Source: Brachypterus glaber (taxonomy: Eukaryota; Arthropoda; Insecta; Coleoptera; Kateretidae). Taken from it: a stretch of DNA of 64,000 bases. A program made the translations under genes and the position numbers. How positions within the stretch are numbered: position 1 is the first letter of the stretch; the number at the start of each line of letters is the position of its first letter. Location of the stretch: assembly GCA_958510825.1 (NCBI GenBank), contig OY294052.1, positions 6,097,816-6,161,815 on the forward strand. The letters run 5' to 3'. Of the stretch, positions 1 through 64,000 are shown piece by piece. The notes below the pieces were generated by a model. It did no database searches and was not told the origin of the DNA. It saw only the letters and a program-made list of their open reading frames with translations.

Positions 1-2
1 TT

Positions 3-62
3 AGGAAAATGCCCAAATGGATGTTAACTGTAGTAACTTTCATCTTTGAAAATTTATACAAG
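3..62 (+). CDS. Retinol-dehydrogenase-like SDR, penultimate exon (3' part)
   Basis: The frame beginning at base 3 reads RKMPKWMLTVVTFIFENLYK and ends in the consensus donor GTACGT at 63-68, phase 0. Joined to the exon at 1375 it gives ...ENLYK-SSLEGAQTS. This is the known layout of the SDR retinol/photoreceptor dehydrogenase family, where a hydrophobic stretch comes just before the conserved EGAQTS motif. The exon may begin at 5, because TTAG at 1-4 could be an acceptor, or it may continue out of the window. The Rossmann fold and the YxxxK catalytic site must lie upstream and are not visible. The exon is called mainly because it joins its partner in phase. Confidence 0.7.
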
Positions 63-429
63 GTACGTAGAGCTTAGTTTAGTTTATCCTATTAACCATT
101 TCAGATACAATGTATACAGTCAGGCGATCATGGCATTACGGACTATATTATAAACAGTTGGTATCTCTGTTCTGTAAAAGCACCGACCAATCAAATAATT
201 ATTCACAAATCTGCATAAGATGTTAAAAATCTTGTTTTTGTGACAACTTTTACTTTAATAGATTATAATAATACAAATTTTGATTCGATTGATAAATGCC
301 AGTAGTGTCATCTAGTAAATTTGTTGTTAAGTTTTAAATATAACCACCGTTGAAATCGTATATAGTTTAAACTGCTGAAACCATTTTGATTATCTGTTTA
401 TTATTCCATCAATCTATTTTCTAATCATC

Positions 430-502
430 GTACAGAGTGATATTGGTAGACTGACAGTTTCGGACTGCTGGCCCTCTTCAGTACCAAGAGTCAACTCTGC
501 AC
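430..502 (-). ncRNA. Hammerhead ribozyme, family A (type I)
   Basis: Read on the minus strand: distal helix I GTGCAGAGT/ACTCTGTAC, proximal helix I TTGGTA/TACCAA, core CTGAAGA, helix II GGGC/GTCC with one G-U pair and loop CAGCA, then GAA, helix III ACT/AGT with loop GTC, and cleavage nucleotide C at 449. All invariant core positions (CUGANGA, GAA, UH) are present. The only weak point is the G-U pair in helix II. Confidence 0.8.
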
Positions 503-783
503 GCTGATTAAGAAAACGTTTTTAGACTTTACTCGCAAAAGGAATATAGCCATTAGATTGATGTAGACTTGTGCGCCATCTATTTCTAGATGTAGACAAC
601 TACTCATACCTCTCCTTATCTGGAGACTTTGAATGGTAGCAAGTTGAAGACTTGTGTGTCTCAAGCACATAGTACCACTAACGGGTGGTTAGACGTAAAA
701 TTAGTAAGGACAGAAATTTTTAATTTTAAACAAAATTATAAAAATATTAATTTATTATTCCATCAATCTATTTTCTAATCATC

Positions 784-860
784 GTACAGAGTGATATTGG
801 TAGACTGACAGTTTCGTTTGGACTGCTGGCCCTCTTCAGTACCAAGAGTCAACTCTGCAC
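784..860 (-). ncRNA. Hammerhead ribozyme, family A, damaged
   Basis: Same fold as the copy 354 bp away, but an extra 4 nt (AAAC on the sense strand) lies between helix II and GAA. This should displace the core, so the copy is probably inactive. Confidence 0.65.
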
Positions 861-1012
861 GCTGATTAAGAAAACGTTTTTAGACTTTACTCGCAAAAGG
901 AATATAGCCATTAGATTGATGTAGACTAGAAAAAGATGGCGTACAAGTCTACATCAATCTAATGGCTATATTCCCTTTGCGAGTAAAGTCTAAAAACGTT
1001 TTCTTAATCAGC

Positions 1013-1085
1013 GTGCAGAGTTGACTCTTGGTACTGAAGAGGGCCAGCAGCCCGAAACTGTCAGTCTACCAATATCACTCTGTAC
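1013..1085 (+). ncRNA. Hammerhead ribozyme, family A, intact
   Basis: Distal helix I is GTGCAGAGT 1013-1021 with ACTCTGTAC 1077-1085 (one G-U pair). Proximal helix I is TTGGTA 1028-1033 with TACCAA 1067-1072. Core CTGAAGA is at 1034-1040. Helix II is GGGC 1041-1044 with GCCC 1050-1053. GAA is at 1054-1056. Helix III is ACT 1057-1059 with AGT 1063-1065. Cleavage is predicted after C1066. Every consensus core base is present. Confidence 0.88.
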
Positions 1086-1374
1086 GATGATTAGAAAATA
1101 GATTGATGGAATAATAAATTAATATTTTTATAATTTTGTTTAAAATTAAAAATTTCTGTCCTTTTGATTATCTGGTTTAAACCTACATTTAATATATCTT
1201 TAACATAGTATCTGTAACATATGTATTACGTTTAAAATACTTTTAAAATAAGTTTAACCTACGTTTAACTAAATATTACATATGAAGCCATACATTGTAT
1301 TGATACAGAGACAACTTAATTATGTTGAGTCAGTTAGATTGATTAAGTATTTATATTTCTTTTCTTATTTATAG

Positions 1375-1569
1375 AGTTCACTGGAAGGAGCACAAACAAG
1401 CATTTTTCTGGGAGTTGCAAAGAATATTGAGCATTTTAACGGAGAACATTTTTGCGACTGCAAACGCGTTGAGCCATATAAAAGTGCACAAGACATGTAC
1501 ATCGCGGAAAAGCTATGGGAAAAATCAGAGGAAATCGTTAACTTGACGAAAGAAGAAAAACAATATTAA
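1375..1569 (+). CDS. Retinol-dehydrogenase-like SDR, terminal exon
   Basis: A TTTATAG acceptor ends at 1374 and is followed by 64 codons and TAA at 1567-1569. The product starts SSLEGAQTSIFLGVAKN and continues through GEHFCDCK to a lysine/glutamate-rich tail. EGAQTS and G-x-x-F-x-D-C are hallmarks of the C-terminus of retinol dehydrogenase 11-14-type short-chain dehydrogenases, which interconvert retinal or other carbonyls with alcohols using NADP(H), usually at the ER membrane. Only the C-terminal quarter is in the window, so the substrate cannot be inferred. Phase 0 matches the donor at 62/63, giving an intron of 1,312 bp. The reading frame is intact and the gene looks functional. Confidence 0.88.
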   Translation, partial: SSLEGAQTSIFLGVAKNIEHFNGEHFCDCKRVEPYKSAQDMYIAEKLWEKSEEIVNLTKEEKQY

Positions 1570-1585
1570 TACAATATCTGAAAAA

Positions 1586-1599
1586 AATAAATAAATAAA
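1586..1599 (+). terminator. Poly(A) signals of the SDR gene
   Basis: Three overlapping AATAAA hexamers begin at 1586, 1590 and 1594, 17-25 bp after the stop codon. This suggests a very short 3' UTR. Confidence 0.6.
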
Positions 1600-1754
1600 G
1601 GTTATGTATATTTTTTAAAGTTTTATTGCTGTTTCTAAAAATGTTTTGATTTAAAATCCTCAAAAAAAAAAACTTGAAAATCTGACAATTAAAAAATTGC
1701 TTTTCTTGATGTGGGTGTGCACACATGTGATATCATCACATCAACCAAATCAAT

Positions 1755-2348
1755 TTTTTCTACGACTGCTTTAGAATGTAAGCAAATACACAAACTTTTC
1801 AAACACAGAATTAATCCATTCTAGCTCTAGATACGGTATGAATATTCCGTATCAAGTGTTAGAATGAGCACATGTAGTACCATCTCTTGTTTATAAAAGT
1901 AAAGAAACTGTAGCAAAATTAGCAAAAATATAATTATTTTACCATGAGATATTGAATAAATTAATGCAATTTAAAGTTTTGCGTTAAAATTACATAAAGT
2001 TTATTAATTTTTCTTAATATTTGACCAGTTTTTTATTAATTTAGTTTAAAAAATTAAAACTGCTCCATATTGTTAAATATTTAAACCTGATATCTGTCAC
2101 AACAATCTGACATAACCTTTAATTTTTGCATTATAATTTGTAAATATGTAAATAAAAATCTTTTTTAAGTACTGATTTGATAAAATTATTAAATAACATT
2201 TATTGCTTTATTTAAAAATATGCGTTTTGTTGCATTTACAATGTCGAGTCACAAAAAACATTGTTTTTAACCTTGTCCGCAGTTTTAAGCCATACAGTGT
2301 TTCATATTTGCAGGCGCTCGCGGAACCGTCATACTCGCCTACCGCCTG
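1755..2348 (+). repeat. Dispersed repeat D, copy 1
   Basis: Starts near TTTTTCTACGACTGC and matches 35571-36290 (+), 40612-41337 (-) and, poorly, 38735-39215 almost base for base over long stretches. It includes the palindromic ACGGTATGAATATTCCGT near 1830. This copy lacks an internal stretch of about 60 bp near its 3' end that the other two near-full copies keep. No coding capacity or terminal inverted repeat was seen. The class is unknown. Confidence 0.75.
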
Positions 2349-2424
2349 TGCGAAGTAAGGACTCAATGGCTAGTTAAGTTAAGGTTTTGTTTTGCGTTTA
2401 TCCTTAGATTAAAAGAGCAAAATA

Positions 2425-2460
2425 GGTACTAAGTACTAAGTACTAAGTACCTGGTACTTA
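2425..2460. repeat. Short tandem AAGTACT repeat
   Basis: Three to four units of ACTAAGT/AAGTACT in a row, ending in GGTACTTA. Confidence 0.6.
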
Positions 2461-2549
2461 TTACATAAAAGCGGAATTTAAACTTTTTAAGTGTAAAAAT
2501 CAAAACAATAAAAAAATGTACCTCTGAATTAAATTGAATTTGGACCATT

Positions 2550-2790
2550 AGAACTGTTCGTAGCGGTGGAATGTCCCCGAAGTGAAAGTGAAATCGTCCT
2601 CGACGCCAAGAGCCGCGGGTATTTAAGCGTCGCGACGCGAATCCCTTCCCTTTCCGTTTTCAGCCGCGCTATCAATGAAAAGTTTTCGCGGTTACGCGTT
2701 CATATCAGCTGAATGAATTGCAGATGGATTCTGTAAAACAAGTGCAGTTCTTGGGATGCCATAATAGGGGAAGGTGGGGTGGGACGGGGT
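2550..2790 (+). promoter_or_regulatory. GC- and CpG-rich promoter-like island
   Basis: In otherwise AT-rich DNA this stretch is markedly GC- and CpG-rich. A TATA-like GGGTATTTAAG lies at about 2617-2627. An initiator-like TTTTCAGCC follows near 2658-2666, a plausible distance downstream. Two short ATG frames follow, starting at 2675 and 2724. The second runs into a possible donor AG|GTGGGG near 2772. No downstream coding exon could be tied to it, so this is a candidate promoter and first exon only. Confidence 0.35.
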
Positions 2791-2900
2791 AGAGGGACGG
2801 CACGGGATAACCCCTCTAAAAGCTATACTTCTTATAAAAGTGTTGTACCATCATGAACATTTCAACGCGCTCGTCCTTCTCCACTCTATGTAGGAACACT

Positions 2901-3292
2901 AATGGAGATTTCTCCCGTTAGATTAAACAGGGACAAAAGTTCTACCCAAAAAGGATAGAAGACATACATACACTCCCACTTCCACCCAACCAAACAAATT
3001 CTGTATTTGTTCTTTGTTGAACAAATACAATATTTACTTGGCCGGGCGAAAAGTGTAAAGAAATTACTGGCGCCATCTAAGTTTTAGTAGAATTATCTTA
3101 TTCTACAGATTCACATTAGCTATGTTCGTTCATGCCGCTCACTGCTACACCTTCCGGCCAGCCAAATACTGTATTTGTTGTGTGAAAAACAAATACAGTA
3201 TTTATTTGGTTGGCTGGAAAGTATAGCACAAATGAGATAGAGATAGGGTAGAAGTCTTTTGTTTCATAATTCTAGTTGTAGAGACCTCCATT
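2901..3292 (+). mobile_element. MITE-like element B, copy 1
   Basis: About 390 bp from AATGGAG to CTCCATT, an imperfect terminal inverted repeat. Five further copies lie in the window (4329, 16385, 32756, 49082, 59528). Two internal snap-back hairpins are built on CCAACCAAA...TTTGGTTGG and AATACTGTATTTGTT-like arms. No clear target duplication or open frame was found, so the superfamily is not assigned. Confidence 0.75.
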
Positions 3293-4328
3293 GAGATTTT
3301 TCATGTCGTAACGTTTTAGTCCTAGTTAAACTTTTATGTTGTGCATTTAATGTTCATTACAAAACTAGTGCTTTTTAAAGATATTATGAAACCCGAATGC
3401 TTTTGTTTTTCCATTTTGACAGTACTTTTATCTATTGTCAAATAAATGTATATGTTCATTTTTTTCGATTTTTTAAAGCTTTGGGTTATAGAAGGTAAAT
3501 AAAATAGTTATGAAAAACTGTCATTCTCATGTTTTTAGTACACTAAGTCGCAAACTCATTTCATAATATACTATTTTATAACAAACCAAAACTTTATATC
3601 TTTCTATCTTTTTTAAAATCGATAAATCCTTGAACCTTAAACCCTTAAGGACCCTGTAAGAATCCTGAAGGATGAATTAATTAAATGCAATTATCTGGAA
3701 CGACCCTCTGGATCCTTCGAAAGAAAAGCAAAGATTCCGGGTTACAGCGGTTACTTGATTTTGGTCTGTAGTATATTTATTTATCCCTGCTTGTCAAGAC
3801 GGTCCTGACCTTACCCAAACGCGGCTCGTGAGCTACTTCTTAACCCTCTTCATCTTTGCCACATTTGATAACGAGTATTTTATGTACTTACCCCAGAAAT
3901 TCCTCTTGGTTATCGATGGTTTAGGAGACATGCGATATTGTTTAAGATCTTTTTTAATCTCTTAAAAGAGGGTGAATGTTGAAATTTTCACTCCTTATTG
4001 TTTTGCGATAGTTTAGGTTTAATTAAGTTTATTAAGTCACTGGGAATCATTTGAAAGTTTTAATTTAAACGAAGAAAAGTTGCTGTAAATAACAAAAATG
4101 CAATAAAGTAAAATAAAAAATGGGCAGTCATTGGGACTGCCGACAGAAGTGAAAACTTAAAACTATGAAATAACAGTGGTTTTTAGTCAATACGATGAAA
4201 AGTTATTAAAATACACGGCGACATACATGTCGAGAATCCATAACATTTCCCCTACCAAAAATCGCTCAACGCGCCTAAAGAATGTTTTATTTAAAAAAAA
4301 TAATGTAATATAAAATGACAAAGATTTC
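3293..4328. other. No gene recognised
   Basis: AT-rich sequence with no spliced or long reading frame and no match to the other repeats in the window. Confidence 0.5.
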
Positions 4329-4739
4329 AATGGCGATTTCTCCCGTTAGATTAGACAGGGACAAAAGTTCTACCCAAAAAGGATAGAAGACATACATACA
4401 CTCCCACTTCCACCCAACCAAACAAACTCTGTATTTGTTCTTTGTTATAATACAATATTTACTTGGCCCGGCAAAAAGTGTAACTATATTATTTTTATTA
4501 AAGAAATTACTGGCGCCATCTAAATTTTAGTAGAATTATATTATTTTACAGATTCACATTAGCTATGTTCGTTTGTGCCGCTCAGTGCTACACTTTCCGG
4601 CCAACCAAATAAATACTGTATTTTTTGTATGAAAAACAAATACAGTATTTATTTGGTTGGCTGGAAAGTGTAGCACAAATGAGATAGAGATAGGGTAGAC
4701 GTCTTTTGTTTCATAATTCTAGTTGTAGAGAGCTCCATT
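4329..4739 (+). mobile_element. MITE-like element B, copy 2
   Basis: Nearly identical to the 2901 copy, with the same AATGG...CCATT ends and internal hairpins. It lies 1 kb from copy 1 in the same orientation. Confidence 0.75.
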
Positions 4740-5411
4740 AATATTTTTATTTTTTATAGCAAATAAAATTGAAGTAGGTACGACCAATATGAAGCGAACT
4801 AGTTTTTACCCCCTTTTGACCAAGGTATACCAAACATAATCCCATCCGAGAACTTTTGATTGTGATTGTTGGTCCAAATTTCAGTCGAAAACATTGCCTC
4901 TAAGGATTTTTTTTACGACTCGTGCTATAGCAACCAGTTGCTGTTTTTTTACAGTGTAGCTTTACCAGCTATGAAGCTAAAAATGATGAGGGGTCATTTT
5001 TACCAGCAGTCCTTTTAGGCCACTCTTATAATATTATTCCATACCGAGAAACAAGACCCAATTCTGGCATGAGTAGGTAAACATTGTGTCTTTAACTCCT
5101 CAACATATCACAAAAGATAAGGCCAAAGCTCTAATGAACTTGGCGAACTTACTAACTTACAAGACTTTATTCGATAAATCTTGTTTTCGAGCTACATTTT
5201 CATTATTGTGATATGAAGTTTTTTGTTGGATTTAATGTTTTGCGGAGAGATAAAAACGTACTTTCTCAGAACACATTATTGTTAAAAAACCCAAAAAATA
5301 TTCTACTAAAGATAATTTAACAAAATTTTCGATCTTATTGGGGGACTCTCCCCCTCCTCAAACCACATGGCTATGGCTCTGATCAGTTACGATTTAGAAT
5401 ATTTGGTGATA
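4740..5411. other. No gene recognised
   Basis: No convincing exon and no repeat shared with the rest of the window. Confidence 0.45.
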
Positions 5412-5621
5412 CAGAGAAAAAAAAAGGATTCCATGAACCAAGGACATATTTTTGAGCTAATGTCAAGTAATGAAGAGCGCGAGTTTTTGAATGATGATCC
5501 GCGTTCTTCATTCAAGGGCATTGACTTTGGTTCAAAGGAATGCAAGCCTTGAAACAAGAGAATATGTCTCAAAATATTGAAAGTCATGTGTCCTTGGTCC
5601 AAGGAATTCTTTTTTTCTCTG
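5412..5621. mobile_element. TA-flanked MITE, family Q
   Basis: Ends are CAGAGAAAAAAAAAGGATTCC-like on the left and the inverse GGAATTCTTTTTTTCTCTG on the right, each next to TA. That fits a Tc1/mariner-type target duplication. Internal ATGAAGAACGCG-type stretches and their complements make it largely self-complementary. A related copy is at 50712-51056. The short open frames on both strands come from this symmetry. Confidence 0.65.
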
Positions 5622-5881
5622 TAATACTTCCCAATAATATTAATCGCCAATTTTTACTAGAAGCACAACCTGCAAATTAAAGAAACTAAGTTGTAATTAA
5701 TTTGGACACATTTTATTATAAATATTTATTTGGTAATACGTTCTAGATTTACCAGAGAAAACCGTGTATAATACTCATTTAGAAAAAAAAATGTATCATT
5801 CAAAAAATTATGACGCTAAAGACATTAGTAAGGACAGAAATTCTTAATTTTATTATTATTATTCCATTTGGACAGCCAGAA

Positions 5882-5915
5882 ACTGTCAGTCTACCAATAT
5901 CAATCTGTACGATGA
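5882..5915 (+). ncRNA. 3' half of a family A hammerhead
   Basis: GAAACTGTCAGTC, TACCAA and a diverged distal helix I strand are present. The 5' strands and the CTGAAGA core are missing because the insertion is 5' truncated and inverted here. C5891 sits exactly 354 bp before the equivalent base of the next copy. Confidence 0.6.
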
Positions 5916-6191
5916 TTAAAAAATAGATTGATGGAATAATAACTTAATATTTTTATAATTTTGTTTAAAATTAAAAATTTCTGTCCTTAGTAATTCTACG
6001 TCTAACCACACGTTAGTGGTACTATGTGCTTGAGACACACAAGTCTTTAACTGGCTACCATTTAAAGTCTCCAGACTAGGAGAGGTATGAGTAGTTGTCT
6101 ACATCTAGCAATAGATGGCGCACAAGTCTACATCAATCTAATGACTAAATTCCTTTTGCGAATAAAGACTAAAAACGTTTTCTTAATTAGC

Positions 6192-6264
6192 GTGCAGAGT
6201 TCACTCTTGGTACTGCAGAGGGCCAGCAGCCCGAAACTGTCAGTTTACCAATATCACTCTGTAC
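6192..6264 (+). ncRNA. Hammerhead, family A, core-mutated
   Basis: All helices are retained, but the core reads CTGCAGA. The invariant A6 is changed to C at 6216, and the cleavage nucleotide is T6245 instead of C. Predicted inactive or very slow. Confidence 0.7.
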
Positions 6265-6545
6265 GATGATTAAAAAATAGATTGATGGAATAATAACTTA
6301 ATATTTTTATAATTTTGTTTAAAATTAAAAATTTCTGTCCTTAGTAATTCTACGTCTAACCACACGTTAGTGGTACTATGTGCTTGAGACACACAAGTCT
6401 TTAACTGGCTACCATTTAAAGTCTCCAGACTAGGAGAGGTATGAGTAGTTGTCTACATCTAGCAATAGATGGCGCACAAGTCTACATCAATCTAATGACT
6501 AAATTCCTTTTGCGAATAAAGACTAAAAACGTTTTCTTAATTAGC

Positions 6546-6618
6546 GTGCAGAGTTCACTATTGGTACTGCAGAGGGCCAGCAGCCCGAAACTGTCAGTTT
6601 ACCAATATCACTCTGTAC
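6546..6618 (+). ncRNA. Hammerhead, family A, core-mutated
   Basis: Shares CTGCAGA and the T cleavage nucleotide with its neighbours, 354 bp from the previous copy. Proximal helix I TTGGTA/TACCAA is intact. Confidence 0.68.
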
Positions 6619-6899
6619 GATGATTAAAAAATAGATTGATGGAATAATAACTTAATATTTTTATAATTTTGTTTAAAATTAAAAATTTCTGTCCTTAGTA
6701 ATTCTACGTCTAACCACACGTTAGTGGTACTATGTGCTTGAGAGACACAAGTCTTTAACTGGCTACCATTTAAAGTCTCCAGACTAGGAGAGGTATGAGT
6801 AGTTGTCTACATCTAGCAATAGATGGCGCACAAGTCTACATCAATCTAATGACTAAATTCCTTTTGCGAATAAAGACTAAAAACGTTTTCTTAATTAGA

Positions 6900-6972
6900 G
6901 TGCAGAGTTCACTCTTGGTACTGCAGAGGGCCAGCAGCCCGAAACTGTCAGTTTACCAATATCACTCTGTAC
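6900..6972 (+). ncRNA. Hammerhead, family A, core-mutated
   Basis: Third copy of the CTGCAGA subtype at the 354-bp interval. Helix II GGGC/GCCC is intact. Confidence 0.68.
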
Positions 6973-7254
6973 GATGATTTGAAAATAGATTGATGGAATA
7001 ATAAATTAATATTTTTATAATTTTGTTTAAAATTAAAAATTTCTGTCCTTAGTAATTCTACGTCTAATCACGAGTTAGTGGTACTTCAGTGCTTGAGACA
7101 CACAAGTCTTCAACTTGCTACCATTCAAAGTCTCCAGACTAGGAGAGGTATGAGTAGTTGTCTACATCTATCAATAGATGACGCACAAGCCTACATCAAT
7201 CTAATGGCTATATTCCTTTTGCGAATAAAGTCTAAAACCGTTTTCTTAATCAGC

Positions 7255-7327
7255 GTGCCGAGTTGACTCTTGGTACTGAAGAGGGCCAGCAGCCCGAAAC
7301 TGTCAGTTTACCAATATCACTCTGTAC
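7255..7327 (+). ncRNA. Hammerhead, family A, intact core in a different monomer subtype
   Basis: Core CTGAAGA at 7276-7282 is consensus, with helix II GGGC/GCCC, GAA and T at the cleavage position (7308). Distal helix I has one mismatch (GTGCCGAGT). The monomer around it differs from its neighbours at many linked positions, so it belongs to another subfamily. Confidence 0.78.
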
Positions 7328-7608
7328 GATGATTAAAAAATAGATTGATGGAATAATAAATTAATATTTTTATAATTTTGTTTAAAATTAAAAATTTCTG
7401 TCCTTAGTAATTCTACGTCTAACCACACGTTAGTGGTACTATGTGCTTGAGACACACAAGTCTTTAACTGGCTACCATTTAAAGTCTCCAGACTAGGAGA
7501 GGTATGAGTAGTTGTCTACATCTAGCAATAGATGGCGCACAAGTCTACATCAATCTAATGACTAAATTCCTTTTGCGAATAAAGACTAAAAACGTTTTCT
7601 TAATTATC

Positions 7609-7681
7609 GTGCAGAGTTCACTCTTGGTACTGCAGAGGGCCAGAAGCCCGAAACTGTCAGTTTACCAATATCACTCTGTAC
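7609..7681 (+). ncRNA. Hammerhead, family A, core-mutated
   Basis: CTGCAGA subtype again, with loop II CAGAA instead of CAGCA. Last copy of the array. Confidence 0.66.
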
Positions 7682-7726
7682 GATGATTAGAAAATAGATT
7701 GATGGAATAATAAGCTAAAGACATTA

Positions 7727-8329
7727 TACTGGTAATAAAAAAAAATGGTCCCATTACAAAAATTTATGAAGTTGAAAACCTTTTTTAATAATTAAAAAAA
7801 AATCATTTTTAATCAGTTCTATAGAAGTGGGAAGTCCAAAAATCCTATATTTTGGGTTTTAATTATTTCGATATATCTATCTCAGAAATCGTTTGGTATT
7901 AAATTTATTAAAACAATATAAATTAAATTGAAGACAGTTTTTAAACCTGTTAAAATATTCAGAAGAGAAAATGACTCATGAAGATATTTTATGAATCAAC
8001 CAGCGAGTATGAGAACGTCCTTGCTACATGAAGAATCTAAAAGAATGCAGAACGGAAATCAGATTACCTATCCGGAAATTCCTTACACGCCCTCAAAATT
8101 GGCGTAATTTTGGTAACCACCTGCAGTTTATATGATTAGATGCCAAATTTTGCTATACCAAATTTATCATTTATCAAAAATGGTTTCTAAGAATGGCATA
8201 TGTGTTGATTTATAATAAGTTTTTTGGAGTACTGTAGCTATACAAGGTGTTTTTAGTATTTTTTGGATATTTTTGTTATAATGGAGAAGAGTAGCTATTA
8301 GCAGCGAAGAGTATCTATTCAAAATTTTT
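7727..8329. other. No gene recognised
   Basis: AT-rich. No exon, no repeat match. Confidence 0.4.
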
Positions 8330-8418
8330 TGTATACTTTTGTTAACAGTCCATTATGGTATAAAACACCTGTAAGGTCCTAAAAAGACCATAAATGAATA
8401 AATAAATAAATAAATAAA
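8330..8418 (+). repeat. Possible retroelement 3' tail with (TAAA)n
   Basis: ...GGTCCTAAAAAGACCATAAATG followed by several TAAA units looks like the 3' end and simple tail of an insect non-LTR element. No coding part is attached, so this is tentative. Confidence 0.35.
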
Positions 8419-8427
8419 TTTTGGAGT

Positions 8428-8530
8428 GTTACACCCATGTTAATGGTATAGGAAAATAACGTTACAGGGGGGGGGGGTGGGGTTCCAAAATGATCAAAGT
8501 TTGCGTTACGTAATACTTGAACGTTCCCTT
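8428..8530. repeat. Copy of the GGGAACGTTC short MITE family
   Basis: Matches 27839-27979 over GTTACRCCCATGTT...GTATAGGAAAATA, a G run, and the end TTGCGTTACGTAATACTTGAACGTTCCC. The left terminus seems lost. Confidence 0.6.
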
Positions 8531-8569
8531 ACGTAATACTTGAAATCAGCTGCATCAGTTTCTCCGTAT

Positions 8570-8812
8570 GGGAGATTGGTCTAGTAGACTACCGCGTCGT
8601 ACTTGGCGAGTTTACTACACAAATAGCGTGAGTTCGATTCTCACCGGCGCCGATTTGCCTTTTTCAGTTAATTAATAATTGAAATTTGGCGAAGGCGTAT
8701 ATAAATTGGTTCGAAAGTCAATTAAAGCCGGTGGTTCCCTCTAGTACTAGCCCACACAAGTCCTGGACTTAGGGGATGCTTAATTAAGTAGAATAGTACG
8801 AGGTTAAACAAA
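8570..8812 (+). mobile_element. tRNA-derived SINE
   Basis: The head resembles a tRNA with a pol III A box TGGTCTAGTAG at 8577-8587 and a B box GAGTTCGATTC at 8630-8640. The body is unrelated to tRNA, ending GCTTAATTAAGTAGAATAGT. A near-full copy lies on the minus strand at 62418-62677 and a tail fragment at 25335-25440. Because the body and tail are repeated with the head, this is a SINE rather than a tRNA gene. Confidence 0.8.
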
Positions 8813-8964
8813 ATGTAATGTAAAAAAATGTAACGTATAATAAATAAGTTTTACTGAATTACATGTAATTGTACTTGCAATTGTACTGTATACAGCAAAA
8901 TTTACTGAAATGTATTTAAATTATTTTGATTAATTTTGGTGAATGCGCCGGAATCAGAGTACTT

Positions 8965-9368
8965 TCCTTTAATTTCTTTTTCTATTTTGCGACTCTTATA
9001 ATCTCATAATTGGCAACAGACCTGGCCTATCGCTAGACGTTTTCCGTGCAAATGTCAATGTCGCTTTAAAGTTGAATTTTCTACAAAATGTTTTGTTTAG
9101 GTTATTTTTACCATGTTAAAATTGTGGCTTGGTTAATTGCAGTAAAAAAGAGAAGAGATGACTATAAAATATATCAAAATATCATTTGTTCTTAGAATTT
9201 ATACATGGTGTAAACTGTAATGCCAACCCAAAACAAAAATCCCTAAATCAGTCATCAATTTAAATGTAAGTTTTTTTAAATTTTAGAGCAAAATAGAAAA
9301 AATTGTATAAAGCACTCGTTCCATAACACGTTTTTAGAGCACTAGTACTTGTACTTGAATATACTGTT
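8965..9368 (+). repeat. Dispersed repeat F, copy 1
   Basis: Shared with 28712-29205 (-) and 53460-53930 (+). Marker stretches are TTCTATTTTGCGACTCTTATA, GTGCAAATGTCAA and GTAATGCCAACCCAAA, and a 3' end ACTAGTACTT...AATATACT. No coding sequence. Class unknown. Confidence 0.65.
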
Positions 9369-9377
9369 TAAAGTCTT

Positions 9378-10437
9378 CCCAGTCCGCAGAGGCACGTCAA
9401 AATGACGTCAAAATCTGGTGATTACTGGTCAATAGACGTCAGTCGACCAATGATCGACGACATTTTGACGTCAGTTAATTGACGAATTTCTGACGTCATT
9501 TAATCACGTCATATTGCCGACTTTTCTTGGTTATATAATATATTATACTTTTATTATTTTTATTAAAAAACTATAACACCAACGTCATAGTCTGCAATAG
9601 GTAGTACTCAGAAATGGTATGTAAAAAAAATCATCAAAAATAAAATATCGTTTATTGTTTAAGTAACTCCCTTTACTCAAACGCATATGGTACTTACACT
9701 TTTTTTTATATTTTACATAGCTACCTAAACTACAATTTATGTATGCATATTTTTTTTTCTTATGTGTCAAAATTAATTAATTTCGACTATGTATAATTTA
9801 AATTTCGCGCTCTTATTTTTGGCTGCGCGCTCAGTACACGTCCATCTTGAATCTTGTCAGAACACGGACGCTAGCTCTATGTGATTGTTTTGAGTTTTTC
9901 TTTTGTTTGTTTTTGGTTTTTCCGAGGATTTTCCTTATATTTTCGTGGGTAAGTAGAATAACTATGACTATGATAGTTGCGAACTGGGGACACCCTAAAT
10001 ATTGAAATAACTTATAACATTATTTTTTATTGTAATTGTAATGGTTTATTGTCGTTCTAGGGCCTATTTTTATGGGTATTTTACACTATATTAATCTAAT
10101 TAGACAGTTATAACATAATAATTTTTTTATTATTTTAGGTTTAGAGGATATCTATAAAGAAGTGCGAAAATTAAGCGAAGAGGTAAAAGAAGTAAAAGTC
10201 ATTTTAAAATAGTCAAGAAGTTTGGTTACTGATTCCATAAATAATAAATAAAAAATATTTTAAGACGTGAAATTCACGTCGTAATAATGACGTAAAAATG
10301 ACGTCAGATATATCACGTCATCGGTCTGTGACATTAGGAGGTCATTTTCACGTCATATTGTCGTTATATAGTCACGTCATATCTGGAGAAAAGTCACCAG
10401 ATTATGACGTCATTTTGACGAGGTTCTGCGGACTGGG
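9378..10437 (+). mobile_element. DNA transposon relic with long TIRs and ACGTCA subterminal repeats
   Basis: About 45-bp inverted ends start CCCAGTCCGCAGA (9378) and finish TCTGCGGACTGGG (10437), with one small gap. Both subterminal regions are packed with ACGTCA/TGACGT, probably transposase-binding sites. The middle keeps what looks like a shrunken transposase gene: an exon ending in donor GTAAGT at 9949, an acceptor at 10137-10138, and a short last exon EDIYKEVRKLSEEVKEVKV to TAG at 10210-10212, followed by AATAAA at 10243. The catalytic domain is missing, so the superfamily is not assigned. Confidence 0.7.
10139..10212 (+). pseudogene. Terminal exon remnant of a transposon gene (coiled coil)
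   Basis: After a TTATTTTAG acceptor the frame reads LEDIYKEVRKLSEEVKEVKV and ends ILK-stop. The heptad-like spacing suggests a coiled coil. It lies inside the TIR element at 9378-10437 and is too short to identify a transposase family. Confidence 0.45.
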
Positions 10438-10791
10438 TTTTAACCTTGAATGTATATTTTTATTTTTATTCATACATACATGCAACATACTGTATACTCG
10501 AAAACTCTAAATAGATTAAAATCGTATTATACATATAATATGGTATGGTATAATAGATCAATTATTTTCTAATCATATTTTACTTCCTGGGAACTAAGCC
10601 TTTTTATAAATTTTGCAATAAAATCTTATTCTTGGAATAACATGGGTTTTATTATTAAAATTCTGTAACATGTAATTTATTTTTAACATATTATATTGTA
10701 AACTAAATTAAATTGTTTGATATTTACAAATTTAAAAAATCTATATAAAACATTTTACTATTCCTTAAAACGACTTTTGTTTGATTAACGC

Positions 10792-10870
10792 AGTCGTCCC
10801 TCCGAAGTGACTGATCGATTTCGTGCTTTTTAGCACTCTTCAGAGCCACATATCGGTAGTAGGGACAACT
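10792..10870 (-). ncRNA. Hammerhead ribozyme, family B (type I)
   Basis: Complement of the copy at 11409-11487, with the same core CTGAAGA, helix II GTGCT/AGCAC with loop AAAA, GAA, and helices I intact. Confidence 0.86.
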
Positions 10871-11408
10871 ACGAAAATCAAATCCTTTCCATATATCTCT
10901 ATATGGAGTTTAAAAGTCGTTGTAAGGAAAAGCAAAAACAGCTAGGGACATCTACTGCTAAAAGCAGAGACTGGATAAACCTATCGACAGTTCCAAAAAA
11001 GAAGCAGTTTTTGGTTTCAAGAACCTAATGCACGCTGTCGATAGGGGGCAGATTAATCAATGCCACGGTGGACATTGCCGCCAATTGAATCCTAAACGCT
11101 AGGAGGGCACCTTTTACAGTGGTATCTGAATTAATAAACTAAATTAAATTGTTTGATATTTACAAAAAGGTGCCCTCCTAGCGTTTAGGATTCAATTGGC
11201 GGCAATGTCCACCGTGGCATTGATTAATCTGCCCCCTATCGACAGCGTGCATTAGGTTCTTGAAACCAAAAACTGCTTCTTTTTTGGACTGTCGATAGGT
11301 TTATCCAGTCTCTGCTTTTAGCAGTAGATGTCGCTAGCTGTTTTTGCTTTTCCTTACAACGACTTTTAAACTCCATATAGAGATATATGGAAAGGATTTG
11401 ATTTTCGT

Positions 11409-11487
11409 AGTTGTCCCTACTACCGATATGTGGCTCTGAAGAGTGCTAAAAAGCACGAAATCGATCAGTCACTTCGGAGGGACGACT
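11409..11487 (+). ncRNA. Hammerhead ribozyme, family B (type I), intact
   Basis: Distal helix I is AGTTGTCCCT 11409-11418 with AGGGACGACT 11478-11487 (10 bp, one G-U). Proximal helix I is GTGGCT 11430-11435 with AGTCAC 11467-11472 (one G-U). Core CTGAAGA is at 11436-11442. Helix II is GTGCT 11443-11447 with AGCAC 11452-11456, loop AAAA. GAA is at 11457-11459. Helix III is the palindrome ATCGAT at 11460-11465. Cleavage is predicted after C11466. Every consensus core base is present. Confidence 0.88.
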
Positions 11488-11578
11488 GCGTTAATCAAAC
11501 AAAAGTCGTTTTAAGGAATAGTAAAATGTTTTATATATATTATATTGTATTATATTTATTATATCTAGCTTTAATTAG

Positions 11579-11726
11579 GGCATATCCACAGTCTCACATA
11601 ACAAGCATAGTACATAAGATTGCGATGCCGTGATTGGTTTGATGTGTCGTGATGTTGATCTTGTAAGCCAATCACGGTATCGCATTCTTATGTACTATGC
11701 TTTTTATGCGAGCCTGTTGATATGCC
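11579..11726. mobile_element. Snap-back MITE
   Basis: Inverted ends GGCATATCCACAG (left) and CTGTTGATATGCC (right) continue into arms that meet around GCGATGCCGTGATTGG and CCAATCACGGTATCGC. Almost the whole 148 bp folds on itself. Confidence 0.65.
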
Positions 11727-11739
11727 TTTAGGTATACTT

Positions 11740-12558
11740 ATACAGGTTGTATCTGAAATAGTATCAATTATATTAAGGGTTGATTTTACCTCAGAAAATA
11801 TGAAAAAAATATCCTGTAAACATAAGACATATAAAACATATTATAAGACATATTATGTCTCAGGAAAGAGCTAAAAAAGGATTTTATTTAATAACTCAGG
11901 AACCCTTTGAGCTATATCAATGAGGTTTTGCATATGATCTAAACTTAATAATATATATAATGTCATTTTCATGTAGTTATTTAACCGGGGGCCTGCAAAG
12001 TCCCCCCTTATCACTTTTTTGTCCCAAACATTTTCTTTGCAACTTTTTTGTATTTTTTTATTAGAATGTGATTCCTTAGGTATAAATACATAAAAGGGAT
12101 ACTTACTCCTTTTATAATACCGTAAGATTAACCGTTTTAGAGAAAAATGCAGTTGAAGTTAAAATTTCACTTTTCAAGGGCCAAAAACAACAATAAAATG
12201 GTAAAAAAAAAATTTCAATGAAGCAGGGTTATTTTTCTATAAAATTTAGGTTCTTAATATTTTAGTATTTCATTATTGGTCCTCGGAACGTGAAATTTTA
12301 AATTTATATCTTTAAATGCATTTTTCTCTAAAAAGAAAAAACTTTCTATGCATGTGATTCCAAAAATCTAACCCAAAGGGCTTACGGTCTCCTAAAAATG
12401 CACCATTTTTAATTTTTTCAAGGACTAGTAGCTTAAAAAGCAATTTTTGGACATACATGTATAGAAACTTTTTTCTTACTTTTTAGAAATAACCCTTAAT
12501 CATTGATGTTTTGTTTCTTTTTTAACTTCAAATGCAATTTTTTCTTTAAAATAAAATA
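11740..12558. repeat. Diverged repeat region (K/J-like)
   Basis: The segment has phrases shared with 36547-36760 and 63560-63640, such as the stretch ending in GAGGTTTTG and GATTCCTTAGGTATAAATAC. It is a decayed dispersed element. No frame survives. Confidence 0.4.
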
Positions 12559-12879
12559 TCAGAATTTATATCTATTTCGGTTTTTCGTAGATATAACCAA
12601 CTGTCTGCATCTAATGATAAAATCTTCATCCTCTTTTGATAGCTTTAAAGACTCAATTTGTTGAAAGTTTTCTTCAGCCTCTTTCATATCATCATTTATC
12701 TTTTTCCCGTGGCCTTTAGTACAGTCGATCTCGTTTTGCCATTTTCTCTGACTTTCCAAATTTTCGTAATCTTCCATGGATATGGTTGATGTTACATCGA
12801 CCCGAATTACTTGTTCAGTTTCCGGACTGGGGGGCTTTGAAAATGAAAATCTTATTGTCTTTTTTAAGTTGCTTTTCAC
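12559..12879 (-). CDS. Unrecognised minus-strand gene, terminal coding exon
   Basis: On the minus strand a TTCTTGCAG acceptor is followed by GTG AAA AGC at 12879 and an open frame to TGA at 12561-12559. It encodes 106 residues starting VKSNLKKTIRFSFSKPPSPE and ending RNRYKF. It is rich in lysine and glutamate, with a likely helical acidic stretch in the middle (KLSKEDEDF). Phase 0 matches the proposed donor at 14432. I do not recognise a family. A coding role is inferred from the splice sites, the phase match across three exons and the amino-acid composition, not from homology. Confidence 0.55.
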   Translation of the reverse strand: MKSNLKKTIRFSFSKPPSPETEQVIRVDVTSTISMEDYENLESQRKWQNEIDCTKGHGKKINDDMKEAEENFQQIESLKLSKEDEDFIIRCRQLVISTKNRNRYKF

Positions 12880-13102
12880 CTGCAAGAAAAACGAAAGGAA
12901 ATTTAATGAGGCCTAGAAAATTAAATTACTATTACATAAGAGTGCTTTTTAGGAAATAGTATTGTGACTGTTAGAAAAAATTTCATTATAAAATTTGTTC
13001 TTGTGCCCTCGGCTTAGTACTAGTTCGTAGCATGCCAGGTAGCAGGGGTGGTCAAAATGTTATTTTTGTTTTAAATAGTTTAACCAATAATTATTCTTTC
13101 AG

Positions 13103-13277
13103 TTCTTTCCATATTTACCACAAATATTTTTTCCTGCATTTCACAAGAAAAGCACAAGCATATAAAACTGAAGTACATACGCGTACCCCAAATAAACAAC
13201 CAAATAACAAAACATTTGTTAAGAGCTCACAAGGCACCGTTTATAACATTTATTATCCTTCTCAGTCTGAAAAGTAA
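13103..13277 (+). CDS. Possible terminal exon of an unidentified plus-strand gene
   Basis: A good polypyrimidine acceptor (TTATTCTTTCAG) ends at 13102. An open frame follows to TAA at 13275-13277, starting SFHIYHKYF and ending GTVYNIYYPSQSEK. A second frame is also open here, so coding is uncertain. The exon would be nested, on the opposite strand, in an intron of the minus-strand gene. No family recognised. Confidence 0.3.
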
Positions 13278-13734
13278 AACACATTGACTAAACTGTACTA
13301 CATTTAAGTTTTTTAGACGAAATGTATTAGATTATATGTTTATCATGACAACAGCAGTTCAGACATCTTGATTTAAGCATTAATAATGATATTTTAATCG
13401 GTAGCGCCATCTAGCTGAAATTATTGATTTAAATTGCAGACCAGTAATAATTAGTTAACTGGTCTCTATTTTTCATTACAGGTCAGGTCCAGGCGTGGAG
13501 AACAGTGGGACAAAAAATCACGTACTTTCCAAACTTTATTAATATGTGTAATGTATGTATTACATATACATTTGCGAATAAAAATACTTACTTTCCCGAA
13601 ATTCTTACAAAGAGAATGGAGAATATTGCAACAGCGCAAGTAAGACGGTAAAAAAAGAATGACCCTCAATGGTGACTTTAAAAATCGCGTTAATATTTGC
13701 TTGTATTCAGTGATGCTCTATTTCAAAGTTTGTG

Positions 13735-14413
13735 ATGATTTTTTATTTATAATACTATCCACAGCGCATGAGCTAGAATAGTATTATACGGTATTTTCGA
13801 GTTTTCAAAATTTTTCAAAATTCAACCTAAACAAAAAATTCTTGGAATGAAATTTGTTTCATGAAAAAGTGAGCAACTTTTTTTTATGTGTCCCTCCGTT
13901 CGTTCGTCCCTCTGTCAGTCCAGTCACCATTTTTCACGATAACTCAAGAACGAATAATCCTATAGACTTAAAATTTTAGGAAAAATCAAGTTCTACGAGG
14001 GTAAGATTCCTATTGTTTTTGAAAGTAATCCCTCAAAACAAAAAAATTATGGGGGGTTAAACTTTTAAAAAAATCGAAAAAAGCTGAAAGAATACTGAGA
14101 TTAACGTAACTTTTCTAGGAAAATTCACTTTTCAAAAATTATACTATTCAGAGACTCTGAATCAGAGTATGGTACATTGCATTCTCCCAAATAATTAATT
14201 TTCAAAAAAAAAAAGAAAAACAATAACAGGTATAAAAATTTTTCATTTTTTTTAAATTTTCGCTTTTCGCAAAAAGAAAATAAAAAAAATGAAAAATTTT
14301 GAAATTTTTTTATATATTTTATATTTTTTGTTTTTTTTTTGGAAATTAATTATTTTTTTTAAGTATTTGGGAAAATGTAGTATACCATACTGTCAATACA
14401 TATCTTCACGGCT
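13735..14413 (-). mobile_element. Dispersed repeat O, copy in an intron of the minus-strand gene
   Basis: Homologous to 29480-30800. Shared marks are ACAAGCCGTGAAGATATGTA at one end, CATTTTCCCAAAT, GAACTTGATTTTT-type text, a GTCCGTC-like microsatellite (GTCCCTCCGTTCGTTCGTCC here) and a variant of GAATAGTATWATA with CAGCGC near the other end. Here the microsatellite is only about 40 bp. The repeat begins about 18 bp past the proposed donor at 14431. Confidence 0.65.
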
Positions 14414-14431
14414 TGTTACAATTTGTTTTAC

Positions 14432-14873
14432 CTTTTTCTTTTCTTTATCTTCACATTTCTTATTTTTCTGCAAACTTTTTTTCTTTTTTCTTTTTTCATG
14501 TTTCTCTCTCTGTGTTTTCTCACTTTCTATTTCAGTTTCCATGATCAATTTTTCAATATCCGAGTGCATCTCATACTCAAGATTATTCATACTACAATTA
14601 TCGTCATCAATTTCGTAATTATCTTTAGTTTTTATCTCGTTTAGTAACTCACTAACGTCGAAAGATATATCGTATTCTTCGGTATATTCTAGTTCATTTG
14701 TTTTTTCTTTTGCGTTTCCTGATTTTAATCTTGGGCGTTTCTTGGTCCATTTTTCCAGTGAGGATCCAGTATTAAGTGAACGAAAATCTTCGGAGAAGTT
14801 TATATTTTTTACAGCTATTGGAGGTTCGCTTTTATGAATGAAGGATTTGTTTCGTATAAAATTAAAAGAATAA
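14432..14873 (-). CDS. Unrecognised minus-strand gene, middle coding exon
   Basis: Acceptor TTTTTTCTAG ends at 14874. The exon starts with one base completing an AAT codon and reads YSFNFIRNKSFIHKSEPP..., then an acidic part (ELEYTEEYDISFD), then a basic coiled-coil-like part (EKTQREKHEKRKKKK). I place the donor at AAG|GTAAAA (14432/14431), which leaves phase 0 and matches the next exon. Without splicing the frame would continue only to TGA at 14395-14393. Those extra codons match another repeat copy at 29480-29530, so they are intron and mobile-element sequence rather than gene. Function unknown. Confidence 0.6.
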
Positions 14874-14995
14874 CTAGAAAAAAAAATATATAATTAATTT
14901 TTTCTTCAAGCGTACTAAAATGTTCATATTTTAAGTTATAAAAACACTAGTTAGAAGTGATTTTTTTTACAGTAAAAAAATGAGTTCATTGTAAG

Positions 14996-15420
14996 CCGTA
15001 AAAAAAAGTTAGTTAGCAAAACCACCACTGGCGGCAGCACTCTTTGACTTTGATGACAGCCATACTTCAAACTTTCTTGTTTATTATGTAAACAGGTGGT
15101 TGACTCGAGATTCTGTGCAAAAATCTTATGTGAAATTGATTAAAAATTATTGAAGAAGAATATATGGTTTATACACCTACAAATCTCTCCGAAATTGCAA
15201 ATGCTACATTAGACAAGTTACCATCGAAATCGCGAAATTAGTACGATTTAGCCTACGAAAAAAATTTAAAATGAGCTAAGGAAGGTTTAAGTTTATTTCG
15301 AAAGGGTTTTATTGGCCTATTTTGATAAAAAAACATACTTTACTACTGAATAAATTAAATTCAAAAATTAATATTTAAAAAAAAATATAGGATGCTTGAA
15401 GAAAAAATATTTAACTATGT
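14996..15420. other. Intron sequence, nothing recognised
   Basis: Lies between exons of the minus-strand gene. No repeat or exon seen. Confidence 0.4.
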
Positions 15421-15422
15421 TT

Positions 15423-15503
15423 CACTCAGAGGAAAAGTGCTTTTTTTACTCGTCTGTAGTTTCTACAGACTAGTAAAAAAACTTCACTTTTCCTCTTAGT
15501 AAA
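15423..15503. repeat. Snap-back repeat
   Basis: GAGGAAAAGTG...GTCTGTAG is followed by its inverse CTACAGAC...CACTTTTCCTC. A related single arm is at 50097-50155. Confidence 0.6.
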
Positions 15504-15751
15504 GCAATATACTATTACTATGAACATATGGCATGCTAAAGAAACAACTGATTCTAACATAAATGCTTGGTTAAGGGACGCTTGAAAGCGCAGAAACAAA
15601 AAAGTTTGCCCGTAGCCTTTTTGCGGCCCTGATTATCGACAATTGCCCTCCACAAAACCAGAAGACCATCTCCTGGAACCAAAAAGTCCAAACCAAAATT
15701 TTTTAAAATTAGCTTTGATTTCAGTCACAAGATTATTTTTTACTTTATCAC

Positions 15752-15986
15752 CAGAGTTGATACTTTCATTACAATAACAGGGTCGGACAACAGGTATTTT
15801 AAATTATTTCTAATTGTCGGTGAGTTTGGTTAATACATAACTATGCCGAATAAGATTATATGTCTGTATAGAGACATATAATCTCAATCAGCATAGGTAT
15901 GTATTAAAGAAACTCACCAAAAATAAAAAATAATAATAAAATTCCTGTTGTCCAACCCAGTTATTATAATGAAAGTATCAACTCTG
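15752..15986. repeat. Fold-back element, about 115-bp arms
   Basis: CAGAGTTGATACTTTCATT at the left is mirrored by AATGAAAGTATCAACTCTG at the right. Inside, CAGGGTCGGACAACAGG is mirrored by CCTGTTGTCCAACCC. It folds almost completely. Confidence 0.7.
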
Positions 15987-16384
15987 TTAATCACAGATTA
16001 ACTTTTAATTCAATCCCTGCGCATGGCACATATCCATGACACGGCCGTCGTACCAATATGTGCATGTTTTTAATTTGGTGGTCTTTGTAAGGGAAGGTTG
16101 TGACCGCTTTGGCGGATTTACTCCAGCATCAGCCATGCAATCATTGATATGCACAGGACTGGATTAATTATATTTTTTATTTTTGAATATGTTCGTTTAA
16201 TTGTAAAGTTATAAGTGAGTCGTGATTATAATTATGTGATGTTAAATTTAAATTCAATTGAATTCAAAGATGAATTATAAGTTGGCGCCTGCGCAAACAT
16301 CACTACAAAGTTAGACGCTTTTGTGTAGACCGTAAATAATAGTAGATCGAGCTGGCAAACTATCCTAGAAAATGCCATTATTGG

Positions 16385-16721
16385 AATGGAGCTCTCTACA
16401 ACTAGAATTATGAAACAAAAGACGTCTACCCTATCTCTATCTCATTTGTGCTACACTTTCCAGCCAACCAAATAAATACTGTATTTGTTTTTCATACAAC
16501 AAATAAAGTATTTATTTGGTTGGCCGGAAAGTGCCAGTAATTTCTTTAATAAAAATAATATAATTACACTTTTCGCCCGGCCAAGTAAATATTGTATTTG
16601 TTCAACAAAGAACAAATACAAAATTTGTTTGGTTGGGTGGAAGTGGGAGTGTATGTATGTCTTCTATCCTTTTTGGGTAGAACTTTTGTCCCTGTCTAAT
16701 CTAACGGGACAAATCTCCATT
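16385..16721 (-). mobile_element. MITE-like element B, copy 3 (internally deleted)
   Basis: Inverse orientation, with ends AATGGAG and CTCCATT. It lacks part of the middle that the other copies carry (TGAGCGGCACAAACGAACA to AGATGGCG). Confidence 0.7.
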
Positions 16722-16879
16722 GGATTGGATTGGAAGATGGATACTAAACATTTATTTTAAATTCATATATATTTTGAAATTTTACATTTATTTATACTAA
16801 AGTTTTACCGGATGTTGACTATTTATTTTTGACTTGATTTTTTTTGCTTCAACTGATTTTTTTTCTAGTATCTACTTAC

Positions 16880-16995
16880 TTATGGTATTCTTCGGTAACA
16901 TAATATGGCTTACTGATTTCCTTTTTATCTAAAGTCTGCCTTAAATCATAATTACTTCTGTTGCATAGGTTTATTCTGCTACACTTCATTTTTAC
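16880..16995 (-). CDS. Unrecognised minus-strand gene, first coding exon
   Basis: A TTTAATTTCAG acceptor precedes GTAAAAATG, and a consensus donor GTAAGT follows at 16879-16874. From the ATG at 16989 the frame reads MKCSRINLCNRSNYDLRQTL and on to KPYYVTEEYH, ending in phase 2, which fits the exon at 14873. The three exons add up to 873 bp, or 290 codons plus stop. Because a splice acceptor lies just before the ATG, at least one 5' UTR exon should exist further right; I could not place it. Function not recognised. Confidence 0.55.
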
Positions 16996-17373
16996 CTGAA
17001 ATTAAATTTTAAGGGATAAATATTTTCTATTATGTTTCTTTGTTCAAGAGGGATGCTAATTTTGGTAATTTAGAAACTATTTTAGATTTTTATTTATTTA
17101 TAAAGTACCTATAATTAAATATTTATTAATAAAACTTAGTTTGTTTAATTTTATAAAAAAAAGTAGAGATCAAAGCAAAATAAATATTAAAATCAAGTAG
17201 TTAAAAAAAACTATTAAAGCTTTTTGGTTTGAAGTTAAATTTTTATTTATGTAAATTTATTCAGTTTTATTGTTTTATTTTAACTTTTAATTTTAATGGT
17301 TTTCACTAATCACGTTTCAGTTCTTAAGGAACCCACCAATCACCGAAACTGTTTTAAAACGAGTTTTAACATA

Positions 17374-17650
17374 CAGGGTTATTCTTTTAAATAGTACACC
17401 CCCGTAACTTTTGAACGAAATGAGATATAAGCTTCAAATCTGGAATATTTTTATCACACAATAAAAACTATCACTTGCCATAGTTTTCATTTTTTTATTC
17501 GGTAAGGTGGCGCCAGGGGGGCAATGGGGGACAATATTTTAAATAGCACCCTAGGTCTTGTGATACGTCATTTTAAAGAGCTTAAAATTCTCTATTTAAC
17601 TGTGTAACTATTTATTTTTTAATATTTTAATATTTAAATTTTTAATATCT
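17374..17650. repeat. Fragment related to CAGRG-GG-CC fold-back elements
   Basis: ACAGGGTTATTC, a GTACACCCCCGTAACTTTTG phrase and GGCGCCAGGGGGGCAATGGGG resemble the arms of 31467-32182. Only one arm is present. Confidence 0.45.
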
Positions 17651-18160
17651 TGTGTATAAATTATTAATTACATGAAAATGATAAATAATTAGTTTTAACA
17701 TGATAATACACCATGTATTAACTATTTTGCCTTTTTTCGCAAAATTTACAAAACTAATTTTTTTTTAAATATTGAAAATTTCATCAATTTTGAAGAAAAA
17801 AAATCTTCAAAAATAATATTCGATAATGATCGAAGCAAGAGCTAACCAGATCACTTTATGTTTGTAGCCTGTGGCCTGTGGCCAGTGTGACACTTTTTCG
17901 TAACTGTTTCAGCCCCATACCCTGCCTTCTAAAACATAATAATGTTAAAAAAACTATATTGCTTGTCAGACTATTACTAGAAGTAATTAACTATGCTACC
18001 TAATTTTAATTATTATACCTTAATATCATAAGATTGGGCTTAGGTCCAGAAAATTAATATTGGAGAGCTTTGGCTAGTTCAGTTAGGAATAGTCTTATTA
18101 GTGTAATACGTAAAGCTGCATTGTCTACAATAGTATGCTTGGTTAATTAATTACACAGGC
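17651..18160. other. No gene recognised
   Basis: AT-rich with no supported feature. Confidence 0.4.
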
Positions 18161-18239
18161 CCATAAAAAAAATATTTTTCTGAGTCTTGGATTCCAATAT
18201 GATATTCCTATGTATTTTTTCCTGCTGAAACTGAATCCG

Positions 18240-18575
18240 CAACCCGTTTAACCCCTACACGTCAGGATTTTGACATAACCTCAAAAAACACCCGAAAAAC
18301 TACTGAAACCGCTAAAATTATCTATGCCCCAAATTACTAATTCTATAACCCCAAAACCCCATAATCCCCTAACCTCATAATACCATAGCCGCATAATTTC
18401 AAACCCCCGTAACCTCAATAAGTATCATAGAAAAATCTAGTTTGGGAAGACAGAACAAATTCTTCAGTTTTTTTTGTGGAACAAAGTCATAGGTAAGTAA
18501 CTCTATAACCCCAAAATCCCCTAACACCATAACCTCAAAATCCCTTCACGTAACCCCATATACTATATCCCCTTA
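18240..18575. repeat. Degenerate C-rich short tandem repeat
   Basis: Many diverged units of the kind AACCCCATA or TAACCTCATA, about 9-11 bp long, with an interruption near 18420-18490. A similar tract is at 45955-46235. Confidence 0.55.
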
Positions 18576-18579
18576 ATCC

Positions 18580-19560
18580 CGTTATCCTATTCTGTGGAGA
18601 AGTTCGGTTAAAAAAAATAATGAAGTAGACCTTGATTCATGACTATTTTTATAACATTTTGATTTTTTTTGTACATAACATTTTATTTTATTAGTCAATT
18701 TCGCCTTACCTTGAGCTTCCAAGTACCTACTTCCCGTATAAAAAAATATATCTCCTAATAAAATTGTGCGTAACAATGTCTTTTCAATTTGACAAAAATC
18801 TAATTATTACTATCCTTTGAAAAAAAAATAAAATCCGCAACAATAGTAACTTTAAATAGGAAAAGCAATAATCATAGCTAGTGTGCAAGTTTCTTTGAAA
18901 GCCACCAAGTGTAAACAAACGTATGTACAAGCATATTTATGTGAATTAGGACAAGCATTGTAAAAAATTGAAAGGTGACAAAAGACTGACGTTATCCTTT
19001 GTGCTCGGGAATTGTGGGTGGGACGCAAATGTTATTTTTAAAGCTTGTAGTCCATGGGAAAGAAACTACGAATTTGACGTTACACTAGAAAGTTTTACGA
19101 ATCCTTATCGAAATAAATAGTCTTTAAGAATACGAGGGTAAATCTTTAAATAACGTACTTTGTATGCTGGTTTTTTATACATTTTTAAATATGTATCAAC
19201 TTTGGTAATATTATTTTTAATAACAATTTCCAATTTAAAAAATTGTTTAATATTTGATTAATATTTGGCTTTTTAAATACAATTTAAATGATGATTTCAC
19301 AACCTGAAAAACTTGAGATTTATTACAATAGCTCTAAAATAAATCTTTTTTTGCATGAATGAAGATCAAGAATACACACCATAGGAGCTTATTTGGAAAC
19401 TTAATACAAAAGCTGTCAACAAAAGAATAAAAAAAGTTTGTTCCAGCTTTTTCTCGAAAAAAGAAAATAGATTAAGTAAGACATAATATGAAAACGATAT
19501 ATTACACCGCTGTTAATCACCGAAAACCTTATTTTTTGTGGTGTTTGGAGACCATTATTT
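18580..19560. other. No gene recognised
   Basis: AT-rich with no exon or repeat I can support. Confidence 0.4.
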
Positions 19561-19564
19561 AAAT

Positions 19565-19758
19565 TCATATGTATTTTGAAGTGCTTAATCCGAATTTGAG
19601 GTCAAAATACCACCTCATGCGATTAGTTTTTGAGATAAACTTAAAAAAACATAGCTTTTAAGTTTGAAAATAACGTTTTTTGAGGTTATCTCCAAAACTA
19701 ACTGATGAGGTGCTGTTTTGACCTCAAATTTGGATTCAGCGCCTCAAAATACATAGGA
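19565..19758. repeat. Fold-back repeat, about 74-bp arms
   Basis: ATTTGAGGTCAAAATACCACCTCAT (left) is mirrored by ATGAGGTGCTGTTTTGACCTC (right), with TATGTATTTTGA / TCAAAATACAT further out. Related in its outer ends to the TIR element at 44140. Confidence 0.6.
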
Positions 19759-19789
19759 ATACAATGGTTTTCAAACGAGTACTTGACCT

Positions 19790-20810
19790 TTTTTTGTATG
19801 GCTCTGTAATTAAATAGTGATTACTGTTTGACTTGCCCCCGTATAAAATCCTTTAAATTTAATACATTGTGTGATTTTCATTTTATTTTTCGTGATTTAT
19901 TTAATATTTTACAGTTAAAATTAAATTGAACCGGTATAATAGCTAATAATAAACTTTTGTTAAAATATAAAAAGCATTTTGCAGAGAAATATCCTTTTAG
20001 GTAATACGCTTTTATCGACCAAAATATTTTTTTTTATTTTTATTTTTCATTCTTCCTTTAGTAAAAAAAAATTAACTGTCTGTCGGTCTAACTGCTCGGG
20101 AAATTGGTGACCACGATAAATTGAGAATCCAAAGTTCTCGTCGGGGACCATTTTTGGAAAAAAAATAGGGCTACGGTAAGGTTCTTACAGTAAGAGGGTT
20201 TTCGGAAAAAAATAGAATCTTTCATTTTTCGAATAAAGAATTTTCCTTTTTGGGATTTAGAAAATTTGGGATCGGGATCCCTAAATCTGGAATCCCTAGT
20301 TGGGATATAAACTTCAAATTCAGAACACGTAAACAAGACAACATAAACTATAAAAGTGGTACTTGACATGTACCATTTTAAAGCTCCTAAAATCCATATT
20401 TTTTATTTAATTGTTTATTTTAATTAAAGTATTTTCATTTTCTTTCTATTTTTAACCCATAAAATTTAGAATTTTAAATAGCCTATATAAATCACGATTA
20501 TTTTGTATCAGGTTAATTTTACAGCCAAATTAATTAAAAAACAGATAAAATTTATGGCGTTATTAAAAATTTAAACACAAAAACTATTAAATCTTTTTTA
20601 ATTTACTCCCTAATTTTACATTTATAGAGAATAAAAATAAGTTTAGTTTTGGTTAAAAATAAAATTTTGGGAGATACCTTGCAGAAACCTGTTCGAAATT
20701 TTAATTGTCAAATAACATTTTTTAAACATAAATCAGTGAATTTACAGTGTAATTTTTATTGACTTTAGTCTAGACTTTGAGTTTATCCAATCAATAAAAT
20801 TTTTATTACA
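19790..20810. other. No gene recognised
   Basis: A 93-codon minus frame at 20369-20088 has no splice support or recognisable motif and is probably chance. Confidence 0.4.
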
Positions 20811-20811
20811 G

Positions 20812-20937
20812 GGCCGTAGCTCCCTTAGGGCTCATTTTCGGACCAACCTTTATAGGAACTTTTTTTGATATTTTTGGATGCAGAATCACCTCTTAAATTT
20901 TGGCATGGCAGTTATTGACCACCCTGTATTTAGTACC
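20812..20937 (-). repeat. Dispersed repeat K fragment
   Basis: Minus-strand copy of the phrase ACAGGGTGGTCAATAACTGCC... to GAGCCCTAAGGGAGCTACGG. Other copies are at 22828-22920, 35330-35430, 36547-36665, 57716-57785, 58830-58935 and 59235-59360. It looks like the conserved end of an old element. Confidence 0.65.
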
Positions 20938-21554
20938 TATAATATTAGACAGAATATTATTCCAGACATAGGTAAGTTAGTCTTTTATTCAAACCTATTT
21001 CACAAACTAATAAAGACATAGTTTAACAAAAAAAAATAAATATGAATGTTGTATAAATAAAAAATAAATAAAATTTATGTCATTGGGATATATCACGAGA
21101 GGGTTATACTATAACAGTTATAGTCAATAAAAAATATCTACCGCAAAACATAGGAAGTTTTAATATTTATTAATATTTAAAGAAGTATTTAAAATATTAT
21201 TGATAGGTTGAATTTTTTTTTAGGGCAAGAAATCAATTTTATGAATTTTAACATACTATATTACCTTCTTTTTTTTGGAAAGTAGAAACTATTTTAAATA
21301 AAACCTTTCTTATGTACACCAGTTATTCTGAAAAAAATTATAGAATTTACATTATTAAATTAAATGTTGCCATTTTTTTTTCTGCTGCCCCTGAAATCTC
21401 ATGACTTCCTCCTGTTCTTTCGAAATGGTTACGAATTTTACCCCATAAGCTTTTTAATGTAAGTAATATTTTTAAGTACCTATATGCTTCAAAATAATTT
21501 AAACTAATGATTAAAACTTACTTAGATGTTAGTTTTAGTTTATTGTTGTAAGTA

Positions 21555-21806
21555 CACACAGAAAAATATTAATTAAATCAAGAATATGTGATTTGGTTAT
21601 AACGAAGAGAATATATTATCCTTAAAAGGCAAAATTTTGCTTTAAATATGAAAGGATAAGAATATGGTATACTTGAAAAAAGAATATATTCTCAAATATG
21701 AAATGGTATGCTTAAAAGAGGAATATATTCTCTTAACGGAAGAATATATTCTCTTCCTTATATCCAAATCACACATTCTTGATTCAAGATAATATTTTTC
21801 TGTGTG
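21555..21806. mobile_element. TA-flanked fold-back MITE
   Basis: Ends CACACAGAAAAATATTAAT and ATATTTTTCTGTGTG are inverted repeats directly flanked by TA on both sides, as for Tc1/mariner-type elements. The interior holds several copies of GAATATATTCTC. 252 bp, non-coding. Confidence 0.75.
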
Positions 21807-22827
21807 TAATAACAATAAGATTGTGTCAAAATTAACTTAAAATTTGTTTGCCCAAGACTTCTTAACAGTATTTATAAATATTGTATGGTAGGATTTTTAA
21901 GAATACCTATACACGAAGTTTATTTGATCAATTAATTTGACTAAAAAAAACAAAAACCGAATTTGACAAAAAAACCAACTTCTGTACTTGGCACTTTTTA
22001 ACTTTTAACGAAAGGAAATACTATTAAAAATAAATAAAATATTCGGCGTAGAAAAAAAAAACAAGTTTCATTTGGATAAATGGGAATTTCTCATTGAGAA
22101 ATTTTCCTTTTATCTATACATAAATGAAAATTCATGTTGCTTTGTTTTCATTATCTGGTTAATGGAAAGTTTTATTACATTTTCACTCACGCAGCGCAAT
22201 TCTTTATTGTTCTGAATTAATATTTTTGAATAGTTTTTTTTTTATAATTCCATTAAATTTTCAATTTCTTAGTGTAATTCTAAAACAAAATATGATATTA
22301 TTAATATGATATCGCGTGATTTAAGAGGAAATAATAAGTTCTTTTTTTTAACTTTAAGTGAAGTAATTAGGTATGTGATGCACTAGAGAAAACAGTAAGA
22401 GCTATCTCACCATATTATGGATTCTTTATATTTTTACCCGTGTAAAATAGGTTTTTCTCTAATTCTCTTCAATGCGCTCTCTTTTTAACTTTATCAGATG
22501 TAAAATCGCCGTGCATTATTAAAAATTTTATTGTTGCAATTTTTAATTCCTATTTTTGGTTACCAGAACATGAAAATTTCTTTGGTTCTACAGTGGTAAA
22601 CTAAGACTACCTTATTTAAGTATTTTAAACCAATAACTCGTAGTCTGTTGATAAAAAAAACTAGATGCAAAAAAATTGGTACAAAAAAGTGACAACGCTC
22701 CCCTATTTTAAGAACTCCTGTTACCAAATAAAAACTACATAGAATGACAGCTTTTATCAAGGTTAGGGCATATGCAAAAATTCTGTTCTGTGATTTTCAA
22801 GATTCCTGAGATATTAAATAAAAACTT
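21807..22827. other. No gene recognised
   Basis: No supported exon. Short frames only. Confidence 0.4.
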
Positions 22828-22920
22828 TTAGAGCTCATTTCCGGACCAACCATTATAAAACTTTTTTCATATTTTTGGATGTAGAATCACCTTTTAAATT
22901 TTGGCATAATCACCCTAAAA
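22828..22920 (-). repeat. Dispersed repeat K fragment
   Basis: Minus-strand match to the same phrase as 20812-20937, including GGACCAACCATTATAAAAC. Confidence 0.55.
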
Positions 22921-23394
22921 TATTGGTATGTTGATACTATAAGAGTATTATGCTCTATTTTTGTAATATAAAAATAATATTTGAAATATATGTTCAAACC
23001 TAAATAAAAACTGGAACAAACTTGCCATTAAGAAGTGCACTTTATTTTCTTTGAATATTTATGTGATTTATCGCTAAATTTTATTTATTTTTCCAACACG
23101 CAAATCATATTTTTATGTAAAATTTTATTTTTATTCTCTGCATTAAAAATGAATGGGAATAAACTGTCAAAAAACTCATTTACGATATCGACAGTCATAA
23201 AAGTTAAACAGAGCTGAGTATTTGTAAAATTTATTTTTTTATCCCACATAAGGTTAAAATCCGTTTTTCTTGCCTCGTTTCAGGACGGAAAATGCTTTTT
23301 TTCCTGGCTAGACGGAAAAAAAGTTGTAAATAGATGGCGTAAAATTACTTCGCAGTGAATATGCTTCCCAAGTTTATAATTTCTTAAGTGTTAC

Positions 23395-23493
23395 CTAACA
23401 TTTTTACTGCAACCCATCCCCCCTCTGTAAGCAGCTTAACTTTTTCCAGACCCCCACCCCCCTAGCGCGTTACGTAATACTTGAACGTTCCCT
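23395..23493. repeat. Right half of the GGGAACGTTC MITE family
   Basis: Ends in CGTTACGTAATACTTGAACG then TTCCC. The left terminus is not visible. Confidence 0.5.
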
Positions 23494-23496
23494 TAT

Positions 23497-23752
23497 GGTA
23501 TAATCACAAATTTTATCATTTTCTTTTGGTATTTTAATATTACAGAATCAAGTTTAGCGGCATTTAAAAAAATTTTAGCCTGCCGTAATATTTGAGTGAC
23601 CCCTTAATCAATTTATCAGGCTTTTACGAGTTATCCGATATTCCTCTAATAATTTGGTTGGAATTAGAAAAAAATTAGGCCGTTTTTAAGTGAAATTAAA
23701 ATTATTACATTTATCTTAATTATCCGGCTTACCCGGCATTATCCCAGCGTCA
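23497..23752 (+). repeat. Dispersed repeat S, copy 1
   Basis: Matches 61808-62060 in opposite orientation: TGGTATAATCACAAATTTTAT, AATCAAGTTTAGC, GTAATATTTGAGTGACCCC and TTAATTATCCGGCTT. Non-coding, about 250 bp. Confidence 0.6.
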
Positions 23753-23962
23753 AATTAAAATGGGACCACCTCATGAATGTCCTCTTTAAGTTGCAAAAAG
23801 TTTCATCAAATTCCGTTTATTCGTTCCAAAGTTATGCGGGATCAAACATAAAAAAACAAAGTCACACGTCGAATTGATAACCTCCTCCTTTTTGGAAGTC
23901 GGCTAAAAAGGCAAGATTTTGTCCTAGGCCACATATATTAAAAAATATATACAAACATAATA

Positions 23963-24290
23963 GTTATTTATGGTACTAGTGGGTAAAGTAAGATATTGCC
24001 CATGGAAAATTAACCTGGCGTCAGCCAAGCAGGTTAATTTTCGAGAGGGCAAGAGGGTTTACCCATGAGTGCCATACAAGGTTTTATCCAAGAAATAGCT
24101 TAGGAATTCATACTTTTGTTAAAAATTTTAATGACATTTACAAGAAAATAATTTGACAAGTGATAGTTGAGTGGATAAAATAAATAATTATCCACTCAAT
24201 AAAGTAAAAGCCACGCTGGGGTTATTATTGAGTTTATCTATTTAAAATAAAGCTGGTAATTGTCTTCTTATCTGTATGTATTGGATAAAT
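23963..24290 (+). mobile_element. Hairpin-rich MITE C, copy 1
   Basis: Nested fold-backs: outer arms TATGGTACTAGTGGGTAAA and TTTACCCATGAGTGCCATA, an inner hairpin AAATTAACCTG...CAGGTTAATTT, and a separate hairpin GAGTGGATAA...TTATCCACTC. Other copies are at 26424-26752 (+) and 54750-55069 (-). Confidence 0.7.
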
Positions 24291-25330
24291 TATATTATTT
24301 TAACAAACCAATTACTTTGTGCATATTCTTATTTTAACATATGGTGCTCTTAGTAATAAAATGCGTGATTAACATAACTAAAAAGCAATTTATACCTATA
24401 TATTAATACTAAATTAATGAATAATCATTAAACTCACGTAAACTTAGCTTATTAACTAACTGCAGGTTATCATTGTTTATTCGAAAAAGGCAATCGCTCA
24501 TAGAAAATTGGCTCATTTTCTTCTGAGGAACAAACCAGCCAAGCGCCTGCCTATTAGGAGGCACGCAACCAAACTAACACTGTATTCTGACAGTTTTGCG
24601 TCAAAGTTGAAAAGAGTTGCGTGATATGAAGGAGTTTTTATAGACCGAAAAAGCATCGTGAAATTGATATGGATACTTACTTCGTATAATTATCGCCCTA
24701 TTTAAAATCATGCATGGTTGTGCATTGCTTGTGTAAATAACACAGGACTACAAGGAGTTTGCTTTTTGGGAGTTTATAGTTCAGTACTTCTTATTATATT
24801 ATTGAGTATATTAAAAGTAATAGTTTCATAGCAGATTTTTAGAGCTTTCTTGCATTTTTGTAAAATGTTAAACTAAGATTTTACAATCTTAAATAAAATA
24901 AAAGTAAAAAAACGTAAGAAGTTATAACTTGGACAGAATTTGCCTGCGGCACCGGTGACTTAGTCAATGAAGTTCTAACTCTAACATTTTTTGTCAGGGG
25001 AGAGTCAATTTATGCTTTCCCTCTGTGTAAGTCCCTTAGCTACGGTCCTAGAGTCATCTACGACTCTTTTTAGTCAACTATTTGCCATAAACAAAATCTA
25101 AAATTACGCCCCTGGCATAGACAAGGGGCTATGATAGATAAAGACTAATATATCTGATATAATATGTGTTAAAGATAAGTTAATTCAAATTATGCTTTTA
25201 TTGAAGTGTGTATTTTCTCTGGTTCTAAATAATAATTAAAAATAAATCTGGGTGTCTAAAACTGCGTTTAAAATAGAATAAAAAGACAACGTTTCATCAT
25301 TTATTTATTTATATATTGTTTGTTTGTTTG
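24291..25330. other. No gene recognised
   Basis: Contains a minus-strand donor-like GTAAGT near 24680 but no coding frame attached to it. It could be a UTR exon of the minus-strand gene, without proof. Confidence 0.3.
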
Positions 25331-25334
25331 TTTA

Positions 25335-25440
25335 AACTCGCACTATTCTACTTAATTAAGCATCCCCTAAGTCCAGGACTTGTGTAGGCTAGTAGTAGAG
25401 GGAACCACCGGCTTATACTGACTTTCGAACCAGTTTGCTA
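25335..25440 (-). mobile_element. SINE 3' fragment
   Basis: Matches the tRNA-unrelated tail of the SINE at 8570-8812 (ACTATTCTACTTAATTAAGC... to CCACCGGCTT...GACTTTCGAACC). The tRNA-like head is absent. Confidence 0.7.
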
Positions 25441-25532
25441 TTTTTTATTTCTTTATATATTTATTGATTTTTTTTTGTATTTACAATTTTGGCGAAGGCG
25501 CGATCACGTAATAAATATAACGCGATTCACCT

Positions 25533-26213
25533 AAGGGGCCCAAAAGTCTATAAAATACGTCACACCTTTAGGGGAGGGGAAGGGTCAGTATTTTGTGACA
25601 AAATGTGACATGTAGGGAGGGGGCCTTGGTTAAGTGTGACGTCACACAAAACATTTGACTTGACTTTTTTACATTCTGATAAGCAGATTTTTTTAGAATA
25701 GTCAATCTATTCATATTTTGGCGGTCGCAGTTGCTTCATGTTCATGGCAGCACTGACAAATTGTGAATTCGCAGTGTTATATTTCGCAATAAAAGTTGAA
25801 TATCAAAGACAGTCATGTCGGATTTCGGTTCTTTGTACAATAAGGTCTATGAAGCTTATGGTAAAGCGCATCCCGGGAAATCAAAATAACCTGTGCACAT
25901 TAAAAGTTAATAAATTGTGTCTTAACCTCAAGAAAGGAAAAACCTTTGTTAAAGATAGGGAACGACAAATCAAAAATTTGCTTTAAGCCGCTACGAAAAA
26001 TAAGGCAACCTTGTTTCATCATTTTAAATCAAGAACAGAGTCTACAAGCAAAATCCCAGCAGTAACAGCTTCTCTGCCACCGCAAGAACAAACATTTTAG
26101 TAAAGTTAGATAGTGACGTGACATAGGAGGGTTCCAGACTTTGTGACAGTGTTTGACATGGGGGAGGGGGGTCCAAAATCACCTAAAGTGTAACGTACTT
26201 TATGGACGACCTC
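25533..26213 (+). mobile_element. Non-autonomous DNA transposon with a broken gene
   Basis: Imperfect ~33-bp inverted ends: the left includes AAAATACGTCACACC and CTTTAGG; the right includes CCTAAAGTGTAACGTACTTT and ATGGACGACCTC. G-rich subterminal stretches (GGGGAGGGG) sit beside both ends. Similar termini are widespread in insect genomes as far as I know. It encloses the coding relic at 25815-26099. Confidence 0.6.
25815..26099 (+). pseudogene. Broken small transposon-type gene
   Basis: ATG at 25815 opens MSDFGSLYNKVYEAYGKAHP, which stops at TAA (25887-25889). After a frame change the text continues LCTLKVNKLCLNLKKGKTFV and KDRERQIKNLL to a TAA near 25984, then AATKNKATLFHHFKSRTEST and ASLPPQEQTF to TAG at about 26097. 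A frameshift and in-frame stops make it non-functional. It is probably an accessory or DNA-binding protein of an insect mobile element. I cannot name the family. Confidence 0.5.
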
Positions 26214-26423
26214 TAAGACAAACACTCGATTTCTTGCCTTATTAATAAAGCAATCAAGATTAATTTTATATCAGTATTGACCCAACAAGCTACAAGTTAC
26301 AAAAAATTACAAATTAAAAAACTTTTCTAAGTTTTCTTAGTAGCTTTTGTTTTTGAGCTGCAACTATTACTTATTTAAATTTTAAACATAAGTAAGCATA
26401 ACTGGAAATGCAACATTTTAAAT

Positions 26424-26752
26424 ATTTATTTATGGTACTAGTGGGTAAAGTAAGATATTGTCGAAAATTAACCTGCTTGGCTGACGCCTCGCAGGTTAAT
26501 TTTCTCATGGGCAATATCGGTTTACCCATGAGTGGCATACAAGGTTTTATCCAATAAATAGCTTAGAAATTCATATTTTTATTAAAAATTTTAATGACAT
26601 TTACAAGAAAATTATTTGACAAGTGACAGTTAAGTGGGTAAAATAAATAATTATCCACTCAATAAAGTATAAGCCACACGGGGGTTATTATTGAGTTTAT
26701 CTATTGAAAATAAAGCTGGTAATTGTCTTATTATCTGTATGTATTGGATAAA
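26424..26752 (+). mobile_element. Hairpin-rich MITE C, copy 2 (central hairpin flipped)
   Basis: Same as copy 1, except the segment between TAAGATATTG and CAATATCGG is inverted. The loop reads GCTTGGCTGACGCC instead of GGCGTCAGCC, and the flanks CCCATGG and CGAGAGGG have swapped sides. Confidence 0.7.
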
Positions 26753-26808
26753 ATATATTTATTTTTTCATAGAACCATTTTTTAAAATTTAATATTTTTG
26801 CAACTTAA

Positions 26809-27465
26809 GGCCAGCTTACTCCAAAAAACGTAATTTTTTTCAATACATTTTATTTATAGTACAAAACATGTTGAGTAATAAATTTTTTTACATATGAAAG
26901 CACATATATGAAATTACTTAAAAAAAATTTTTTTTTTTTCAAAATGGCGGTCCTGAAAATGGCTGCTGAAACTCATCTGATTCGTAGATGGATGACATCA
27001 TTTCTTGGAAAAGAATTATATGAAAGCAAAAAACAAAACGGTTTCATGTTCTGTATCGAATTGGCTATGGCCTCAAGCAGAATGAAACATTTTCAATGAA
27101 AAAAAAAACAAAATGGCGGACTTTTGAATTTTTTTCACCCTTTTTTTCACTTTTAATTGTTTATAACCTTTTTAAATAAAAATGAATATTTCTGGTTCTG
27201 CTTGAGGCCATAGCCAGACATCTAAAGAGTAAAATGCCGTTTGGTTCATATCGATAAGTGCAATAGTTTTGAAATGAGAGTGTCATCCATCTACGAATCA
27301 GATCAGAAGCCATTTTCAGGACCGCCATTTTGAAAAAAAAAAATTATTTTTTTCAAGTAATTTCATATATGTGCTTTCATATGTAAAAAAATTGATTACT
27401 CAACATGTTTTGTACTATAAAGAAAATGTATTGAAAAAAATTACGTTTTTTGGAGTAAGCTGGCC
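26809..27465. mobile_element. Fold-back element flanked by TTAA
   Basis: Ends GGCCAGCTTACTCC and GGAGTAAGCTGGCC, each next to TTAA (26805-26808 and 27466-27469). The arms extend about 200 bp, including AAAATGGCGGTCCTGAAAAT on the left and ATTTTCAGGACCGCCATTTT on the right. TTAA target use recalls piggyBac, but the ends lack the usual CCY start, so this is only a suggestion. Confidence 0.7.
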
Positions 27466-27838
27466 TTAAATCCATATTTAAAGAATGCGATATTTAATGT
27501 CTTCACTGCTTGCTTTAAATGAATTTAAACGAAACAAAAGCAGCTGTGACTATGATAAATGAATATTTTATATAATTACTAATTACTAATTACTAATGGT
27601 ATATTTGTTTAGAAAATTGACTATTTATAGCCTTTCTTACATGTCATACTAAAATAAAAAAATAATATAATTTGATACAAAACACAAATTTTGCTGAAAA
27701 TTGATTCTAAATTATTATTATTTTATTAAAAACGAAATATAAAATTGAATTTAGGTATATTAGAAACGAAACAAAAAACTGAATCAATAAATAATAAAAA
27801 AAAATCATAAAATGATGGTACATGGTAAGGGAACGTTC

Positions 27839-27979
27839 TAGTATTACATAGCGCTCCTAGGGTAGTCATTTTGGATTGTTACGCCCATGTTTATGGTATA
27901 GGAAAATAGCATTACAGGGGGGGGGTCCAAAATGTCCAAAATAATCAAAATTTGCGTTACGTAATACTTGAACGTTCCC
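27839..27979. mobile_element. Short MITE with GGGAACGTTC ends, TAA-flanked
   Basis: Inverted ends GGGAACGTTC...GAACGTTCCC, with TAA on both sides. The interior has a G run and GTTACGCCCATGTT. 141 bp. A TAA duplication fits PIF/Harbinger-like mobilisation. Confidence 0.65.
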
Positions 27980-27989
27980 TAAACATATT

Positions 27990-28711
27990 ATGTGAAAAAA
28001 AAACAACAACAACAAAAAGTCCAAACCATTTTCCAAAAAAGTTTTTGCTCAAAAACTCATTGTTAATATAATTAAAAAAAAAAAAATAGTTTTTTTTGTT
28101 TTGTAAATGCTGTTTTTAATGGTTAATATTAATGTTATTTTTTTTTCTTTGTACATAATATGTATATTATATAGCATAATCATGCTGGAATAAATAAATA
28201 AATAAAAATAAAAAATATAAAATAAAAGTTTTTTTTATTTTATTTTTGTGGAGATGACCCTCCCTGCATTGATAAAGCAAAAATGTGTAACTAACTTCAC
28301 CAGTGTTTATAGATTTAAATATTGTCAGTTTTGTCGTAGAACATAAAATAAACAATTGTTTTTAATATAGGTAAAAATTGTGAATAAAATAGTATACACA
28401 CCTCGGCGGAAATTTTCATTTTTCCTTGGGAATTAGCTGACTGACATTTTCCACCTCAGTATGTAATACACGATTATTTTTCTGAGGGGGGTCATACTTA
28501 ATATGTAACGCAATTAGGGGAAGGGGAGGTAGTGGTTAGCGTTACGATTGCTTTACGAGGAGGAAGGGGGACTGATGTAGAGGGGATATTATTTTTAAAG
28601 ATTTTTTATGGGGGTTTTGGCTGCCGTAAGTCTTAAAATTGGAAAATTTTGCGTTTGGACGTATTTAAAGTTTGACTCCTAGGATAAGTACAGCCGTTTT
28701 TATAATATAAT
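27990..28711. other. Low-complexity AT tract and unassigned sequence
   Basis: A and T runs to about 28240, then sequence with G-rich patches (GGGGAAGGGGAGG). No gene. Confidence 0.4.
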
Positions 28712-29205
28712 AGTATAGTAAAAGTACTAGTTTCATAACATACGTTTTTAACGCACGAGTACAAGTTCAGAAAACTAGCCGCTTGCGGCGAGTTTTCTAA
28801 AGTACTAGTGCTCTAAAAACGTGTTATGAAACGAGTGCTTTATACAATTTTTTCTATTTTGCTCTAAAATTTAAAAAAACTTACGTTTAAATTGATGACT
28901 GATTTAGGGATTTTTGTTTTGGGTTGGCATTATGTTTAAAATTCTAAGAAAAAATGATATTTTTATATATTTTACAGTCATCTCTTCTTTTTTCACTGCA
29001 ATTAACCAGTCCACAATTTAAACACGGTAAAAAATAACCCAAACACAAAATTTTGTAAAAAATTAAATCGACATTGACATTTGCACGCAAATGTATGTTG
29101 CCAACCCAACAGAAAAAAAAGTAGAGACCTCTTATGGGCCTATAAGAATACGCAAAATGCGTGTGATTATGAGCTTATAAGAGTCTCAAAATAGAAAAAA
29201 AAAAT
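28712..29205 (-). repeat. Dispersed repeat F, copy 2
   Basis: Opposite orientation to 8965-9368, and longer at the AACTAGTACTTT end. It contains a hairpin ACTAGCCGCTTGCGGCGAGTT. Confidence 0.65.
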
Positions 29206-29479
29206 AAATGATAATAATCATAATTTTTCTTAATAATGCGTAATTTTAGTTTACGAGCTTACAAAGTTATTTATGTTCAAAAACTCGAAAAAATTTCTTA
29301 ATATCTTAAAGAAACGTTTTCAAAGCTGGATTTTTTTTTAATTCGGAATTTTTTCCACCCTTTGGTTCTTCAAGATAATGGCGTGTTTCATACATTATCT
29401 AGGATACATGCTAATCCACGAAAAAGGGAAGATTGCGTTTTTGCAAGAGTAAAAACGGGACGTCAGGATATAATTTCAA

Positions 29480-30800
29480 AAACAAGCCGTGAAGATATGT
29501 AATGCTACGCATTCCATAATATACTATTCGCTGTGGATGGTTTACTGCATTTTCCCAAATCATTAAAAACCGAGAAGTTGTCAAAGAAAAGTTTAAAAAA
29601 AATCTAAAAACAAAAGTTATGAAAAAAAAAATAAATCAATTTTCAAAAAAATAAATAAATTGAAAAAAAAAATTTAAATTTAAAAAAAAAAAATTGTCAA
29701 ATTTTTTTTTTTTTTAAATAAATAAAATATATATATTTTCAATGTTTTAAAAAGTTTAACTATCTATAAAATTTTTTTGGGATTCTTTTTAAAAACAATA
29801 GGGAACTCATAGAACTTGATTTTTATCTAAAACGTTCTAGTCGATCTGATTCTTTCTTAAGTCTTAAAAAACATGAGACTAGACGGACAGACGGATGGAC
29901 AGAAGGCTGGACAGATGAACAGACCGACAAACTGACAGACTAACAGACTGGCAGACTGACAGAATGACAGACGGACAGAATGACAGACGGACATATGAAC
30001 AAAATGACAGACTGACAGACGGACAGACGGACAGACGGACAGACGGACAGACGGACAGATGGACAGACGGACAGACGGACAGACGGACAGACGGACAGAC
30101 GGACAGACGGACAGACGGACAGACGGACAGACGGACAGACGGACAGACGGACAGACGGACAGACGGACAGACGGACAGACGGACAGACGGACAGACGGAC
30201 AGACGGACAGACGGACAGACGGACAGACGGACAGACGGACAGACGGACAGACGGACAGACGGACAGACGGACAGACGGACAGACGGACAGACGGACAGAC
30301 GGACAGACGGACAGACGGACAGACGGACAGACGGACAGACGGACAGATGGACAGACAGACAGACGGACAGACGGACAGACGGACATACGGACAGACGGAC
30401 AGACGACGGACAGACGGACAGACGACGGACAGACGGACAGACGGACAGACGACGGACAGACGGACAGACGACGGACAGACGGACAGACGGACAGACGGAC
30501 AGACGGACAGACGGACAGACGGACAGACGGACAGACGGACAGACGGACAGACGGACAGACGGACAGACGGACAGACGGACAGACGGACAGACGGACAGAC
30601 GGACAGACGGACAGACGGACAGACGGATAGACGGACAGAAGGAGAGGTGGACATTTTTCAAAGTTTCTTATTTTTTCATGAAACACATTTGTATGCAAGA
30701 ATCTTTCGTCTATGGCGTTTTTTGGCGATTTTGGAAAATTCTAAACTATCGTATAATACTATTCTAGCTCCTACGCGCTGTGAATAGTATAATAACCGGT
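29480..30800 (+). mobile_element. Dispersed repeat O with giant microsatellite
   Basis: Same element as 13735-14413 (other strand), 46590-46905 and fragments at 32268-32400 and 62178-62275. It runs from ACAAGCCGTGAAGATATGTA to GTGAATAGTATAATA. A block homologous to the 13.9-kb copy's short GTCCGTC-type run is here expanded to about 760 bp. Confidence 0.65.
29887..30645. repeat. 8-bp microsatellite (GGACAGAC)n
   Basis: About 95 units of GGACAGAC. They are nearly perfect in the middle, degenerate at the 5' end (GACAGAATGACAGAC) and interrupted by a GAC insertion four times between 30405 and 30475. Because 8 is not a multiple of 3, all frames read through, which creates false 240-270-codon frames of repeating DGQTDRRT or CPSVRLSV. 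Confidence 0.95.
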
Positions 30801-31054
30801 AAATTAGATGTCTAAAGCACTAATTGTACAGTTTTAGGCTTGTACCAAGCAGTGTTAGGCAGTTGGTTTACGGTTCTAATTCAAAAGGGAAATTTATTTT
30901 TAATTTAATCATATTGAATAATAAATACCTTCGGTTACATTAATTAGATTTTAACTAATACCATTAGTCAAGCTTGAATTTTCTATTTTTGAGGTATGGT
31001 AATTACATTAACTAAAAGACTATTCGCAATATGTCTATTGAATTGTTTTATAAT

Positions 31055-31450
31055 ATCGTCGGCTTACAAGTAAAGAGCACTAAGTCCAAAAACATGGTTT
31101 TGAGATATTGACAAATTTAACTTTCGCTGCTGTTTTTTAATTTTTGTAATAATTGTTACAAAAATGCACGTTTCGCCAAACAAACACTAAGTCGCTTAGT
31201 GCAAAAACATTTGAAATAATCTACAAGTAAAACGCACTAAGTGCACTAAGTGACTTAGTGCCTATTGCCAGATAAAATTTTATCAAAATCAAACTGGTGC
31301 GTTTTGTATAGTGGGTAACTCTCTTGGCAGTCCACCTAGAAGTTAGTTCGGTTTACCTATACATAGATCATTAAAAATTAATTACAGTACCATAAAAATC
31401 CCATTTTTGCAAAAAAGTGACTTAGTGCCTTTTACTTGTAAGCCGACGAT
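31055..31450. mobile_element. MITE with ATAAT target duplication
   Basis: Inverted ends ATCGTCGGCTTACAAGTAAA (left) and TTTTACTTGTAAGCCGACGA (right), flanked by ATAAT at 31050-31054 and 31451-31455. The interior repeats GCACTAAGTGAC-type motifs. 396 bp, non-coding. Confidence 0.75.
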
Positions 31451-31466
31451 ATAATGTATTATAATA

Positions 31467-32182
31467 CAGAGCGGTCCAAAAGTCACCCCCCCCCCTCTTA
31501 ACTTTTGAACCAGTTCAGATATCGACTTCAAATTTGAAACTTTAAAATAAGACAACTTAAACTATCTTTTGGCATATATTTAATACTTTTAGCTCTTAAA
31601 ATGTGGGCAGGGGGGCATGGGGGCACATTTTTTTAAATGTTTAGGTGGGTAGTGTAAGACATCATTTTAAAGCTTATAAAATTCTCCATTTAACTCCATA
31701 TTTTTAAATTAAAAAAAAAATTGGGTTTAAAATGGGGTTGAAAATGGGTATTAATGTCAAAATTCCTCTAAAAAAACAAATAATTTTTTAAAAATGCCTA
31801 ATTTCATCATAAAAAAATGTTAATTATACTTTTAAACTAATTTTAGTTGACATAAATAAAAATTTATAAGAAAAAACTTAAAAAATTGAATGTTTTAGCA
31901 CAAAAAATTGAAAAATCAAAACCTTAAAAAACATTTTTAAAAAATTTAAAAATATTAGTTTAAATAGAGAATTTTATAAGCTTTAAAATGATGTATCACA
32001 CGACCCCCCTTTCCATGTAAAAAAATGTCCCCCCATGCCCCCCTGCCCATATTTTAAGAGCTGAAAATAACAGATATATGCTAAAAGATAGTTTAAGTTG
32101 TCTTATTTAAGAGTTCTAAATTTAAAGTCGATATCTCAACTCGTTCAAAAGTTAGGGAGGGGGTGACTTTTGGACCGCACTG
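31467..32182. mobile_element. Large fold-back element, TA-flanked
   Basis: Ends CAGAGCGGTCCAAAAGTCAC and GTGACTTTTGGACCGCACTG, each next to TA. Arms of over 200 bp are diverged but clearly inverted (GGCAGGGGGGCATGGGGGCA on the left, TGCCCCCCTGCCC on the right). 716 bp, no coding sequence. Confidence 0.75.
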
Positions 32183-32267
32183 TATATTAAGTTTATGGAT
32201 ATTGAAGTCGCTGCTAATTTTATAAATACACTTTATTACTGAAAACAACTACGTAATACGTAACTCT

Positions 32268-32400
32268 GTCTAATAACTTAAGAACGAATTATCCTATCTA
32301 CTCGAAATCCCCCGAAAACAAAAATGTAATGAGGGATTAAGCTTTTAAAAAATCGACAAAATATGAAAAAAAAAATCGGATTGCAATCTATTTCTTTTGC
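32268..32400. repeat. Repeat O fragment
   Basis: AACTTAAGAACGAATTATCC and ATGAGGGATTAAGCTTTTAA match the 13.9-14.1 kb part of repeat O. Confidence 0.5.
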
Positions 32401-32755
32401 AAAAAAATAATTTTATATAAATAAAAAGAAAAAATAATGTATGGCGCAGCTTGACAAGCAAATAGGTAATTCAAACTTGTTAAAACGCATAGAATAATTA
32501 GGATAATAGTATTAGAATATTTTAGAGATTTCAGAGATTCATTCTGGAGATTTTGATTTTGGACTTTAATTCTTTAGATTTTATTGTCTATTTATAAATA
32601 GAATCTATTAAAAAAGACGCGTGAAATAAATTTTATAAATATTTATCAGTAATTTTCGCTGTAAATTCACAATCGTGAGAAATGAACAAATGTTTATAAT
32701 TAAGCTTTTGATAAGCAAACAATACACCAAAATAATGTTACTATACATGCATAGT

Positions 32756-33142
32756 AATGGAGCTTTCTACAACTATAATTATGAAACAAAAGACGTCTAC
32801 CCTATCTCTATCTCATTGTGATACACTTTCCAGCCAACCAAATAAATACTGTATTTGTTTTTCATACAACAAACACAGTATTTATTTGGTTGGCCGGAAA
32901 GTGTAGCACTGAGCGGCACAAACGAACATAGCTAATGTGAATCTGTAGAATAAGATAATTCTACTAAAATTTAGATGGCGCCAGTAATTTCGTTAATAAA
33001 AATAATATAGTTACACTTTTCGCCCGGCCAAGTAAATATTGTATTTTGTTTGGTTGGGTGGAAGTGGGAGTGTATGTATGTCTTCTATCCTTTTTGGGTA
33101 GAACTTTTGTCCCTGTCTAATCTAACGGGAGAAATCGCCATT
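32756..33142 (-). mobile_element. MITE-like element B, copy 4
   Basis: Inverse orientation, AATGGAG to CGCCATT, with both internal hairpins mostly present. Confidence 0.75.
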
Positions 33143-33598
33143 AACCATTTTATTCTTTAATATGCATTAAATACCTATATATCAAATTCTGAAAAAGAGG
33201 TGGGAAAACTTTGGCTTTAAAGAAAATGTTTCCTTTTTTACCCCTTTATTGGAGAAGCACCTTTTTTTAAATAGAGAATATAACTTTTGCATTTGTAAGG
33301 AATTTATTGGTATTTTATATTGGAAAAATTACCGCTTTGATTTATTAAAAAAATGTCATGGCATACAAAAATTACCCCTCTCTTACCCCAGGACCGGGGA
33401 CCTGGTCCACGTCACTCGGAGCTCTATTTTCAAAAACTATTGTTATGCATGGTTAAAAAACTCTTTTTATAGGGAATTTGGTATCATGTTTTAATTTTTT
33501 TTATTGCAAAAATTACCGGGGGATTGATCGACAGTGACCTAACCGCGTAAATCTCATAAGCTTCGAGTATGGTAAAGGACCATTTAATTCACTTCCCA
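33143..33598. other. No gene recognised
   Basis: An 81-codon + frame at 33249-33494 has no splice or motif support. The small palindrome GGACCGGGGACCTGGTCC lies at about 33391-33408. Confidence 0.35.
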
Positions 33599-33702
33599 AC
33601 ATGGTAGCTATAAAGTATCTCTTACCGCTCTTTCACAGCAAAATTACAGGCTGCATTTAGTCTCCGAAAAAGCGGTGAGAGATACTTTACAGCTACTATG
33701 TT
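33599..33702. repeat. Imperfect hairpin
   Basis: ATGGTAGCTATAAAGTATCTC...CCGCT is mirrored by AGCGG...GAGATACTTTACAGC. About 32-bp arms with mismatches around a 40-bp loop. It could be a MITE relic or a small hairpin RNA. Confidence 0.5.
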
Positions 33703-35227
33703 ACTTGGGTTTACCCCTAATGATTCGCTTAACCCCGGTTGACGGCATGTAAGCATATTATGAGATAATAGTCTTATACCATTTATAGTTTTTAAATTAA
33801 AAGTTATACTCAATATTTCTATTTATCCAAATATATTCCTGTTTAACTAAATATATACTTTTTATTTAGATCCACCAAAAACTCATATTTTTAACTAGAG
33901 TTGCCTGTAAACATTTTAGACGATAATAGCTTTTTATCGCATTTTATTTATATTTATGACGTATTTACAAGCTATAAAAAAAGATATGAATATTATAAAG
34001 TAGCGTTTTAAAAGTTTGTAAACAGATTATATTTCATAAAGTTTTAACAGTCTGAAGAAGTTTCCTGAAAGAAAAACTTTCAGGATATTGTGGTGGGATA
34101 GGTCAGTAGTTAAAGGAGTATTGCAGTAAAAACATGAAAAGTTTTAGATGAAATATGTCAGAATTCTTCACGTCTAGATATTTGTGGGATTTCAGTTTTG
34201 TCACAAAAGTTCATCATACCATGATAGCATATGTTCACGGGGGAATAAATTCTGTCCAAAATTAATTACTTGGGTTTCAAAAGTTTTTTTTTCTACAATA
34301 TTTTAAGCAGGGCCATACTCGAAAAATTATTTTTTATTTTTTAGAACTACACAAGTATTTGCCAAATTATGTGTAAATATTTTTATCCAATACCTATTAT
34401 TAATACTTAATTTAAACTTGACATTTTAAGCAATGAAAGTGACGTTTTAATCATCCCGTAAACAAAAACTCACAAGTTTTGTTATGGAATTTTTAATCAC
34501 CAAAATGTGGCATTTTATTGAAATGACAGGTAAAAAGTCCAAACGTATGTTATGAAACTAGTACTTTAATATACTATTAAGTAAAAATTTCTGTTACGTT
34601 ATACTGTCTTATTTCTTTCTACAATGTTAAAATAAATTAAGTAAAGCCTTATTTCTCCACCAATTTTGAAAAAATAAGACTTTTAAATTTCTGGTACTTT
34701 CTCATTGGGTAAAATTAAATAATATATTTAAAAAAATATATTAAATTATATGTAACATTGTTAAGGGAACAAAGTCCGGCAAAAATAATTAATTCAACAA
34801 ACAGCAAGGGAAGATGGATTTACACTAAGGTGTAATCTACATTCGGATGTCCAAAATAAACATTGTCAAAGTGCGAGCGCGCTGGGTCCTTTAATAAATC
34901 GCTAAGTTTGCGTATGAGGGGGCGATAGTGCGATAGTCAAAGAGACGTATGAGGAAATAGCGGGGGTGAGTTAAAGTCCAGGCGGAGTCTACTCTCTGAA
35001 GTGCGATTCTTCATTCAAAACTAAGCAAAAAAGTATTCTTCACCGAAATTAAATTAAATATTAAAGGAGTAATAACCTATATTACTAAAAGCCTTTTAAA
35101 ACGTAACATTTTTGGTGGCACAAAATGTTACTTCCCCTTAATTGTATTTCTTCTACAGTATTACACTATATGACATTATTTATGTATTTTTACTCAAGTA
35201 ATCTATATTTTTTATAAAAAAATATTA
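33703..35227. other. No gene recognised; one GC-richer patch
   Basis: A small hairpin CCTGAAAG...CTTTCAGG lies near 34065-34085. Around 34840-34990 the sequence is GC-richer, with no long frame. At 35098-35150 the phrase TTTTGGTGGCACAAAATG matches the complement of 63655-63690. Confidence 0.35.
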
Positions 35228-35430
35228 ACATAAACTAATTGCCCTTATTAATATTAGTATACATGCAAAGCATGTTTGCTATAGCTGAAATGGTACCAGA
35301 GTTACTAATTAAAAACCTTATTTTTAGAACAATTTAAGGTTCGTAACTTGCTTAGGGTTCGTTTCCAGACCTACATTCCTATGTTGGTGTTTCGTGTTTT
35401 GTAATGTAGAATCATCCCTATTATTTAATT
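35228..35430 (-). repeat. Dispersed repeat R/K copy
   Basis: Shares ACATAAACTAATTGCCCTTA and TATTAGTATACATGC with 57795-57850 and 63405-63440 (opposite strand), followed by a decayed K phrase. Confidence 0.5.
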
Positions 35431-35570
35431 AAAAAAAATGCAAACAACTTGTATATTTGATATTTTTATCTAACGTAAGGAGATTTTTTTAAATAAAAAC
35501 AGTGTCTTGTGGTAAATATTTTTTAAATTTTTAGAGGTAATTTTCTATTGAACCGAATACGGAATAATTT

Positions 35571-36290
35571 TTTTTCTACTACTGCTTTAGAATGTAAGCA
35601 AATACACACACTTTTCAAACCCAGAATGAATCCATTCTAGCTCTAGATACGGTATGAATATTCCGTATCAAGTGTTAGAATGAGCACATGTAGTGCCATC
35701 TCTTGTTTAGAAAAGTAAAGAAAACTGTAGCAAAATTAGCAAAAATATATATATTTTACCATGAAATATTGAATAATTTAATGCAATTTAAAGTTTTGCG
35801 TTAAAATTACATAAAGTTTATTAATTTTTCTTAATATTTGACCAGTTTTTTATCAATTTAGTTCAAAAAATTAAAACTGCTCCATCTATTGTTAAATATT
35901 TAAACCTGATATTTGTTACAACAATCTGACATAACCTTCAATTTTTGCATTATAATTTGTATGTGCTAAAATTAAATAAAAATCTTTTTTAGGTACTGAT
36001 TTGATAAAATTCTTAAATAACATTAATTGCTTTATTTAAAAATATGTGTTTTGTTGCATTTGCAATGTCGAGTCACAAAAAACATTGTTTTTAACCTTGT
36101 CTGCAATTTAAAACCATACAGTGTTTCATATTTGCAGTCGAAGAAAAAGTATAGTCTACAACACGTATGGAATAGTCATTCCGCTCTCGCGGGACCGTCA
36201 TACTCTCCTACCAGCTCGTATGACAAACTTTCCGCTCGCGCGAAAATTGTCTATTCCATACTAGTTATAGAATATACTATTTTTAGTTTG
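35571..36290 (+). repeat. Dispersed repeat D, copy 2 (near full length)
   Basis: About 720 bp matching 1755-2348 and the complement of 40612-41337. Near its 3' end is a GC-rich, palindromic part (GTATGGAATAGTCATTCCGC ... CTATTCCATAC). Its frame MLYLKICVLLHLQC also occurs in the other copy and is repeat-borne, not a gene. Confidence 0.75.
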
Positions 36291-36546
36291 GGTAGTAAAA
36301 GTAAAAGTTGCAGTCGCCACTTGGATTAAAAGCCTGCGAGGGCTGTTCCTGATGGACTATTTTGATATGAAATTCGAAAATTGTCGACATTGGACAGTGG
36401 AAATTAAATTTTCAATTTAGATGAGACCTCCCCTCACTTTCTAAGCATGTCAATTTTAGATAGTGGTTTTTTCTTTAAGAGCAAAATTTTAAGCGACATA
36501 GCTGGGTCACAATGTGATTAAAGAGTACCTAATAGTAACTGCTGTA

Positions 36547-36760
36547 CAGGGTTTATTTGAAATAGGGTCCGAAATTGTAAGGGGTGATTCTACATTATTA
36601 AATATGACAAAAAGTTCACATAAATATATGTCTAAAAATGCGTCGTAAGGGAGCTAAGCCGCTTCGGCTAAAATAATCGGTTTTTATTTAATAAAACGGA
36701 AACCCTTTCAGATATAGCAACGAGGTTTTGGTAAGTTATTTTCAAGTGGGAAATGTGGGG
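36547..36760 (+). repeat. Dispersed repeat K/J copy
   Basis: ACAGGGTTTATTTGAAATAG, GGGTGATTCTACATTA and GTCGTAAGGGAGCTAAGCCG match the K consensus. The following CAACGAGGTTTTGGTAAG matches 11920-11935. Confidence 0.55.
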
Positions 36761-36927
36761 GGGGGGAGCACATCAGTTTTTTGTCGACATAATAATATTA
36801 TACATGTATATGTATATTTATATACAGTTTATATGTATAGTTTTTGTTGTTAATTTTTTTTGTATCAATGCTTGCGCCTTCGCCAAATTTTCAAATAATT
36901 ATAAGACGAGACAAACAGTGCTAGAGG

Positions 36928-37469
36928 AAAGTCGCCTAATTTCGGATACCATTTACAATGTATTGAATATTTAATACTCGGTATTACTTTTTGATATTTT
37001 TTTTATATAACCAGATACAACTTATTATAGCGAACCATGATTTATTATAAAAGCAATTTTATTACAGTTTATTTTTTCCAAAAAACACGGTTAAAAAAAA
37101 TCAGCGCATTTTTGTGCATTTGAAAAAGGGATCCTAATTTCGGATATATCCGAAAAAATTTTTTCAAGAGTAGATCTGGATCACATTGCTTATGTTTCTT
37201 GTTATTCCTTCACATTTAAGACGTAATTTAATCATTAAGCGATTTTCTATGAAATACTATAGGAACTATAATTTTAGATTCCCAATTTCGAATATCTTAG
37301 TATCTTAGGTAATTTTCGTTTTTTCAAAATTGTTTATCTTAGTTTGTTGTATCATTATAAAAATAATAATTAATGGTTGGTTATACTGAATAATAATTAC
37401 CTTGCGGATATCCCAAATTGGGAATCAAATGCACAAAAATGGTCTATTCGAAATTAGGCAACTTTCTGC
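36928..37469. mobile_element. TIR element with CCTAATTTCGG motifs
   Basis: Left end GAAAGTCGCCTAATTTCGGA and right end TTCGAAATTAGGCAACTTTC are inverted repeats. CCTAATTTCGGAT and ATTCCCAATTTCGAAT recur inside. A further outward-facing copy of the motif lies at 37795-37815, so the real element may be longer, to about 37825. No intact transposase. Confidence 0.5.
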
Positions 37470-38055
37470 TTTTTAGATTAGAAATTTGTAGAATGTTTAC
37501 ATTTTCAAATTGCTTAATTATGAATAGTGGATCAACTTAACTAACATCATAACTTACCCAAGACAGAATCACGAACTTTTATAACGATTATTTATAAAAT
37601 AAACAAGCATAATAATGCAACTGAGCACAAAACTGCCATTTGCAATATAAACGATTTGTGCTGCCATTTAAAGGGGAGAAGCTCTACCGTTATCATATTA
37701 CAGGATGGATTTAGTTTGACTTTTGGCTTCACATAAAAGTAGGTTTCTGTTTACCTTTGCAGACAGTATCTTAAATACACCACTATCCGAAATTTGGAAA
37801 CCATCCGAAATTAGGTGCATTTCCTCTATATGTTTTTGGGGTCGCTGAATTTGAATCAGGGGTTGGTTTGACTCGATCAGGTTCGGTTCCGCGACCACAA
37901 AAACTTATAGAAATGTTTGTCTCTTCTGGGGAAACAGACCTTTTTTGGTGCCTATGTTATTATTAGTGAAGGTACAAAAACCAAGTTTTGGAGGATCTGA
38001 TAGACACAAAAAAATCTACTGCTTTGCCCAATAATAATTTTACTATCCCTTGTAA

Positions 38056-38495
38056 GGGTGGCGCTAGGGGGTGCAACTTTGGAATCTTAACTACAACCCT
38101 ATATCTAGTTATACTTTATTTTAAAGGCCTCATAAAAAGGAATATTTTGGTGTAAATCCGAGGTCTCTAATTTAAAATAAACATACTCTCAATTCAGAAT
38201 TGAAACCAACAGCAATAACTTTTTTTCCCGTCTCATTTTGGATAAGTTTTGAAACAACTAAAAACCCTTTTTTAGCATCACATAGTTCAAAAAATGCAAT
38301 TTGAGTTGCAATTTTAACTCACTATCCCAAAAAAGATAACAACTGTTTATTCAACATTTTTGTTTAATTCTTCGTCAACTAAAAACAGGGTAAAAAGACA
38401 TCAAATTTCCACCAAGTTATTCCTTTTTTTAGATCTTTTAAAAAAGGTTTAACTCGATATAGGGTTGTATTTAAGATTCCAAAGTTGCACCACCT
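38056..38495. repeat. Fold-back repeat
   Basis: GGTGCAACTTTGGAATCTTA and CAACCCTATAT on the left are mirrored by ATATAGGGTTGTATTTAAGA and TTCCAAAGTTGCACC on the right. The loop is about 340 bp. Confidence 0.6.
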
Positions 38496-38734
38496 AGCGA
38501 TTTTTGTTTAAATGTTGATGTAAAATGGCGCTTAGACCCCATACTCGTTGAGTAGATTATCAAAATATTTTAAAATAACTAAAATAGGTTTATATAGAAA
38601 AAAAAAATGTGACATAAAAACTTTTTCATTTAATATTTATAATTCGTCAGTAGCACAAATTAATAGAAAATGCAATTTTTCGGAATTTAGGGGCAATTTG
38701 GGGGCATGTTGGCAAACAGACTTTTGATCAAACT

Positions 38735-39215
38735 ATATGTGCCATCTCTTGCCATCTCTTGTCTAAAAAGTAAAGGCAATCTTTGATCGTTAATTAGCAA
38801 AAATATAAGAATTTTACCATAAAATATTGAATAATTTAATGCAATTTAAAGTTTTGCATTCAAATTGCATAAAGTATATTAGTTTTTCCTAATATTTGAC
38901 CAGTTTTTATTTAATTTAGTTGATTTATGATTATTTAAATTATGCTATCTGTCACAACAATCTGACATAACCTTCAATTTTTTGCAATTTAATTAGTAAA
39001 TAGGTGGTAAAATTCAATACAAATATTTTTAAGTACTTATTTGATAACATTTTCAAACAATATTGAGTGTATTATTTAAAAATATGTGTTTTTTGCATTT
39101 ACAATTTCTAGTGGCAAGGAACATTATCTCCAACCTTGTTTAAAGCCATCTAGTCTTTCATATTTGCAGTTGAAGAAAAGTATAGTCTATAAAATGAAAT
39201 ATGAAATATTCATTC
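38735..39215 (+). repeat. Dispersed repeat D, degenerate copy 3
   Basis: Still matches over GCCATCTCTTGTCTAAAAAG, AATGCAATTTAAAGTTTTGC and CACAACAATCTGACATAACC, but is diverged and shorter. Confidence 0.65.
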
Positions 39216-40235
39216 TATTCATACATGTTGCGTTATCAAAATTTTAGCCTTCCTCATTTTTATCCTTACTTTATATCGGTCAGCGTCTAGTTATATATAG
39301 AAGTTAGACTTAGTGGATTTAAAAATTTCCAATTTCCAAGATCAAATCTGTACAGTAACGATATTCAAATAACTCCCTTTACACACTCTGAATCTTCCTA
39401 GGCCCCGCTGGCGTTTTACCCCTTGGCCTCCCCCCTGCCACATGAATACATAAGCAAGTAGCGATCTAAGAGGTAAAAAGTACTATAGGACAATTTTATA
39501 ATCTTAAAGCTCAAACAATCAATTAGTTTTTTTCACTACCAGCCTAAAACCACATCTTTATTACTGTTCTTTTCATTGGTAGAAATATTATTTCTCTACC
39601 TATGACGTCAGAGGTTCTAAAAATAATGAAATTGCACCATGGTTAATAATGAATTTTTATTCAGCTGTTTTGGCATCTGACGTTTCACTTAGTTATTAAA
39701 TCACATTGCTATTTACAAGTGTCTTTAGGCACCAAATTTATTTATTGCATGATAAATTAAAAAATATTAACTAAATTAGCACCTATAAACAATGTTTTAC
39801 AAAAAAACACTTCAAAAAGTGAAAATCATTGGTCCATCATATTCAACCATAGATTATACAACCCATATATTACCGTAAGGATCATAGATTACTAGAGGTA
39901 CAACACCCATATATTGATTTTTGAGGCAACAGATTCTCCCTCACAGTTTTCGCCTGCCCTTATTTCTGGGGGAGTACCAGAATCATCACTTTGCATTTAT
40001 TTCACTTTCCATTTTTATATATTTTATTACAATTAACACGGAAACACTTTCTAACTTAATAATTTTAGCAGATCACCAGAAAATTTCTGCCAGAAATGTC
40101 AAGTCGTTCATTTGTTTTTTAATGGCCGCGAACGGCCAGCGTGATATTTTAAATTTATAAGCTTTTTCATTAAATTTTAGTAAAATAAATAAATAGCTAA
40201 TTAATTGTACTGGTAGTGAAAAAAATACTATATTT
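39216..40235. other. No gene recognised
   Basis: A 79-codon + frame at 39921-40160 lacks splice or motif support. Confidence 0.35.
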
Positions 40236-40350
40236 TCCACGTGAGTGAAGATTTAACATTTTAGACCGCGTCTTGCGGGCTTCTCGCTGGCGCGCTCATC
40301 CCGCAATTTGACGCAGGTCAAAAATGTTAAACTTCTCTCACTTGGTAAAT
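40236..40350. repeat. Short fold-back, family P-like
   Basis: CCACGTGAGTGAAGATTTAA is mirrored by AACTTCTCTCACTTGG around a GC-rich centre (CGCGTCTTGCGGGCTTC...). It is laid out like 43637-43775 and 52570-52797, with an AT-rich frame and a GC-rich core. Confidence 0.5.
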
Positions 40351-40611
40351 AATTATTATATACTATTTAGCGTTGATCGTTAATAGGCATCATTTAATTT
40401 AATATGGAAATTTGCCAAACACCTCGGTGGCACTTTTTAGCGCTATAATAGAGGTCACTAACATCAGATGTCATATTTACTACAAAACGACTAAGTTAGA
40501 TAGTAAAAACGTTACTTTTGCTTTTGAAATTGGGAAATTAGGAAATTGGGACCGATTTGTTCTAACTTAAAAATATATATCGGTTTTTATAGAATGTTGT
40601 ACGTAGAATCT

Positions 40612-41337
40612 AAATCTGGTTAAAGAATAGTATAACTAGTATGGAATAGACAATATTCCGCGCGAACGGAAAGTTTATCATACGAGCCGGCAGGCAAGTA
40701 TGACGGTCCCGCGAACACGGAATGACTATTCCATACGTGTTGTAGACTATACTTTTTCTTCGACTGCAAATATGAAAACTGTATGGCTTTAAACTGCGGA
40801 CGAGGTTAAAAACAATGTTTTTTGTTACTCGACATTGTAAATGCAACAAAACACATATTTTTAAATAAAGCAACTAATGTTATTTAATAATTTTATCAAA
40901 TCAGTAGTTAAAAAAGATTTTTATTTAATTTTAGTACATATTTATAAATTATAATGTAAAAATTAAAGGTTGTGTCAGATTGTTGTGACATATATCCGGT
41001 TTATATATTTAACAATAGATGGAGCAGTTTTAATTTTTTGAACTAAATTGATAAAAAACTGGTCAAATATTAAGAAAAACTAATAAACTTTATCTAATTT
41101 TAACTCAAAACTTTAAATTGCATTAAATTATTCAATATTTCAAGGTAAAATTTATATATATTTGCTAAGTTTGCTACAGTTTTCTTTACTTTTATAAACA
41201 AGAGATTGCACTACATGTGCTCATTCTAACACTTGATACGGAATATTCATACCATATCTAGAGCTAGAATGGATTCATTCTGTGTTTGAAAAGTGTGTGT
41301 ATTTGCTAAAGCAGTCGTAGAAAAATTGCATATCGGC
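40612..41337 (-). repeat. Dispersed repeat D, copy 4 (near full length)
   Basis: Complement of 35571-36290, with the same start (CTACGACTGC on its sense strand) and a similar GC-rich 3' part. Confidence 0.75.
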
Positions 41338-41726
41338 TTTATTTGTCTCGAGAACTTAACATAACAAAAAATTCTTCTATATCTACACACTTAAGCATTG
41401 AGTGTAAAATTTTACAGTCGCTTTACACTCAAACTAGTACGTATTTGTCACACTCACAAGTGTGTTAATATGATTTCCGCAGCAGATGGTTAAAAAAAGT
41501 GGTAGACTTACGATACATCCATATATTTTTAACAATAGTGTATTCACCATTCAGAATTCAAAATTTATACCCAGGAAGTCATTCTTATCATTATTTTATG
41601 ATAAGCTATAGATGTGAACTACGAGTATTAATATCATTCACACGAGTGTAAAAATTAACACTCGGTTTTTTACCATTATACCATTTCTTACTATTATAGT
41701 AATACAAAATAATAATAGTAATACAT

Positions 41727-41733
41727 ATATGTA

Positions 41734-41803
<70 letters not shown>

Positions 41804-41835
41804 ATATAGTAAAACATATATATATATATATATTA
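41727..41835. repeat. (AT)n microsatellite
   Basis: Long run of AT dinucleotides with two short interruptions. Confidence 0.9.
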
Positions 41836-41901
41836 ATTCAACGATGTATGATCTAAGTTAAGATAAAAAAAATGTTATCCTATATATTTAAATAATTAAA
41901 A

Positions 41902-42720
41902 CTTATCCAGGCGGAAACATACGCCATAAAAATTTGTGCTCAAGAATGCCTGAATAAGGGCAAAAGAGGGCAAAAAATATGCATATTCTCGGATAGTCAA
42001 GCAGCTTTAAAGGCACTAAATTCATGTGCATTTGGGTCAAAGCTTGCCTGGGAATGCTACGAAACCCTCAAACAACTGGCAGAAACCAACAAGGTTTCCT
42101 TGATGTGGGTGCCAGGACACCAGGGTGTTGAAGGCAATGAGGCTGCGGAGTCTCTCGCGAAAGAGGGAGCATGAACTCAATTTATTGGCCCTGAACCTTT
42201 CTGTGGCTTTAACAAAAGCCATCAGGTAGAGCAATTAAGGAATGGGAAACCAAAATCAAAACTCGATATTGGAAAGACCAAAACTTAGGGCAGGCCAAAA
42301 TATTCATAAAATATGAACCTGAACGAACAAGAAAGTTACTCGATCTCAGCAAGGCGGACCTAAAGACCTATACAGGGCTGTTAACCGGACACTGCCCGTT
42401 AAGATATCATCTTAAAAAAATGGGAAAATCTGAAATCGACATTTGCCGTCTATGCTCAGAAGCACCAGAAACGGCAGAACACATTATGTGCTTCTGCGAA
42501 GCCATTGCTCGCAAAAGGCTACAATATCTAGAACAGGTATACCCAAGACCTGCAGATATATCCCAAGTAGCCCCCAAAAAACTCTTAGACTTCTTTGAAA
42601 GCCTAAAGTTTGATGTGGACTAAATTGCAAAGGGGATTCACAATAGATCTCATTGGTCGCAGTGATTTGAAAGGCAGTACCATGCCTCACAACCCCACTT
42701 ATATTGTATTGTATCGATAA
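41902..42720 (+). mobile_element. Non-LTR retrotransposon 3' fragment (RNase H, zinc knuckle, 3' tail)
   Basis: The 5' part encodes an RNase H C-terminal half: ETYAIKICAQECL, FSDSQAALKAL and WVPGHQGVEGNEAAESLAK, then TGA at 42172-42174. After a frame change the text resumes near 42232 with a C-terminal region to TAA at 42621-42623, containing the zinc knuckle CRLCSEAPETAEHIMCFC. RNase H followed by a CCHC-type knuckle is typical of I/R1/LOA-like insect LINEs. The stop, the frameshift and the missing reverse transcriptase make it a dead 5'-truncated copy. The 3' UTR ends in TATTGTATTGTAT. Confidence 0.8.
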
Positions 42721-43636
42721 ATATTTGAAAATAATATAATTTTAACTTATTTACATAAATGGAATCTTTTCTTTCTCAAGTCGCGAAGTGGCAATAGTGG
42801 CCAGTGTCCGCTACAGCGTTTTCCTCCAGGAGGGCGTAAGACTCAGGACGAGGATCGATACAGCATCCTTCCCCCTCCCCCTCTTTACACTTCCCACAGG
42901 ACTTTCACTCTCCGTGGTCCTACGGACTTCATAGACTTTCTCTTCCTTTTGCGTTGCTTGTAAGCTGGGCGCTTGGCAACCGTGTACCAGCGCTTACTTC
43001 GTTTATTTACTTTTGTATTAGGAATAAGTATTTATGTTTGCAAAAAAAAACGAACCTTGAAGTGCCTCCATTTTAATATTTTGTATTTGTACTTTACTGA
43101 GACTAACAATGATAGTTATTTAATTTCTTCAAGTAACGTCTTCATCATTTTTGATATATTAATTAATTAAGTTCAATAAAGTCTGAAACAGTTTTAGGTG
43201 TACGAGTTTTTTATGTATGGAATTAACCAAAACTAGGATTTATGAAACACAAATCGAGAAATATACAGGGTGTCCCATCTAAGACAGATCAATGGTTTTT
43301 TAGCGTTATTATTAAGGCTATCGAAATAAAATTTATATCTGTCAAAATACAACAAACAAGCTATAAGTATTCATAAAGAAACGTTTTCTACTAGCTTTGG
43401 TTTTTTATATATAGCTTATTTGACACCATTTTTATAAGCAATCTTAATTTAAATACTAACATTTAAAAAATATTTTTATTCTTTTATACATTGATCAAAT
43501 AATATTTCAAAAAGTATTTATTTGACCAAATGTCGTTAATCAGGCTACTTGATTTTTATGAAAATTTCAAGAAATATAATTTCTGTTAATAATTTATTTT
43601 ATTATTTGAATAAAAATAGTTAAATAGTGATAGTAG
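42721..43636. other. No gene recognised; GC-richer patch
   Basis: 42770-43010 is GC-richer than its surroundings (CCCCCTCCCCCTC, GGGCGCTTGGCAACC) but has no supported frame. ACAGGGTGTCCCA near 43265 resembles a transposon end. Confidence 0.35.
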
Positions 43637-43775
43637 TGAGAAAACTAATACATAAACCACGATAGAGAAGACTATTATAGCCTCGCCCTCTTAAATCCCT
43701 TGCTGCTGCACAGCTCGGGATTTAATACGCTTGGCTATAAAAAATGTCTTCTCTACCTTGGTATATAATTACTAT
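43637..43775. mobile_element. MITE, family P
   Basis: Inverted ends ACCACGATAGAGAAGAC and GTCTTCTCTACCTTGGT around a GC-richer core. The ends match those of 52570-52797. Confidence 0.6.
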
Positions 43776-44139
43776 TATTCTTTATACATTGATCAAATAA
43801 TATTTCAAAATTTGTATTTAATTATAAATAATTTCATTTGTAATAATCCATATTTATAATTTAATTAAAATCACAATAATTTATTTAGTAACATCTGTAG
43901 TGAGAGGTTTGAAGTACCCAAACTATTTCTCGGATGGAACTAGTGTATTTTTTAACACTTCTGAATACAGATTTTCTAACCTTCTTTTGGTACTTCTTAT
44001 GGTACTTTTACGTTAGCCGTACGTTATAATTGTTTAAACTTTTAATCCTAAAGGCATTTTACCCAAGTAAAAGTTTATTTAATTTTGACAATTTTTATGA
44101 CATTTATCAGACATTTATAATTTTGATATTCAATTATAA

Positions 44140-44838
44140 CACAGGCCCACAAAATAAAAAAAGTGGTCTGTGCTGGGGTTGAGACCCACCTACTCTTACG
44201 TATTTTGGTATGCTGAACACGAATCTGTCATAAAAAAAGGCACTTCATCAGCTCATTTCTTTGCTACACTGAAAAAACTGTCTAAAATGGTAAAAATCTC
44301 ATATTATTTCAGTGTAACAAAAAAATGAGCCATTGAAGTGCATTTTTTATGACTGATTCTTGTTCACCATCTCAAAATACATAAGAATAGCACAGACCAC
44401 TCTTTTTTTTGTGGTAACAGCCAGTTTTTACAGTGTAGAAAAAAAATGAGCCTATGAAGTGCCTTTTTTATAACAGATTTGTGTTCAGCATCCCAAAATA
44501 CATAAGAATAGGTGAGTCTCAACCCCGGCACAGACGACTATTTTTTTTTGTGGGCCCATGCTGTTTTTTCAGTGTAGAAAAAAAAATGAGCGGATGAAGT
44601 GCCTTTTTTATGACAGATTCGTGTTCAGCATCCCAAAATACATAAGAATCCGTGGGTCTTAACCACAGCATAGACCATTTTTTTTTGTGGGTCCAGAAAG
44701 TTTTTTCAGTGTAGAAACAAAATAAGCAGACGAAGTGCCTTTTTTTATGACAGATTCGTATTCAGCATCCCAAAATACATAAGAATAGTTAGGTCTCAAC
44801 CCCAGCACAGCCCACTTTTTTTCTTTTGTGGGCCTGTG
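44140..44838. mobile_element. TIR element with internal tandem repeats, TAA-flanked
   Basis: Ends CACAGGCCCACAAAA and TTTTGTGGGCCTGTG, flanked by TAA at 44137-44139 and 44839-44841, fit PIF/Harbinger-type target choice. The inverted repeat continues through GTGCTGGGGTTGAGAC / GTCTCAACCCCAGCAC. Between the ends lie about four tandem copies of a 135-140-bp unit (CAGTGTAGAAAAAAAA..., ...CATCCCAAAATACATAAGA), with one unit inverted at the left. Non-coding. Confidence 0.75.
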
Positions 44839-45347
44839 TAATATTTAATTATTAATTATAATTATTGGCTAAAAACCAAATTGTTGTTGTAAGTAAATTA
44901 ATTACCTAACTTTAACACAGGGTCATAGCAAGCCTTAGAAAGCTTCTTAGAGAGTGTGATGTATCTTTTTCAGCTTGACCGAAACAACAGCAAATTAATC
45001 CTTATTTGCCAAACTTGAAACTACCCTATTTAGAACAATAACAGCTTGCTTATCAGGCACTATCTTAGGATACTGCCTAATAAGGATTGTCTAATCAAAC
45101 AAATTACACGACTCAACAAAAAAAAATTGTTCTTTGTCCTAAAGTTCTTTTGGTTTAAAGTTTGCTTTTGTGATAGTTGTGGTAATAATACTCATTTTCG
45201 AATTTTTTTATAAATTTCAATTAGTTTAAATACAATCAAAAATACCGCATGTCTGAGTGGGGTTTTTACGTTCACGCAGTGCCTCCAGATGGCACTCAAG
45301 TGATAAACAACGATCAGATGTTTTGTACATGTCGAGAAAACGTTAAA

Positions 45348-45553
45348 ATGACATCGCGAAAGTAAATATGATGCTGATGCATTTTGCTACGTATGTGGTC
45401 AATTTATTAAAGTTCGAGACATGAAATATGAACTAAAAACATCTCACGTTCTCTGTGAAGCCTACGAAGCATATTTTGACTGTCCTGTTCGGAATTAAGA
45501 CAAGCCATGGGCTCCAAATGTTGCTCGTAGTTATTGTAAAAAATGTTTGGAAG
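45348..45553 (+). pseudogene. Relic of a multicopy cysteine-rich protein gene
   Basis: ATG at 45348 starts MTSRK. After a one-base shift the text reads KYDADAFCYVCGQFIKVRD, LCEAYEAYFDCPVRN, stop (45496-45498), then DKPWAPNVARSYCKKCLEG, ending at a GTGAG donor-like site. The C-x2-C, CEAY, DKPWAP and C-x2-C-LEG pattern is one I recognise from a multicopy uncharacterised protein family in arthropod genomes, probably mobile-element associated. The shift and stop make this copy dead. Confidence 0.6.
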
Positions 45554-45954
45554 GTGAGAAATTTTTAATTAAGCAGTGAATCAAATGTAATGGACATATT
45601 AACGTTATCAAGTATTGGCCAATGAAAACATGATGGGAGACTATATCTCGGGTTTATTGAGAGAAAGTACTTATGAACATAAAAGAAAGAGTAAGAGGGT
45701 GCACTTTTAAAGTATTTTCTACTTTTTTGTAAATTATTTTGATAGTAAAACTTAATGAAAATGACAAACAAATTTATTTCGATGGTTCTATCTTCCAATA
45801 AAAAATAATACCACAGATTTTGAAAAATATCGTTCAATCGGTCTTCTAAATACAAAAGCAAACTTTTTTATGCCATATAATTTTTTTTCGTGTAATTATG
45901 ACCTAAACTATTTTATACTTTAGAGTCAAAGTCAAATTTTGTTTAGACCCGTGT

Positions 45955-46235
45955 TATTCTTTTGGCAAAGTAGCATCCCTACTCTCAATTTTCCTACTTC
46001 CTAATTTTAGTAAAATCCCTACTCCATAACATACTTACTCTACAATAATCCCATGCCATAACATCCATACTTCCAATAAACCTATAACCCAATAACCCTA
46101 CTTCCAAATAACCATACTCCCCAATAACCCTATTCCCTACTCCCTACTCCCAGATTTCCTTACTCCCAACAAGCCTACTCCCAATAACCCTAATCCCAAA
46201 TAACCCTACTCGCCAATAATCCGCTCTATATGCAC
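45955..46235. repeat. Degenerate C-rich short tandem repeat
   Basis: Diverged units like CCAATAACCCTACTCC. Same type as 18240-18575. Confidence 0.6.
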
Positions 46236-46589
46236 TCGATTAGCCACTATATAACTCAAAAAAGAAACATAACCTGTTTATGTCATGGTAAGCCATTGTC
46301 AAATATATATTTACTAAATACTATTTAATTTATTAATTACCTATTTATTTACATATATGAACTTGAAAGCATGTAATATTTTAAGCTAACAGTCCAAGAC
46401 TAGATCTTAAACTTTATGGGATTGGAAATCGAAACTCACTTAGAGGCGAAAACGTGTAAAATTTTAATAACCTGGTGACAATAATTTGGCATAATTTGGC
46501 CCCCATAACTGTTTTTAATGATTTTTTTTAATTGTTATGATTACTCCTTATATTAATAATTTTTCCTGAAAAAATTACGTCAATCTAAC

Positions 46590-46905
46590 TTTTTCTTCAG
46601 CTTTTTTTAAATAAGTTTTAAAGTTTAACCCTATGCCTTTTTTGTTTTCATAAAGAATAGGACTATTTCTCTTATAGAACTTGATTCTTCCTGAAATTCA
46701 AGTTTATCAGATATTTCGTCTTTAAGTTCGTGCTTACAAAAAACGTTACATCGGACGGACGGACGAATGGACGGGCGGACTGACGGAAACATTTATATCC
46801 AAAAGATTTTTGTTTAAGACGTTTTTTGGCGATTTTGGAAAATTTGAAACTGCCGTATTTTACTCTTCTAGAGCTTGCGCGCGGTGAAGAGCAAAATAAT
46901 TCGTA
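46590..46905 (+). mobile_element. Repeat O copy with short microsatellite
   Basis: TAGAACTTGATTCTTCCTG, a short GGACGGACGGACGAATGGAC block, GACGTTTTTTGGCGATTTTGG and a promoter-side end GAGCTTGCGCGCGGTGAAGAG align with 29800-30790. Here the tandem block is only about 35 bp. Confidence 0.6.
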
Positions 46906-47507
46906 TGATAAAATAAAAAATAAAATTGATAATATTGCAATACTTTTACTACAATTTTACGATAAAATTAACATTACATATAAACATGTATTATTTTTAC
47001 GGACCACTAAAAATATTTTATTTCGCTACTAGCTACTCGGGAACTTTAATAGTGTCAGTTTAGGTGTGTTTGATGCCGTAAAATCTATATAAAAATGTAA
47101 CAAAAATATACAGCATGTTTCAAAATAAGAAAATAATAAAAAATGAGGGGTGAACAACAACAACATTTTTGTACAGGGACCAAAATTTTTGTATGACTTT
47201 GGACATAGAAATCGGCAATGTTAAAACTAGTAGTTAATAAGATTTTTGACTTTTTGGATAAAATTTCTAAGATTTCCGGTGATGATATCATATCACACCC
47301 ACATGATATGTGAAATGCACCCCTGATTTTTTTGTCACATTTTATTTAGTTATTTTAGTGTTAATTAATTGGTAAACCAACTTTAAGTCTTAACCCAACT
47401 AGTTATAAAATTAGTGTGATATTATGTTCACTGTAAAAAGTAACCTGAATATTCACTTACAAATGGATAGCAAATATTAACAAACAAACAACTGTACTTT
47501 AATTTTT

Positions 47508-47546
47508 ATTTATTTATTTATTTTATTTATTTATTTATTTATTTAT
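47508..47546 (-). repeat. (TAAA)n tail of the adjacent LINE
   Basis: ATTT units on the plus strand (TAAA on the minus strand), directly after GGGGCTTTCCCGTATAAAT on the minus strand. Typical simple-repeat 3' tail of a CR1/Jockey-like element. Confidence 0.75.
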
Positions 47547-47711
47547 ACGGGAAAGCCCCATTACAGTGAAGATAGTACAATAATTATAACAATAATAATT
47601 ATTAAATACAGGTAATCTTAAAAATTAAAATATAACTAATTAATGACTAAAAATTAATAACTAAAGAATTTACTGAACAGCAAGATAACTAAAGCAAAGT
47701 GAAAATTTAAA

Positions 47712-48417
47712 TCAAACTAAAGATCGGACAGACGATTTAAAATTGGCAAAATTACCAAAAAATAGATCAATTTTTTTATCGTTAATAAATTTTAAAGCAA
47801 CATTTAAAGGAGTTAAGTTAGCATAATTTGTAGTATGACGGGACAAAACAAAAATGTCTTGAACACCTCTTAATGCTCTACCGGAAACAAGAAAGTCAAG
47901 CATACCTAATAGTTCACTACAGTCAGTTAAACCATTTGTTAATTTGTAGACAAAACATATATTGGCTAAAAGCCTTCTTGATTCCAATTTTTCCAATCCA
48001 GTCACTCTATAAATCACAGAATAATCATGGTCGACTATGGGAATACGCATTTTGTAAGCAATTATTCTTAAGAATTTGCGCTGAACTTTTTCTAAAATCT
48101 CCTTATCCTGTAAAGTATAAGGAGACCATATAAGCGGGCAGTATTCTAAGTTGGACCGTACTAATGTTTTATAAATGGTTACTATAGTATTAGAAGACAG
48201 TTCCATGCAATTTCTCGTTAAAAATCCTAAAGTCCTGTTTGCCTTTAAAGTAATATTTTTAATATGTTCGGAAAAATTTAAATTTTCGTTAAAAGTGACT
48301 CCTAAATCCTTGACTGATTGGACATATTTTAAAGGAGCATCACCAATTAAATAAGATGTATTAAACTTTTTGTTAAAAACACGCAACATATCATGTCCGT
48401 CCTTAAATATTATTATT
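47712..48417 (-). pseudogene. Non-LTR retrotransposon, RT thumb/C-terminal part
   Basis: Open frame of over 225 codons on the minus strand: KDGHDMLRVFNKKF, then VKDLGVTFNENLNFSEHI, LVRSNLEYCPLIWSPY and KVQRKFLRIIAYK. VKDLGV and RSxLEYxxxxWSP are standard landmarks just after the reverse-transcriptase catalytic core in Jockey/CR1-type LINEs. The catalytic core (F/YADD) is absent, so this is a 5'-truncated copy, though the retained frame is intact to its stop at 47714-47712. The 3' UTR and (TAAA)n tail lie to the left, to 47508. Confidence 0.85.
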
Positions 48418-48805
48418 TTTTTTATGAAACATCCTCTGTACTCATTGGAAACTTAAGGTAAATTATTTTTAAATTTAATGTTACTCTTGTACATTTTTGT
48501 ATTTTTTTATTCCACAGCAGAGTCTCGATAGAATGAACTAATTTATGAACGGCGTTGTAGCTCCACCGAGGTTGTTCACTATTAGAGTGCAGATAAAAGT
48601 ACACATCACTGATACTTACAGTGTATTTATTACATTGTTCACTATTCAGAGGTTAATGTTTAATGTTTAATATTGAGACTCTACTGTAACTTGTACTGTA
48701 ATTTTAATTGTAAATTATCATGTGATTTATAGTATCTTATATTTTTTATAATACCTACATTGACGTGTTCACAGAATTGTTATTCTCTTAAGAACAAATA
48801 AACTA

Positions 48806-48811
<6 letters not shown>

Positions 48812-48866
<55 letters not shown>
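48812..48866. repeat. (ATT)n microsatellite
   Basis: Perfect trinucleotide run. Confidence 0.9.
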
Positions 48867-48869
48867 AGT

Positions 48870-49035
48870 GAGTGACTTTAGAACTACAGTGTTTTTAACA
48901 AAAAGTACATTTGTAGACGATTATAACTGTCTATCCATTTGTAACTGAATATTTAGTTACAAATGTATAGCAAGTTATGATGCTATAGAAATGTACTTTA
49001 ATTTTTGTTAAAAACACTATAGTTCTAAAGTCACG
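48870..49035. repeat. Fold-back MITE
   Basis: GTGACTTTAGAACTACAGTG and TTTTTAACAAAAAGTACATTTG are mirrored at the right by CACTATAGTTCTAAAGTCAC and its inner arm. About 165 bp, adjoining a LINE scrap. Confidence 0.65.
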
Positions 49036-49042
49036 TACTATA

Positions 49043-49079
49043 ATATTTAAGGATGGACATGAAATGTTGCGTGTTCCTA
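49043..49079 (+). mobile_element. LINE scrap between two MITEs
   Basis: Encodes IFKDGHEMLRVPN, the same residues as the 5' edge of the LINE at 47712-48417 but on the opposite strand. MITE B (49082) follows almost immediately. Confidence 0.6.
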
Positions 49080-49081
49080 AC

Positions 49082-49488
49082 AATGGCGATTTCTCCCGTT
49101 AGATTAGACAGGGACAAAAGTTCTACCCAAAAAGGATAGAAGACATACATACACTCCCACTTCCACCCAACCAAACAAATTCTGTATTTGTTCTTTGCTG
49201 AACAAATACAATATTTACTTGGCCGGGCGAAAAGTGTAACTATATATTAAAGAAATTACTGGCGCCATCTAAACTTTAGTAGAATTTTCTTATTCTACAG
49301 ATTCACATTAGCTATGTTCGTTCGTGCCGCTCAGTGCTACACTTTCCGGCCAACCAAATAAATACTGTATTTGTTGTATGAAAAACAAATACAGTATTTA
49401 TTTGGTTGGCTGGAAAGTGTAGCACAAATGAGATAGAGATAGGGTAGACGTCTTTTGTTTCATAGTTCTAGTTGTAGAGAGCTCCATT
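49082..49488 (+). mobile_element. MITE-like element B, copy 5
   Basis: Full-length copy, AATGGCGATTTC to GAGCTCCATT, with the clearest version of both internal hairpins. Confidence 0.78.
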
Positions 49489-50711
49489 CCATAGGATAAT
49501 ATTCAGTTTAATTTTTACAGTGTTTTTAAATACTTGAATAAGAATATTCTATTTTTTCCTTTCAATAACTTTGAAAATATTTTTGCTAACACGATAAATT
49601 AGGTATAATATTTTAAATTATTTGGATTGTACAGTTTTTTTTGCACATCCTGTACTGTATACAACTCATTGAATTTCTCCGCACGTTACGGTTTTAAATG
49701 CTGAATGGTTTATTAAGATCTTGGGCTATGTTCTCTCATAAAAAATGAAAGCACATAATATGGAATAAAATACCAAAAAACAAGAAAATATTAAAATTTA
49801 ATTAAATTAAAGCTGGCGATAAAATGATTACATTTTGGATATAAACTGTATTTTTTTTATTGCTGTACCTATTTAAAATTTTAAATATTATTATTATTAA
49901 CGGTATAAAGAGCATAAGTTAGACGACCTATTTTTTGAACATCACCTTCTGTAAAAACACATACCTGTTTAATGTAATTTTTGTTTATTTGTTAATTAGG
50001 GACCAATTTTTCTTAGTTTACATTAGGTATCTCATTCCCAAATGTTACTTTGTGTAAATATTCTGACGTGTCCACATTTAACAACAGTATATTGTTTTAC
50101 TAAGAGGAAAAGTGAAGCTTTTTTTTACTAGTCTGTAGAATTTACGGACTAGGCTAAATGGAGTTATCGAGTTTACAGACAGACAGGAAATGAAGGTAGA
50201 TCGCAAATGAAGAATTTGAAAATTAATGTAAAACCTATGAAACCTCAAAATTTGAATATACTTTTTTCAAAATTAATGCAGAGCACGAGCCAAAAGCTTA
50301 TTTGTGGCTCTCCATGCTTCTGTAATATATTTGCCAGTAATAAACTATTAACTATAAACAGACAGACAGATAGACGGACAGACAGACGGACGAAAAAAAA
50401 TTTTTTTTTTTTTTACTGATTTTGACTCAGAAGGGTCTAAAACGTCGAGAAATGTGAAAAAAATATGGTCAAACATAGGTATATCTAATACACCAAAAAT
50501 GCCGTGTCTTCTAAATATGACCTGTCAAATTTGTCCACGTCCACCAAATGACCAGCGAGAGAAAAACAAAGCAAATCTCGAAACAAAAAGTACACCATGA
50601 ATAATTTACTACAATTACTGTTAAAAAACGGCTTTGCAGGAGCGTGAGACGTTTCGGAGGGTTGCGTTATTTTGGAGTGGAGAGAAATTTAATTTTTGTA
50701 ATGCTGCAAAG
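49489..50711. other. No gene recognised
   Basis: 50097-50155 is a single arm of the snap-back at 15423. 50360-50395 holds a short GACAGACGGAC run like that of repeat O. A 70-codon frame across it is not credible. Confidence 0.4.
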
Positions 50712-51056
50712 AAAAAAAGGGTTCCTTAAAAAAAGACACTTGTCCTTTGACATGTTCAAAGCCATATTCTATTGTTTCAAGGCTAGCATTTATTTGAGCC
50801 ATAGTCCATGTCCTTGAATAAAGAGCACGGGTATTTGAATGAAGAACCGCACTCTTTAATCAAGGAAATTAATATTTGGTTTAAAGAAATGCTAGCCTTA
50901 AATCAAGAGAATATTTTATTTATTTATTTATTTATTTATTTATTATCATTATTTATTTACTCAGAGTCATGGAGACTCCCAAATAACCTTTTGGCTTATG
51001 GATTTGAACATATCTAAAGACACGTGTCTTTGGTTTAAGGAATCCTTTTTTTCTGT
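50712..51056. mobile_element. MITE family Q, copy 2
   Basis: Ends CAAAGAAAAAAAGGGTTCC and GGAATCCTTTTTTTCTGTG resemble 5412-5621. The interior is self-complementary (CCTTGAATAAAGAGC / GCACTCTTTAATCAAGG) and carries a TTTA microsatellite. Confidence 0.6.
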
Positions 51057-51075
51057 GTAACTTAACCTTCACCTC

Positions 51076-51132
51076 TTGGTACTGAAGAGGGCCAGCAGCC
51101 CGAAACTGTCAGTCTACCAATATCTCTCTGTA
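51076..51132 (+). ncRNA. Hammerhead, family A, lacking the distal helix I strand
   Basis: TTGGTA 51076-51081, CTGAAGA 51082-51088, GGGC/GCCC 51089-51101, GAA 51102-51104, ACT/AGT and C51114 are intact. The insertion starts just after the distal strand, so tertiary loop contacts would be lost. Confidence 0.75.
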
Positions 51133-51414
51133 CGATGATTAGAAAATAGATTGATGGAATAATAAATTAATATTTTTATAATTTTGTTTAAAATTAAAAA
51201 TTTCTGTCCTTACTAATTTTACGTCTAACCACCCGTTAGTGGTACTATGTGCTTGAGACACACAAGTCTTCAACTTGCTACCATTCAAAGTCTCCAGATA
51301 AGGAGAGGTATGAGTACTTGTCTACATCTAGAAATAGATGGCGCACAAGTCTACATCAATCTAATGGCTATATTCCTTTTGCGAGTAAAGTCTAAAAACG
51401 TTTTCTTAATCAGT

Positions 51415-51487
51415 GTGCAGAGTTGACTCTTGGTACTGAAGAGGGCCAGCAGCCCGAAACTGTCAGTCTACCAATATCTCTCTGTAC
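51415..51487 (+). ncRNA. Hammerhead ribozyme, family A, intact
   Basis: GTGCAGAG 51415-51422 pairs with CTCTGTAC 51480-51487. TTGGTA 51430-51435 pairs with TACCAA 51469-51474. Core CTGAAGA is at 51436-51442, helix II GGGC 51443-51446 with GCCC 51452-51455, GAA 51456-51458, helix III ACT/AGT, cleavage after C51468. No deviation from consensus. Confidence 0.9.
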
Positions 51488-51768
51488 GATGATTAGAAAA
51501 TAGATTGATGGAATAATAAATTAATATTTTTATAATTTTGTTTAAAATTAAAAATTTCTGTCCTTACTAATTTTACGTCTAACCACCCGTTAGTGGTACT
51601 ATGTGCTTGAGACACACAAGTCTTCAACTTGCTACCATTCAAAGTCTCCAGATAAGGAGAGGTATGAGTAGTTGTCTACATCTAGAAATAGATGGCGCAC
51701 AAGTCTACATCAATCTAATGGCTATATTCCTTTTGCGAGTAAAGTCTAAAAACGTTTTCTTAATCAGC

Positions 51769-51841
51769 GTGCAGAGTTGACTCTTGGTACTGAAGAGGGC
51801 CAGCAGCCCGAAACTGTCAATCTACCAATATCTCTCTGTAC
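51769..51841 (+). ncRNA. Hammerhead, family A, helix III mutated
   Basis: Identical to its neighbour except AGT is AAT before C51822, which breaks one pair of the 3-bp helix III. Confidence 0.8.
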
Positions 51842-52122
51842 GATGATTAGAAAATAGATTGATGGAATAATAAATTAATATTTTTATAATTTTGTTTAAA
51901 ATTAAAAATTTCTGTCCTTACTAATTTTACGTCTAACCACCCGTTAGTGGTACTATGTGCTTGAGACACACAAGTCTTCAACTTGCTACCATTCAAAGTC
52001 TCCAGATAAGGAGAGGTATGAGTAGTTGTCTACATCTAGAAATAGATGGCGCACAAGTCTACATCAATCTAATGGCTATATTCCTTTTGCGAGTAAAGTC
52101 TAAAAACGTTTTCTTAATCAGC

Positions 52123-52195
52123 GTGCAGAGTTGACTCTTGGTACTGAAGAGGGCCAGCAGCCCGAAACTGTCAGTCTACCAATATCTCTCTGTAC
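52123..52195 (+). ncRNA. Hammerhead ribozyme, family A, intact
   Basis: Same as 51415-51487 at twice the 354-bp interval, cleavage after C52176. All core bases are consensus. Confidence 0.9.
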
Positions 52196-52569
52196 GATGA
52201 TTAGAAAATAGATTGATGGAATAATAAATTAATATTTTTATAATTTTGTTTAAAATTAAAAATTTCTGTCCTTATTAACCTTCACCTATTCGATTCAGAT
52301 ATTGAATCGCAAAAATACTTTATCCCTAAAATAACAGTTACTTATACTGATAATCCATCGATTTAGTATACACTTAAAGAAGAATTCTTATCACCTGCAC
52401 ACATTATCAGAAAATACCATAGCCTGTAAAACTAATCTACATTTTGTGCATCAAAAGATTATATATTTTTGTTAAAAATTGTGCTATTTTTTCTTGTATT
52501 AATCATAAAAAATCCAATAATTTTTGGTATTTAGGTATAACATATTTGAAAACTTATACCATAATAGTA

Positions 52570-52797
52570 ATTATATACTAAGGTAGAGAATACACTTTTT
52601 TAGCCTAGCATATTATATCCCGAGATGCGTAACATCAAGGGATATAAGAGTGGAAGAATATACTGCCCTGATAAAGCAGCGTTTTCAAAATATTACATCA
52701 GGGTTGACGTGAAAACGCCGCTATGCGACAAGTGTAACTTACTGCCCTTTACTTTAACAGGGTAGTGTCTTCTCTATCGTGGTTTATATATTATTGT
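52570..52797. mobile_element. MITE, family P, larger copy
   Basis: Ends ATATACTAAGGTAGAGAA and TTCTCTATCGTGGTTTATAT match, as inverted repeats, the ends of 43637-43775. The core includes CCGAGATGCGTAACATCAAGG and self-complementary ACTGCCCTGATAAAGCAGCG-type stretches. Confidence 0.55.
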
Positions 52798-53459
52798 TTT
52801 CAATAATGGCACAATTAATTAATCGCAAAAAAACAAGCAGCCTTTGAAATCGCCATTTTTGAAAACAAATGAATACATTAATTTATTGACTAAAATTTGA
52901 CAGTTTTAGTAGCGTTTTTAAATGATTAAAATGTTTAAAAACATATAAGTAGGTACTTATTTAATAAATTATAAGTAAGTTCTACAGCTAGAAGCGAAAA
53001 AAAAAGTTTTTTTTTGTTTCCTGTAAAATTTACTGTTAGTGTTTAAAATAAGTAATTCAAATATTCTTTTTGGTCCATCCAATTTAACATTCTGCGTTAA
53101 GCGGAGAACGTTAAAGTCGCTCTCGCTCTCCAACTCTAAAGTCCAAGTTTAAGCTACCCGCTGGTCGCTGTACTAGAGTAGAGGTATTGATCTTTGAGAA
53201 GGGAAAGTTTACAGTCCCTTCGTTCCAACTCCCTTGGTCCACATTTGCAGCCACCCACGCCACCCCCCGATCCCCCTATGAAGTTTACAAGCCTACGGCC
53301 GCTGGTCATTTTAAACAGGGGTGGCTCGTCCCGTTTGCATATTTTTCAGGCTCTGATAATATACTGTTCTTTCTTAGTCCATAAATAAAATACTTGTTAT
53401 AGTGGCATTTGATTTAAAGGCTAGCCTAAAATAAGCTGCCTAAAATTAATCCAGTATTT
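52798..53459. other. No gene recognised; GC-richer patch 53100-53370
   Basis: The patch (CCACCCACGCCACCCCCCG, GCCTACGGCCGCTGG) supports two overlapping 64-65-codon frames with no splice or motif support. It could be a UTR or an unrecognised repeat. Confidence 0.35.
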
Positions 53460-53930
53460 TAATTATTTTTTCTATTTTGCTACTTTTATAAGCTCATAAT
53501 CACAAGCATTTTGCTTGTGATTATATGCATGTAAGAGGTTAGTACGTTTTTCTTTCTTTGGGTTGGCAAGACAGGACAAAAGAATATCGCTTGGCGTTTT
53601 CTGTGCAAATGTCAACACCGCTTTTAAGTTTAGTTTTCTACGAAAACCGTGTCAAAATTTTGACTTGGTTACTTGCAGTCAAAAAGAGAAGAGCTGACTA
53701 AAAAATATATCAAAATATCGTTTGTTCTATGAATTTCAAACATCGCGTAAATTGTAATGCCAACCCAAATCAAAAATCTCTAAATCGGTCATAAATTTAA
53801 ATGTAGTTTTTTTTTTATTTTTGAACGAAATAGAAATAACTGTAGAAAACTCGCCGCAAGGGGATCGTTTTCTAAACTTGTACTCCTACGCTAAAAACGG
53901 GGGCTAGTACTTTAATATAGATACTATTAA
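53460..53930 (+). repeat. Dispersed repeat F, copy 3
   Basis: Same orientation as 8965-9368. It includes a local hairpin TCACAAGCATTTTGCTTGTGA and ends in the shared GCTAGTACTTTAATATAG. Confidence 0.65.
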
Positions 53931-54749
53931 AAGGTGCCTCTTTATCTATCTATCCGACAAAAATAAATATATACATTAACAAAAATATCTTCTGCAACAA
54001 TCTAGTAGGTATCTACATTACTTTAAACTTTTTCACAAACACAGTAAATAATGCTTAGTTTTATGCAAAACACAATACTGAAATGAACCGTTTATAAAAT
54101 TGAAAATGTTGAGCGCCGTTGTGGTTCAATTTGCCCGGAAGTGGATTCGTGGTTAGCAGTAAAACACTAGGATCGTAGTACACAATTATTCTGTCCCAAA
54201 AAGAGAAGTGAGCACCTGATTGGCTGACAATATCTTGTGATATTTTCAGACTATTTTCAAACTAACTTGAAAGAAATCCAAAAATTCAAACTAACTTGAA
54301 ACAAAATCCCAAGATTCAAACTACAATTAAAAAAGGGAAAATTAATGTCTTGAATAAAAATACATTAATAAAATGACTTACCTACACCAGAATACTATTT
54401 GTATTATAAAATAAAATAGTTATCCCTAAGGATGCACTTGAAAATTATGGAAAATATTTAACAAGCTCTCTCATTCAGGTAAAATGTCAAAAAGAAAGAA
54501 TTTCTAAACAGTGGGTTGAGAAATTCAAAAATCCCTAAATTGCCAAAATTTATATAGGTCAAGTTAAGGTCAAGCGATCAGGTGCACAACTTGTAAACAA
54601 ATATCATTTTAGATTTTACAGGGATGGTTAAGAAATTTACCTAATTATTTAATTAAAGGTAACCAAAAATTATTTTACTACAATACGTATTAGTATCTAT
54701 AAGTACTTTTATTTTTAAAATTAAGATTAAAAATACTTTAAAAAATACT

Positions 54750-55069
54750 TTATCCAATACATACGGATAATAAGACAATTACCAGCTTTATTTTAAATAG
54801 ATAAACTTAATAATAACCCCCGCGTGGCTTTTACTTTATTGAGTGGATAATTATTTATTTTACCCACTCAACTGTCACTTGTCAAATTATTTTCTTGTAA
54901 ATGTCATTAAAATGTTTAATAAAAATATGAATTCCTAAGCTATTTATTGGATAAAACCTTGTATGGCACTCATGGGTAAACCGATATTGCCCTCTCGAAA
55001 ATTAACCTGCTTGGCTGACGCCTCGCAGGTTAATATATCTTACTTTACCCACTAGTACCATAAATAACT
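54750..55069 (-). mobile_element. Hairpin-rich MITE C, copy 3
   Basis: Complement of 23963-24290. The central hairpin is in the same orientation as copy 1 and opposite to copy 2. Confidence 0.7.
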
Positions 55070-55137
55070 ATTATTTTTCCCTTCAATATTTTTTCTTTAC
55101 TTTCCAATAAAAGAGATTTTAAAATAAATAATACCTA

Positions 55138-55264
55138 CACTGAAAAAGCGATTTTATTAATTTTGGAACAGTAAACGCTTAAAAATTCGTAAATAAATTT
55201 AATAAAGATATTATGAACTTCATTAACTGAAATAAATTTTCAGCTACAATAATTTTTTTTTGTG
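55138..55264. mobile_element. Small TA-flanked MITE
   Basis: Ends CACTGAAAAA and TTTTTTTTGTG next to TA on both sides. 127 bp, AT-rich, partly self-complementary (TTAATAAAGATATTATGAAC). Confidence 0.5.
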
Positions 55265-55586
55265 TAATATTTAAGAACGTTTACCTGCTCAAACTTCATG
55301 GCATCTTTATTTATTTAGTGTAGTTTAAATAGTTTCAATTAAGCAATCTGCCCAAAACAGGGTTGTTTAAATTAATATTTTATAAAAGCGGAAAGACCTT
55401 GGTCGATAACTCTTGCCCCACTCCCCCAGGTGGAAAATAAACGTAAACTTACTACTACTATTTTTTAAATGTATTTTTTTATTGTAGTCTTTACCTAGTG
55501 CTCAAAGAGTAGGGGAAAGCAAGCTTTTAACAAAAGCTCTACATCTTACATTTAAGAACTCATTGGTTTTAGCGCTTAATTTTGTA

Positions 55587-55620
55587 ATAATAATAATAAT
55601 TATAATAATAATAATAATTA
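55587..55620. repeat. (ATA)n microsatellite
   Basis: Imperfect AATAAT run of about 34 bp. Confidence 0.8.
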
Positions 55621-55659
55621 AACACCGCCAACTTTTATTCTGTAACAAAAAAAAAAAAC

Positions 55660-55825
55660 ACCATACCTCATAAATCCCTTTGTGGGTCGGAAAGTAAATA
55701 TTTCCTGGCATTTGTAAAAAAGAACACTTCCTGTATATCCAGAATCCAGGACCCTCTTTCCGATACTCCTGCAAGACCTTTTTCAGGATTCTAATATCAG
55801 GAGAGCAGAGCTTATTTGAGCGCAA
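55660..55825 (-). pseudogene. Exon-like segment, copy 1 of 3
   Basis: The minus strand reads CSPDIRILKKVLQEYRKEGP, GFWIYRKCSFLQMPG and NIYFPTHKGIYE before a GTATGG donor-like site. Diverged copies with broken frames lie at about 56485-56700 and 57305-57520. The protein is not recognised. Copy 1 has the only open frame. Confidence 0.4.
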
Positions 55826-56484
55826 TGGAGTCCTTGATGAAAAAAGAAAATGAGCTGTATCACAATTTTTTGTATAATAAATATATTAATTAAAGTAGTG
55901 TAATCTGTATTTTAATATACAGTTGAAATTAAAAAAAAAAAAGTACAACCCCTAAAAATTGTATTATATAAGTTTAACTTGTCACAGAAGCCAAATGATG
56001 ACTTAACTAAGTCAGGGATATAGTCATTCACACGGCAGAAAACCTCCGACGCAAGAGGGAGGTATCATCTAACCAGCGCGCTCTCTTCTTTACGTCATAA
56101 ACGTGAGTGCATGCAAGTGAGACGCACTCACATTCCACAGATATTTTTAATAGGCACACATCCGTGTATCGAACAGTATCAAAACTAAGTATTAAATTAG
56201 GTACCTTGTTTTTCGTTATTTTATCAATGTTTTTTTTTTATTTTTGTTATTATTTTTTAATTTTATATATTTCTGTAATTTTTATCAATAGGAATATATT
56301 TTTTTGGGAAATTAATGTTATTTTATACCGTTTTTAAATCCAAAGGTTCGGTGCTGTAGTACTTTTTTTATTTCAACTGTAGCATTTATAAGACTATTTT
56401 AAAAGTTTTATTTTTATCGAATGAAGATTAATCTTAATTTTGGGGGTGGGGATAAAAAAACTCACCCGGTATACAAAACAAAAT

Positions 56485-56700
56485 CATGTCTCATAAATCC
56501 TTTTGGAGTCCAGACTTAAAGTAAATATTCCCTGGCATGGTGGTTAACAAAAAAAAACACTTCCTTTATCCAGGATCCAGGATACTCTACCAGATATTCC
56601 TGCAGGACCTTTTGCAGGATTGTAATATCAGGAAATCAGAGATTAGAGAAGCTTAATAGAATAGATGATAAGAAGAAAACAGGTCGGGCCAAGTTTTGTA
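56485..56700 (-). pseudogene. Exon-like segment, copy 2 of 3 (broken)
   Basis: Aligns with copy 1: PDITILQKVLQEYLVEYPG, then WIKEVFFFVNHHAREYLL and a stop. About 70-75% identical by eye. Confidence 0.4.
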
Positions 56701-57304
56701 TGATAATTTATTTATTTATTTTTTATTCGATTGATTCTAAAAGCGACACTTTTTGTTCATGTTTTGGGGCGAAAAATTGGTCTTTGTGGCCCTAGGGCCA
56801 AAATATTTTTTCGGCCCGCTAACTAAAACTTGTTAGTTTTATGCTTTTTTTAATAAGATGCTTTACCTTTAGTAAAGGTCCTTTACTGTAATATTTATAA
56901 AGAAATATGACCTTTTGGTTACTTTTGGTCTTAAACTATATGTCTTTTTTGACCAGATACAAGTATTATAATCATATTATATAAATAAAAATTTCTTCTA
57001 TAACATAACCTCAAAACATGATAACCGGCTAATCCACTAAAATAAATCACAAACACAAAATTTCATTTGTAAAATAAATTTCAATGTTTATAATATTTAT
57101 AGAACGGTTTAAGAAGTATTAATATTTTAATAACAAACACATTTTAACATAAACAGTAAGCACCTTTTAAATTTCTCGAACTTATTTCTGAATGACCCTG
57201 TATAGATAATAGAAACAATCTATATTTTATTTAATGCAGGTTTTAAAATACCAATTACATTTTTTAACATTTAAAACGCCCGCTTTTATTCCTAAACACA
57301 AAAG

Positions 57305-57520
57305 AACACTGTATCTCATTAATCCCGTTGGGGTCCATAGTCAAAGCAAATATCTCTTGGTAGGTGGTAAATAATAAGAACACTTCCCCTATCCAGAATC
57401 TAGAACCCTATTCTGGATATTCCTGCAGGACCTTTGACTGGATTGTGATATCAGGAGAGCAGAACTTCTAGAAGCATAATATTCAATAATGATAAGAAGA
57501 AAATAGGCTGGGCCATTACA
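57305..57520 (-). pseudogene. Exon-like segment, copy 3 of 3 (broken)
   Basis: PDITIQSKVLQEYPE, stop, then text aligned to the other copies (CCAGAATCTAGAACCCTATT on the plus strand). Followed by AAGAAGAAAATAGGCTGGGCC, as in copy 2. Confidence 0.4.
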
Positions 57521-57715
57521 TTTTAATATTTTTTTTTAATCTAGTGAATTAAACAAATATATAGACATTCCTATTTTAAATTAAGAATTTTTTGATCCTT
57601 TCTCATATTGCAGTTGATTTAAATACACCAAATTAGAAAATGTTATCTTTTCAAAAGTTGAATTTATTGTATTTTAAACATACATATAGCTACAAACGTT
57701 TCGACTTTTATAACA

Positions 57716-57960
57716 ATAAGTCATTTTCAACAACTTGAAAAAGGTTGATCCGGAAATAAGCCCTAAGGGAGCTATGCCCCTTTAAAACTCTAATAAAAAT
57801 AAGGCCTTTGCATGTATACTAGTATTAATAAGGGCAATAAGTTTATGTTAATTTATTTTTTTGAATTTATCTAGAGGCATGACTAGACGGACAAAATGTT
57901 TAACACATTCTTTCGGCAAGATTTTTTATTTGTGTTTTTTTTTGTTGATTTTTTGTAAAA
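57716..57960 (+). repeat. Dispersed repeat K joined to R
   Basis: GGTTGATCCGGAAATAAGCC, CTAAGGGAGCTATGCCCC (K), then GCATGTATACTAGTATTAAT and AAGTTTATGTTAATTTATTT (R). The same R text is at 63405-63470. Confidence 0.55.
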
Positions 57961-58108
57961 AATAGTACCGGACCAACCTTTATTATTATTATTATATATA
58001 AGAATACAAATCAGCAGCTCTATTGAGCTTGTGGATGTACAAGCTAAAACAAGAAAGTAACATGTGGTTTATAGATAAAAACGCAAAAAAAACATATTAT
58101 TTTATCTA

Positions 58109-58532
58109 CACGAAAAGAAATTAGTGGGCTCTGCGCTATACATTATAAGATATTTGGTAACAGTGGCAAATTATAGTGATTTAAGCTATAGATTATAAGG
58201 GACACAATAACTAATAATGTTAAAAATAAATTGGAAACGATTATATATATTACAGACACGATTATATTTATTACAGGCACTATTATAAATTTACAGAAAT
58301 TTTATTATATTATAAAAATTATTAGCACGGACAATAATTAAATCTATTTAAGCTATAAATGCCATACTATTTGTTATATTTTATTATTCACTAAACAATT
58401 AAAGTATTTCATATAAATTTTTACACTGACTGCCATAATTGTAAGAGAAAGTCTTGTATTTATATAATAACCGATTATAATTTGCTTGGTATGTGTGTTA
58501 TAGCGCTCCTAGCTATAATTTTTTTTTCCGTG
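58109..58532. mobile_element. TA-flanked MITE
   Basis: Ends CACGAAAAGAAATTA and TAATTTTTTTTTCCGTG, each next to TA. Internal ATTATAAG / CTATAATT motifs repeat. 424 bp, non-coding. Confidence 0.6.
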
Positions 58533-58829
58533 TAGAAGTTATTGTAATAGTGTTTCAAGTTTATTTAAGCTAGGCATTCCGTTTATAAATACGGATTTTG
58601 GAATAGAATTCCATAATGTGATACCGGTTCCAAGTAGGGAGTTTTAGCCAAAATTAGATTTGTAGTTTGGCAATTTCAATTTAAATTCATGAGCCTAAGG
58701 AGATAAATAATTAAATGGTGAAAATCTATTTTTTATTTCAGAAAAGGATGCCTTATCATTATAATGCTTATATATAAGCATTATAAACTATAGTTTTTAT
58801 ATAATTTTCACCCATTGAAACTAAAAAAG

Positions 58830-58935
58830 GCCATCCAATTTTTTTTATTGCATTTGTAGGACTAAAAACTTTTTTAATATTTTTGGATGTATTAAATTTT
58901 GGAATGCCAGTTACTGATCACCCGGTACCGCGGTA
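58830..58935 (-). repeat. Dispersed repeat K fragment
   Basis: Minus-strand K phrase ending AGTTACTGATCACCCGGTA. Confidence 0.5.
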
Positions 58936-59234
58936 TAAGTTTATTTTTTTAATAAATAAAATATCTCAGAATAATTAGTTTTTAAACTGTTTGCATTTAT
59001 TAAAATTGATTTTTTAATCCACCCTATCCTACAATGCATAATAGATAGGACAGAGAAGAATCTAGTGGGGGACTTACGCGTTGGGTAAGGGGAGATTTGA
59101 CAATAGAATGTAAACCTAATTAAAGCTAATGCTAAAATTATGTCGCTAATTTAAATAGTTAATGAATGTGCTTTTTTAAATGTTTTAATGCTTATTTTTT
59201 CTTAGATACACTGAGAGAAGTTTTTATATTGGGA

Positions 59235-59360
59235 AAATATACAGGGTGAACAGTAACTGCCATTCCAAAATTTAAAAGTTGAATCTACATCCAAATATAT
59301 GAAAAAAAGTTTCTATAAAGGTTGGTCCGGAAATGAGCCCTAAGGGAGCTACGGCCCTTC
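59235..59360 (+). repeat. Dispersed repeat K, clearest copy
   Basis: ACAGGGTGAACAGTAACTGC to GAGCCCTAAGGGAGCTACGG. Probably one end of a decayed element. Confidence 0.6.
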
Positions 59361-59527
59361 GAAGATGACATATTGAATGGGGAACAAAAAAAAAACATTA
59401 CATCAATAATTATTTATGTAGGCAAGTACCGTTAAAAATTAAAAATTGTTTTTGTTTTTAAATAGTAATTTTAAATCGTAATCTCAGCAGAATAAAATAA
59501 ATATATTAATAAAAAGTGTTCTATATA

Positions 59528-59935
59528 AATGGAGATTTCTCCCGTTAGATTAGACAGGGACAAAAGTTCTACCCAAAAAGGATAGAAGACATACATACAC
59601 TCCTACTTCCACCCAACCAAACAAATTCTGTATTTGTTCTTTGTTGAACAATTACAATATTTACTTGGCCGGGCGAAAAGTGTGACTATATTATTTTTAT
59701 TAAAGAAATTACTGGCGACTAAATTTTAGTACAATTATCTTATTCTACAGATTCACATTAGCTATGTTCGTTCGTGCCGCTCACTGCTACACTTTCCGGC
59801 CAACCAAATAAATACTGTATTTGTATGAAAAACAAATACAGTATTTATTTGGTTGGCTGGAAAGTATAGCACAAATGAGATAGAGATAGGGTATACGTCT
59901 TTTGTTTCATAATTCTAGTTGTAGAGAGCTCCATT
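59528..59935 (+). mobile_element. MITE-like element B, copy 6
   Basis: Full length, AATGGAGATTTC to GAGCTCCATT, with small deletions in both hairpins. Confidence 0.76.
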
Positions 59936-61807
59936 GGATTATTACCCATGTTTGAGAAAGACAAGTGTAGTGCGTACTATAACAAGTTCGAAAAACTAAA
60001 ATGCTTGGGGTGCCATAATTATCGGCTATATTAAATATAATAACTTTTTTAATATTGAAATTAAATGTTAATAAAATACACAAAAATTGTAATCTACAAT
60101 TTATTTTATCATATGTAAATTAATATAATTATTTAAAACGAATCTTGTATAAAACTGTAGCAACGGACATAATCTGGCGATATATCTAAAAAAAAAGTAT
60201 ATTATTAGATTTATTATGTTTGTTTAATTTTTATATTATGGGGGCTAGAATAAGCAACTTTTCTAAGGGGTTTTGAAATTTGAGAAACCTACTAAATGGA
60301 AGCAACCAACAGATATCCTCATGAAGGACAAGAAAAAAAGAAAATTGGGTGATCTTATTGCAGGGACTGGCCTAAAGGGGGGAACATAGCCTTTCAATAA
60401 CACTGGTCAACAAAGAAAAATATATCTCTCAATTTTGTCTGATATACCGGGTGTTACAAGACCAAGGTACACCCCCCCCCTCCTTTTTTTTCTCTTTATT
60501 TTAAAAGCTAGATATTCCAATTTTGGAACCTCTCTTATTGCCATAAAACGTCAACTTTAAACATAAACTAGATGAAACGTTGCAATCACCCTGTCAAAAC
60601 ATCGGCACTATTGTACACTAGAGCCATCTAGTTTGCAAATTTCAAACTAGGTGTTTTGTTCGATTTTAAATTCTGTATCTTTAAAACATTATATTCTAGC
60701 AAAAAACTGTATATAAAAACTGATTTAGCGGTTCTCGAGTTATTCGCTATTTATTTCTTTCAAAATAACATTTTTATGAACTGCAGCTCTACTGGGAGAT
60801 AAAATTGATCTGGGTCCAATGTACACTGTCTGTATAAATTTATTGTATTATTTTTTGACATTTCATCAAATAACAATAACAATAATAATAAAAAGTGTAG
60901 AGAAAAATATTCAAAAAACTAAATATAATAAGAATAATAATAAATTATTACATTTATTATTAATGTTCTATTCATTGCAATTAAATTATATCCACTAAAC
61001 TCCATACCACTGCTGGCGTGGATGAAAAACATTTTGTATAAATATTTATTTGGTTTGTTCCATAAATACCATGGACACTTCATGAGACAATTCCTTATTT
61101 GTTCAGACTAAAATTATAGAAATTAATTGTTTATTATGTACCTGTAAAATAATGTTTTTTCTGAATAGGAGTCGAGGCAACAAATCAGTAGAGAACACTT
61201 ATCACGGTGCGGTGGTTCGACAATTTAACCTCTTCAGGCACGAATTTTTTGTTTAAATTAATTTAGTGGCAAAAATTAAATATGCTTTTTATTGTTAAAA
61301 CAAGTAAACAACTGAAGATGGGCGAATTTTGGCCATTGGATGTTTCTTGTGATTGGAAACAAGCAAAATCCAACAGCTATAGTCACTGAGCTTTAATGAA
61401 TTCGGTGAATTACATTTTTCGGAATTTATTTTCAACTGTACACATATGTGCCTATGTTCCTGAGGTTAAATTAACCTCAAGTTAACCCCTTTCTGTTTCT
61501 ATGCCTCGATTCTATGAGCCGTAAGGTTGATTTTGACCAAAAATTAAAATCTATCTATAGTCCGCCCAATTATACAAGATAGTAGTTTAAAATTTCCACG
61601 ATCATTAGTTAAAAACTCGTAACTTTTAACATGTAAAATATTGTGACATTTTTTGTCTATGACAATGATTGACGGTCGTTAAAGCTAATAAAAGAAGAGA
61701 AAGTTACATAAAATAAAAACTTTTAACAAAAAAAAAATGAACCGACTTCTATGTTTCTATAAAGTTAAAAATAAAAAATAAGTAGATTTGTAACGTCATC
61801 TAAGCTA
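59936..61807. other. No gene recognised
   Basis: At 60450-60530 the text ACCGGGTGTTACAAGACCAA followed by a C run resembles a transposon end like that of 31467. The rest is AT-rich with no supported exon. Confidence 0.4.
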
Positions 61808-62060
61808 AAAAAAAAAGCCGGATAATTAAGATAAATCTAATCGTTTTAACGCAATTACACTTAAAACCGGCTTAATTTAGTTCTAATACCAACCAAATTT
61901 TTAGAAAATGATGGGATAACTCGGATAAGCCGGATAACTTAATTAAGGGGTCACTTAAATATTACGGCACCTTTTAAATGCAGCTAAACTTGATTCTGTG
62001 GACCTGTATATTAAAATACCAAGAGATAATCATAAAATTTGTTTATACCATAAGGCGTTA
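61808..62060 (-). repeat. Dispersed repeat S, copy 2
   Basis: Complement of 23497-23752, including AAGCCGGATAATTAAGATAA and GGGGTCACTTAAATATTACG. Confidence 0.6.
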
Positions 62061-62177
62061 TTTGATTATTACTTAACGCTTATGTTTAACAAAGATTTTC
62101 TTTATTATTTCGTTTGGAATTAGGTTGGTTGGACTCTTGGGCACTGAAATAAAAATACTACTAAATTTATTTTTTAT

Positions 62178-62275
62178 TTTTTAACGTTTTTTGGCGATTT
62201 TGTTAAATTCGAAACTACCGTATTATAGCATTCTAGCGCTTACAAGCTGTGAATACTATAATAACTAGAATACTA
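62178..62275 (+). repeat. Repeat O end fragment
   Basis: AACGTTTTTTGGCGATTTTG and GCTGTGAATACTATAATAAC match the right end of 29480-30800. Confidence 0.55.
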
Positions 62276-62417
62276 GGTACTTGCTTCATCACAAACTTTT
62301 TGGCCTATCAGTGCAAAATTAATGGTTAAACTAACAATAACCATTCCAAGAAAAATTACTGCTAAATTACTGGATCCATGACTGTTCTAAAAAAAAATTA
62401 TAAATTTTACATTTTTG

Positions 62418-62677
62418 TTTAACTTCGTACTATTCTACTTAATTAAGCATCCCCTAAGTCCAGAACTTGTGTGGGCTAGTAGTAGAGGGAACCACCGGCT
62501 TTAATTGACTTTCTAACCAATTTATAAGGAGTGTCCGCTTCACTTACGCCTTAGCCAAATTTCAATTATTAATTAACTGAAAAAGGCAAATCGGCGCCGG
62601 TGAGAATCTAACTCACGCTATTTTGGGTAGTAAACTCTTCAAGTACGACGCGGTAGTCCACTACACCAATCCTCCCA
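62418..62677 (-). mobile_element. tRNA-derived SINE, copy 2
   Basis: Complement of 8570-8812 over nearly the whole length, with the head GGGAGGATTGGTGTAGTGGA and the shared tail. It carries a ~20-bp substitution or insertion in the middle. Confidence 0.78.
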
Positions 62678-63041
62678 AATATTTATAAGAATATTATTAA
62701 GGTGGTCCCATACTACACGCGAGGTTCTTTGCAATAAACAATGCTTAACAACGGTCAATAATAAATGAGTTCACTGATTTTATTGGTTGTCAACATAAAC
62801 GAGCCTTGACAACGGTATATAATATAAGCTAGCACTTGATTAGGTAGTAGAAAAAAGGAATTTGACTTACCACAAAAACACATACTAAGCAAGATGATCC
62901 TATAATAGTTGCCATAATAACCGTAATTAAAATTAATTTCCGTATATAAGATTTTACAGTTATTTGTAACCTAAAAAAGGAAGGACATACAACTTTTAAA
63001 ATTAAATATAACCCACTGAGTCAAGGCACACATCAATCTAT

Positions 63042-63310
63042 TTCTGAGACACACACGTCTTCAACTTGCTACCATTCAAAGTCTCCAGACTAGGAGAGGT
63101 ATGAGTAGTTGTCTACACCTAGCAATAGATGGGGTACAAGTCTACATCAATCTAATGGCTATATTCCTTTTGCGAAAAAGTCTAAAACCGTTTTCTTAAT
63201 CAGCGTGCAGAGTTGACTCTTGGTGCTGAAGAGGGCCAGCAGCCCGAAACTGTCAGTCTACCAATATCACTCAGTACGATGATTAGAAAATAGATTGATG
63301 GAATAATAAA
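63042..63310 (+). mobile_element. Family A retrozyme, single partial monomer
   Basis: About 270 bp of one monomer from CTGAGACACACACGTCTTCA to GATGGAATAATAA. It holds one hammerhead. No 13-bp duplication is visible, so it is older or truncated. Linked variants (AAACCGTTTTC, CAATAGATGG) ally it with the odd monomer at 6980-7330. Confidence 0.75.
63205..63277 (+). ncRNA. Hammerhead ribozyme, family A, slightly diverged
   Basis: Core CTGAAGA 63226-63232, GGGC/GCCC, GAA, ACT/AGT and C63258 are intact. Proximal helix I has one G-U pair (TTGGTG/TACCAA) and the distal helix one mismatch (ACTCAGTAC). Confidence 0.78.
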
Positions 63311-63344
63311 CTAAGTAATTTTATGATTTGTTCTAAAAGAGGCT

Positions 63345-63800
63345 ATGCGCCAGTTTTTAATTATTATTAGTAACTCTGGTACGCTTTGATCTAGAGCGAC
63401 GAGCATGTATACTAGTTTTAATAACGCCAATTAGTTTATGTTATTTTATTTTTTTGAATTTATCCAGAGGTGTGCCTAGACGAAAAAATATGTGAGGCTT
63501 AAAATATCTTTGCACAAACTTTTTTATGTGTATTTCTTTTGGATTTTGGTAAAAAATATAGATTCCTTAAGTAAAAATACATACAAAATGTCGTGTCATG
63601 TAACAGTGTAGGAGTAACCGTTTTCAAAAAAAATGCAATTAATAGGAAGTAACATTTTGTGCCACCAAAAATGTTACTTTTTGGAAGGCTATTACTTCTT
63701 TAATATTAAATTTACGTGTTTCATTCAAGAATACTTTCAAGAAAACGTTACGCCGCCTTACAAAGGGGGGTGGGTGTCAGTAAAAATGTTACGTAACACT
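63345..63800 (+). repeat. Dispersed R/J-type repeat
   Basis: GAGCATGTATACTAGTTTTA and GAATTTATCCAGAGGTGTGC match 57815-57890. GATTCCTTAAGTAAAAATAC matches 12070-12090. CATTTTGTGCCACCAAAAAT matches the complement of 35110-35135. Confidence 0.5.
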
Positions 63801-64000
63801 TAAAAAATTATAAACTTATAAAATGTTTATTGGATCACGTTTTTAACAATGATCTAGGCTTAAAGAGACGGATTCCTTGCAAATTTTATTGCACACGGCG
63901 TAGTTAACAGTTAACTAAATCCTCTAAAAAAAAACAATTAGAGATGGAAAACCATAGCCAATAACCGGTGTTCTGTTAACCGGTTTCGGAAATTACATCA

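Follow-up and report, generated by a model that had tools for sequence, protein, structure and literature searches.

Animal retrozymes were defined by Cervera and de la Peña in 2020 (PMC7229834; this and all other published sources are cited here from excerpts of their text). In that account, non-LTR retrozymes are tandem arrays of non-coding units with RNAs of ~170-400 nt, a low GC content, a type I hammerhead ribozyme and target site duplications (TSDs) longer than 4 bp, and the enzyme that moves them is sought among LINEs or Penelope-like elements (PLEs), with PLEs as a strong candidate. PLEs are likewise named as likely candidates for retrozyme mobilisation in PMC7761336. Two described systems lie close to the elements reported below: HHR_Amex1 of newt and axolotl, in whose hammerhead helix III is a single pair capped by a palindromic loop of four bases (PMC7229834), and pDo500 of Dolichopoda, an insect satellite of ~500-bp units in which a hammerhead processes multimers, and for which no insertion ends are described in the excerpt of PMC2837043.

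The PLEs themselves have been studied with purified enzyme from Anolis, which starts reverse transcription at two adjacent internal sites of its RNA, mostly 111-118 nt into the open reading frame, with the hammerhead cut at +26; the 30-40 nt between the start sites constitute the 'tail' of genomic copies, and the enzyme cuts and extends both target strands, with no difference in start site between the strands in vitro (PMC11167929). In rotifers, PLEs form head-to-head pseudo-LTRs, one of which carries a tail, within TSDs of 8-10 bp (PMC3846280). At the level of titles and abstract openings, we found no report of PLE-type ends for retrozymes, and the excerpts of PMC8490949 and PMC12910113 hold nothing further on insertion ends.

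Here we have analysed a stretch of 64,000 nt from the beetle Brachypterus glaber (contig OY294052.1, positions 6,097,816 to 6,161,815; hereafter, the window), in which an initial annotation had described tandem 354-bp units carrying a type I hammerhead core and had identified them as a retrozyme family. Both statements hold. At 51073-52278, TRF returned a period of 354, 3.4 copies and 99% matches, and the order of the hammerhead elements could be read directly as TTGGTA-CTGAAGA-GGGC..GCCC-GAA-ACU(GUC)AGU-C-TACCAA. In this family, which we call retrozyme A, the outer part of helix I (GTGCAGAG/CTCTGTAC) is paired across an internal loop, helix II is GGGC/GCCC with the loop CAGCA, and helix III consists of 3 bp with a GUC triloop. 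Position H17 falls at 51114, 51468, 51822 and 52176 in the four copies of this array (L3), so the predicted cut sites lie exactly one monomer (354 nt) apart, as had been claimed, and the limits annotated for the array coincide exactly with an insert bounded by TSDs (Table 1). The GC content is 0.356, the longest open stretch in the arrays is 81 aa (stop to stop, low-complexity frames dropped), and no open reading frame for a reverse transcriptase with GIY-YIG was found in the units of A or of the second family, B, described below. With their small, apparently non-coding tandem units, type I hammerheads, low GC content and TSDs of more than 4 bp, and with a circle predicted to be stable, the family A elements resemble the non-LTR retrozymes of PMC7229834, and retrozyme A is an apparently non-coding retrotransposon of that kind.

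Table 1. Coordinates of the ribozyme-bearing elements in the window, with their duplications and hammerhead copies (end distances are in nt past the predicted ribozyme cut)
Feature	Position	Strand	Remarks
Retrozyme A, L1, head-to-head	397..1161		minus part at the left, its short end (+52) at 397; plus part at the right, its long end (+95) at 1161
TSD of L1, TTTTGATTATCTG	384-396 and 1162-1174		
Retrozyme A, L2, head-to-head	5828..7713		short piece on the minus strand with its long end (+99) at 5828, followed by 5.2 monomers on the plus strand with the short end (+51) at 7713
TSD of L2, GCTAAAGACATTA	5815-5827 and 7714-7726		
Retrozyme B, 436-nt unit, head-to-head palindrome	10701..11536		the long end (+112) is at 10701 and the short end (+70) is at 11536
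TSD of B, 13 bp, ATATTATATTGTA	10688-10700 and 11537-11549		
Inverted B hammerhead copy, core to H17	10813..10843	-	
Minimal type I hammerhead of B	11418..11488	+	core 11436, H17 11466
Retrozyme A insertion, L3	51075..52274	+	3.4 direct 354-bp monomers; truncated on the 5' side within the ribozyme; 3' end at +98, the distal (long) start site
Left TSD of L3, 13 bp, TTAACCTTCACCT	51062..51074		
First L3 copy, hammerhead core to H17	51082..51114	+	5' strand of outer helix I missing
Complete type I hammerhead of L3, two-part helix I from GTGCAGAG to CTCTGTAC	51416..51487	+	predicted cut after C51468
Third L3 copy, core to H17	51790..51822	+	helix III weakened (AAU for AGU)
Fourth L3 copy, hammerhead core to H17	52144..52176	+	
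Right TSD of L3, 13 bp	52275..52287		
Retrozyme A, L4, old single fragment	63045..63338	+	no TSD found

Family A occupies four loci in the window, with ~12 monomer equivalents, in agreement with the 'about ten copies' of the initial annotation. Its statement that each monomer is complete stands in part: by our own tally there are 13 complete family A ribozyme regions in the window, of which 8 pass a hammerhead descriptor, the remainder being altered. Helix III is broken in one of the four L3 copies, the one cut at 51822, by a C.A mismatch that the descriptor still passes; the copy at 839 (minus strand) has an insertion in helix II; and in L2 four of the five complete monomers carry the core change A6 to C (CTGCAGA), in an array where two monomer subtypes are intermixed. 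Between the two strands of L1 there are four differences, and at two of these sites a comparison of two minus units showed them to agree. Outside the known loci, additional copies of the 3' tail of A were limited in the window to A/T-rich low-scoring matches. No empty site was found elsewhere in the window; besides the flanks of the loci themselves, one alignment crossed a junction, at 64% and inverted to B's own flank.

The evidence for the ribozyme itself comes from a descriptor with a shuffle control, which was substituted for Rfam. The descriptor gave 10 matches in the window, 8 of family A and 2 of family B. Over 100 Markov shuffles the average was 0.03 matches; only 3 of the shuffles contained any match and none one as strong as family A, and the hammerhead anatomy is far above chance. 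The check proposed in the initial annotation, a search with the Rfam covariance models, yielded no match at the gathering threshold in the whole window, and two shorter stretches (2.4 kb and 1.7 kb) gave no Rfam hammerhead at E<=10, so that Rfam, at either threshold, was not retained as proof of the family A hammerhead. When a 111-nt stretch was used, the RAGATH-1-hammerhead model aligned in register to family A at 19.1 bits (E 0.25; gathering threshold 56.3). Energy models commonly miss the hammerhead fold when they use nearest-neighbour terms without tertiary contacts. In the MFE fold of the isolated A ribozyme region (-28.1), CUGA of the core is paired with UCAG, and the hammerhead fold has an energy of -20.8. 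Compared with 60 shuffles, the circle predicted for one A unit is more stable than average (z -3.5). A hairpin at the start sites of reverse transcription was also considered and was dropped, the folds of three copies being in disagreement, and the exact hammerhead core occurred in 0 stretches of the viral and prokaryote collections. Transcripts of retrozyme A are predicted to cleave themselves.

The window contains a second ribozyme element, retrozyme B. Its unit length of 436 nt is given by a 32-bp piece that recurs at that spacing and by genome copies that succeed each other at ~436 bp, and a first look at the genome gave 1135 candidate places. With one type I hammerhead in each unit, the 354 bp of A and the 436 bp of B both lie within the retrozyme range of ~150-450 bp. 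The helix III of B is a single pair with a palindromic UCGA loop, which suggests that the ribozyme acts as a dimer; in this respect B can be likened, by description, to HHR_Amex1 (PMC7229834), from which it differs in its 436-nt unit and its head-to-head ends of PLE type. Family A can be likened, again by description, to the insect satellite pDo500 with its larger units (PMC2837043). The Rfam model Hammerhead_HH9 scored 28.4 bits on B (E 1.6e-5 in a 166-base search), under the gathering threshold of 52. When the regions downstream of the cuts were compared (51469-51584 with 11467-11590), A and B proved similar from ~+29 to +90 (A) past the cut, a segment that spans the start sites of reverse transcription (2 of 300 shuffles were as good), and this shared region is perhaps what the enzyme recognises.

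Three other features of the window should be mentioned in their own right. A fragment of a non-LTR retrotransposon lies at 41896-42620, with an RNase H domain (E 2e-11) and a zf-RVT domain just under the cut-off. About 96 copies of the 8-bp repeat AGACGGAC fill 29881-30643, where several frames are open. An inverted repeat at 26805-27469, with 135-nt arms that are 96% complementary and TTAA at both outer ends, resembles a short element of piggyBac type. Among other long inverted repeats considered as possible PLE-type inserts, a 13-bp TSD was absent at the 5 that were checked.

The ends of the insertions carry the main finding. L1, L2 and L3 each lie between direct duplications of 13 bp, which differ from locus to locus, and the five ends of family A in the window lie at only two distances past the ribozyme cut, +51 and +52 on the one hand and +95, +98 and +99 on the other; five ends placed at random on a 354-nt circle would fall into two arcs of 9 nt with a probability of 0.001, and B shows the same arrangement at +70 and +112. 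This clustering suggested two fixed start sites and led to a genome-wide test. The assembly (648,179,424 bases) was searched with one A unit, and at least 177 monomer matches were obtained from the 39 places scored out of 548 candidates, which makes the earlier estimate of thousands of copies in the genome plausible. For A, 42 loci were compared (38 clusters from the genome together with the loci of the window), and for B 31 loci (30 of 38 listed clusters and the window copy). A TSD of 10 bp or more was present at 26 of the 42 A loci, with a length of exactly 13 bp in 13 cases, and absent at the other 16, as against 6 of 1722 mismatched pairs of left and right edges; for B, the corresponding figures are 24/31 and 12/930. 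All 50 TSDs of A and B differ from one another and no pair of loci has both flanks in common, so the copies represent separate insertion events; some single flanks of A and B loci share dispersed repeats.

Head-to-head insertions form the majority of those compared in A and B (29 of the 42 loci in A), and their ends obey a strict rule. In all 22 head-to-head A insertions with a TSD, one end at 46-54 is paired with another at 95-99, the left/right order being 11:11, and in all 23 such B insertions one end at 67-77 is paired with another at 111-120. A short end is thus combined with a long one in 45/45 head-to-head insertions with a TSD, whereas free site choice on each strand would produce 45 mixed pairs out of 45 with a chance of 2^-45. 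The four direct A insertions with a TSD used one site each, at 54, 55, 98 and 99. Another 11 head-to-head insertions (7 A, 4 B) have no TSD: judged by eye, 5 look short and long, 1 looks short and short, and 5 are unjudgeable. The A members of this group are L010, L015, L040 and L045 (short and long), L034 and L039 (unjudgeable) and L022, which looks short and short and is the single apparent exception to the rule; for B, L092 looks short and long, L087 is unjudgeable, and L106 and L107 have a long right end and a left end that runs beyond the fetched stretch. Family B is probably moved in the same way as family A.

The junctions also bear on the form of the template RNA. Since both starts are 3' of the cut, a linear unit ended by the ribozyme would yield no more than ~100 nt of copy. 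The strands of the insertions could be split in 42 of 48 cases for A (6 were unsplittable) and in 47 of 47 for B. The ribozyme cut is crossed by 38 of the 42 A strands and 46 of the 47 B strands (84/89), and 25 A and 22 B strands (47/89) are longer than one unit. There is no pile-up of 5' ends at the cut: within 6 nt of it lie 3/42 in A and 1/47 in B, where uniform placement would give 1.5 and 1.4. Since the strands run through the cut site, the template RNA was not ended at the ribozyme cut, and was either circular or uncut; a circle and an uncut multimer are expected to give identical junctions.

The same type of ends is found in PLEs resident in this genome. A search for GIY-YIG gave 31 matches among the 150 places scored out of 419 candidates, 30 of them given as loci. 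RVT_1 and GIY-YIG occurred together in 3 of 9 tested open reading frames, the longest of 610 aa (in one of the three, RVT_1 was under the curated cut-off), and five of the other six had one or the other. In two larger PLE fetches, direct repeats of ~1 kb flank the open reading frame, which is PLE-like; no TSD was found at these two. Of the 30 GIY-YIG loci, 13 share a conserved stretch that includes GAAACTAGTC. In the family comprising L063-L073, L077 and L078, it is hammerhead-like with a non-canonical core (CTTGARGAWG in most copies) that precedes GTTTA..TAAAC-GAAAC-TAGTC; the descriptor detected no canonical or near-canonical hammerhead in the resident PLEs, and the GAAAC..AGTC half with its non-canonical core was located by eye and pattern. 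Measured past this motif, 16 distinct outer ends (18 listed values, two of which are duplicates from overlapping loci) form two groups, 10 of them lying at +50 to +61 and 6 at +86 to +90. In each of the five inverted two-copy PLE loci, a short end is paired with a long one, so that, with the PLEs added, one start of each kind was used in 50/50 head-to-head events with a TSD. The duplications at the five PLE loci measure 12, 13, 17, 18 and 18 bp, of which the longer probably extend into the A/T-rich ends of the element. In a genome search with the PLE stretch, 38 of 41 matches ended at +83 to +95, a ranking by score that favours long ends. The start regions of A and B are alike, yet neither resembles that of the examined PLE family above chance level (101/300 and 286/300 shuffles were as good), and the partner of the retrozymes may therefore be another PLE family.

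Set beside the published systems, A and B combine features of two kinds of element. Like PLEs, they show head-to-head repeats, a 'tail' at one end and extension on both strands (PMC11167929, PMC3846280), as well as two internal starts of reverse transcription downstream of a hammerhead (PMC11167929). Unlike PLEs, they appear to have no protein gene, and the tail of the window copies measures 42-47 nt, compared with 30-40 nt between the PLE start sites; their TSDs of ~13 bp also differ from the 8-10 bp of rotifer PLEs (PMC3846280). From the non-LTR retrozymes, described as tandem arrays in the excerpt of PMC7229834, they differ in being mostly head-to-head with two fixed 3' ends. Hence, A and B resemble PLE products in action and are not themselves autonomous PLEs; they are members of a known retrozyme kind for which the junction evidence is new. 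Their ends agree with the 'tail' signature published for PLEs, and this agreement speaks for PLE machinery rather than LINEs. The pairing of one short with one long end in each insertion was not found stated in the excerpts of the PLE literature examined.

Based on these observations, we consider retrozyme A to be a non-autonomous non-LTR retrozyme, copied from a circular or uncut RNA from two fixed starts and most likely by a PLE enzyme, and we assign this reading a probability of roughly 0.84. Tandem A copies would be transcribed, the hammerheads would cut the transcript into 354-nt units, and these would be joined into circles. At a target whose two strands are nicked ~13 bp apart, the junctions show that reverse transcription begins internally, at either of two fixed sites, ~51 or ~97 nt past the cut in A (~70 or ~112 in B). 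In the majority of the insertions compared, both strands were extended, one from each site, and the copies meet head to head within a duplication of ~13 bp. The enzyme, with its reverse transcriptase and GIY-YIG domains, would most likely be that of a PLE, because a resident PLE family has the same two-site, one-per-strand ends.

The initial annotation had left the choice between a LINE and a Penelope-type enzyme; the Penelope-type half of that proposal is supported by the two fixed starts, their use once per strand and the match with the resident PLEs, and the LINE half is disfavoured. LINEs, too, produce 5' inversions and duplicate 10-16 bp of their targets, and target-primed reverse transcription with twin priming makes head-to-head inserts, in which a 3' end of the retrozyme RNA could have mimicked a LINE tail. 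The 15-bp TSDs of Nematostella repeats have been compared to those of LINEs (PMC4918200), and a LINE fragment is present in the window. Such an origin is nevertheless improbable, since both starts are fixed, one of each is used in 45/45 insertions with a TSD, the copies often overlap, and the resident PLE family has the same pattern of ends. In twin priming, by comparison, the second start is unfixed and one RNA is divided between two cDNAs. It could further be argued that A is an ordinary satellite, spread and lengthened by unequal exchange or by extrachromosomal circular DNA, with the hammerhead as a relic; the mixed monomer subtypes of L2 and its four broken cores in five are what exchange or conversion could produce. 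We regard this as very improbable: insertions with matching TSDs and fixed ends are dispersed over different sites, which largely refutes it, and the core is intact in 109 of 116 recognisable ribozyme regions from the 42 A loci, a proportion biased upward by a pattern that presupposes the frame and by the choice of the loci that matched best.

More weight should be given to the view that integration proceeds as we propose and that the template is an uncut linear multimer, the ribozyme having no role in the movement. Mutation of the hammerhead did not affect insertion by the Anolis PLE (PMC11167929), the junctions would be the same as for a circle, and the broken core shared by the L2 monomers indicates that a non-cleaving RNA may have served as template there. 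Most ribozymes of the family are intact, however, which would be needless if the RNA were used uncut, and other animal retrozymes accumulate as circles (PMC7229834). We therefore hold the uncut template to be unlikely, if not negligibly so.

A more specific version of the PLE-mediated reading can be put forward tentatively, at slightly under even odds: Penelope-type integration may be an obligately asymmetric double reaction, in which each start site of the RNA is used once, on one target strand each, and which is parasitised by ribozyme circles. A paired enzyme would sit on one RNA with one proximal and one distal site, and on a circle the two polymerases would chase each other round, which would give tandem arrays on both head-to-head arms. 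The use of one site per strand agrees with a single enzyme pair acting on one RNA. On the question of one RNA or two per insertion, sequence divergence in A is 1.07% within a strand, 1.27% between opposite strands and 1.87% between loci. The two strands of one insertion are mutual closest relatives in 1 of 14 cases in A (3 ties) and 0 of 22 in B (4 ties), and this rarity, in a test that is biased by pristine copies, would weigh against a single RNA per insertion, as would the four differences between the strands of L1. By analogy, the Anolis result in vitro, with no difference in start site between the strands, would also speak against a one-per-strand rule.

In summary, the junctions of A and B provide a genomic answer to the questions of what moves retrozymes and from which form of their RNA, and the end rule (two fixed starts, one per strand, with copying through the cut) can be checked in any assembly that contains retrozymes. 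The use of one start of each kind sharpens the mechanism of PLE integration. If the asymmetric double reaction is true, retrozymes would be natural minimal templates that define what a PLE enzyme recognises.
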